Below are positions 1 to 43,358 of a DNA stretch of 43,358 nt, piece by piece. The stretch covers positions 1 to 43,358 of the forward strand of contig JALVIH010000003.1 in NCBI GenBank assembly GCA_027028625.1, written 5' to 3'. How positions within the stretch are numbered: the stretch's first letter is position 1; each line of letters starts with the position of its first letter. The translations under genes were made by a program, and so were the position numbers. The notes under the pieces were generated by a model. The model was not told where the DNA came from, ran no database searches, and was given only the letters and a program-made list of their open reading frames with translations. The stretch is from a bacterium. GTDB taxonomy: Bacteria > Patescibacteriota > Microgenomatia > JAADGY01.

Positions 1-4
1 GGGG

Positions 5-1357
5 TTGATAAAAGAAGCCAAAAAAATCGGCTTAAAAACAAGCTTGGCCGGCCGCATCCGAAGCATCCGCCGCCACGGCAAGTTAACCTTCATTGATATC
101 AGCGACGAAAGCGGCCAGATTCAACTGCTCCTCCGGGCCAACGACCTTAGTCCTCAGGAGTACCAGTTAGTCAAGCTCTTAGATATTGGTGACTTCATCG
201 GAGCCAAGGGTGAGGTCTTTAAAACAAAAGCCGGCGAGATAACCCTTAAAGTCCAAGAACTAACCCTTCTTAATAAGGCCCTTCGCCCCCTGCCGGATGA
301 GTGGTATGGCTTAAAGGACAAAGAGGAACGTTTTCGTCGCCGCTACCTAGATTTAATTCTTAACCCTCAAATAAAGAAACTTCTCGATAAACGCTGGCAG
401 ATACTTAAAAACATTCGTCTCTTTTTATGGAATCAAGGATACACTGAGGTAGAAACTCCCATTCTCCAAAACCTCTATGGAGGAACTAATGCTCGCCCTT
501 TCACGACTCATCTGAATGCCTTAGATATTGATATGTACCTCAGAGTAGCTCCAGAGCTGTATTTAAAACGGCTGATTGTTGGCGGTTACGAAAAGATTTT
601 CGAGATTGCTCGGAACTTCCGCAATGAAGGAATGGACCAAACCCACCAACCAGAGTTCACTATGATGGAGATTTACTTGGCTTATGGGGATTACCTGGCC
701 ATTATGTCTCTGACTGAAGAGTTACTGCGAAACCTAGCTACAAAAGTAAATGGCACAGCTCAGCTAAAGATAAATGAGGATGTGGTTGATTTAGGCAAAA
801 AATGGACGGTCTTAACAATTGATCAGGCTTTAAAGAAGTACTCCAATGTTGATTGGCAACAAATCAGCAGCCAGGAAATCAAACAACTACTTGAAAAGCA
901 CCAGCTTCAGGTTCCTGGTGTTTACTCTGATAATAAGGCCCTTTTTGTCCTTTTTGATCATCTAGTCACTCCTCAACTTATCCAACCTACCTGGATTATT
1001 GATTATCCTCGAGAAGTCAGCCCCTTGGCTAAGGAACATCGCAGCAAGCCAGGTCGGGTTGAACGTTTTGAGGGTTACATTGGAGGCAAAGAGATTTGCG
1101 ACGGTTGGTCAGAAATAGTCAGCCCCCTAGAACAAAGAAAAAGATTTGAAACAGAACAAAAGAATCTTCGAGCAGGGGATGATGAGGCTCAACCTTTAGA
1201 TGAAGATTTTATTGAGGCACTAGAGTACGGAGCTCCCCCCATCGCCGGTATTGGCATTGGTATTGATAGATTAGTTATGCTCCTAACTAATACTTGGAGT
1301 ATTCGGGAAGTGATAGCTTTTCCTCTAATGCGACCAAGATCTACTTCTAAGACTTAA
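5..1357 (+). CDS. lysS: Lysine--tRNA ligase (class II), probably 5'-truncated by the window edge
   Basis: OB-fold N-terminus, class II motifs ([36 protein letters not shown]). Confidence 0.95.
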
Positions 1358-2475
1358 ACGAGGTAATCTTGGAGTTTTTTCCTTCCTGAGGGGCGGCGGA
1401 TTTTCCGAATGGCTTTAGCCTCTATTTGACGAATTCTTTCTCTTGTTACTCCAAAAAAGCGGCCGACTTCTTCAAGTGTCTTAGGAGTAGAACCATCAAG
1501 ACCAAAACGCATAATAATTACTTGAGCCTCTCGAGGAGAAAGACTCTTGAGAACTTCTTGGACACTCTCTTTGAGTAACTCTTGGGTGGCTGCTTCATAA
1601 GGAGAGGGTTGGGTCTGATCTTGGATAAAGTCTCCCAGAAGAGAATCCTCATCATCCCCAACTGGTTTTTCTAACGAGGTTGTATCCTGAGCCAGACGGA
1701 AGATTTCCCTTACTCGTTCCCCAGTTAGCCCAAGTTCAGCGCCTATTTCCTCCGGAGTTGGTTCCCGTCCGAGTTTTTGGGTAAGCTGGCGTTGAGTGCG
1801 AATAATTTTATTGATAGTCTCAACCATATGGACAGGAATGCGAATTGTCCTGGCCTGGTCAGCAATAGCTCGAGTAATAGCCTGTCTAATCCACCAGGTA
1901 GCATAAGTAGAGAACTTAAAACCTCGCCGCCAGTCATACTTCTCCACCGCCCGAATCAATCCTTGATTCCCTTCCTGAATAAGATCGAGAAGGGATAACC
2001 CTCTATTAATATATTTCTTAGCGATCGAAACAACTAAGCGGAGGTTTGATTTGATAAGCCTTTTTTTGGCTTCTTCATCTCCTTTTTCTACTCTCTGAGC
2101 TAGCTCTATCTCGTCCTCCGCCGTAAGAAGGTTCACTCGGCCAATCTCTTTTAGATACATCCTTACCGGATCAATTAAGGTTTTGTCTTTCAACCGTTTC
2201 AACTCCTCAATTTCTTTGAGAATATCGGAGCTTTTTTCTTTAAGCTGTTCTTTTTCCTCCTCTAAATTCTCAATAACCTCAATCTCATTATCCAAACAAA
2301 ACTGGAAAAGTTCATCTAACTGCTCAAGGTATTCTTCCGGCTCAGGTAAGCAGTTTAGAATCTCCTCAAAAGTAATAAAACGGCTTTTCTTACCCTTAGC
2401 CCGGAGAGCTTCCAAACAAGCAGGCGGATGATTCTTTTTGGATTGCTGGTTAACAGTGGCAGTTTTACTAGTCAT
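1354..2475 (-). CDS. rpoD: RNA polymerase primary sigma factor (sigma-70)
   Basis: Region 2 ([32 protein letters not shown]) and region 4 ([20 protein letters not shown]) motifs. Confidence 0.97.
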
Positions 2476-2496
2476 TAGTAGCTTTTATTTTAACAC

Positions 2497-2534
2497 GAGA
2501 GAGACCTTGCGGCTCCCGCTTCAAGGTCTCTCTC
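2497..2534 (-). terminator. 13-bp perfect stem-loop between hsp20 and rpoD
   Basis: GAGAGAGACCTTG (2497-2509) / CAAGGTCTCTCTC (2522-2534), 12-nt loop; no clear U-tract, so terminator role is tentative. Confidence 0.5.
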
Positions 2535-2558
2535 TACAACTAACTAAGTAATAAGCCT

Positions 2559-2990
2559 TTACTTATTTACTGTTACTTTTATCTTTTTGCTCTTAGCTTC
2601 CTCTTTCTTGGGCAGAGTCACCTTCAGAATACCGTCCTTTATACCTGCCTTGGCCTTGTCTGGGTTAACCTTGGCCGGCAGCTGGACTTGGTAAAAAAAT
2701 TGGCGTTGCTGCCATCCTCGCAGATAGTAGCGGCGCTTCTTATCCTCTTCTTTCCTCTCTACTTTGGTTCCTGCCTTAACCGTCAAGAGATTGTTATCAA
2801 TAGTCACATCCACCTCAGACGGGCTTACCCCAGGAACCATAGCCTCAACCACCACATTATCATCGGTCTCATAAACATTCACCCCCTCTTCTGATCCACT
2901 AAATGAAGAGGGAAATAACTCCCAGTCTTCAAAAAAAGGTTTAAGTAAGCTTCGAGGTACTAAGGCCCAAGGATTGTTTTTGTCAGTCAT
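2559..2990 (-). CDS. Hsp20/alpha-crystallin family small heat shock protein
   Basis: Alpha-crystallin domain ending GILKVTLPKKEEAKSKKIKV; SD AAAGGAGG upstream. Confidence 0.93.
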   Translation of the reverse strand: MTDKNNPWALVPRSLLKPFFEDWELFPSSFSGSEEGVNVYETDDNVVVEAMVPGVSPSEVDVTIDNNLLTVKAGTKVERKEEDKKRRYYLRGWQQRQFFYQVQLPAKVNPDKAKAGIKDGILKVTLPKKEEAKSKKIKVTVNK

Positions 2991-3030
2991 TTTAACCTCC
3001 TTTTTGAAAACTTTATAACTATTATCAGTC

Positions 3031-3056
3031 TAGCACTTAGAGTGCTAATTGTCAAG
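3031..3056 (-). promoter_or_regulatory. hsp20 promoter with CIRCE-half-site palindrome between -35 and -10
   Basis: Minus strand: TTGACA-(ATTAGCACTCTAAGTGC)-TAGACT; palindrome TAGCACT-N3-AGTGCTA at 3031-3047. Confidence 0.6.
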
Positions 3057-3058
3057 AG

Positions 3059-3087
3059 TTGACAACAGAGATAAACAGAGATATATT
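3059..3087 (+). promoter_or_regulatory. Sigma-70 promoter for the small ORF at 3146
   Basis: TTGACA-N17-TATATT. Confidence 0.7.
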
Positions 3088-3145
3088 AGGAGAAGAAAGA
3101 GTTAAGCCTGCTTAACAGGCAAAAATAGAAAGGAGGTGAGGTTAG

Positions 3146-3346
3146 ATGGCCTACAGTTATACTAACTCTCGTGGTGTTACTTATTATCTTCACTCTCGTG
3201 AAGTCACTCTTAAGGGCGGTCGAGTTCAAAGGATTTATTGGTTCGCTAAGAGCGAGAATCCTAGCTACGCTCTTGATGACGTCCCCGCTGGTTACAAAGT
3301 AATGGAGACTAAAAAGAGTGGCTTACCTGTTTTGAAGAAAGCTTAA
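3146..3346 (+). CDS. Small conserved-looking protein of unknown function (66 aa)
   Basis: Strong SD (AAAGGAGGTGAG), own promoter and terminator. Confidence 0.75.
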   Translation: MAYSYTNSRGVTYYLHSREVTLKGGRVQRIYWFAKSENPSYALDDVPAGYKVMETKKSGLPVLKKA

Positions 3347-3360
3347 GAAAAAAGCAATTA

Positions 3361-3399
3361 AGTTCCGGACTCCTTATACAAGGGGTCCGGAACTTTTTT
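3361..3399 (+). terminator. Rho-independent terminator
   Basis: AGTTCCGGACTCCTT-ATAC-AAGGGGTCCGGAACT followed by T-run. Confidence 0.9.
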
Positions 3400-3421
3400 A
3401 AGGTCGTGTTATACTTTTTAT

Positions 3422-4042
3422 ATGAATAAATTAGAAGAAAGATCATTGGTTGTTCTTAAACCCCATACCCTAACAAGAGGGTTAGTTGGTGAGGTCATTC
3501 GTCGTTTTGAGAATGTAGGTTTGAAGTTGGTAGGAATTAAGATGGTCCAAGTTTCCAAAGAACTAGCTGATAAGCACTATCCTTTAAGTCGACGAGAGTT
3601 CATTGAAGGAATGGGGAAAAAGACATTAGAAAACTATGCTCAGCTAGGCGTAGATCCAGTAAAAGAGCTGGGAACAGCTGATGCTTATGAAATTGGTAAG
3701 TTGGTTCGCCAATGGTTAGTAAGAATGATTACTGCTGGCCCGGTTATCGCTATGGTCTGGCAAGGACCAAGTGCTATTGAGGTTATCCGAAAAATAGTGG
3801 GCCACACCCTGCCTTCAAAAGCAGCTCCGGGCACTATCCGAGGAGATTTTTCCTATGATTCTTCATACCTAGCTAACAAAGGTAAGCGGGCAATTAAGAA
3901 TCTCATTCATGCTTCAGGTAATCTAGAGGAGGCTAAATACGAAATTTCTCTTTGGTTTAAAGACGAGGAAATTTATCAATATCCACGAGATATGGAAACA
4001 AACCCTATAAGCCAACTGGTCGACCAGAATGGAAGAGACTGA
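3422..4042 (+). CDS. ndk: Nucleoside diphosphate kinase, long form with central insertion
   Basis: VVLKPHTLTRGLVGEVIRRFE; PGTIRGDF; catalytic-His region NLIHASGNLEEA; 206 aa vs about 140-150 for typical NDK. Confidence 0.88.
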   Translation: MNKLEERSLVVLKPHTLTRGLVGEVIRRFENVGLKLVGIKMVQVSKELADKHYPLSRREFIEGMGKKTLENYAQLGVDPVKELGTADAYEIGKLVRQWLVRMITAGPVIAMVWQGPSAIEVIRKIVGHTLPSKAAPGTIRGDFSYDSSYLANKGKRAIKNLIHASGNLEEAKYEISLWFKDEEIYQYPRDMETNPISQLVDQNGRD

Positions 4043-4565
4043 GATTGACAAATTAGCCAAATTAGCTCAAAACGACAGAAAAAAAGTTGATCAGCTCCTC
4101 CAGGAAGTTTCCCCTTTTCTTTTTACCTTTCTAAAGAAAAGAGCTAAAAGCTTAGCTGATGCCGAAGACATTCTCCAAGAAACACTTATCTCTATTAATC
4201 AATCTTTGCCTTTATGGACAGGAAGGGGGCATTTTCTCTCTTTTTGTTACGCTATTGGCCGTCATGAACTAGCCGACTTTTACCTTAAGGAAAAACTATA
4301 TCAAACCAAGAAAATGTTAGTGGCTAAATTAAAGAATATCTTCCCACCTAATCTAATCGGTCTTATAGAAAAGAAACTTCTTATTCAGTCCCTTTTCCAG
4401 CATCTGCCTCGCCGTTACCAATTAGTCCTCACCCTGAAGTACAGTTATGGACTATCTATAAAAGACATAGCCAATAGATTAGGAGTTAGCCCAAAAGGGG
4501 TTGAGTCACTTTTATTCCGAGCCAGAGAAAAAAGTAAAAAAATACTTCTAGACTCTAACGAGTAA
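4029..4565 (+). CDS. ECF-type sigma-70 family RNA polymerase sigma factor
   Basis: Region 2 (DAEDILQETLISINQSLPLW) and region 4 (YSYGLSIKDIANRLGVSPKGVESLLFRAREK). Confidence 0.85.
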   Translation: MEETEIDKLAKLAQNDRKKVDQLLQEVSPFLFTFLKKRAKSLADAEDILQETLISINQSLPLWTGRGHFLSFCYAIGRHELADFYLKEKLYQTKKMLVAKLKNIFPPNLIGLIEKKLLIQSLFQHLPRRYQLVLTLKYSYGLSIKDIANRLGVSPKGVESLLFRAREKSKKILLDSNE

Positions 4566-4995
4566 GAATTTTATCTAAAATCGACTTAGCCTGGACAAAA
4601 ATCTCTTTTTCCGTATCGTAGGTTAAACGGGAATAAGCTTCATCAAAGGGAAGAAAAACTGCTTCTTCCACCTCGTCATCATGCTCTTCTGTATCTCCAG
4701 CCATTGCTTCCATCAGGAAGAAAACTACTTTCTTAAGAATTTTTTCTCCGTCCTGAGTATAAAAATAACTTATTGTTCCCACCTTTTCCCGTATATTAGC
4801 TAATACTCCTCCTTCTTCTTGAACCTCTCTAATGGCGGTCCGGACACTCGTCTCGTTCTTTTCTATTAGACCTTTAGGTAGTCGCCATTCATCTCGGCCA
4901 GCCGGTTTAATAATTAACCACTTAACCTGACTGGCTTCTATTTTATAAACAACTCCTCCAGCCGAACGCAGTTGGCGAATCTTTTGGTGGGGCAT
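4555..4995 (-). CDS. NUDIX hydrolase
   Basis: Nudix box GLIEKNETSVRTAIREVQEEGG. Confidence 0.9.
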   Translation of the reverse strand: MPHQKIRQLRSAGGVVYKIEASQVKWLIIKPAGRDEWRLPKGLIEKNETSVRTAIREVQEEGGVLANIREKVGTISYFYTQDGEKILKKVVFFLMEAMAGDTEEHDDEVEEAVFLPFDEAYSRLTYDTEKEIFVQAKSILDKILTR

Positions 4996-5057
4996 AAAAC
5001 TCCTTTAATTTTTCTAACTTCCTTTATTTTAACAGATAGGAGATATAATTAGCTAGG

Positions 5058-6803
5058 ATGTCAGATAAAATTGTCGAAGAAATAAAGGCTAAAGTAGACA
5101 TAGTAGAGATAGTTAGCCACTATGTGAAGCTAAAGCGGACAGGGGCAAATTACAAAGGCCTTTGCCCTTTTCATCAGGAGAAAACTCCTTCTTTTTTTGT
5201 TTCTCCAGAAAGGCAGTTTTTTAAGTGTTTTGGCTGTGGAGAATCAGGAGATGTCATTTCCTTTTTAATGAAGATCGAGGGATGGAGTTTTTATCAAACC
5301 CTAAAATATCTAGCTAAACTAGCTGGAGTTAAACTCCAAAAAGTAACTTTAGATGATGATTCTCGTTTTAAGGAACAGCTTTACCAACTTAATCGCCTAG
5401 CAGCCAGATTTTACCACTACCTACTCCTTAAACACCAATGGGGCGAGGTCGGACGCCGCTACCTTCAGGAGAGGAAAATAAATTCCCAAACAGTTAAAAC
5501 TTTTTATCTAGGGGTGGCTCCGGCTGGATGGCGGACCTTAACTAACTTTCTTAAACAAAAAAAACAAAACTTAGATCTGGCCGTTAAGGCGGGCTTGATA
5601 ATAAAAAGTGAGAAAGGCTATTATGACCGTTTCCGAGACCGACTTATCTTTCCTCTCTTCAACATCCTAGGAGAGATTGTTGGTTTTGGAGGACGCCGAC
5701 TGCACCCCAACGAGGAAGTTCCTAAATATATCAACAGTCCAGAAACTCCTATTTATAATAAAAGCAGGCACCTTTTTGGCCTCTACCAGGCTAAGGAGGC
5801 CATCCGCCAAAAGAAAGAGGCTATCATCACTGAAGGGGAGTTCGATGTCCTTTCTTCTTTTCAGTCCGGCGTCCAGAATATCGTGGCCGTTAAAGGATCA
5901 GCCTTAACAGAAGAACATCTAAAAATTCTCCGCCGCTATGCCGATCAAGTAATTTTTTCTTTTGATAATGATCCAGCAGGAATAAAGGCTACTCAAAAAA
6001 GCTTTGTTATGGCCGAAAACCAAGGACTTAAAAATAAGGTGATTATTCTTAAACAAGGAAAAGATATTGACGAGGTGGTTAAAAGTTCCCCCCAAGAATG
6101 GCTGAGTTTAATTAACCAGGCCAGCTATAGCTTTAATTTTCTCCTGGAGCATTGGAAGGGGGAAATAAAAAAGGATGATCCTTACTCCAAGAACGAAATT
6201 GTTAAAAAGGTTCTTGAGTTAATAAATCAAATTAAGAACCCTCTCCTTCAAGAAGAATATCTCCAGGCTACAGCTAAGGCTCTAGATGTTGATGAAGAGA
6301 TCCTTCGCCGACTTAAAGATCAGACAGACCAGGGTCGGCCAAAACAGTTTAAACCAGAAACCAAAACCCAAACTCAACCCAATTATCTCGATGAACTAGA
6401 AGGCATCCTTCTTAGTTTACTGATTAAAGGAGTGGAAAAAGAGCTTTTATCACAAAAACTAACTAAAGAATGTTTTACTCACTATGGCTACCGTCAACTC
6501 TTTATCCTTTTAAAGGAAAATAACTTCGATAGCCAAAGCTGTCAGGCTAGTCTAAAACCAGAACTCCTTAATCTTTACAACGAACTTTACCTTAACCCAA
6601 CAGCTGAAAAAATTAACAGCTTGCCGGCCGAAAAGAGAAAAAAAGAAGTTCAGAAACTAATCCAACGCTTACTTCAAAACCACCTTAAAACCAAGATCGA
6701 AACTTTAAAAAAAGAAATTGCTGAGATGGAAAAGAGGGGCGAAGATATCAGTGAGAAAAACAAAATCCTAGTTAAGTACCTTCGCCAATTACACCAACTC
6801 TAA
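5058..6803 (+). CDS. dnaG: DNA primase
   Basis: CHC2 zinc finger (CPFHQEKTPSFFVSPERQFFKCFGCGESGD), TOPRIM (ITEGEFDVLS; FSFDNDPAG). Confidence 0.97.
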   Translation: MSDKIVEEIKAKVDIVEIVSHYVKLKRTGANYKGLCPFHQEKTPSFFVSPERQFFKCFGCGESGDVISFLMKIEGWSFYQTLKYLAKLAGVKLQKVTLDDDSRFKEQLYQLNRLAARFYHYLLLKHQWGEVGRRYLQERKINSQTVKTFYLGVAPAGWRTLTNFLKQKKQNLDLAVKAGLIIKSEKGYYDRFRDRLIFPLFNILGEIVGFGGRRLHPNEEVPKYINSPETPIYNKSRHLFGLYQAKEAIRQKKEAIITEGEFDVLSSFQSGVQNIVAVKGSALTEEHLKILRRYADQVIFSFDNDPAGIKATQKSFVMAENQGLKNKVIILKQGKDIDEVVKSSPQEWLSLINQASYSFNFLLEHWKGEIKKDDPYSKNEIVKKVLELINQIKNPLLQEEYLQATAKALDVDEEILRRLKDQTDQGRPKQFKPETKTQTQPNYLDELEGILLSLLIKGVEKELLSQKLTKECFTHYGYRQLFILLKENNFDSQSCQASLKPELLNLYNELYLNPTAEKINSLPAEKRKKEVQKLIQRLLQNHLKTKIETLKKEIAEMEKRGEDISEKNKILVKYLRQLHQL

Positions 6804-6804
6804 C

Positions 6805-8817
6805 TTAAGGGGTAAAGTTATAATTTTTCTCCACCTGTTTTATCTGGTCCGCAGCTATTTTTAGACTATTTTCAAACTCCTCCCCCTGCAAGGCAGTTTG
6901 GACAACTTTTCCTAAATAATCAATGGATCTGTCATTTAATCCTTGATCATAGGTAAAGGAGACAAAATGATAACTCCTCAGGTTAGTCGCCATCTGAGCA
7001 ATAGGTTTTAGGTACTCATCTTTTTCCAGCTCATTCTTCATATCTTGTCGGGGGTAAGGTTCACCAAAGAGACGAACCTTCTTGGCTTGATCAAAGAAAA
7101 GACGCAAATTTTCAGGCTGACTCATAAATTTTACCAACTGCCAAGCTTCCTTTTTATGATGAGAGGTAGAAGCTACTCCAATTGCCCAATAACTAGCCCA
7201 TTCAGAGTTGTCTCCAGGTATTTTAGGAACATTAGTTATACCAAAATTGACTCCATTCTTAGCAAATTCAAAGGCCCGCCAGCTAGGACCAAAATAGTAA
7301 GCCAACTGTCCCGAATCAAACATTACCGTTGAGGAGGGCAGGTCACTGCTCCAAACAGGGCTATCTCCTTCAACAAAGTGAGTATAATAGCGAATGGCAT
7401 CAACTGCAAGATTGTGGCCTTTAGCATCCAAACTTGTATCCAACTTATCCATCTCTACACCATTTTGAAAAAACATAAGAGCTAAAATGTCACTCCAGTG
7501 GTCAACATTGTTAGTTGTCCCAAGGGCTACGCCGGCAGTAGTAATCTTTCCTTGTTCATCATGTTGGGTAAGGCTTTTAGCTTGACGCGCCAAAACATCC
7601 CAGTTGGTTGGCAAGTTGTTAAGCAAACCAGCTTTAGAGAGAAGATCTTTGTTATAAAAGAGGAGTAGACCATCTACCTCAAGCGGTATACCTTTTATTT
7701 TTTGATCCATTATTAAATCGTTAGCAGCTACAGGATAAAATGTTTTCTCAAACTCTTCTGTTGAGAAAACATTATTCGGTGCATTATCAAGATCGTCTTT
7801 AAGCATCGGCAACCAGGTGTTATGAAAACGAAAAAGATCAGGCCCTTCATTATCTTTTATGGCGTTAGTGACTAAAAGGCGATAATTCCTAGCTGGTTTT
7901 TGAATATACTTAACTTCTATTCCTGTCTCCGCTTTAAACTTATCAAACAATGGTTTCATCACTGAGGCAGGTTCCCATAAACCCCAATAGGTTAAAACCA
8001 CTTTACTTTTATGGGGAGAAACAGCCGCTTTCTCCGACGGAGACGGTTGAGAAGTTTTCTTTCTTCCTAACATCAACCATCCTAAAGCTAAAGTTGACCC
8101 TACCAAAACAATAATGGCTAAAAGATAAAGAAAGGAAAAAGAGCGATGTTTGGGAGGGTTGGCTGCTGCAGAAAGAAGTTCTTCTTTTTCTTCTTCTGCC
8201 CCCTTGCCTTTGTCTTCACTTCCAAGAGGAGGAGTATCTTTTTTCTCTCCCGCTTCACCTTCAAGGGGAAACTTTTTTCTGTCTCCTTCTAAGTTCAAAT
8301 CCGTACCTTCTTCTTTTTTAGGAGTTAAATTATCTGTTTTCTCTCCTAAGTTGGAGATGGTATCCTTGCTCTTATTAACCAAGGGGGGAACTGAGGGTTC
8401 TTTTTCTGGTTTTACCTCTTTCTGCCCCCACATGCCTTCATCTTCATCATTAAAGTTATCGAAGGGGGAGGGGGTGGTTGGTAGAGGAGTGGGAGTTGAG
8501 GTATGAGAAGAGGATGTTTTGCTTAAGGTAGGTGTTGTTTTATCTTTATCTGTGGCAGCTCCAAGAGGAGATTGTTTTAAATCTGTTGGTTGAGATACGT
8601 CACCGAGGGGTAGAGTGCCTTTTTTTTCACTACTAAGGGGACTCTTAACAGGCTCAGTAACTTCCTTTTTGGGGGAGGAAGTTTTTAGAGAACCTTCTGA
8701 AATAGGAGGGGGTGAGTAAGAAGAACTTGCAACTGCTTTCGGCTGGTCTTTACTTTTTTCAGATAGAGTTTTCTTAGTCTTAGATGGAGACTTTTTGGCT
8801 GGAGACTTTTTATCCAT
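6805..8817 (-). CDS. Membrane-anchored extracellular solute-binding protein (family 1-like) with long low-complexity cytoplasmic N-terminus; start reassigned to MDKKSPAKK
   Basis: Lys/Ser/Pro-rich about 225 aa, one TM helix (FLYLLAIIVLVGSTLALGWLML), then SBP fold (LTYWGLWEPASVMKPLFDKFKAETGIEVKYI...). Confidence 0.82.
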   Translation of the reverse strand: MDKKSPAKKSPSKTKKTLSEKSKDQPKAVASSSYSPPPISEGSLKTSSPKKEVTEPVKSPLSSEKKGTLPLGDVSQPTDLKQSPLGAATDKDKTTPTLSKTSSSHTSTPTPLPTTPSPFDNFNDEDEGMWGQKEVKPEKEPSVPPLVNKSKDTISNLGEKTDNLTPKKEEGTDLNLEGDRKKFPLEGEAGEKKDTPPLGSEDKGKGAEEEKEELLSAAANPPKHRSFSFLYLLAIIVLVGSTLALGWLMLGRKKTSQPSPSEKAAVSPHKSKVVLTYWGLWEPASVMKPLFDKFKAETGIEVKYIQKPARNYRLLVTNAIKDNEGPDLFRFHNTWLPMLKDDLDNAPNNVFSTEEFEKTFYPVAANDLIMDQKIKGIPLEVDGLLLFYNKDLLSKAGLLNNLPTNWDVLARQAKSLTQHDEQGKITTAGVALGTTNNVDHWSDILALMFFQNGVEMDKLDTSLDAKGHNLAVDAIRYYTHFVEGDSPVWSSDLPSSTVMFDSGQLAYYFGPSWRAFEFAKNGVNFGITNVPKIPGDNSEWASYWAIGVASTSHHKKEAWQLVKFMSQPENLRLFFDQAKKVRLFGEPYPRQDMKNELEKDEYLKPIAQMATNLRSYHFVSFTYDQGLNDRSIDYLGKVVQTALQGEEFENSLKIAADQIKQVEKNYNFTP

Positions 8818-8909
8818 ACTCCCATAATACAAAATTTTTCCTCTTTCTTCAAATTAGGTGACAATGGGGAAGTGTTTTAATTAGTCAACTTTTTTGTTAT
8901 CATCTAAAT

Positions 8910-9770
8910 ATGCCGGAATTGCCTGAAGTAGAAACTATCCGCCGCCAGCTAGAAGATATTATTGTTGGAAAAACCATTGGCCAAGTAACAGTTTTAGCTT
9001 CTAAAAACATCAAACTCAACCCAAAAAACTTAATTGGCCGACGAGTTGTTGGTCTTCATCGTCAAGCTAAAGTTCTTCTTATTAAACTAGACAATAATCA
9101 TTCTTTAGTCTTCCACTTTAAGATGACTGGCCAGCTTATCTATGAAAAAAATAACCAACGGGTCCGCGGCGGCCATCCAACTGCTGATTGGTACAAACCT
9201 CTCCCGGTCAAGGCAACAAAACTAATTATTGAGTTTACAGATGGAGGGAAACTTTATTACAACGACCAACGGGGTTTCGGTTGGGTAGAAGATGTCCCAA
9301 ACGACAAAATAGCTGAAAGACTAAAAAACTTTAGCCCCATCGACCCTCTTTCTCCTCAATTTACATGGGAATACTTAGCTAAGATCTGTCGCTCCTCCCG
9401 CCGCCCTATAAAACTTACTATTATGAATCAAAAAGAGCTGGGAGGGGTAGGCAATATCTATGCCAACGACTCCCTTTGGCTAGCTCGCATCCATCCTCTT
9501 CAACCCAGCAACACTCTTAGCGAGGAAGAAATAAAGCGCCTTCACAAAGCTATCATCGAGGCCATCAAAGAAGGACTAAAGTATAACGGAACTACCATTA
9601 ACACTTATGTTGATGCTCAAGGTAAGAAAGGAGCGTATCAGCAACATTTTAAGGTCTACAGTCGAGCTGGCCAAAAGTGCCTCCGCAATGATGGGGGAAT
9701 CATAAAAGTAATTAAAGTTGGTGGCCGACGAACCTTCTTCTGCCCAGTTTGCCAGAAACTAAAAATTTAA
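8910..9770 (+). CDS. mutM: Formamidopyrimidine-DNA glycosylase
   Basis: N-terminal MPELPEVETIRRQL, GGVGNIYANDSLW, C-terminal zinc finger GRRTFFCPVCQ. Confidence 0.96.
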   Translation: MPELPEVETIRRQLEDIIVGKTIGQVTVLASKNIKLNPKNLIGRRVVGLHRQAKVLLIKLDNNHSLVFHFKMTGQLIYEKNNQRVRGGHPTADWYKPLPVKATKLIIEFTDGGKLYYNDQRGFGWVEDVPNDKIAERLKNFSPIDPLSPQFTWEYLAKICRSSRRPIKLTIMNQKELGGVGNIYANDSLWLARIHPLQPSNTLSEEEIKRLHKAIIEAIKEGLKYNGTTINTYVDAQGKKGAYQQHFKVYSRAGQKCLRNDGGIIKVIKVGGRRTFFCPVCQKLKI

Positions 9771-9946
9771 GCTTGTTTTATTAATTTTTACCGCATCCAT
9801 CTCTGTTTTTTTCACGTATCCTATAGTTAATTTTAGGTACACTAAAATCGGAACTTGGAACTTGGTAATTGGAACTAGGAACTAGGTTAGAAAATAACCA
9901 ATTATCAAATTCCAAGTATCCAAACAAATTCCAAATTCGGCTTAAT

Positions 9947-10187
9947 GAAAAAAATTAGTTGGTGATTTCGGGGCATACTTTGGGTATTTAGGAGGTTTTT
10001 ATGAAACAGAAAAAAGATGTTCTGCTTGTTATAGTAGTCACATTATGTCTAATACTACCAACTCTTTAGACGGTTCCATTGCTTATTTAAAAACTTTATT
10101 ACGCATCCATAAAGGTATGAATTTATCCTTACGACATAAAATTACAGATGAGGTTCTGAGAGAATTACCAACTAAAAAATTTCATTA
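9947..10187 (+). pseudogene. Possible transposase C-terminal remnant
   Basis: Open reading without proper start: ...FGYLGGFYETEKRCSACYSSHIMSNTTNSLDGSIAYLKTLLRIHKGMNLSLRHKITDEVLRELPTKKFH*; NTTNSLDG..LK..LRIHKG pattern resembles DDE transposase ends. Confidence 0.5.
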
Positions 10188-10527
10188 AGTCCCAAATTCC
10201 AATAATCAAAACCTTCTTAGGAGTCATCCCGAACTTGTCGGGATCTAGCCGAAGGTGCAGGGAAATGGAACTAGGAACTAGGTTAAAAAAGCACTAAATC
10301 CTAAATTCGAAGCTCCAAACAAATTCTAATCTCTAAATTCTAAATCCTAAACTCCCTCGGTGGATAAATCCACCTTCGGGAGGAATAAAAATCCAGCCGA
10401 AAGCGCATAGGTGTATCCCAAACCTAAGTGTCAACGACCTTGCGCTCGTTTCCACTCGCTAGATCCTTCACTTCGCCTGGCGGCTCGTTCAGGATGACAT
10501 GGAGAAAGAGGTATACTCCCTCCCCGG

Positions 10528-10637
10528 GTCATTCTGAGTGTTAACGAAGAATCTAGCGAAGCGCAAAGTCTTAGCTCCCAAACTTGAGTAGACACCCCTG
10601 CGCCTTCGGCTAGATTCTTCACTACGTTCAGAATGAC
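10528..10637. repeat. Long palindromic element, copy A2 (centre type 1)
   Basis: TCATTCTGAG..GAAGAATCTAGCGAAGCGCA / TGCGCCTTCGGCTAGATTCTTC..TTCAGAATGA around AGCTCCCAAACTTGAGTAGA. Confidence 0.85.
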
Positions 10638-10853
10638 TCCTCTCTCAAGAGGTTTTGAATTTTGGTATTAGGATTTCGATTATTGCCTGCCCCGTAAAGA
10701 ATGAAATTTCTTTCGGGGTTTAGATATTAGAGTTTAGGAATTAGGGTTTGTTTGGAGCTTCGGATTTAGAATTTCGGATTTATTCCTATTTGTCTCCTTG
10801 GTATTTGTGATTTGTGCTTTCTTACCAAGTTCTGAGATCCAAGTTCTAAGTTC

Positions 10854-10903
10854 ATCACACTCCCGAAGAGTGATAAATCACACTTTGGGAGAGTGATTTA
10901 TTC
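10854..10903. repeat. Hairpin repeat ATCACACTCCCGAAG...CTTTGGGAGAGTGATTTATTC, copy 1
   Basis: Near-identical at 15328-15380 and 39488-39537. Confidence 0.85.
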
Positions 10904-10957
10904 TGAGTTCCAAGCTCTGAGTTCTGTTTTATTTGAAAATTGATCATTGATAATTGG

Positions 10958-13735
10958 TTATTTTTGCCGAGTTCCATTTTCCGGGGGTTTCCAGCCAGGG
11001 GGTGGGAGTTGAGGATAATGACACTTCTTCCACTTTTTACCAGAACCACACCAACAAGGATCGTTACGGCCAAGCTTGTAACGATGAACTGTCTGTTGAG
11101 TTTGAATAGGGTTAACCTCTCCGGCCGCAGCTGTCTGAGGATTAAACTCAGCTAGGCTCCCTAAAGAGCTATCGGCTGGACCTTGAGTAACAATGGGCTT
11201 GTCAAGCAGGCTTTCTTGAGGAATCCGTTGAGGAACCAGATGGTAGAAGGAAAAAAGAGATTCTTTTTCTATTAATCTAATAAGTCTTTCAAATAAACGA
11301 AAGGCTTCTTGCTTGTATTCTACTAGAGGATCTTTTTGGGCAAAGCCGCGGACCATCACACCCTCTCGGAGTTGATCTAAAAGGTCGATATGATCAACCC
11401 AAAAATCATCAATAGATTTAAGAAGAGAAACTCTAGCTATGTCTTGAAGTATCTCCGGACCAAACTGTCCTTCCTTGGCTTTAATCGCCTTTTGGCCCAA
11501 CTCTTCCAACACCTCTTTTACCCCTGTTTTGGACTGGCCAGTAAGTTGGTCAACTAAAAACTGGCTCGACTCTTTATCTAAAGGAATAATTTTGGTATAT
11601 TCTTTAACTAGCTCCTTAGCTTCATCTTCAGATAACTTTTCTTCCTCAAAGTAAAACTCAATCAGATGGTCAAGATAGGTTTGGAGAAGTTTATTTATTT
11701 CCTCTACTAGTTTTTGAGGCTCCTTCTCAGCCAGGAGGAGAATTTTATCCCGCCGTTTGTAAATTATCTGGCGTTGCTTATTAATAACATCATCATAATC
11801 AACTAAGGACTTCCTAATATCAAAGTAGAAACTCTCTACCTTAGTCTGAGCCTGTTCGAGAGCCCTGGAGACTAAAGAATGCTCTAGAGGTTGGTCTTCA
11901 GGAAGATTGAACATCGTCATCAACCGAGAAATTTGATCCCCACCAAAGATGCGCATAATCTCATCTTCCAAAGAAACATAAAAGCGAGACATCCCTGGAT
12001 CGCCTTGACGGCCGGAACGGCCACGGAGCTGGTTGTCAATTCGCCGAGCCTCGTGACGTTCACTTCCTATCACAGCTAGGCCACCAGCCTCTACTACCTG
12101 CTGATGGCGCCTTAACCACTCTTGGTAAGCTCTACTTTTAAGATATTCTTCTTCTGATTGCCCCTTCTTTTTTTCTGGTAATGCTCCTCCCAGAACAATA
12201 TCAACTCCTCTCCCAGCCATATTAGTGGCTACAGTTACACTTCCGGGTTTACCAGCCTGGGCAATTATTTGGGCTTCTTGTTCGTGGTGTTTAGCGTTCA
12301 AGACTTGGTGGGGAATGCCTTTGTGCTTAAGAAGGTTAGAGAGAATTTGGTTCATCTCAATAGATCTTGTTCCCACCAAAACCGGCTGACCCTTTTGATG
12401 GAGTTCCTCCACTTCTCGAACGATAGCACTAAACTTGGCCCGAGTAGTTTTGTAAACCCGATCAGGGTAATCTCGGCGAATAACTGGTTTGTTTGTAGGA
12501 ATAACTACGGTGGTTAGATGATAAATTTTATCAAACTCTTCAGCTTCAGTTGCCGCTGTCCCAGTCATTCCAGCTAACTTCTGGTACATTCGGAAGTAGT
12601 TTTGAAGGGAGATGGTAGCCATTGTTTTAGATCTCTTCTGGATAGGCACTCCCTCCTTAGCCTCCAAGGCTTGATGTAAACCTTCCGAGAAGCGGCGGCC
12701 GGGCATTAGCCGACCGGTATGCTCATCAACAATAATTATCTGGTTATCCTTAACGATGTATTCCTTATCTTTATGGAAAAGTTCCTTAGCCTTTAGGGCC
12801 TGCTCAAGGTGATGGACCATCTGAAAGTTCTCTTGATAAAGGTTAGAAACACCAAGAGTTTTCTCCACTTTTCGCATTCCAAAGTCAGTTAAGGAAACAG
12901 TTTTTCTTTTTTCATCAATCTCATAGTCTCGGTCTTTAAGAAGCTGACTAGCTAATTGGGCAAAACGGAGATACATCGAGGTATCCTCTTCATCTGGGGC
13001 TGAGATAATAAGAGGGGTTCGAGCTTCGTCAATGAGGATAGAATCTACTTCATCAACAATACTGTAAAAATGGCCTCGCTGGACCTTCTCGGAAAAAGAG
13101 GCAACCATATTATCCCGAAGATAATCAAAACCAAATTCATTATTAGTGCCGTAAGTTACATCAGCTAAGTAGGCCTCACGGCGGGAAACTGGCCGAAGAT
13201 GAGCTAAGCGCTCCTCTAAGGCTTTAGGGTCGGTATAAGACGGATCGTAAAGGAAGGCTTGGTCGTGGACAATAACTCCCACACTTAAACCAAGAAAATC
13301 AAAGATCGGCCCCATCCAGCCGGCGTCCCGCTTAGCCAAATAGTCATTGACTGTCACTAGGTGAGCTCCCTTTCCATAAAGAGCATTAATATAAAGGGCT
13401 GGAACAGCCGAAAGCGTCTTGCCTTCACCTGTTTTCTGTTCAGCAATCTTGCCTTCAGCCAGGGCCCAGGCGGCCATTAATTGAACATCAAAATGACGCA
13501 TACCCACAGTCAGCTTGGCCGCTTGGCGGACAAGGGCAAAGGCATAAAACCAATCCTCTTGGGACAGTTTGTTGGCCAAGGCCTTATCCCGAAACCGCTC
13601 TGTCTGTTGGAGGAACTCTTCTCGCTTAAGCTTGGCCACTTCAGGTTCCAACCGATTAATCTGCTCGACGAACCTCCTAAGCCGGCCAAGTTCTCGACTG
13701 TTAAGATCAAAAAGTTTTTTGACAAAATCTAACAT
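10958..13735 (-). CDS. secA: Preprotein translocase subunit SecA; likely start MLDFVKKLF
   Basis: DEAD motor motifs (GEGKTLSAVPALYINAL; VDEVDSILIDEARTPLIIS), C-terminal SEC-C zinc motif (RNDPCWCGSGKKWKKCH). Confidence 0.97.
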   Translation of the reverse strand: MLDFVKKLFDLNSRELGRLRRFVEQINRLEPEVAKLKREEFLQQTERFRDKALANKLSQEDWFYAFALVRQAAKLTVGMRHFDVQLMAAWALAEGKIAEQKTGEGKTLSAVPALYINALYGKGAHLVTVNDYLAKRDAGWMGPIFDFLGLSVGVIVHDQAFLYDPSYTDPKALEERLAHLRPVSRREAYLADVTYGTNNEFGFDYLRDNMVASFSEKVQRGHFYSIVDEVDSILIDEARTPLIISAPDEEDTSMYLRFAQLASQLLKDRDYEIDEKRKTVSLTDFGMRKVEKTLGVSNLYQENFQMVHHLEQALKAKELFHKDKEYIVKDNQIIIVDEHTGRLMPGRRFSEGLHQALEAKEGVPIQKRSKTMATISLQNYFRMYQKLAGMTGTAATEAEEFDKIYHLTTVVIPTNKPVIRRDYPDRVYKTTRAKFSAIVREVEELHQKGQPVLVGTRSIEMNQILSNLLKHKGIPHQVLNAKHHEQEAQIIAQAGKPGSVTVATNMAGRGVDIVLGGALPEKKKGQSEEEYLKSRAYQEWLRRHQQVVEAGGLAVIGSERHEARRIDNQLRGRSGRQGDPGMSRFYVSLEDEIMRIFGGDQISRLMTMFNLPEDQPLEHSLVSRALEQAQTKVESFYFDIRKSLVDYDDVINKQRQIIYKRRDKILLLAEKEPQKLVEEINKLLQTYLDHLIEFYFEEEKLSEDEAKELVKEYTKIIPLDKESSQFLVDQLTGQSKTGVKEVLEELGQKAIKAKEGQFGPEILQDIARVSLLKSIDDFWVDHIDLLDQLREGVMVRGFAQKDPLVEYKQEAFRLFERLIRLIEKESLFSFYHLVPQRIPQESLLDKPIVTQGPADSSLGSLAEFNPQTAAAGEVNPIQTQQTVHRYKLGRNDPCWCGSGKKWKKCHYPQLPPPGWKPPENGTRQK

Positions 13736-13910
13736 ACTCATCATTATAAACTATTTAGAACTCAGAAATTAGAATGTAGGGGCGTTAATTTAGTTTGAAG
13801 CGCTATCAGCAAGTTTACCTCCAGAAATCCAAATATAACTTTTTTCTCGAATAGATGTGGGGTAGGGAAATTAAGGTTTGGAATTAAAATGAAGGAGTAG
13901 TGCCGGCCAA

Positions 13911-13939
13911 TTGAACAATGTTATAGGAGGCGGTATACT
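13911..13939 (+). promoter_or_regulatory. Leaderless-type promoter for 13946 ORF
   Basis: TTGAAC-N17-TATACT, 6 nt before ATG. Confidence 0.7.
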
Positions 13940-13945
13940 TCAGGT

Positions 13946-14947
13946 ATGGCTTTCGAAAAATTACTTCAAGGTATGCAAAAGTTTTTTGGTCTTGATCTCG
14001 AGGGAGAAAGTTGGCGGGACCATGTCATTTCCGCAAGAGAACAAACAAATTGGCGCAAATTGGTAGGAATCCAAGAAAGGGCTCTCCAAGAATTGTATGG
14101 TCAGCAGGGTTGGAAAACTTTCCAGGGGGTAGCTGAACAGTTCCGTCTTTGGGATTTAGAAAACCCTAAGGGGCTTTATCTTATTTTGGATATGGTCAGG
14201 AAAACATCATTATGGATGTTAGCTTCTTTTAAAGACTATTTTAGGTTGGAATCGTATGCTTGTGCTCTAGACCTTGTCTTGGATACCCAAATAGTAAAGC
14301 CAGCCGACGAGGTGTTACCTCTTATTTTGGGAGCCGGCCCAGTTGGCCCTTTGAGTGGGAGGGAAACTTTGGAAAGGTTAGGGGATGCTTTTCAGCCGCT
14401 TTTAAATCACCTTTGGGCTAAAGAAGAAAAATGGCAAGCGTTTCGAGAGCAGGCGCAAGCCAAACGGCCAGCTGAATCAAAGACCATAGAGATGAAACTT
14501 TACCCTTTCTACTTTGCCATGATTCAGAATGGCAGTAAGACCTTTGAGGGACGGGCGTTTAAGCCTGGAGATTGGCGTTATGCCATGCTGAGGGCGGGGG
14601 ACAAGATTCGCTTTCGGGTGGACCCCGAAGCTCCGGAAGAATATCGAGAGGACACGGTGGGGCGTAATGATAGTATGGTCTATCGGGTAGAAAAGGTTGT
14701 TTTTGGCCCGCTAGTGAGTTCGGTTTTTCGCCGGACTGGTTTAGGCATGTGCCCGGCCCAACTCTTGACCGGCGGGCGTTTTTTTCAGCCTGATGTTGCT
14801 GCGGGTGCCTATGAATTCTCGCTGGCGGAAGTTTTGGAACAAATTAACCGCTACTATCGGATTCCCGGCTACCTTGACCGCATTGCCGAGCATGGGTTTG
14901 TGGGGGTCGAGGTGAAAAAGGAGCTAGGAGCTGGGTTGAAGAAATAA
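13946..14947 (+). CDS. Uncharacterised protein with C-terminal ASCH/PUA-like domain
   Basis: EMKLYPFYFAMIQNGSKTFEGRAFKPGDWRYAMLRAGDKIRFR resembles ASCH start; novel N-terminal about 170 aa. Confidence 0.65.
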   Translation: MAFEKLLQGMQKFFGLDLEGESWRDHVISAREQTNWRKLVGIQERALQELYGQQGWKTFQGVAEQFRLWDLENPKGLYLILDMVRKTSLWMLASFKDYFRLESYACALDLVLDTQIVKPADEVLPLILGAGPVGPLSGRETLERLGDAFQPLLNHLWAKEEKWQAFREQAQAKRPAESKTIEMKLYPFYFAMIQNGSKTFEGRAFKPGDWRYAMLRAGDKIRFRVDPEAPEEYREDTVGRNDSMVYRVEKVVFGPLVSSVFRRTGLGMCPAQLLTGGRFFQPDVAAGAYEFSLAEVLEQINRYYRIPGYLDRIAEHGFVGVEVKKELGAGLKK

Positions 14948-15425
14948 CCAATTATCAAATTCCAAGGATACAACAGGAATAAATCCTAAATCCGAAATCC
15001 TAAGTTCCAAACAAATCCTAAATTCTAATCTCTAATATCCAAACCCCGAAAGAAATTTCATTCTTTACGGGACAGGTAAGCCTCAATAACCAATGATCAA
15101 AACCCTCTTTCTCGAGTCATCCCGAGCAAGCTGTTTCCTCCTCTCTGGGTCATCCTGAGGAGCTGGGGCGACGAAGGATCTAGCTGATAGGCGCATGGGT
15201 TCTACTCAAGTTTGGGAGCTAAGAATTTGCGCTTCGCTAGATTCTTCGCGGGACTCAGAATGACTCGTTAATTAACTAAGTTCCAAGTTCTAAGTTCTTA
15301 GTTCCAGATAAACTGAGTTCTAAGTTCATCACACTCCCGAAGAGTGATAAAACACATTTCGTCGGGAGAGTGATTTATTCTGAGTTCCGAGTTCCGAGCT
15401 CTGAGTTCTAATTACCGAACTCCAA
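14948..15425. repeat. Intergenic repeat island B
   Basis: Contains all three hairpin modules also found in A and/or D, E. Confidence 0.8.
15149..15264. repeat. Long palindromic element, copy B (centre type 1, inverted)
   Basis: GTCATCCTGAG..GGATCTAGC..TCTACTCAAGTTTGGGAGCTAAG..GCTAGATTCTTC..CTCAGAATGAC. Confidence 0.85.
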
Positions 15426-15482
15426 AAACAGTTTGTCACTTTTCTTTCTAGTTGTTAAACTAAAAAATGGGAAAGGTTATCT

Positions 15483-18407
15483 ATGTTTAAGGTAAAGATC
15501 GTTAGAGAAAAACCAACTATCGCTGTTTACTCCCGAGAATCGTTCTTCTTGGAACTTTTTCTTTACCATTTCCTTATGCGCCGAGGTGCCCAGGTATACC
15601 TCATTCATCCCCAAGCTGATCAACTTCTAAAACAACCTCATTGGCACTTTTTTACCGCTCACCCTAAGTTAAAAGTAATCTCCCTCCAAGAGGCTAAAGA
15701 AATTCATTCTAAAAAAATCGAGGCTTTTTTTGACTTGGCTCCATTATCTTGGGGTGAACATTTGGGAAAAAGTTTAAACGAGGAAATTGAGGTGGGGTAT
15801 GGTCTCATTAATCGACTTTCTTTAGCAGTACAATCAGAAACAAAATATATTCTTCTTACTCCTCTTATTTATAACCTAGCCAGTGAGCTAAACTTCTATT
15901 ACCAACTAAAAAACCAACAGCTCTTTTTAGCTCACTATGCCCAGGAGTCGCAACTTGCTTATAAAATACTCCAGTTGCCTAACTACCTCTATCCCACCTT
16001 ATTTAACCAACCTTGCCAAAACTTTCTCAGCCTTTTAATTACTTCTTTTTTAGGCAAACAACAAATCCCCCTTTCCCCTTCTACTCCTCTTTATCTGGCG
16101 GATATTGAGGGCATTATTAAAGAAGTAGAAAATCAAGTTTTTGGTTTTTCTTCTCAGAAAGAAATTTCTTTAATCGCTCAACCTCTTGCTCTTTCTTTAT
16201 TTCTAGAAAAAGTCAGAGAAATTTTTAAGATAGAAATTCAGCCCTTCTTTCAACCAACTTCGGTTGCCTTTACCCCTCTTTATCTGGGCCAACCACTTCA
16301 AACTCAATTAAGAGTAGAAAGTGACTTTTTAAAATTGTCCCGATTGGCTCAAGAAAATAAGGTTAGGTTAGCTTTTCCTCCTCGCCCCAACAAACTAAAA
16401 ATTGTTCCTCTGCACAACGATCAACCTGCTTCTTTTCAAATACCTTCGCCATCACCTATTCAAAAGGAAAAAACCAAACCCCAGAAGAAAACAAGGCTGC
16501 CTCACTTCTCTTTTAATTCTCTAACCCCTCCTAAAGTACCAACCCAATTAAAATACTTCTTATTCGCTTTTCTTTTTTTATTTCTTCTCACTAGCCTTAC
16601 TTTTGGTCTTCTTATTTTTTCTTTAAAAAAAGGAGTCTTTGAGTTCGAGAGTTGCCTTCATAGTCAAAACAATCATCTCCTTACTGGAGCTCTAAAGTCT
16701 GAACTACCCCAAAACAGTTCTCGTTGCTTAACAAAAACTAAGAAGTACCTTACTCTAGCCCAAAAAATCAACTCTTCCCTTGTCCCCATTTTTCAATTTA
16801 CAGGCTTAGCCACCACCAATGATCGAATTAGTGATATAGTTCACTTTTATCTCTCGGTTCTTAATGCTTTAGAAAAAAAGAATTCCCTACCTCTTGAGGA
16901 AACAGCTTTTTTAAATTACATCTTTAATCAAGATAGTGAGGGAGATTTCTCTTCTTACTATCACCGTCTAGACAAAGAATACTATCTTCTAACCACTAAC
17001 CTCGATAAATCAATCGCCCTCTATCGCTCAAACCAAAAAACTTATCAACAAGTTCACCTTTGGCACCTTAACAAACATTTTTCTACAACTTTTAATTACA
17101 TCCTCTCTTGGCGACAAAAACTAAAACAAAGGCTAGTTTTGTGGCAACAATTGCCTCAACTTTTAGGAACAACCAAAAGGCAGGATTACCTTATTGTTTT
17201 TGTGGATAATAATGAACTCCGACCTGGCGGCGGCTTGATTACAGCCTACGCCCAACTAACATTTGAGGGAGGACAGCTTTTGGACCTCCAAACCTTTGAT
17301 ATTTACCAACTTGATAACCAATTAACCGGTGAGGTAACTCCCCCTTCACCTCTTCAAGAATACTTGGGGCAAAAAAGTTGGCGAATAAGAGATGCTGCTT
17401 GGCAACCTTCCTATCCAGATACCGCCCGACAAATAGATTGGTTTTACCAAAAAGCCAGCGGCCAAAATATTGACGGGGTTATTTTAATTGATGATGATTT
17501 TTTAGCGGCTATGGCTGAGTTGTGGGGAGGATTTCATCTTCAGGATTTAAAACTGACCCTTAATAAAAACAATCTCCGCCGACGTCTTTTCCTCTGGGGT
17601 AATTTAGAGAAGGGCAACCAAAACCAAATCTTCGTCTCTCTTTTAAAAACTTTCTTGAGTCAACTAAAACAACTAAAGGGCCAACAGCTTCAGACCTTTA
17701 CCGCTACTTTGGATCAACTAGCCAAAACTAAGGATATTAATTTCTATTTCAATAACAGCCAATTAGAAAGTCTTTTCCTTGATCTGGGATGGGGAGGGGA
17801 GATGAAAACTCCCCAGTGTTCTCAAAATTGTATTGTTCTTTCCGGACCAGTCATCGAAGCTAACTTGGGAGCAAATAGAGTTAATTATCTTCTGTCCCAA
17901 CAACTAAAAACAGAGGTCAACATCACCCCCACTTTGATAACTGAGAACTTAAAATTGACTCTCAATAACCCTTCTTCCAGCCCTCGCTGGCCTGGAGGAA
18001 ATTACAACGATTACCTTCAGTGGTATTTTGAGCAGGGATGGAAATTAGAAGAAGTAAAAATTGGCGGAAGACACTTAGACATTGATAATATAAATGTGGC
18101 TACGCGGAGCGGATACCATATTTATAGTTTCTACCATCAGGTTGGTTACAACCAAAGCCAAACGGTCAGCCTTAAACTTAGCCGGCCCTTTAAAGAAAAC
18201 TCTAGCCTAGATCTGCTCTTTTGGCAACCCAAACAAATTGGCCTAACAATTCAAAAAGTCCTTTATCGTCTGAATCTGCCTCAAAACTCTAGAATAAAAG
18301 TCATCTCCCCCGTCGAGTGGAAAAAGAACAATCATCAAATAATATATCAGGGAGAACTAAATAAAAATATTCTCCTGCCAGTAAGGCTCAAGTTTATCTC
18401 TTTTTAA
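15483..18407 (+). CDS. DUF4012 domain-containing membrane protein
   Basis: DYLIVFVDNNELRPGGGLITAYAQLTFEGGQLLDLQTFDIY...WRIRDAAWQPSYPDTARQIDWFYQKASGQNIDGVILID; central TM helix. Confidence 0.85.
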   Translation: MFKVKIVREKPTIAVYSRESFFLELFLYHFLMRRGAQVYLIHPQADQLLKQPHWHFFTAHPKLKVISLQEAKEIHSKKIEAFFDLAPLSWGEHLGKSLNEEIEVGYGLINRLSLAVQSETKYILLTPLIYNLASELNFYYQLKNQQLFLAHYAQESQLAYKILQLPNYLYPTLFNQPCQNFLSLLITSFLGKQQIPLSPSTPLYLADIEGIIKEVENQVFGFSSQKEISLIAQPLALSLFLEKVREIFKIEIQPFFQPTSVAFTPLYLGQPLQTQLRVESDFLKLSRLAQENKVRLAFPPRPNKLKIVPLHNDQPASFQIPSPSPIQKEKTKPQKKTRLPHFSFNSLTPPKVPTQLKYFLFAFLFLFLLTSLTFGLLIFSLKKGVFEFESCLHSQNNHLLTGALKSELPQNSSRCLTKTKKYLTLAQKINSSLVPIFQFTGLATTNDRISDIVHFYLSVLNALEKKNSLPLEETAFLNYIFNQDSEGDFSSYYHRLDKEYYLLTTNLDKSIALYRSNQKTYQQVHLWHLNKHFSTTFNYILSWRQKLKQRLVLWQQLPQLLGTTKRQDYLIVFVDNNELRPGGGLITAYAQLTFEGGQLLDLQTFDIYQLDNQLTGEVTPPSPLQEYLGQKSWRIRDAAWQPSYPDTARQIDWFYQKASGQNIDGVILIDDDFLAAMAELWGGFHLQDLKLTLNKNNLRRRLFLWGNLEKGNQNQIFVSLLKTFLSQLKQLKGQQLQTFTATLDQLAKTKDINFYFNNSQLESLFLDLGWGGEMKTPQCSQNCIVLSGPVIEANLGANRVNYLLSQQLKTEVNITPTLITENLKLTLNNPSSSPRWPGGNYNDYLQWYFEQGWKLEEVKIGGRHLDIDNINVATRSGYHIYSFYHQVGYNQSQTVSLKLSRPFKENSSLDLLFWQPKQIGLTIQKVLYRLNLPQNSRIKVISPVEWKKNNHQIIYQGELNKNILLPVRLKFISF

Positions 18408-18409
18408 TC

Positions 18410-18733
18410 TTACTTCCTTATTATTTCTTTCAAGGGTGGGGAGTGATAAATTTCTTTTTTAATCAAATAAAACTTCTCTTCCGATGGTCCAAGGAGTAAT
18501 TTTTCTCTTGCTTTTACCTCTAATTGGGTTGGGTCGTTAACTGTTTGAAGTTCTTCTTGTAGTCTCCGGTTATTCTCGATTAGTTTATCGACTTCTTTTA
18601 CCACTTTTTTCCCACTCAAATATATCTGATACTCTTGCCAGGTAATTTTCAGCTGGTGGAGAATTAAAATCAAAAGAAAAACATTAAACACCAAAAGAAA
18701 CCATCTATGTGACAAGTTGTGTTTCGTCGCCAT
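18410..18733 (-). CDS. FtsB/DivIC-like septum formation initiator
   Basis: Single N-terminal TM followed by coiled coil, ...EVKAREKLLLGPSEEKFYLIKKE. Confidence 0.7.
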   Translation of the reverse strand: MATKHNLSHRWFLLVFNVFLLILILHQLKITWQEYQIYLSGKKVVKEVDKLIENNRRLQEELQTVNDPTQLEVKAREKLLLGPSEEKFYLIKKEIYHSPPLKEIIRK

Positions 18734-18737
18734 AAGT

Positions 18738-21074
18738 TTACAACCTAGCCCTTTGGGCTATCTCACGCTCAACTTCGTAGCGATCGCGGCCATACTTCAA
18801 CTGCGAAAGCTGGCGAATCATCTCGGCTACCTTTGGGTTCCTCATTCTTTCTTGAACACTCATATCCTTGGTTAGGTCTAAAGAAAAGGCTGGCAGAGGC
18901 TCATTGTTATAAATCGTCTTAATGTAAGCGTGGTACTTCTCAATGTTTAGGAGGTCGGTCTGACTAAAAACCGGAGCAAACTCGTTCTGAAGATAGTTAG
19001 CGTCAGTTACTCCCACCCGGAAGGAGATAAGGGTGCCAACATTACCAAAGACAGCGTTCTTAACCTCATCCTCCATCTGGCTAATAAACTGGTTGGCTAC
19101 CGTTAGGTTAAGGTGATACTTTCTGGCTTCGGAAAGAATTTGAGCAAAATCAGGAGTGGCAAAGTTCTGGAACTCATCTACATAAAGATAAAAATCCCGC
19201 CGCTGTTCCTCAGGCACGTCTTGGCGGCTCATGGCGGCCATTAAGATGCGGGGGACTAAAACCAAGCCTAAAAAGCTCGAGTTCTCTTCACCAATCTTCC
19301 CTTTTGCCAAACTAATTAAGAGGATTTTTCCTTCATCCATAACCTTCCGAAAATCAAAAGCGCTCTTCGACTGGCCGATTATGTTCCGCATCATTGGATT
19401 AGTGACAAAGCGGCCAAATTTAGAGACTATATAATCAAGAACTTCCGATTTGTGGAAGTCAGAAGTTTTAGCTATTTGATCAGTCCAATAACGCCGAACC
19501 ATAGGGTTCTTTACCTTAGGGAGAAGAGACCGCATATAATTATCGTCGGTTAATACCCGGACCACCTCAACAAAAGAGGCTCCCGGCTCAGCAGTAACAG
19601 TCAAGATGGCGTTGCGGACAGCATGCTCAAAACGGGGACCAACAATCCCTGTTTTGTGGGGATCAAAAAGTTTGTACATCATATTAATGATGGCTGAGGC
19701 AATAAATTGTTTCTGGTCCTCCGTCTTATATTCCAGAAGGTTGAGCCCCATCGGCCGGTCAAGGTTAGAGGGGTCAAAGAGAATTACATCCTCGGCTCGG
19801 TTAGGAGGGATTAACTCTAAGAGAATATCAATAGTGTCATGAGGGTCAATGAAACAAATACCTTTACCGGCTTTGATGTCTTGAAGCATCATATCAAGAA
19901 GGAATTGGGATTTCCCAGCCCCTGTTTTCCCAATAATATACATATGCCGACTCCGGTCCTTGTCTTGAATATAGACAGGTCGGCGGATACCACGGAAGTC
20001 ATTGTAACCCAAGAAGAGACCGCTGGTTGGAATTTGGGCTGGAGCTGGGGCCCTTTTGGCCATCAACCAGTGGATAAAAGGGGTTTCCACTGTTTTGTTA
20101 GGGAAGTGAAAGATGCTGGCCAACTCGTCGGTTGAGAGGATGGAGGTTCGACCAAAAAGAGGCAGGTAACGATAAATAACATCAAGCATAAACATTTTCT
20201 TGAACCAAATCTTCTTACTAACCAAGGCATTGTAGGCTGACTGGAACTGAGAAAAGGCGGCCACAATTTCTTTAAGGTGGGCTTCGGCTCGCTCCTTTTG
20301 GGGGGAAACCACCACCAAACGAAGGTCAGTGACAAAACCAGGCTTGGAACATTTATTCTCAATGGCGTCATAAGTTTTGGGGTCGATATTGTAATTTGCT
20401 TTTTTGGGGTCGGACTCTTCCTTTTTCTTATGGGCTATCCAACTCTTTCCTTGTTTTTGCCAGCGGTTAGAGGCAGGGGTAAGAACTATCTGGAAAATAG
20501 CCCCTTCCCCCTCCATCATCTTAGCCATAGCCGAAGTAATGGGGGCAATGCTGTCTGTGGCCATTTCTTTATAGGTCTTTAGCGGCCAGAAGGGTGCATT
20601 TTTTGTTTTTAGAGCAGTAAAAGCCACATAACCGTCTTTGGTAAAGATATTGTGGTCCTCAACAACCTTGATAAGAGCTTCTGGATAAGCCCCATAAATT
20701 TGCTTCTCTACTAACTGAAAGTCGTCTTCAGGGACGCTGATGTAGAAGCCAATGTTTTCTTTTGTGGCCACTAACTCGAGGGTTAGATGGCGGGGATGTT
20801 TAAAAAAACGGCTCCACCAATGAGAATGATAAAGGGAGGCAAAAGAAGAGAACATTTGTTCAGCTGCATCAACTTTTATTTCGTTGTCTTTAGGCACTAG
20901 GACTTCAAATGTAACCATCGAAAGAGACCTCTCTTCCCGACGGCGGTACTTTAACCATAAAAAGAACAACCAGATTAAAGCCAATAGAATACCAAAGAAA
21001 AAAAGAAAGGCAAAAAGGCTAACTGTAAAAGTAGTTAGTCTAAGAATAAGGGTGTTTAAGAACTCCTGGAACAT
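18738..21074 (-). CDS. VirD4/TraG-like type IV secretion ATPase
   Basis: N-terminal TM, Walker A MYIIGKTGAGKSQFLLDMM, ICFIDPHDTID, FYLYVDEFQNFATPDFAQILSEARKYHLNLTVANQFISQM. Confidence 0.85.
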   Translation of the reverse strand: MFQEFLNTLILRLTTFTVSLFAFLFFFGILLALIWLFFLWLKYRRREERSLSMVTFEVLVPKDNEIKVDAAEQMFSSFASLYHSHWWSRFFKHPRHLTLELVATKENIGFYISVPEDDFQLVEKQIYGAYPEALIKVVEDHNIFTKDGYVAFTALKTKNAPFWPLKTYKEMATDSIAPITSAMAKMMEGEGAIFQIVLTPASNRWQKQGKSWIAHKKKEESDPKKANYNIDPKTYDAIENKCSKPGFVTDLRLVVVSPQKERAEAHLKEIVAAFSQFQSAYNALVSKKIWFKKMFMLDVIYRYLPLFGRTSILSTDELASIFHFPNKTVETPFIHWLMAKRAPAPAQIPTSGLFLGYNDFRGIRRPVYIQDKDRSRHMYIIGKTGAGKSQFLLDMMLQDIKAGKGICFIDPHDTIDILLELIPPNRAEDVILFDPSNLDRPMGLNLLEYKTEDQKQFIASAIINMMYKLFDPHKTGIVGPRFEHAVRNAILTVTAEPGASFVEVVRVLTDDNYMRSLLPKVKNPMVRRYWTDQIAKTSDFHKSEVLDYIVSKFGRFVTNPMMRNIIGQSKSAFDFRKVMDEGKILLISLAKGKIGEENSSFLGLVLVPRILMAAMSRQDVPEEQRRDFYLYVDEFQNFATPDFAQILSEARKYHLNLTVANQFISQMEDEVKNAVFGNVGTLISFRVGVTDANYLQNEFAPVFSQTDLLNIEKYHAYIKTIYNNEPLPAFSLDLTKDMSVQERMRNPKVAEMIRQLSQLKYGRDRYEVEREIAQRARL

Positions 21075-21112
21075 ATCTCATTTTAAATTATCAATTCTCA
21101 ATTAGCAAACAA
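21075..21112 (-). promoter_or_regulatory. Promoter block shared with metG
   Basis: Minus strand TTGTTTGCTAATTGAGAATTGATAATTTAAAATGAGAT-ATG; TTGCTA-N17-TAAAAT. Confidence 0.7.
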
Positions 21113-21118
21113 CGCCCA

Positions 21119-21147
21119 TTTACAATTTTGGTCGGAGTGGGTATTAT
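21119..21147 (+). promoter_or_regulatory. Sigma-70 promoter driving the riboswitch leader
   Basis: TTTACA-N17-TATTAT. Confidence 0.7.
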
Positions 21148-21170
21148 ATTCTTGTTGACATTTTAGGCTC

Positions 21171-21254
21171 GGAAATCAAAGGAATTGGGTGAAAATCCCA
21201 AGCTGTGCCGCAACCGTGAGAGGAGTTCTCCTCGAGTCGGGAACTTTGATTTCT
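21171..21254 (+). ncRNA. Cobalamin riboswitch-like aptamer (compact)
   Basis: GGAATTGGGTGAAAATCCCAAGCTGTGCCGCAACCGTGA core matching cobalamin riboswitch consensus, B12-box-like GAGTCGGGAAC, closing helix GAAATCAAAG/CTTTGATTTC (10 bp perfect). Confidence 0.87.
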
Positions 21255-21271
21255 AAGTTAGTTACCGGAGG

Positions 21272-21327
21272 CCCTCGAGCAAGGGTTGGTCCGGGTAGAG
21301 TTTCTCTCCCCGATCCTTGCTGAGGGG
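21272..21327 (+). promoter_or_regulatory. Predicted riboswitch expression platform (SD-sequestering hairpin)
   Basis: CCCTC(g)AGCAAGG (21272-21284) pairs with CCTTGCTGAGGG (21315-21326), covering SD-like GAGGGG; inner stem CGGGtAGAG-TTT-CTCTcCCCG. Confidence 0.7.
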
Positions 21328-21332
21328 AAAAG

Positions 21333-22409
21333 ATAAGTAATTTAGAACGACACCAATTACTGCAAATCACTAAGGGGGAGGGAGCTTATCTCCTCTGGGG
21401 GGAAACAAAAGAACAAAACCTCCCTCTGTTTATCCTAAATGTCTTGGAGGCTCTTAATGAGGCTATTGGCGCTCCTACTTACCGAACCGAGTACTATCTA
21501 GGAGAAGAAGGCCATCTTATTCATTTACAAACCGGCCTAGACATCCAAGAATCAATGGCCTTGGCTATCCAAAAAGCCCAGATGCTTCTAAACACACAAA
21601 AAGAAGGGGGTCTCTTGGCTGAACAGTTTTCTCGGCTTGTTCTAGAAAAACACGGCTTGGAAAAAGTGGTTCAACTCCTGGAGGAAGGACATCGGCACAT
21701 TGTTTGGATTTCCCCTCCGGGTTTGGGCCTAAACAGTGGGGAGGCTCGGGTAAATATCTTTTCAAAAACTGGAGATAGGGTTTTAAATTTTGCTTTTGTA
21801 GCCACCCCCCAACTCCAGGCTCTCCAAGAGCTTGTCTCCTCTTTAGGGGGACCAGAAGAACTCGATCATTTTATTGATAATAATGGTTGGGTAGCCTCAT
21901 TTCTTCAGAATCCCTTCCCCACTAATCTAGACCCGCTCCAAGTAAAAGAAAGGGTTGTGGAAATGAATCAAACAGCCAACTTTACTCCCCCGGGTTTTGG
22001 AATAGATATTTACCAACTCTACCGCAAATACCCCCATATATTTGGTGTCCTTGAGGAGGAAATACAAAAGTTCTACTTCTCTTCTAGGCATTTTCCCGGC
22101 GAAGAGAGATATTCTAAAGAACTTGAGTTTCTTGGCTACCTTCTCAATTTCTATGTCAAGCCTTTATTAAGGTATGAGCTACAACAACAAGGAGTAAGTG
22201 AGGAGAAATTCCTCTTAGAATATAATGCCTTGATAAATCGAGTTAGTAGCTGTGGTCAAGGGTTGGGTTCTTTAATAAACCCAATTAATCCTCTGTCACA
22301 AATGAACCTCCTGGCCTTCAATTTTCTTTCCGAGGAAGAAAGGGGGGGATGCCCCCACTGTTCTTCTCCAAGAAGGGAAAAACCCCGTCCAAAACAATGG
22401 ACACCGTAG
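21333..22409 (+). CDS. Uncharacterised protein downstream of cobalamin riboswitch; ORF track start (TTG 21444) is probably too short
   Basis: In-frame open from 21324: GEKISNLERHQLLQITKGEGAYLLWGETKEQNLPLFILNVLEALNEAIG...; SD at 21322-21327; C-terminal CPHC. Confidence 0.7.
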   Translation: MSNLERHQLLQITKGEGAYLLWGETKEQNLPLFILNVLEALNEAIGAPTYRTEYYLGEEGHLIHLQTGLDIQESMALAIQKAQMLLNTQKEGGLLAEQFSRLVLEKHGLEKVVQLLEEGHRHIVWISPPGLGLNSGEARVNIFSKTGDRVLNFAFVATPQLQALQELVSSLGGPEELDHFIDNNGWVASFLQNPFPTNLDPLQVKERVVEMNQTANFTPPGFGIDIYQLYRKYPHIFGVLEEEIQKFYFSSRHFPGEERYSKELEFLGYLLNFYVKPLLRYELQQQGVSEEKFLLEYNALINRVSSCGQGLGSLINPINPLSQMNLLAFNFLSEEERGGCPHCSSPRREKPRPKQWTP

Positions 22410-22427
22410 GATAGTCTATAATATCTT

Positions 22428-23411
22428 ATGGCCCAAAAAGACAAGATAAGAAAGCTAGCCCACTTAAAGATAGGCCAAGATCCAGCCAACCAGGACCCAC
22501 TTAACCTTTGGGATACTCTCCCCATTAATTATTTATCTCTCCCTGATAAAGACTTCGACTCTCTCCAAACAACGACTACTTTTTTAAACAAAACTCTCTC
22601 TCTTCCTCTAATTATTGGGGCCTTAACCTTCCCTGTGGATCAAAAGACTCGACAACTAAACAATAACCTCGTCAGGCTAGCCGAAGAAAAAAAGTTAGCT
22701 TTTAATGTCGGTAGCCAACGGATTATGGTAGAAAATAACCTGGATGCCGAGGCCAAACGCCTCCGCCGCCTCGCCCCAACGGCCTGCATCCTGGCCAACT
22801 TTGGTGCTGTTCAGCTTAATTATGGTTGGGGAATTGAGGATGCTCGCCGTTGTGTTGATACGCTCGAGGCCGACGCCCTCGTTCTTCATCTTAACTGCCT
22901 TCAAGAGCTAATTCAGCCAGAAGGGCACAAAAACTTTAAGGGCCTTCTTCAGAAGATAGAACTCCTAGTCAAAAAAATTAGTGTTCCTTTAATTATTAAA
23001 GAAGTTGGTATGGGCATCGATCCCCAAACGGCCAAAAGGCTTTATGATTTGGGGGTTTACGGAATAGACGTTGCTGGAAAAGGGGGAACTAATTGGGCTA
23101 AAATCGAGGCCGGTCGGCGACAGGATGATTGGGCTGTTCCCTTTTACACTCTTGGTTATTCTGCTCCAGACTTAGTAAAAGAAATCTCCAAATTTAAACC
23201 CAAAGACAGAATTTTAATCGCCTCTGGAGGAATTCGCAACGGCCTCCATATTGCTAAAGCCTTATGGCTAGGAGCTGACCTGGCATCAGCGGCTTACCCA
23301 TTCCTCATTGCCGGCCAAAAGGGTTACTCCGAGTTGGTAAAATTGTACAACAAACTTCACTGGCAATATAAAGTTAGTCTGATGGTAATCAAAAATGGCC
23401 AAAATTCTTAA
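22428..23411 (+). CDS. fni: Type 2 isopentenyl-diphosphate delta-isomerase
   Basis: INYLSLPDKDFDSLQTTTTFLNKTLSLPLIIGALT; FNVGSQRIMVEN; GVYGIDVAGKGGTNWAKIE; IASGGIRNGLHIAKALWLGADLAS. Confidence 0.93.
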   Translation: MAQKDKIRKLAHLKIGQDPANQDPLNLWDTLPINYLSLPDKDFDSLQTTTTFLNKTLSLPLIIGALTFPVDQKTRQLNNNLVRLAEEKKLAFNVGSQRIMVENNLDAEAKRLRRLAPTACILANFGAVQLNYGWGIEDARRCVDTLEADALVLHLNCLQELIQPEGHKNFKGLLQKIELLVKKISVPLIIKEVGMGIDPQTAKRLYDLGVYGIDVAGKGGTNWAKIEAGRRQDDWAVPFYTLGYSAPDLVKEISKFKPKDRILIASGGIRNGLHIAKALWLGADLASAAYPFLIAGQKGYSELVKLYNKLHWQYKVSLMVIKNGQNS

Positions 23412-24369
23412 GGGTAAAGGGCAGGGGCCGCTTTTTATAGCATTAATTAAATATTGGGGGAATATAGATAACGATCTTCGAATTCCTAGAAATGACAATC
23501 TTGCCATTAACCTAGATTTTATTGGTACCGACACCAATGTCTCTTTCTCTCCTGGCTTTAAAGAGGACAGGGTTGTAGTAAATGGCAAGGCTCTTGAAAG
23601 AGAGAAAAAACTTAGGGTTATTAGGGTTGTAGATATTATGAGAAAAAGGGCTAAAATTAATTGGCCAGTTCATATATTTTCAGAAAACCACATCCCTACG
23701 GCGAGTGGGATTGGTTCCTCGGCAAGCAGCTTTAGCGACCTGGTAGTTGCCATTAATAAGGCTCTTAAGCTTAATTTGACCAAGAAGGAATTATCATTAA
23801 TGGCTAGGCTAGGTTCTGGATCAGCAGCTAGAGCAATCCCCTCAGGTTTTGTTTTACTACCAGGAAATTGCTCTCAATCAGAGGCTTATGCCCGCACACT
23901 TTTCCCTCCGTCTTACTGGCCACTCTCCATTTTTATAATAATCCTCTCTGATGCCCAAAAACATACTCTTACAACTCAGGGTCATTTAGGTGCCTCAACC
24001 AGCCCCCTTTATAAAGAACGGCAGTGGGGGCTAAAAGAAAGATTAAAAGAAATAATTAAAACAATAAGAGACAAAGACATTTGGCGATTGGGTAGGCTAT
24101 TAGAAGCAGAGGCACTTAGTCTTCATGCCAACATTATGTCTCAATCCCCACCAATTTTTTATTGGTCGCCCCGAACTTTCCGGTTTGTAAAAGATTTAGT
24201 TGATTATAGAGAAAAAGAAGGTTATCCAATTTTTTGGACCATAGATGCGGGTGAGAATCTGTTTTTACTAACCGTTCCAGATTACGAGGATGTGGTCAAA
24301 ACTTTTATATCTCGCCACCCAGAAGTTAAAAAATATTATTTGACCCATCCAGGGAAGGGGCCACGATGA
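23395..24369 (+). CDS. Diphosphomevalonate decarboxylase family (possibly phosphomevalonate decarboxylase)
   Basis: GHMP fold: ALIKYWGNIDNDLRIPRNDNLAINLD; PTASGIGSSASSFSDLVVAINKAL; GSGSAARAIPSGFV. Confidence 0.87.
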   Translation: MAKILKGKGQGPLFIALIKYWGNIDNDLRIPRNDNLAINLDFIGTDTNVSFSPGFKEDRVVVNGKALEREKKLRVIRVVDIMRKRAKINWPVHIFSENHIPTASGIGSSASSFSDLVVAINKALKLNLTKKELSLMARLGSGSAARAIPSGFVLLPGNCSQSEAYARTLFPPSYWPLSIFIIILSDAQKHTLTTQGHLGASTSPLYKERQWGLKERLKEIIKTIRDKDIWRLGRLLEAEALSLHANIMSQSPPIFYWSPRTFRFVKDLVDYREKEGYPIFWTIDAGENLFLLTVPDYEDVVKTFISRHPEVKKYYLTHPGKGPR

Positions 24370-25184
24370 CCAAAACGCAAAAAATCATTCTTATTAAGAT
24401 TGGCGGTTCTTTGATAACAGACAAAAATACCCCCTTCAGCCTGAACAAAAGAAATCTGGGAATTATTGCTAATGAAATTAGTTATCTTTACCAACGGGCC
24501 CCCTTCAAACTTCTTTTGGGACACGGTTCGGGATCTTTTGGCCATACGGTGGCCGCCACCTACCAAACTCAAAACGGTGTTAATTCTTCCAACTTTGAAG
24601 AGGTTTTGGGGGTGGCCTTGGTTAAAGAGGCAGCCAGCCGCTTAAATCAGATAATTATTCAAAAATTATTAAAACTAAAAGTTCCAGCAACCACCATCCA
24701 CCCTGATTCATTTCTATATTCAGAAGACAAGCATCTAATAATGGCCTTTTGGCAAAATCTCAACCACCTTCTTAAGATGCCAGTTCTTCCAGTTGTCTAT
24801 GGAGACGTTATCTTTGACCAAAAGATTGGGGCAACAATCTTCTCGACCGAGCAAGTTTTGGCTGAGATAGGCAAGACATTGGTCGCCCAGGGGTGGCAGG
24901 TAACTATTGTCCACTGCGGGGCAACTAAGGGGGTTTACAATACCCAGGGCAAAACCATTCCTTTAATTACCCCCTCAAATTTTGCCTCAATTGCCTCCTC
25001 AATTGGCGGCTCAGCTGGAATAGATGTTACTGGAGGAATGATTCATAAAGTCAAAACTAGCTTGGAGTTAACCAAATTTGGTATTACCTCATATATAACT
25101 GACGGAGTTACTAGGGGAAGTTTAAGAAAACTGCTCCTAGAAGGAATAAAAACAGACACCACCGTAATCGAGGGAAACCTCTAA
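24366..25184 (+). CDS. Isopentenyl phosphate kinase (amino acid kinase family)
   Basis: IKIGGSLITDK..., LLLGHGSGSFGH (diagnostic His), GGSAGIDVTGGMIHKVKTSLEL. Confidence 0.9.
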   Translation: MTKTQKIILIKIGGSLITDKNTPFSLNKRNLGIIANEISYLYQRAPFKLLLGHGSGSFGHTVAATYQTQNGVNSSNFEEVLGVALVKEAASRLNQIIIQKLLKLKVPATTIHPDSFLYSEDKHLIMAFWQNLNHLLKMPVLPVVYGDVIFDQKIGATIFSTEQVLAEIGKTLVAQGWQVTIVHCGATKGVYNTQGKTIPLITPSNFASIASSIGGSAGIDVTGGMIHKVKTSLELTKFGITSYITDGVTRGSLRKLLLEGIKTDTTVIEGNL

Positions 25185-25204
25185 GATTGTGTTAAAATTA
25201 ATTA

Positions 25205-25300
25205 ATGTCTAAAAAGGGTCTTTATATTTTGATAATTGGTGTTTTGGCTATCCTTTTTTATCTTTTTGTTCAAAGTACCGCCTTTATCTTTGGTTTTTAA
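25205..25300 (+). CDS. Small single-TM protein (31 aa)
   Basis: MSKKGLYILIIGVLAILFYLFVQSTAFIFGF; -10 TAAAAT 6 nt before ATG. Confidence 0.4.
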   Translation: MSKKGLYILIIGVLAILFYLFVQSTAFIFGF

Positions 25301-25306
25301 AGTAAA

Positions 25307-25801
25307 ATGTCCAGGAGGTTAATTTTAACTACCTGCCTAAGCGTCCTGGCATCTCTTCTAATCTATAACCACCAAGATATTAACGGATTGGTGCGAGATG
25401 TTGGCGGCCAAATTATCTCCCTAGCCACCAGTGGGCGGGTTAATCTTACGGAGGACAGTGTTCTCATTAACAACCACCAAGAAATAATAAACATCTCCAG
25501 CCAAATTCCCGATGGGTTCCCTAGCAATCTCCCCATTTTCCCGGGGGCAAGATTAGATTTGGGGATAAGCCAGATTACTGAAGACAGTATCTCGGTCAAT
25601 TTTGTCTCCAGCGCCCCCTTAAAAGATGTTAGTTTCTTTTATCTCCACTGGCTACCACAACGGGGGTGGAAAATAAAGGAGCTTCCTAGCAGCAACCATC
25701 ACCAGAACCTTCTAATAAAAGGCCGACTATGGCGAGGAAACATCTGGCTAACCGAGGACAACAAAACCACTCAAATTGCTATCGACCTTTACCGACGATA
25801 A
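25307..25801 (+). CDS. Uncharacterised secreted/membrane-anchored protein
   Basis: N-terminal hydrophobic segment (LILTTCLSVLASLLIY), 164 aa ORF. Confidence 0.6.
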   Translation: MSRRLILTTCLSVLASLLIYNHQDINGLVRDVGGQIISLATSGRVNLTEDSVLINNHQEIINISSQIPDGFPSNLPIFPGARLDLGISQITEDSISVNFVSSAPLKDVSFFYLHWLPQRGWKIKELPSSNHHQNLLIKGRLWRGNIWLTEDNKTTQIAIDLYRR

Positions 25802-26876
25802 ACTCAACCACCTGACCATCATTTATTACATAATCTCTACCCCCGAAGATAACCTTGCCGGCCTCTGTGGCGCCCTGCCATCCCCCAAGATCAACGAAGT
25901 CCTGGTAAGAAACAACCTTAGCTTTTATGAAATGGCGTTGAAAATCGGTGTGTATCTTTCCGGCTGCTTCGGGGGCAGTTGCCCCTTTTTTAATGGTCCA
26001 GGCCCGCACCTCTTTTACTCCAGCAGTAAAAAACGAAATCAATCCTAACCGAGAGTAAGCCAAACTCAACAACTTATCAAGCGAAGAACTCCCCCCAATA
26101 AGACGCAGGTATTCTTCTTTTTCTTGAGCAGACATTCCTATAAGGGCAGCCTCGCTTTTTAAACAACTAAAGACTATCTCACTTGGCCCCCTCACCGTCT
26201 TGGACAGTTCTTCTCTTAGGCTGGTGTCAGCTAGTTGATCTTCCGAAAGATTAAAAAGATAAATGGTTGGTTTAAAAGACAATAACTGAAGTCGAGAAAC
26301 GACACCTTTTTCCTCTGGGCCTAGATCTGGGGATGATTGGGTATTATTTTTAGAGAGCATTTCCTCTATTTTTTTAATTGCCGCCAGCTCTTTTTGGGCC
26401 GTTTTCTCAAACCGCCGTTTCTGAAGGGCCTCTTTATATTTTTTAATTGTTTCCAAATCCTTAAGGGCAAATTCTAATCTAATTGTCTCTATGTCCTCCT
26501 TTGGCCCCTGCCCCGTCGGAACAACTTGGCCATCATTAAAAACCCGGACCACTTCTATTATTACACTTACCTCTCTTATGTTTGCCAAAAACTTATTACC
26601 CAAACCTTCACCTTTGTGGGCCCCGGCCACCAATCCAGCAATATCAACCACTTGGATAGTTGCCGGAACAACTGGGGGCAGAACCCCTTTTTCTTTTTTG
26701 ATAGTTTCAGCTAACTTTTGAAGGCGGGGGTCAGGCACATTAACAATCCCCACATTTGGATCTATGGTGGTAAAGGGGTAGTTCTGGCTCTCGGCTAATC
26801 GTTGGTTTAAAAGAATATTAAAAAGGGTAGATTTGCCAACATTGGCCAGTCCCACTATCCCCACCTTCAGCGACAT
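25779..26876 (-). CDS. ychF: Redox-regulated ATPase/GTPase YchF
   Basis: GLANVGKSTLFN, NYPFTTIDPNVGIVNVPDPRL, C-terminal TGS domain. Confidence 0.95.
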   Translation of the reverse strand: MSLKVGIVGLANVGKSTLFNILLNQRLAESQNYPFTTIDPNVGIVNVPDPRLQKLAETIKKEKGVLPPVVPATIQVVDIAGLVAGAHKGEGLGNKFLANIREVSVIIEVVRVFNDGQVVPTGQGPKEDIETIRLEFALKDLETIKKYKEALQKRRFEKTAQKELAAIKKIEEMLSKNNTQSSPDLGPEEKGVVSRLQLLSFKPTIYLFNLSEDQLADTSLREELSKTVRGPSEIVFSCLKSEAALIGMSAQEKEEYLRLIGGSSSLDKLLSLAYSRLGLISFFTAGVKEVRAWTIKKGATAPEAAGKIHTDFQRHFIKAKVVSYQDFVDLGGWQGATEAGKVIFGGRDYVINDGQVVEFIVGKGR

Positions 26877-26877
26877 C

Positions 26878-27981
26878 TTATTCTTGGAGGTTAATCGGCA
26901 TTAAGATATGGTAATAATTGTCTTTTTCTACCCCGCGAATCATTATTGGTGAGGTGGCTGTATTAAGCTTGATGGCTAAATACTCTTCATCTATTACCCC
27001 AATTGCTTCTTGGAGGAACTTACCATTAAGGGCCAAAACTAACTCTTTCTCTTGGTCATTCTCAACTTCCACCTCCCCCTTGACACTCCCAAAAGCAGAA
27101 GATTCAGCTAAGAGAGTCATTTTTTTGCCCTTAATATTTAATTTAAGAAGGTTGCCGTTGTTCTTGGCTACCACCATTACGGTTCGTAGTTGTTGTTCAA
27201 AAAGGGTTTTATTAACAACTAAGTTATAAGCAAATTCCTGAGGAACAATCTCTTTATAGTTAGGGAAGTTGCCTTCTATGAGTTGAGTCTGCAACCAATA
27301 GTTTCCCTCCGTTGGTTGAGCTAGGGCAATAATTCTTTTCTTTTTGAGGTCATATCTTATCTTAATTTTCCCTTCCTTTATAGAAGCTAATTGTTGTAAA
27401 AAACCCAGGGGAACAACCGCATTTTCCAATCCTATTTTTTGGGATGGCCTGAAAACGGACAACCTTATCCCATCAGTGGCTGCGACTTCACCGCTACTAC
27501 TAAAAAATATTCCGGTCAAGATGGGGCGTATTTCATCTTTTGAGACTGAAAAAGATGTCATTCTTAAAATTTCTTCTAAAACGGACGGCTCAATTTCCTC
27601 ATTCCACTCCTCTTTCTCTCCCCAAGTGATAACTGGGTACTCATCTTTTGTTGTTATGTTAATTTTAAGAGTTGTTTCTGGGGTAGTAATAAGAAGTCCG
27701 CCCTTTTCCACTGTTACAGTAATTGATTCGCCCCTTAACTCCCTTATTGCTTCGACCAAAAAACGACCATTAATCAAACACTCCCCATCTTCGGTTACTT
27801 TGGTTTTAAGCTCTATCTTGCTGCCTACTTCTAGGTCTGTTGCTTCTATGGCTAGGGTTGCTGGTTTTTGGGCAACAAGGTGAAGGTTGGCCAAAACTGG
27901 AATTTTGGGGTGGGTAGGGACAACCCGATTAACTTTATCGATCGCCCAAAGGAAACTATTTTTATCCACCACAAACTTCAT
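26878..27981 (-). CDS. dnaN: DNA polymerase III beta clamp
   Basis: MKFVVDKNSFLWAIDKVNRVVPTHPKIPVLANLHL..., adjacent to dnaA. Confidence 0.95.
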   Translation of the reverse strand: MKFVVDKNSFLWAIDKVNRVVPTHPKIPVLANLHLVAQKPATLAIEATDLEVGSKIELKTKVTEDGECLINGRFLVEAIRELRGESITVTVEKGGLLITTPETTLKINITTKDEYPVITWGEKEEWNEEIEPSVLEEILRMTSFSVSKDEIRPILTGIFFSSSGEVAATDGIRLSVFRPSQKIGLENAVVPLGFLQQLASIKEGKIKIRYDLKKKRIIALAQPTEGNYWLQTQLIEGNFPNYKEIVPQEFAYNLVVNKTLFEQQLRTVMVVAKNNGNLLKLNIKGKKMTLLAESSAFGSVKGEVEVENDQEKELVLALNGKFLQEAIGVIDEEYLAIKLNTATSPIMIRGVEKDNYYHILMPINLQE

Positions 27982-28070
27982 AAAGCTATTTTACTATTAG
28001 TCGTAATAATAGTCCAGTTGAAAAGTGCGAAGAATAGAATGAAATAACCGAAATCGAAGGTTGATAGGTG

Positions 28071-28111
28071 TGTGGATAAGATTGTGGAAAAATGTGGATA
28101 ATTGTGGACTA
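28071..28111. other. DnaA box cluster, candidate oriC
   Basis: TGTGGATAA (28071), TGTGGAAAA (28083), TGTGGATAA (28093), TGTGGACTA (28103) between dnaA and dnaN. Confidence 0.75.
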
Positions 28112-28114
28112 GCT

Positions 28115-29452
28115 CTACTTCAGTAGGTTGCTTTTAATAGAGATTATTGCCTGGCGGATTTGGTTATCAGTTTTGAACAATTGATTGATTTTTTCCACAC
28201 TATGGATAACGGTAGAGTGATCTTTTCCACCAAAAATTCGACCAATCTGGGTGTAGGGAAGATTTAATTCTTGACGACAAAGATACATGGCGACCTGGCG
28301 GGCGGTGGCAATTTTGGACTGCCTTCCTTTTCCAAGGAGATCTTTCATCTTTACCCCCCAAAAAGAGGCCGTTGTTTTTATGACTTCCTTGGGGGTAAAT
28401 GAGGGGGTGGTCAGATGGTTTTTTCCCAACATCTGATTGAGGGTGGTTAGGGTAATCTGCTGGTGCTGAAGAGAAGACAGAGTTTTTAGTTTTAGAAGGA
28501 TGCCCTCTATTTCTCGGGCATTCTTAAAAGGGTAGTTGTTTAGCCACTCAATTATTTCACTGTCGAGAACCAATTGGAGTTCGCCAATCTTATACTCCAA
28601 AATGCCCCGTCGAGTTTCGTAGTCTAGGGGTTGGATGTCTATGGTCAGCCCCCCCTTAAAACGAGAGATTATCCTTTGGGGCATTCCGCTGATTTCGTCT
28701 GGTGGGCTGTCGGCGGTAACAATAACCTGTTTTCCGGCCATATACAATGAGTTAAAAGTGTGGAAAAATTCTTCTTGAACAAAAGTCTTTCCAGCAATAA
28801 ACTGAATATCATCAATAAGGAGAACGTCTATTTTGCGGTATTTGTTTTTATAAAACTCCATCTTTTGGTTGCGCAGGCCCCGAATAAGGTCGTTGGTAAA
28901 CTCTTCGGAGGTGGTGTAAAGAATTTTTGTCCTTGGGTTGTTGGCGATAAGTTGGTGGGCGATGGCTTGAATAAGATGGGTTTTGCCCAACCCGACATCG
29001 CCAAAAAGAAAAAACGGGTTGTAAATGGAGCCTGGGGAGTTGGCTATTGATTGGGCGGCAGCTACGGCCACCTGGTTGCTTGGGCCAACAACAAAGTTCT
29101 GGAAAGTATATGCCGGGTTGAGTTGGGGGTGGGAAGATGGGTGTGGTGGCGGTGTTTCTAGGTGTAATGGGCGAAAAAGGTTGTTGTTTATTGGTGGGCG
29201 GTCTGCCCTTACCTGAAAAGAAAAGGTTACTTGATTTGAAGTTAACTCCTGGCCAATTTTCTGCAGCTGCCCAAGGAAACGCTTTTCGATAGTGTCTTGA
29301 ACAAAACTGCTTGGGCAAGAGATTAAGAGGTGTATTCCGCCCCCACCCTTTTGAACATCGAGCTGTTTTGTTTTGGCGAACCAGATATTAAAACTGGCCG
29401 ATGAAAGAGTTGTTTTGAGGTGGGCCAGAATATTTTGCCAGAGATCATCCAT
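28115..29452 (-). CDS. dnaA: Chromosomal replication initiator DnaA; start reassigned to MDDLWQN
   Basis: NPFFLFGDVGLGKTHLIQAIAHQ, DVLLIDDIQFIAGK, C-terminal GGKDHSTVIHSVEKI. Confidence 0.97.
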   Translation of the reverse strand: MDDLWQNILAHLKTTLSSASFNIWFAKTKQLDVQKGGGGIHLLISCPSSFVQDTIEKRFLGQLQKIGQELTSNQVTFSFQVRADRPPINNNLFRPLHLETPPPHPSSHPQLNPAYTFQNFVVGPSNQVAVAAAQSIANSPGSIYNPFFLFGDVGLGKTHLIQAIAHQLIANNPRTKILYTTSEEFTNDLIRGLRNQKMEFYKNKYRKIDVLLIDDIQFIAGKTFVQEEFFHTFNSLYMAGKQVIVTADSPPDEISGMPQRIISRFKGGLTIDIQPLDYETRRGILEYKIGELQLVLDSEIIEWLNNYPFKNAREIEGILLKLKTLSSLQHQQITLTTLNQMLGKNHLTTPSFTPKEVIKTTASFWGVKMKDLLGKGRQSKIATARQVAMYLCRQELNLPYTQIGRIFGGKDHSTVIHSVEKINQLFKTDNQIRQAIISIKSNLLK

Positions 29453-29528
29453 AAAACACACCCAAATAATTAGATGTAAATAATAAACCACGTTTTCCAC
29501 AAAAAGTCAAGATTTTGTGGATTGTTTA

Positions 29529-31187
29529 TTAAAGGGAGACCTTTTTGGCGAGAGGAAGAAACGATGTGTTTATAGTAGTTTTAAAAGGAGTTGGAAGAGG
29601 GGCGAAGACAACCTTTCTTTTGGTAGTTATATGGTCCAGCCCCAAAAGGGAAAGTGCTCGTTGGCTAAAAGAGGGGGTAAATGGCAAGAGAAGGGTGGCT
29701 AGGTTGGTGGCCAGGTAAGATGCGGTAGCCAAGGAGTCTTTGGCGGCGGCCGGAGAGGTTTTAATTTGTCGCCAAGGCTCCTCTTGGTTTAAGTAAAGAT
29801 TAGCTTTATTTGAGAGCTCAATGACCTCCTTGAAGGCTGACCCTAAAGAACAGGACTCCATCTTTTGATTGATTGAGGCGAACGTTTTGTGGATATGTTC
29901 GGCGATGGTCGGGTCGACATTCTCGACCAAAAGTTCGCCTCCAAAGAATTTTTTCTGGAAAAGGGCTACTCGTTGGAAGAAGTTGGCTACTTTGTCTACC
30001 AAAACTCCATTGATTGTTCGGACAAACTCTGTCCAGTACCAAGAAGATTCGTGGTTTTCTGGCAGGATAGAGAAGAGGTAAAAGCGAATCATATCAGGGT
30101 GATATTTCCTTCCCACCTCAAGAGAGTTAATAATAACCCCCCGACTTTTGGAGAACTTTTTTCCCTCTAGAGTGAGAAATTTATTTACACACTCTTGGTA
30201 AGGCAGGGTGTAGTTGTTTTTTTGGCCGATTAATTGGCCAGGCCAGAAGATGGTATGAAAAGCAAGGTTGTCTTGGCCCATAAAGTAATAATGCCGCGAG
30301 TTAGGGTTATGCCAAAATTCAGAAAAAAGACCGTTTTTTTCTTTCTTTTGGGCATATTCTTGAACTGCCGAGACATATCCAATAACAGCGTCAAACCAGA
30401 CATAAAAGCGTTTTTTATCCATATTCTTCAGTTGCCAAGAAGGGGGAATTTTGTTTTTTGGGAAAGGAATTCCCCACTCTAAATCTCGGCTTATGGGGCG
30501 GGGTTTTAATCCTTCTTTTAACCAACCCATTGTTTCTTGCCAGACCCAGGGTCGCCAATGTTTTGATTTAAGAACGAAGTCTTTTATTTCTTTTTCTAAT
30601 TTGGGATAGTCTAAGTAGTAGTGTTCGCTTTTTTTAAGGATTACTTTTTGGCCATCGAGTTTGCTGTGAGGATTAATGAGTTGGCCAGAATCTAGCACCC
30701 GACCGCAAACCTCGCACTGGTCGGCCCGCTGATTGGGGCTATGGCAATATGGGCATTCCCCCTCGACATAGCGGTCGGGAAGGAAGCGTTTTTGGCTAGG
30801 AGAATAATATTGGTAGTCCTCCTTTTTAAAAATATAGCCATTCTTAAGTAGTTTAAGAAAAAATTCTTGGACAATCTTTTGGTGATTTGGGGTTTGGGTG
30901 GTGGTAAAGATGTCGTAACTCAAATCGTAAAGTTTGATTAGTTCTTTAATTTGAGGTAGGTAAGTATCAATTAATTGTTGAGGAGAAAGATGGCGCTTTT
31001 CTGCCTCCACAGTTATAGGGGTTCCATGGCAGTCGGCTCCGGAGACCATCAGGACACGATGCCCTTTTAGTCTGGCCCAGCGAGCAAAGGCGTCGGCTGG
31101 GAGGAGGTAGCCGGCCAGATGACCAACATGAATTTCTCCGTTGACATAAGGCCAGGCAACCGCAACTAAGATATTCTGGGAAGGCAT
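29529..31187 (-). CDS. metG: Methionine--tRNA ligase catalytic subunit (no C-terminal tRNA-binding domain)
   Basis: PYVNGEIHVGHLAGYLLPAD; zinc CPYCHSPNQRADQCEVCG; KFSKSRG. Confidence 0.96.
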   Translation of the reverse strand: MPSQNILVAVAWPYVNGEIHVGHLAGYLLPADAFARWARLKGHRVLMVSGADCHGTPITVEAEKRHLSPQQLIDTYLPQIKELIKLYDLSYDIFTTTQTPNHQKIVQEFFLKLLKNGYIFKKEDYQYYSPSQKRFLPDRYVEGECPYCHSPNQRADQCEVCGRVLDSGQLINPHSKLDGQKVILKKSEHYYLDYPKLEKEIKDFVLKSKHWRPWVWQETMGWLKEGLKPRPISRDLEWGIPFPKNKIPPSWQLKNMDKKRFYVWFDAVIGYVSAVQEYAQKKEKNGLFSEFWHNPNSRHYYFMGQDNLAFHTIFWPGQLIGQKNNYTLPYQECVNKFLTLEGKKFSKSRGVIINSLEVGRKYHPDMIRFYLFSILPENHESSWYWTEFVRTINGVLVDKVANFFQRVALFQKKFFGGELLVENVDPTIAEHIHKTFASINQKMESCSLGSAFKEVIELSNKANLYLNQEEPWRQIKTSPAAAKDSLATASYLATNLATLLLPFTPSFSQRALSLLGLDHITTKRKVVFAPLPTPFKTTINTSFLPLAKKVSL

Positions 31188-31225
31188 ATCTCATTTTAAA
31201 TTATCGAATCTCGATTAGCAAACAA
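31188..31225 (-). promoter_or_regulatory. metG promoter block, near-identical to 21075-21112
   Basis: TTGTTTGCTAATCGAGATTCGATAATTTAAAATGAGAT-ATG. Confidence 0.7.
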
Positions 31226-31332
31226 AGTTAGAACTAGGGGATTAATTTTTAACTGCCTGCCGGCAGGTAGGTTTAGGATTTATTCCTGTTTGGATTGCTT
31301 GGGGTTTTGGAAATTGGTTATTTAATAAAGAA

Positions 31333-31375
31333 GCGGGTGTTTTTACTGCCTGCCCTCACGAGAAAAAACACCCGC
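31333..31375. other. 12-bp perfect inverted repeat with 19-nt loop
   Basis: GCGGGTGTTTTT / AAAAACACCCGC. Confidence 0.6.
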
Positions 31376-31507
31376 CCCTTATTATAACAGATAAAGTCTT
31401 CCTTCTCTGTAGCACCCGCGTTAGATAATATTTTTTATTTCCCCAAAAAACAGATTTATGTACGAGCCGGGCTCGTAATTAATAATCCTCATAAGGTATC
31501 ATAAGGT

Positions 31508-33298
31508 ATGAGATTTAGACTGGTTTTGATGGGGTTATTGGTTCTTTTAGTTGTTCCGCTTTTTGCTTTGCCTAGTTGGGCCGATGAGATAGACGACCTT
31601 CAACAACAAATTGATAAGTTAAACCATCAACTGGAGATGAGCCGGCAAGCCACTAGACCCCTAGAATCTACTCTGGCTAATCTCCAGCGGCAAATAAACA
31701 ATGTTCGTTGGCAGCTTAATAAAGTTAAGGCCAGCCTTCACCAAGAAGCACTCCGACTTCAGAGTTTGGAAGAGAAGATAAAAGAAGAAGAAAAAGGGGC
31801 TGAGGAAATGAAGAAAAAACTTGATCAAGAAATAGTTTACAACTACCGCTTAAGCCGTAGTTTCTCCCCCCTTACCACTTTTCTTAGTTTTGGTTTTGAT
31901 AAAGATACTCTTTTGGCCATAAACCTTGAGCAGGGTTTTATTATCCTCACCCAGCGGCAAATTAAAACAATTTCTCGTCAACTAGTGACCATAAAAAGGA
32001 ATAAACAACAACTGGAGAAAGAAAGGGCAGAACTCCAAGAAAAAGAGAAACGCCTAGCGGCCGTGGAGAAAAATCTTGACGAACAGACCGCCTTTTATCA
32101 AAGAGAAATTAAAAAAGCTAAAGATTATCAAAAGACCCTCCAAGAAAAAATAGCCGAACTTTCCCGCCGCCAGAAGGAATTGTTGGCCCAAAAAACAGGA
32201 ATGTTTACTACTACAGTTGGAGAAGTTCCCTTAGTTGGAGACCCTCATGCCCGACCAGATTATGACCCCGGTTTCCACCCGGCCTTTGCTGCTTTTTCTT
32301 TTGGAGCCCCGCACCACAAAGGAATGAGCCAATATGGGGCTTTTGGCCGAGCTAAAAAAGGGCAAAATTATCAGGAGATTCTTAGGGCCTATTATGGTGA
32401 TGTTCGGTTGGAAACCGTTGATACTAACTTTAGTATCTCAACCGACCAAGGATTAAAGTCTTTTGAGAGTAATTATCTTAAAGGAATAGCCGAGATGCCA
32501 ACCAAATGGGCTGACGAAGGAGGTTTTGAGGCTCTTAAGGCTCAAGCAGTGGCCGCCCGCTCTTATGCTTTAGCCTATTTAGGTTGGCGAATGTCTAACC
32601 GCCATCTAAAAGGAACTATCTGTACTTCGGAACATTGTCAGGTTTATCGAAGTTCTAAAGCGGCCAACGCAGGCCGCTGGGGCGACGCTGTTGACCAAAC
32701 AAAGGGGCAGATTTTAGTCAGCAACAAAACGGGGGAGATAGTTAATGCTTGGTACTCCTCCACCTCCGGAGGTTATATGCAAACCTATTCTTCTCTTGGC
32801 CATTCCACCCCTGCTTTCTGGGATACTGAGTGCCACAACCAAAACTGTTGGCCGGATCAGGCCTACGAAAAGATAGGAGGATCGCCCTGGTTTTATAAGG
32901 GTTGGTATAAAGACAGGTCGGGGAAGAGTTGTGGCCGGAGCCACCCCTGGCTCACTCAAGATGAGATGGCTGACATCCTTAATGCGGCCATTGTTTTTCA
33001 AAACAATCCTGACAGCCAAAACCATATTTACCAAACCGACGGCTGCTTAGGTTCCAACCCCGATACCTGGTCTAAAGAGAGAATGGCCCAAGAAGCTGAC
33101 AAATATGGTGGAAGGGTGCGGTCGATTCAGAAAGTTGTTGTCAGATATTCTGGGGCCGGTTACACTTCTCAAGTGGAGTTTGAGACCAATCGGGGCCAGC
33201 TTAAATTTTCTGGAGATCTTTTTAAGCTTGTCTTTAATTTACGCGCCCCGGGAGCTATTCATATAGCTAGCCCCCTGTATAATATAGCCAGGAAATGA
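31508..33298 (+). CDS. SpoIID/LytB domain protein with N-terminal coiled coil
   Basis: Signal peptide, coiled coil, then FSFGAPHHKGMSQYGAFGRAKKGQNYQEILRAYYGD...LKGIAEMPTKWADEGGFEALKAQAVAARSYAL. Confidence 0.88.
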   Translation: MRFRLVLMGLLVLLVVPLFALPSWADEIDDLQQQIDKLNHQLEMSRQATRPLESTLANLQRQINNVRWQLNKVKASLHQEALRLQSLEEKIKEEEKGAEEMKKKLDQEIVYNYRLSRSFSPLTTFLSFGFDKDTLLAINLEQGFIILTQRQIKTISRQLVTIKRNKQQLEKERAELQEKEKRLAAVEKNLDEQTAFYQREIKKAKDYQKTLQEKIAELSRRQKELLAQKTGMFTTTVGEVPLVGDPHARPDYDPGFHPAFAAFSFGAPHHKGMSQYGAFGRAKKGQNYQEILRAYYGDVRLETVDTNFSISTDQGLKSFESNYLKGIAEMPTKWADEGGFEALKAQAVAARSYALAYLGWRMSNRHLKGTICTSEHCQVYRSSKAANAGRWGDAVDQTKGQILVSNKTGEIVNAWYSSTSGGYMQTYSSLGHSTPAFWDTECHNQNCWPDQAYEKIGGSPWFYKGWYKDRSGKSCGRSHPWLTQDEMADILNAAIVFQNNPDSQNHIYQTDGCLGSNPDTWSKERMAQEADKYGGRVRSIQKVVVRYSGAGYTSQVEFETNRGQLKFSGDLFKLVFNLRAPGAIHIASPLYNIARK

Positions 33299-34356
33299 AA
33301 AAAATAAACCTCATTTTTATCAGCCTAATCTTCCTTTTTTTATTGGTTCCAAAGTCCAGCCTGGCCAGTTATGGCGATGTTTGTAATCCGGATAACGCTG
33401 GTATTAAATATGATGATACTCAAGAAGGAAGGGTGGTAATTAATCAAGTGGATCCAAAAATAAAGGTAATAAACGTAAAACTTAAATGCGATGGTCAGAC
33501 TGTAAAAGTTATAGACAAACGATGTGCTGGTTCCTGCCAAATTGCAATTCAAACCGCTGGTTTAAAAGGTAATTGTAATATTTATACCCAGACAAAAACT
33601 CTAACGAGTGGTGGTGGTGGTATTAAAACCCGCAAATGTTCTATCCCAGTTCAAACAATAGTTCTTCAAGGAAAGTTGACCCCTGATTTTGATAAGTGTG
33701 GTGTTGTTGCCAGTCTTAACGCCCCAATTAATAATTATTCTCAATATCATGTGGTGGCTAGGTGTGAAGGGGGAGGGGTATATAATCTTAATGAGATTGA
33801 TGCTTCTTACGCTTCTGAGCATACGTATATTTTTAGCCTGCCACAATACCTAATCACTAATAATAATGGTTGCCCTCTTAGTGGTAAATGTTCTTTTTTC
33901 CTCCTCGATCCTCATGGAAATACTGTGGCTACGGCTGATGAACTTATCAAAGAAGCCGAGGCTCAAGACGAAAAAGCCCACCCCAATGATCCTTGCAGTC
34001 TTTTGAGTGGTAATGACCGGGTGGCCTGCCGCCAGTGTATGGGAACAGAGGACAACCCAACCAACAACGTCTGGACAGTTTTTGGCTGTATTAATATGGG
34101 CTCGTCAGGAAGCATCTTTAATTTTTTCTTTAACCTCCTTTCTTATATGGTTGGCGGCATCGCCGCTCTCCTTCTTATCTATGCCTCTTTCCTTTATATG
34201 ACCTCTGGAGGTGATAGCGAAAAAATTAAGCGGGCCCAGACCTTAATTACAGCCATTGTTTCTGGTATTCTCTTTATAATTTTTTCTATAATGATTATGC
34301 GTTTTGTAGGAATAACTCTTTTTGATTTACCAACTTTAAAAACAACTGGACAATAA
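33295..34356 (+). CDS. Secreted protein with C-terminal type IV secretion pilin-like TM domain
   Basis: Signal peptide; Cys-rich N-region; SYMVGGIAALLLIYASFLYMTSGGDSEKIKRAQTLITAIVSGILFIIFS. Confidence 0.75.
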   Translation: MKKINLIFISLIFLFLLVPKSSLASYGDVCNPDNAGIKYDDTQEGRVVINQVDPKIKVINVKLKCDGQTVKVIDKRCAGSCQIAIQTAGLKGNCNIYTQTKTLTSGGGGIKTRKCSIPVQTIVLQGKLTPDFDKCGVVASLNAPINNYSQYHVVARCEGGGVYNLNEIDASYASEHTYIFSLPQYLITNNNGCPLSGKCSFFLLDPHGNTVATADELIKEAEAQDEKAHPNDPCSLLSGNDRVACRQCMGTEDNPTNNVWTVFGCINMGSSGSIFNFFFNLLSYMVGGIAALLLIYASFLYMTSGGDSEKIKRAQTLITAIVSGILFIIFSIMIMRFVGITLFDLPTLKTTGQ

Positions 34357-34365
34357 GGAGGCAAG

Positions 34366-34701
34366 ATGGACGGGGGAGTTTGGCAAGGAATCGATTATAA
34401 TAACTCAACTCTTTTTAAGGGGTTGACCGGGAAATTAGGGAGGTTGGGAGTGTCTGGGAATGGATACCAGGGGGCTCCAGCAGCCATCGTTAACCTCATT
34501 ATTCCCTATATTCTAGTCTTGGCCGGCTTGATTCTTTTTGCTACCATCCTTATTGCTGGCTACAATATGTTAACTTCCTTTGGGGATGAGAATAAGATTA
34601 ATTCAGCCAAAAAAATGCTGACCAATGCGGCTATAGGTTTTGGAATAATCTTTATTTCCTACTGGTTGCTCTTACTTGTTAAGACTATCTTCGGAATGTA
34701 G
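34366..34701 (+). CDS. VirB2/TrbC-like pilin
   Basis: Two TM helices, AGYNMLTSFGDENKINSAKKMLTNAAIGFGIIFISYWLL. Confidence 0.75.
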   Translation: MDGGVWQGIDYNNSTLFKGLTGKLGRLGVSGNGYQGAPAAIVNLIIPYILVLAGLILFATILIAGYNMLTSFGDENKINSAKKMLTNAAIGFGIIFISYWLLLLVKTIFGM

Positions 34702-35099
34702 CTCAAAGGTTCGTTGGGCTGGTTGGCCAACTGGCGGCGAAGAACCACTCTTACCCGGGAACCAAATCTTACCTCTCTTGGCTTAGTCTCTGCCCCAAAA
34801 GGAAGAGTGAGATAAAGGGGATAAATTTTATTTTTCCATTCTACTTTCAACCTGACTACAGCCACAATCTGCAGCCAACGCTTTATCTCTTCTTCTTTTT
34901 CTAAACTTAAGGGGTAGTAACTAAAGGAGACAACCCCTCCTTGAAGGTTCAAGAGTGATTTCTGAATTTTTTCCAGAGGTCGGCCACAGTGAGGACAGTA
35001 TTTTCCTTGATGCCAAAAAGCTAGTTGGCAGGAGGAGCAAATCTGAAGTTCATTAAAGCTTTGATGCCAGCGTTTATTCGCCGCAGGTTGATTATTCAT
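34659..35099 (-). CDS. DUF35-type Zn-ribbon/OB-fold protein; start reassigned to MNNQPAANK
   Basis: CSSCQLAFWHQGKYCPHCGRPLE rubredoxin-like zinc site, then OB-like domain; overlaps thiolase stop. Confidence 0.8.
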   Translation of the reverse strand: MNNQPAANKRWHQSFNELQICSSCQLAFWHQGKYCPHCGRPLEKIQKSLLNLQGGVVSFSYYPLSLEKEEEIKRWLQIVAVVRLKVEWKNKIYPLYLTLPFGAETKPREVRFGSRVRVVLRRQLANQPNEPLSYIPKIVLTSKSNQ

Positions 35100-36243
35100 T
35101 TTTGCCTCCTCTCCATAAAGAAAGAAAGACCGTTCCTCCCGAGCCACCAACATTGTGGGTTAAGGCCGTTTGTACCCCCTTAACCTGGCGGCGCCCAGCC
35201 TGGCCGGTCAGTTGGTAATAGACCTCAGCCAGTTGTTTTACTCCAGTGGCCCCAATAGGGTGGCCGCAGGCCTTCAATCCTCCTGAGGTGTTAATGTAAG
35301 GATAACCTGATGGAGGTTGGCGGTGCTGCCAGTAATAAGCATAAAACTTTTTCAGTTCTTTTTTGGAAACTAAACCCAGATCGACCACAGCCATAGCCTC
35401 GGCAATAGTAAAGCAGTCGTGGAGCTCGACTAGATCTATCTCTTGAGGCTTAATCTTGGTTTGTTGGTAAAGTTGTTTGGCCGCCTGGCGGCTAGCCGGC
35501 AGGCCATTCAAGGAATAGTTTAGGTGAGGAGTGTTTGGACCACTAGCTAGGCTAGCGCCTAAGAGTTGGGGGCTGTTTTTAGCTGGCGAGCGGCTTAGCC
35601 AAACTGCCGCCGCCCCGTCAGTAATAGGTGAGCAATCAAACAAACTCAAAGGATAAGCAACTACATCTCCTTGTTGATATGTTTTTTTATCGATCTCCTT
35701 AGGAAACTGGGCTTGAGGATTAAGAGAGGCGTAATAGTGGTTCTTGGCAGCGATATGAAAGAGAGTCTCTCGTCTTATCCACTTCTTTTTTAACCAATAA
35801 TTAGCGTAGAGGGCGTAACTGGCTGGAAAAGGGATTTGAAAAACAACATCGGTATCACTATTTCCAGCGGTAGAAAGGGCAGCAGTGATGTCTGGGGTGG
35901 AGTAATCTGTCATCTTTTCTACCCCAACTACTAAGACATCTTTGTAGCCCCGGCTTTTAAGTAGTTGAATGGCTGTCCAGACAGCTACGCCCCCTGAGGC
36001 ACAGGCGGCCTCAACTCGGAAGGCAGGAACATTTAATCCCCACCGTTGGGACAAGACTGCTCCCAGCTGCGACTGTTTGTCCAAAAGTTGGCTAAACATA
36101 TTTCCCACAACTAAAGCCTGGATGCGTTTTAAGTCCAAACCTTGTTTGACTACTCCAGCTACGGCCTCATCGGCCAGATCTAGTAGGCCTTTAGAGTAAT
36201 GTTCTCCAAACTTAGTGTAGCTGGCGGCTCGAAGGTAGATCAT
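35092..36243 (-). CDS. Thiolase family protein, archaeal-type acetoacetyl-CoA thiolase
   Basis: FRVEAACASGGVAVWTAIQLLKSG-like nucleophile, DLVELHDCFTIAEAMAVVDLGL, NTSGGLKACGHPIGATGVKQL. Confidence 0.88.
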   Translation of the reverse strand: MIYLRAASYTKFGEHYSKGLLDLADEAVAGVVKQGLDLKRIQALVVGNMFSQLLDKQSQLGAVLSQRWGLNVPAFRVEAACASGGVAVWTAIQLLKSRGYKDVLVVGVEKMTDYSTPDITAALSTAGNSDTDVVFQIPFPASYALYANYWLKKKWIRRETLFHIAAKNHYYASLNPQAQFPKEIDKKTYQQGDVVAYPLSLFDCSPITDGAAAVWLSRSPAKNSPQLLGASLASGPNTPHLNYSLNGLPASRQAAKQLYQQTKIKPQEIDLVELHDCFTIAEAMAVVDLGLVSKKELKKFYAYYWQHRQPPSGYPYINTSGGLKACGHPIGATGVKQLAEVYYQLTGQAGRRQVKGVQTALTHNVGGSGGTVFLSLWRGGKNE

Positions 36244-37181
36244 ATTTTCTCCAACAGAAGGGCTATAGCCCCAGCCCCAGAACCAAAACTAAGTAAAAGA
36301 ATTTTTTCTCCTTTTCTTAATTCTTCTTGTTTTAGTGCTCCTTGAACCATCACTGAAGCGGTGTAGGGATTACCATTTTTATCAGCTATTAATGGCTCAA
36401 CCTGGCGAGGGGTAAAACCTAATTTTTTGGCTAGCCGCTGAGGAAACTTCATATTTGGGGCGTGGATAGCTACTTTAGCTATTTGGTCGGCTTTTAAGGA
36501 AAGAGTAGAACTTAGTTGGATGTAGGCTTTTTCTAAATGGTGGAAGTAGGCCGGCTGGCCAGTAAAGCGTCCGCCATGAGCCGGGTAAGGGCTCAGTTGA
36601 TGGCGGAAGAAGTCAGGGGTATCGGTAATAAAACTGCTGGCAGCTATAAACCTCAAGGCTCCATCTGTGGCTTGTTGGCCGATCAGCCAGGCCGAGGCAG
36701 CCGCTGAGGCTGACAAAGATAAAATATCTCCGGGTTTAGCTTGGGCCGTATCTGCTCCGATAGCCAAACCATAATCAATGCTCTTATTCTGGACAAACTC
36801 GGCGATGATGATGGCCGCCTCTAATCCAGCGCGGCAAGCGAACTCCAGATCAGCCCCAAAGATTGTTGGTGGCAGATTGAGAAAGTTTTTGAGTAAAGTA
36901 ACTGCCGGCTTAACAGCATATGGAGGGCTCTCCGAACCAAAATAAAGAGCTCCAATTTTCTCCTCGAATCCTTGAACTATAGGGGAGGCGGCTTGCCAGG
37001 CAAGAGTGAGGCTGTCCTCGTCCAAAGCAGGAATGGTTTTTTCTTCTATTCCAAGAGATCTGCCAGGATTAGTTAACCACCCTTGTTTTTTGGCTAACTT
37101 TTTAATTGGGGTCTTCTGGCGAGGAAAGGCAACTCCGGTTTTAAGGAGATAAACTTGATTAAAGTGGATTAGTGGTTTCAT
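36240..37181 (-). CDS. Hydroxymethylglutaryl-CoA synthase, archaeal type; start likely MKPLIHF
   Basis: GADLEFACRAGLEAAIIIAEFVQN active-site Cys; KVAIHAPNMKFPQRLAKKLGF; GNPYTASVMVQGALK. Confidence 0.88.
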   Translation of the reverse strand: MKPLIHFNQVYLLKTGVAFPRQKTPIKKLAKKQGWLTNPGRSLGIEEKTIPALDEDSLTLAWQAASPIVQGFEEKIGALYFGSESPPYAVKPAVTLLKNFLNLPPTIFGADLEFACRAGLEAAIIIAEFVQNKSIDYGLAIGADTAQAKPGDILSLSASAAASAWLIGQQATDGALRFIAASSFITDTPDFFRHQLSPYPAHGGRFTGQPAYFHHLEKAYIQLSSTLSLKADQIAKVAIHAPNMKFPQRLAKKLGFTPRQVEPLIADKNGNPYTASVMVQGALKQEELRKGEKILLLSFGSGAGAIALLLEKI

Positions 37182-38314
37182 TTTTGGTGATAGCCAGTTA
37201 ACTTTTGGTGAGAACAAGCCAAAGTGTTGGTAGCTAAAGCGGCCATTAGAGAAAGCTCCCCACCAGCTATGGCGGTGGTTAATACCTCTGCCAAGATGGC
37301 TGAGCGTCGGCCCCGATAGCTTTTCTTGGCTCCGGCCAGGACTAACTCGATCGCCTCCTTTTGAGTTGGTAGTTGGGTTCCTCCACCAACGCTGCCAATG
37401 TTGAGGCTAGGAAGAAAAAGGGAGAGGTAGAGGTCTTTATTTCTTTTTTCCATAACCAAGATAGCCTGACTATTATCAGCAATATGGGCCAGATCCTGGC
37501 CGGTAGCTAGGTAGAAAGCAGCCAAGACATTAGCAATATGGGCATTAAAACTTACTCCACCAACTAAAGCTGTTCCATACCAAATTTTTTGTTGGTAAGT
37601 AGCCAAAAGATCATCAAGGTTGGTTTTTAAGACGGTATGAATTATTGAGGAAGGAATAATAGCTTCCAACCATACTTGAAATCCGCGGCCAAAAAAGAGA
37701 TTGACGAAAGAAAACTTTTTATCCGGGCAAAAATTGGCCGAGATAGTGGTTAACTTTAAACCTAGTTCTGTCTCGATGATGTCAGCTAAGGCGGTGGTGG
37801 CATAAGTGGTCATATTCATTCCCATCGCCTCGTCGGTATCAAAACGAAAGCGGACAAAAAGGTAACGGCCAAGAACTTGAGTTTGAATCTTTAGAAGATG
37901 GGTATGTTGGCTTAACCTTTTCAGGCGGCGGACAAACTTAGGTTGGAGCTCAGTTTTTATCTTCTCAGCAGCCCTAAAAGCAGACTTTAAGTCAGGGGCA
38001 ACGAAAACAGGCCCTCGGGTCATCCCCACATATTGGCTGACGATTTGGAGGCTTTTAGCTTGCCTTAGGGCTTTTAATCCTCGGTTAACGCTAGCCACCA
38101 AGGCCCCCTCAGTAGTAGCTAAGGGGACGATAAATTTTCCTTTCCCCTTAATTTCTATAGGCCCAGCTAGGCCAAGGGGAACTTGGGTAGCCCCAACCAT
38201 ATTCTCGATATTTTTACCTTGCCATTCTGGACCAAGAATAGTCTGAGAAATTTCTTTAGGTTGGAAGGGCAAAGGGGGAAGGTGATGATTTTTCTTTTTT
38301 AAAACCATAGGCAA
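37178..38314 (-). CDS. hmgA: Hydroxymethylglutaryl-CoA reductase, class I-like
   Basis: ENMVGATQVPLGLAGPIEI, VPLATTEGALVASVNRG, DTDEAMGMNMTTYAT, GGVSFNAHIANVLAAFYLATGQD. Confidence 0.95.
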   Translation of the reverse strand: MPMVLKKKNHHLPPLPFQPKEISQTILGPEWQGKNIENMVGATQVPLGLAGPIEIKGKGKFIVPLATTEGALVASVNRGLKALRQAKSLQIVSQYVGMTRGPVFVAPDLKSAFRAAEKIKTELQPKFVRRLKRLSQHTHLLKIQTQVLGRYLFVRFRFDTDEAMGMNMTTYATTALADIIETELGLKLTTISANFCPDKKFSFVNLFFGRGFQVWLEAIIPSSIIHTVLKTNLDDLLATYQQKIWYGTALVGGVSFNAHIANVLAAFYLATGQDLAHIADNSQAILVMEKRNKDLYLSLFLPSLNIGSVGGGTQLPTQKEAIELVLAGAKKSYRGRRSAILAEVLTTAIAGGELSLMAALATNTLACSHQKLTGYHQK

Positions 38315-38904
38315 AGAAACTGTTTAAATGAATAAAACCAAGAGAAAGTAAGAAAAAGGATTAGCCAACTTAAAAGTGGTCTTTGGTTGTTAATGATTCT
38401 CAGCCAGAGATAAAAAATGAGGGTTTGAAGAAGAAAAAGAAAGATGGTGAAACTTAAAAAAGAGAAGTCTGTTAGGGCTAGATTAATCCCTCGAAGGCGC
38501 ACCCAGACTGAACGGAGCAGCAACCACAAGGCAGGTAATGGGAGAAAATAGATTAAACTAAAAATTTGTTTCCATTCCCTAGGATAAAGAAGGGCAATAA
38601 GGCTTACTCCAGCTGTTAGGAGGAGAATTATCCAGGCCAGCTCTTGCCAGATTAGTAGCCGCCGCCACAAACCAATTGGTTGAGGATGGATGATTAGTTC
38701 GGCTAACCAAAGAAGAAGGAGAGTAAATCCTATAATTAATCCACCCCCAACCAAGGTTGTTCTTTGTAAAAGGCGGTTAATAGTTAAAAAAGGATGGAGC
38801 CAGAAGCCGGCCAGGACTGAGGTAACTTTTAGGCTGTTTGCCTCAATTTTTTGGAGAAGAGTGTTCCCATCCAGAACCAGTCTTTTTTTAATTGTTAGTG
38901 GCAT
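38299..38904 (-). CDS. Uncharacterised polytopic membrane protein
   Basis: Several TM helices; overlaps HMGR start. Confidence 0.65.
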   Translation of the reverse strand: MPLTIKKRLVLDGNTLLQKIEANSLKVTSVLAGFWLHPFLTINRLLQRTTLVGGGLIIGFTLLLLWLAELIIHPQPIGLWRRLLIWQELAWIILLLTAGVSLIALLYPREWKQIFSLIYFLPLPALWLLLRSVWVRLRGINLALTDFSFLSFTIFLFLLQTLIFYLWLRIINNQRPLLSWLILFLTFSWFYSFKQFLCLWF

Positions 38905-39068
38905 AACGGTTGGCGGAAATAAGCCTGCCAGTTAAGTTGGAGGAATTGGTTAAGAACTAGGAAAATAAAACTTAAGATAAAGGAAATGAGGAGGAGTTTT
39001 AATCCGCCATTAAGGCCGGCCACCTCAGTTAACCACCAGCTTTCTAGTGTTTTGTCTAGTTTGTCCAT
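38895..39068 (-). CDS. Small single-TM protein (57 aa), not in ORF track
   Basis: MDKLDKTLESWWLTEVAGLNGGLKLLLISFILSFIFLVLNQFLQLNWQAYFRQPLCH*; stop overlaps next start. Confidence 0.5.
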   Translation of the reverse strand: MDKLDKTLESWWLTEVAGLNGGLKLLLISFILSFIFLVLNQFLQLNWQAYFRQPLCH

Positions 39069-39119
39069 CCATAAATATAGTCCGGTTGAGAACCCAAAAT
39101 CATTCGCTGTTTGGGACCG

Positions 39120-39580
39120 GAACTCAGTTTATCTGGAACTAAGAACTCAGCAGAAATTCCAATTATCAAATTCCAAGTATCCAAACAAACTCCAAATCCC
39201 AATAACCAATGATCAAGCCATTGTTTTTCGAGTCATTCTGAGCCCCGCGAAGAATCTAGCCGAAGGCGCATGGAATGGGGCTAGGAACTAGGTTGGAAAA
39301 CAATTAATAACTGTAGTGAGAGTTTAGAAGAAACCTGAGTGCCAGCGACTTTGCGCTCGCTCCGCTCGCTAGATCCTTCGTCGCCATGGCTCCTCAGGAT
39401 GACTCCTCGGGCGGTTCTTTACTTTACGAACTTTATGAACTTTATGGACTTTCTAACTTTACAAACTAAGTTCTGAGTTCTAGGTTCATCACACTCCCGA
39501 AGAGTGATAAAACACACTTCGGGAGAGTGATTTATTCCGAGTTCTAAGTTCCAAACTCTAAGTTCTGATTACCCGATTGT
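39120..39580. repeat. Intergenic repeat island D
   Basis: Palindromic element with centre type 2 (39232-39403) and hairpin repeat (39488-39537). Confidence 0.8.
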
Positions 39581-39597
39581 AGTATACTTAACTTAGG

Positions 39598-39921
39598 ATG
39601 GAAGTAAGAAAGGTGGTAAAGTATATTACTATAGGGTTAGGCAGTTTAATTGGGATAGCTATTTTGGTTTTAACAGTAGTTAATGTTCGTCAGTATCAGC
39701 AACGGACGACATCAGCCCACCCCATTGATTGTTACCTTAATTGGTGTGAGGGGAGAGTGGTTAAAGAAGGTAAAGGTTATGTCATTGAGTTCTCCCAACC
39801 CCTTTCTAGAAGATATCCCCTTAAAGAATTTTCTTATGATATTTCCTCTCTTGAAGGAAAGGTGATTAAAGTTAAGGGGGTAGTAAAAGACAATTATTTT
39901 TATCTGACATCAGTAAAATAA
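39598..39921 (+). CDS. Uncharacterised membrane-anchored protein
   Basis: N-terminal TM (YITIGLGSLIGIAILVLTVV); first gene of rnhA-uppS unit. Confidence 0.6.
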   Translation: MEVRKVVKYITIGLGSLIGIAILVLTVVNVRQYQQRTTSAHPIDCYLNWCEGRVVKEGKGYVIEFSQPLSRRYPLKEFSYDISSLEGKVIKVKGVVKDNYFYLTSVK

Positions 39922-39925
39922 CTCG

Positions 39926-40354
39926 ATGAGTAGTTACCTGATTGTTTCTGATGGTGGTTCTCGTGGTAATCCAGGACCGGCTGCTTCAGCTTTTGTAGTT
40001 TTTCAAGATGGCAAACAAAATTTTATGGCCGGTTTTTATTGGGGGAGAAAGACTAATAATCAAGCTGAATATCTGGCCCTAATTATGGCTCTAGAGTGGT
40101 TAAAGAAAGAAGATCTTTCTCTTGAAGATGAGATTACTTTTCGTTCTGACTCGGAGCTGATGATAAAACAGCTAAAAGGGGAGTATAAAGTTAAATCTCC
40201 TCAAATAAGGATTCTTTTTGAAAAAAGCCGACAGCTTCTTCAGAGTCTTTCCGAAAGAGGTGTTTCTTTTAGGTTGGAACATAAACTCCGTCAACATACT
40301 CATTCGGCTGACTCTCTTTTAAATAAGATTTTGGATATGGTTTCCCAAAAATGA
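39926..40354 (+). CDS. Ribonuclease HI family protein
   Basis: VSDGGSRGNPGPAASAFVV, NNQAEYLALIMALEWL, SDSELMIKQLKGEYKVK. Confidence 0.9.
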   Translation: MSSYLIVSDGGSRGNPGPAASAFVVFQDGKQNFMAGFYWGRKTNNQAEYLALIMALEWLKKEDLSLEDEITFRSDSELMIKQLKGEYKVKSPQIRILFEKSRQLLQSLSERGVSFRLEHKLRQHTHSADSLLNKILDMVSQK

Positions 40355-41076
40355 AGCCAAACTTTCCCAAACACATTGCTATTATTATGGATGGTAACCG
40401 CCGCTGGGCTAGGCGTCATGGCCTGAGTGTTTTGTCGGGACATAAACAAGCAGCGGAAAAAACTATCGAACCCATCGTTGACCGCTTGGCTAAGATTGGT
40501 ATTCCTTATGTTACTCTCTGGGCTTTTTCTACTGAAAATTGGAGGCGCGACCCCCAAGAAGTTAAGGGGTTAATTGAGATCTTCCGCCAAGGAATTAAAA
40601 ACCAAGGCGACCACTTTCTCCAGCAAGGTTATCGTTTACGGGTTATAGGGGACTATAAAGCCTTTCCACAAGATATAGTTAAGCTAATAGATTATTATCA
40701 ACAAGCCTCGGCTAAAAATAAACGGTTGACGGTTATTTTTGCTCTGAATTATGGTGGTCGAGATGAAATTCTTCGAGCCATAGGCAGGATTTATCGAGAG
40801 AATCCTCATTTTTTTACAAAGATAGAGAAGGCAGATTGGCAAGAAAGAAAAAAGTTGGCTCTTCAGTTGGCCGAGTATTTAGACACTCGAGGACTGCCCG
40901 ATCCAGATATGATTATCCGCACCGGTGGGGAAAAACGCCTTTCAGGCTACCTTCTCTGGCAGATGGAGTATGCCGAGTTGTTTTTTACCCCTACTCTCTG
41001 GCCTGATTTTGGGCCTGAAGAGCTGGATAAGCTTATTCAGGAGTTTCTCCATCGTCAGCGCCGTTTTGGTAAGTAA
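40351..41076 (+). CDS. uppS: Isoprenyl transferase / undecaprenyl diphosphate synthase
   Basis: HIAIIMDGNRRWARRHGL, TLWAFSTENWRR, DPDMIIRTGGEKRLSGYLLWQMEYAELFF. Confidence 0.96.
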   Translation: MKPNFPKHIAIIMDGNRRWARRHGLSVLSGHKQAAEKTIEPIVDRLAKIGIPYVTLWAFSTENWRRDPQEVKGLIEIFRQGIKNQGDHFLQQGYRLRVIGDYKAFPQDIVKLIDYYQQASAKNKRLTVIFALNYGGRDEILRAIGRIYRENPHFFTKIEKADWQERKKLALQLAEYLDTRGLPDPDMIIRTGGEKRLSGYLLWQMEYAELFFTPTLWPDFGPEELDKLIQEFLHRQRRFGK

Positions 41077-41108
41077 TTTTTTATCTTATCTCTAATATAT
41101 AATGAGCT

Positions 41109-41654
41109 ATGAAGATTCTCTTTGTTGGTTTGGGAAATCCAGAGGAGAAGTATCTCTTAACTCGGCATAATGCTGGTCGCCGTTGGGTTGAGTTTTGGGG
41201 AGATAGGTTACAAGGAAAATGGCAGAAGAGAGAGAAACTTTTTAGTGTTGTTTTGGAGTCCAATGAAACTATCTTTTCTTACCCCCTTCTTTATATGAAT
41301 GAATCCGGTCGGGCAGTCAAGAAATTGTTAGATTGGTACCATCTACCCCCAACCCAATTATGTTTGGTCCACGATGAGTTGGATCTGCCTCTAGGAAGTT
41401 GGAAACTCAGTTTCGGCAAAGGCTCTCCCCTCCATAAAGGAGTTGCTTCAGTGGAGGAAAATCTTGGGGGAGGGAGTTTTTGGCGACTGCGTTTAGGTAT
41501 AGATAATCGGCCATCTAATCAGCGGATGCCGGGAATAAAATATGTTCTCCAAAAGTTTTCACCAAGAGAAGATGATATTTTCTCCAAGCTCGTTCACACT
41601 TTAGCCCCAACAGAGATTATTAAGGTGATGACCAGTAAGGCTAATAAATCCTAA
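41109..41654 (+). CDS. pth: Peptidyl-tRNA hydrolase
   Basis: FVGLGNPEEKYLLTRHNAGRRWVE, MNESGRAVKKLL, LVHDELDLPLG. Confidence 0.94.
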   Translation: MKILFVGLGNPEEKYLLTRHNAGRRWVEFWGDRLQGKWQKREKLFSVVLESNETIFSYPLLYMNESGRAVKKLLDWYHLPPTQLCLVHDELDLPLGSWKLSFGKGSPLHKGVASVEENLGGGSFWRLRLGIDNRPSNQRMPGIKYVLQKFSPREDDIFSKLVHTLAPTEIIKVMTSKANKS

Positions 41655-42060
41655 ATCCTAAACTCTAATATCTAAACCCCGAAAGAAATTTCATTCTTTA
41701 CGGGGCAGGCAATAATCAAAATCCTAACGATTTAAATTCAAAACACTTGGAACATTGGTTATTGGAATTTGGTACTTGGAGTTTAGTATTGTGTCATCCT
41801 GAGGAGCTGGGGCGACGAAGGATCTAGCGAAGCGCAAAGAACTTAGCTCCCAAACTTGAGTAGACAACCATGCGCCTATCGGCTAGATCCCGACAAGTCG
41901 GGATGACACAAAGGACAAAGTTTTGGATTTAGATCATTAGGATTTCGAATTTGTTTAGGACCTGCCTGCCGGCAGGCAGGTTTGGGATTTAGAATTTAGT
42001 GCTTTCTTACCGAGTTCCAAGTTCCGATTACCTAGCTCCTAGTTCCAATCTCCTCTCGGC
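41655..42060. repeat. Intergenic repeat island E
   Basis: Palindromic element centre type 1 (41793-41907); CCCCGAAAGAAATTTCATTCTTTACGGGG hairpin; CCTGCCTGCCGGCAGGCAGG. Confidence 0.8.
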
Positions 42061-42090
42061 TGCTGGAGAGGAGATGAGTTATACTAAGTT

Positions 42091-42423
42091 ATGCAACAGA
42101 AGATTAGTTTTCAGGATTTTAAGCAACTGGAGTTGCGAGTGGCTCGGGTGGTGGAGGTCCGCCCTCTCGAGGGAAGTGAGAAATTGTATCTTATCACCCT
42201 TGACCTTGGTCAAGAACGCTGCCAAGTAGTAGCTGGCTTGAGACCTTATTACTCAGTTGATGAACTAGTAGGCAAAGAGGTGATTTTGGTGGCTAATTTA
42301 GAGGAGAAAGAAATTTTTGGCCACCTTTCTCAAGGAATGTTATTAGCCGCTGACGATGGCCAAGGAAAGGTTAGTTTGTTGGTTCCTGATAAACCAATTA
42401 AAGAAGGAGCCAGGATAAGGTAA
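42091..42423 (+). CDS. Stand-alone tRNA-binding domain (MetRS beta / EMAP-like)
   Basis: [34 protein letters not shown]...VAGLRPYY...[29 protein letters not shown]. Confidence 0.9.
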
Positions 42424-43358
42424 TGCGGTTCAAAAAAACAATAAAAACCAAGATTAATCCTCTTAAGTTAGTTATCTGGCTGATAATAATTCTTTTTTTA
42501 GTTCTCCCCTTAATAGCCAACCATTCACCCCAACAGTCCACCCAAACCATTAACTTAAGCCAAGCTTTAGAAAAAATTAAGGCTGGCCAGATAACAAAGG
42601 TAGAGGTTGTTGGCAATACTCTTTTACTAGAAGACAAGAGTAATCAAAAATACAAAGCCTATAAAGAAGACAATGAATCAATAATTGAGTTGCTCAAGTC
42701 TGTTAATGTCTCCCCCGATCAGGTAAATCTGAAGGTTGTCAGTACCTCGACCAGCCAATTAGTTCAAGATGCCCTTCTCAACTTTATTCTGCCCACCCTG
42801 GCGATTTTCTTTCTCTTTTATTGGATGTTGAGACAGAGTAAGGGGGTTCAGCAGTCTCTCTTTTCTTTTGGCAAATCCCGAGCGAAGATCTTTGCTAAAG
42901 GGAAACAAAATGTTACTTTTAAGGATGTGGCTGGGGTTGATGAAGCCAAAAGAGAGTTGGAAGAGGTGGTAGATTTTTTGAAGCACCCTAAGAAGTATCG
43001 GAAATTAGGAGCTCGGACGCCTAAAGGAGTCCTCTTAGTTGGTCCTCCAGGAGTAGGCAAAACCCTTTTGGCTAAGGCAGTGGCTGGAGAAGCTGGAGTG
43101 CCTTTCTTCTCGATGGCCGGAAGTGAGTTTATGGAAATGTTGGTGGGAATTGGGGCTGCTCGGGTTCGAGATTTATTTTCGACAGCCAAGAAGCATGCTC
43201 CAGCCATTATTTTCATCGACGAAATAGATGCTATCGGCCGTCAGCGAGGGTTAGGAATAACCTCAGGCCATGATGAGAGGGAACAAACCTTGAATCAGAT
43301 TTTGGTCGAGATGGATGGTTTTACTCCTAATGATAATGTAGTAGTAATCGCTGCTACT
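42423..43358 (+). CDS. ftsH: ATP-dependent zinc metalloprotease FtsH, truncated at window end
   Basis: [10 protein letters not shown]..., two TM regions, [72 protein letters not shown]. Confidence 0.95.

Follow-up and report, generated by a model that had tools for sequence, protein, structure and literature searches.

A cobalamin riboswitch recurs upstream of an uncharacterized protein family in Microgenomatia and suggests an unrecognized protein in B12 handling

Judged by covariance models and by compensatory changes in its helices, a leader in the 43,358-nucleotide stretch of genome analyzed here (the window) is a genuine cobalamin riboswitch, and it stands directly upstream of the gene for an uncharacterized protein, P0001. 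The same pairing of riboswitch and protein family recurs across Microgenomatia, a class of ultra-small bacteria known mainly from sequences, which suggests an unrecognized protein in B12 handling. Cobalamin riboswitches reliably mark B12 genes; in roughly half of the sampled Microgenomatia genomes, the riboswitch points to a family for which Pfam-A and NCBIfam hold no description beyond generic zinc ribbons. A search of an open-access library turned up no publication that deals with cobalamin riboswitches of Patescibacteria. The features of the leader and its gene are given below; the genomes compared are the four sampled from the window's order, namely, the window genome (G000), one of the same genus (G003), and two of other genera (G001 and G002).

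21119 to 21147, forward strand: promoter-like TTTACA-N17-TATTAT, matching 10 of 12 consensus positions.
21154 to 21297, forward strand: aptamer of the AdoCbl/cobalamin riboswitch plus the 3' hairpin (RF01482, RF00174).
21172 to 21181 with 21244 to 21253, forward strand: perfect closing helix of 10 bp, with 90% of cells paired in the four genomes.
21272 to 21285, forward strand: L13-like hairpin CCCTCGAGCAAGGG, whose CCCTC (21272 to 21276) alternatively pairs with the Shine-Dalgarno (SD) sequence.
21307 to 21311 with 21324 to 21328, forward strand: local SD-hiding stem UCCCC/GGGGA, predicted with the L13 loop held unpaired.
21322 to 21327, forward strand: SD-like GAGGGG, recognized by sequence and present at the same place in G003 and G001.
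21333 to 22409, forward strand: uncharacterized protein P0001, 358 aa, with a probable AUA start and no Pfam or NCBIfam match.

A cmscan search of the whole window returned a single match, to the AdoCbl model RF01482, which spans the full model at 21154 to 21297 on the forward strand with 69.4 bits (gathering score, 50; E value, 7e-11). The RF00174 model matches at 21142 to 21267 with 36.6 bits (gathering score, 31.5), its only match in the genome. Scores of this order exclude a chance match. The first-pass annotation, made from the sequence alone, had called the element a cobalamin riboswitch and had proposed a check against RF00174, RF01482, and RF01689; the first two lie above gathering, and RF01482, rather than AdoCbl-II (RF01689), is the best match of the clan. 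The promoter, core, B12-box-like stretch, and perfect closing helix that it had described are likewise all present, and both promoter hexamers are retained in the congener G003 despite a diverged spacer. In the alignment of the four genomes, the core GGGTGAAAATCCCAAGCTGTGCCGCAACCGTGA is (nearly) invariant, the B12-box-like GAGTCGGGAAC occupies 21234 to 21244 of the window, and both sides have changed in 5 of the 10 pairs of the closing helix. A hand-written structure for these four sequences leaves 86.7% of cells paired, against 25.8 to 61.7% for slid versions, and also surpasses nearly all shuffles, with seven pairs changed on both sides; the test is a small one, with one helix poorly kept and missing in two of the four sequences. 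Each of the four genomes has exactly one RF00174 match, directly 5' of a homologue of the window gene, and the three other homologues are 71, 38, and 34% identical to the window protein. The putative ligand of the leader would be AdoCbl. The modest RF00174 score might be taken to point to a change of ligand in the course of evolution or to a nonfunctional relic, but an invariant core with compensatory changes over three genera, the RF01482 match of 69.4 bits, and the B12 genes that adjoin the riboswitch throughout the class make this very unlikely.

The invariant part of the L13-like hairpin in the four genomes is CCCTCGAGCAAGG, and about 40 nt separate this 3' hairpin from GAGGGG. In the free minimum-energy fold, CCCTC at 21272 to 21276 pairs with GAGGG at 21322 to 21326, and the mean unpaired value of the SD is 0.17; when the L13-like and L5 loops are constrained to remain unpaired, UCCCC becomes the partner of the SD, and the value is 0.27. 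Comparable SD stems are formed by CCCCCUC/GAGGGGG in G001 and by CUUCCCCC/GGGGGGGAG in G002, and the SD stems of G001 to G003 are stable. Because the SD is mostly paired in both modeled states, folding does not settle the direction of the switch. The first-pass annotation had proposed that CCCTC/GAGGG pairing hides the SD; that pairing does occur in the free fold, but the ligand-free state is the wrong one for a simple OFF switch. In this class of riboswitch, an L5-L13 kissing loop coupled to repression is the established rule, and a single corrinoid riboswitch acting as an activator is known (PMC10653944). Across the class Microgenomatia, 67 of the 88 family loci carry a GAGCAGG-type (CCCGAGCAGGG-type) motif immediately 5' of the start codon, a position fitting occlusion of the SD by the 3' hairpin. 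As for the start codon of the window gene, its frame is open from 21324 and has no ATG, GTG, or TTG before 21444, while an ATA at 21333 lies at the ideal distance from the SD; ATA is also found in G003, and ATG follows a comparable SD in G001 and G002. Hence, translation probably starts at an AUA codon.

Three genes of isoprenoid metabolism follow P0001 in the window.

22428 to 23411, forward strand: idi2, type 2 isopentenyl-diphosphate isomerase (TIGR02151, 285.8 bits; cutoff, 281.3).
23395 to 24369, forward strand: mvaD, (di)phosphomevalonate decarboxylase (TIGR01240, 200.5 bits; cutoff, 171.4).
24366 to 25184, forward strand: isopentenyl phosphate kinase, IPK (NF040647, 173 bits; cutoff, 120).

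The first-pass annotation had considered that B12 might also control this string, and one could suppose that the leader lets B12 govern the supply of isoprenoid precursors: idi2 starts 18 nt after P0001, mvaD and IPK then overlap in series, no convincing terminator was found between P0001 and idi2, and idi2 also follows the homologue in G003. The full string behind P0001 belongs to G000, however, and in G001 and G002 the leader and the homologue are kept while the next gene is either one of about 970 aa or one on the opposite strand; a weak promoter-like match also lies at 22398 to 22427. We accordingly reject B12 control of isoprenoid synthesis, a highly improbable explanation of the leader. 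idi2 is possibly a genus-specific operon mate of P0001, and any B12 control of idi2-mvaD-IPK would be at most a local by-product. On its other side, the riboswitch adjoins a VirD4/TraG-type coupling-protein-like ATPase (18741 to 21074, reverse strand), and a 974-aa DUF4012 protein is encoded nearby (15483 to 18404, forward strand); homologues of both, of similar size, adjoin the riboswitch in G003.

The uncharacterized gene that the first-pass annotation placed behind the leader proved to belong to a family of its own. RF00174 matches were found in 179 of 384 class genomes, 100 of them over the cutoff, and about 110 of these riboswitch loci (n = 111) were examined with an iterated hidden Markov model (HMM). 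A single divergent family that includes P0001, comprising 90 reading frames, lies behind the riboswitch at 88 of the 111 loci, so the leader sought in relatives recurs well beyond the four genomes of the order. An HMM built without the window's order recovers P0001 with 40.7 bits (E value, 1e-12), against 4.0 bits for the best of about 200 shuffled or reversed controls. The wider HMM is thus convincing where a short subfamily profile, set against P0001 alone, is not. A contig scan with the single P0001 sequence found no relative, and one with the subfamily alignment found 11. At an E value of 0.001 or below, the family profile matches in 101 of 192 genomes, the weakest of these matches being to the ribbon only, and the named matches come from Daviesbacteria, Woesebacteria, and other Patescibacteria, on which the assignment of the class as probably Microgenomatia is based. 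The family conserves a glutamate, a WxSPPxxGxY motif, a proline, an (S/G)C(P/G) motif, and usually a C-terminal CxxC...CxxC zinc ribbon, which is common without being universal: P0001 keeps one CxxC (CPHC), and none aligns in G001 to G003. By inspection of their sequences, the proteins look cytosolic.

Searches of the family set (A4) against Pfam and NCBIfam gave generic zinc-ribbon matches only; PADLOC and PHROGs gave weak, scattered matches, and a PDB sequence search gave nothing significant. Viral contigs held no relative of the family, and a viral origin is therefore not supported. The predicted structure of a Daviesbacteria member (pLDDT, 76, and around 90 in the core; pTM, 0.71) has its best PDB match at an E value of 0.012; the fold search thus found no PDB or viral match at 0.001, and at that threshold the PDB structure search gave the family no recognizable fold or catalytic site. 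Matches to PAS/GAF-type structures are weak (PYP and similar proteins, E values of 0.27 and above) and amount to no more than a lead. The model of P0001 itself is poor (pLDDT, 49), with an order of helices and strands comparable to that of the Daviesbacteria model. Other unannotated proteins, of about 570 to 700 aa, lie behind B12 riboswitches at loci L075, L079, L084, L099, L100, L111, and L113, several of them directly after an adenosyltransferase gene; these may be remote members of the family or represent further unrecognized families.

The pairing of leader and gene extends to family members outside the RF00174 set. We took 20 family genes from genomes that had no RF00174 match among the matches listed. 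Upstream of 13 of these is a riboswitch of the B12 clan at an E value below 0.05 (10 AdoCbl-II, RF01689, of which 6 exceed the gathering score; 1 RF01482; and 2 RF00174), and a GTGCCGC core is visible by eye in 5 more, bringing those with a B12 leader or core to 18 of 20. In the remaining two (L144 and L145), a cobalamin adenosyltransferase gene lies immediately upstream of the family gene. At L096 (409 to 2479), an RF00174 riboswitch is followed by a DUF4430 gene, an ECF-S-like DUF6580 gene, an RF01689 AdoCbl-II leader, and the family gene, in that order. The use of two kinds of riboswitch on one family, together with the presence of both in the L096 operon, argues that B12 control has been selected for. 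In another genome, metE lies under a 98.7-bit cobalamin riboswitch (L009, 1021 to 1192), and the same genome has another riboswitch, accompanied by a family member, at L051.

The PduO-type adenosyltransferase (PF01923) is present in 273 of the 384 class genomes. Of the 66 genomes for which both coordinates are listed, 36 have it no more than 2 kb from the riboswitch, on the same strand in all 36 and upstream in 35, mostly less than 130 nt away; this count concerns the riboswitch, the gene behind it not always being classed as a family member, and like the counts and chance values that follow it is uncorrected for shared descent of the genomes. At two loci (L147 and L148), one AdoCbl-II leader precedes both the adenosyltransferase and the family gene. 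This arrangement bears on the possibility that the family is a B12-sparing backup that replaces or relieves the NrdJ step when AdoCbl runs short. metE and B12-independent ribonucleotide reductase (RNR) genes are such backups under cobalamin riboswitches elsewhere, a repressing leader suits backup genes too (metE stands behind a riboswitch in L009), and the AdoCbl enzyme evident in the window genome is NrdJ. The occurrence of the adenosyltransferase and the family gene under one leader in two loci nevertheless favors a role in assimilation over a B12-free backup; the company of the DUF4430 and DUF6580 uptake genes in L096 points the same way, and the family matches neither TIGR02504 or PF02867 nor any other RNR or isozyme family. 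We therefore consider a backup role unlikely.

Class II RNR genes (nrdJ) lie 0.7 to 1.9 kb upstream of the riboswitch or family gene, on the same strand, in 16 genomes, mainly of family f28, and downstream in one. Riboswitch and NrdJ co-occur (96 of 100 genomes with the riboswitch against 214 of 284 others; P = 1e-6, uncorrected for shared descent), an association to which we give little weight for that reason. In other classes of the phylum, proteins resembling DUF4430 by inspection follow the riboswitch, as do other unannotated proteins; at L169 and L180, from another Patescibacteria class, a cobalamin riboswitch lies directly behind nrdJ and before a further unannotated protein. The first-pass annotation saw no B12 gene in the window, which holds for that stretch alone; its suggestion to look for B12-dependent genes elsewhere in the genome was productive.

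L138, 1177 to 7511 (contig C29), and L139, 949 to 3198 (contig C33): NrdJ_Z genes of the window's own genome (about 725 kb).

All four exceed the curated cutoff, three of them in tandem on C29 and one on C33, and a single PduO-type adenosyltransferase gene lies on contig C48 (151 bits). The cell hence has an AdoCbl-dependent enzyme and a route from taken-up cobalamin to AdoCbl. Within the order, however, the adenosyltransferase and nrdJ are encoded on contigs other than that of the riboswitch, and a search for DUF4430 gave no match, observations that weigh against the role proposed below. Three or four class II RNR genes also occur in each of the order's other genomes. The family profile also matches the C-terminal part of one of the genome's own NrdJ proteins (C29, 7047 to 7508; E value, 7e-8), probably owing to a common type of zinc ribbon. 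Taken with the adjacency of nrdJ and the family in one lineage and with the several weak PAS/GAF-type structure matches, this likeness could indicate a factor specific to NrdJ (acting in its reactivation, inhibition, or redox recycling) or a PAS-like sensor, neither acting on cobalamin itself. Such a role seems improbable to us: the link to the adenosyltransferase is commoner and tighter, zinc ribbons are short elements with matches in many proteins, P0001 has lost most of its ribbon, and no PAS match is significant.

With the leader and its conservation, the family, its adenosyltransferase and nrdJ neighbors, and the genome's own NrdJ and adenosyltransferase genes as computed observations, we propose that an AdoCbl riboswitch controls how the gene behind it is translated. 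At high AdoCbl, the bound aptamer would stabilize the 3' hairpin and the ribosome-binding site would stay hidden, an OFF direction that we infer; when AdoCbl is scarce, the family protein would be made. Its putative role would be to help B12-scavenging Microgenomatia convert imported cobalamin to usable AdoCbl and supply it to NrdJ, possibly as a cytosolic protein that works with the PduO-type adenosyltransferase, such as a corrinoid reductase, a processing protein, or an escort. That an AdoCbl-repressed translational switch controls a helper for cobalamin assimilation or for delivery to NrdJ we regard as fairly probable. The more specific proposition, that the family is a dedicated, previously unrecognized assimilation factor, the partner of PduO, and the main target of B12 riboswitches in Microgenomatia, is a serious possibility that we put forward tentatively. 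The neighboring adenosyltransferase and NrdJ bear on something that organisms with such reduced genomes probably depend on, namely, obtaining enough B12 to make DNA. If true, the proposal would add a component to cobalamin handling and offer a testable approach to the question of what these presumed epibionts obtain from other cells.

Several parallels are offered by known systems. The leader resembles the AdoCbl and cobalamin riboswitches of RF01482 and RF00174 (clan CL00101) in its core, helices, 3' hairpin, score, and translational arrangement; it differs in the approximately 40 extra nucleotides and second stem that separate the SD from the 3' hairpin, in the undescribed target gene, and in the probable AUA start. 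In the translational riboswitches of E. coli btuB and env8HyCbl, an L5-L13 kissing loop stabilizes P13 and a hairpin with the ribosome-binding site (PMC10653944). A comparable logic would be expected here, with the class-wide L13-like GAGCAGG motif directly before the start, although in the window's order the SD lies farther off and is predicted to be mostly paired in both modeled states. The PduO adenosyltransferase shares a locus with the family, and one riboswitch in the two loci checked, whereas the family, P0001 included, lacks a PF01923 match. NrdJ (TIGR02504) is a neighbor in some lineages and has a similar C-terminal zinc ribbon, but the family possesses neither the RNR barrel nor any RNR match. 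Finally, the DUF4430 (transcobalamin-like) and DUF6580 genes of Patescibacteria are also found under cobalamin riboswitches, accompanying the family in L096; their products are membrane or exported proteins of the uptake type, in contrast to the cytosolic appearance of the family.
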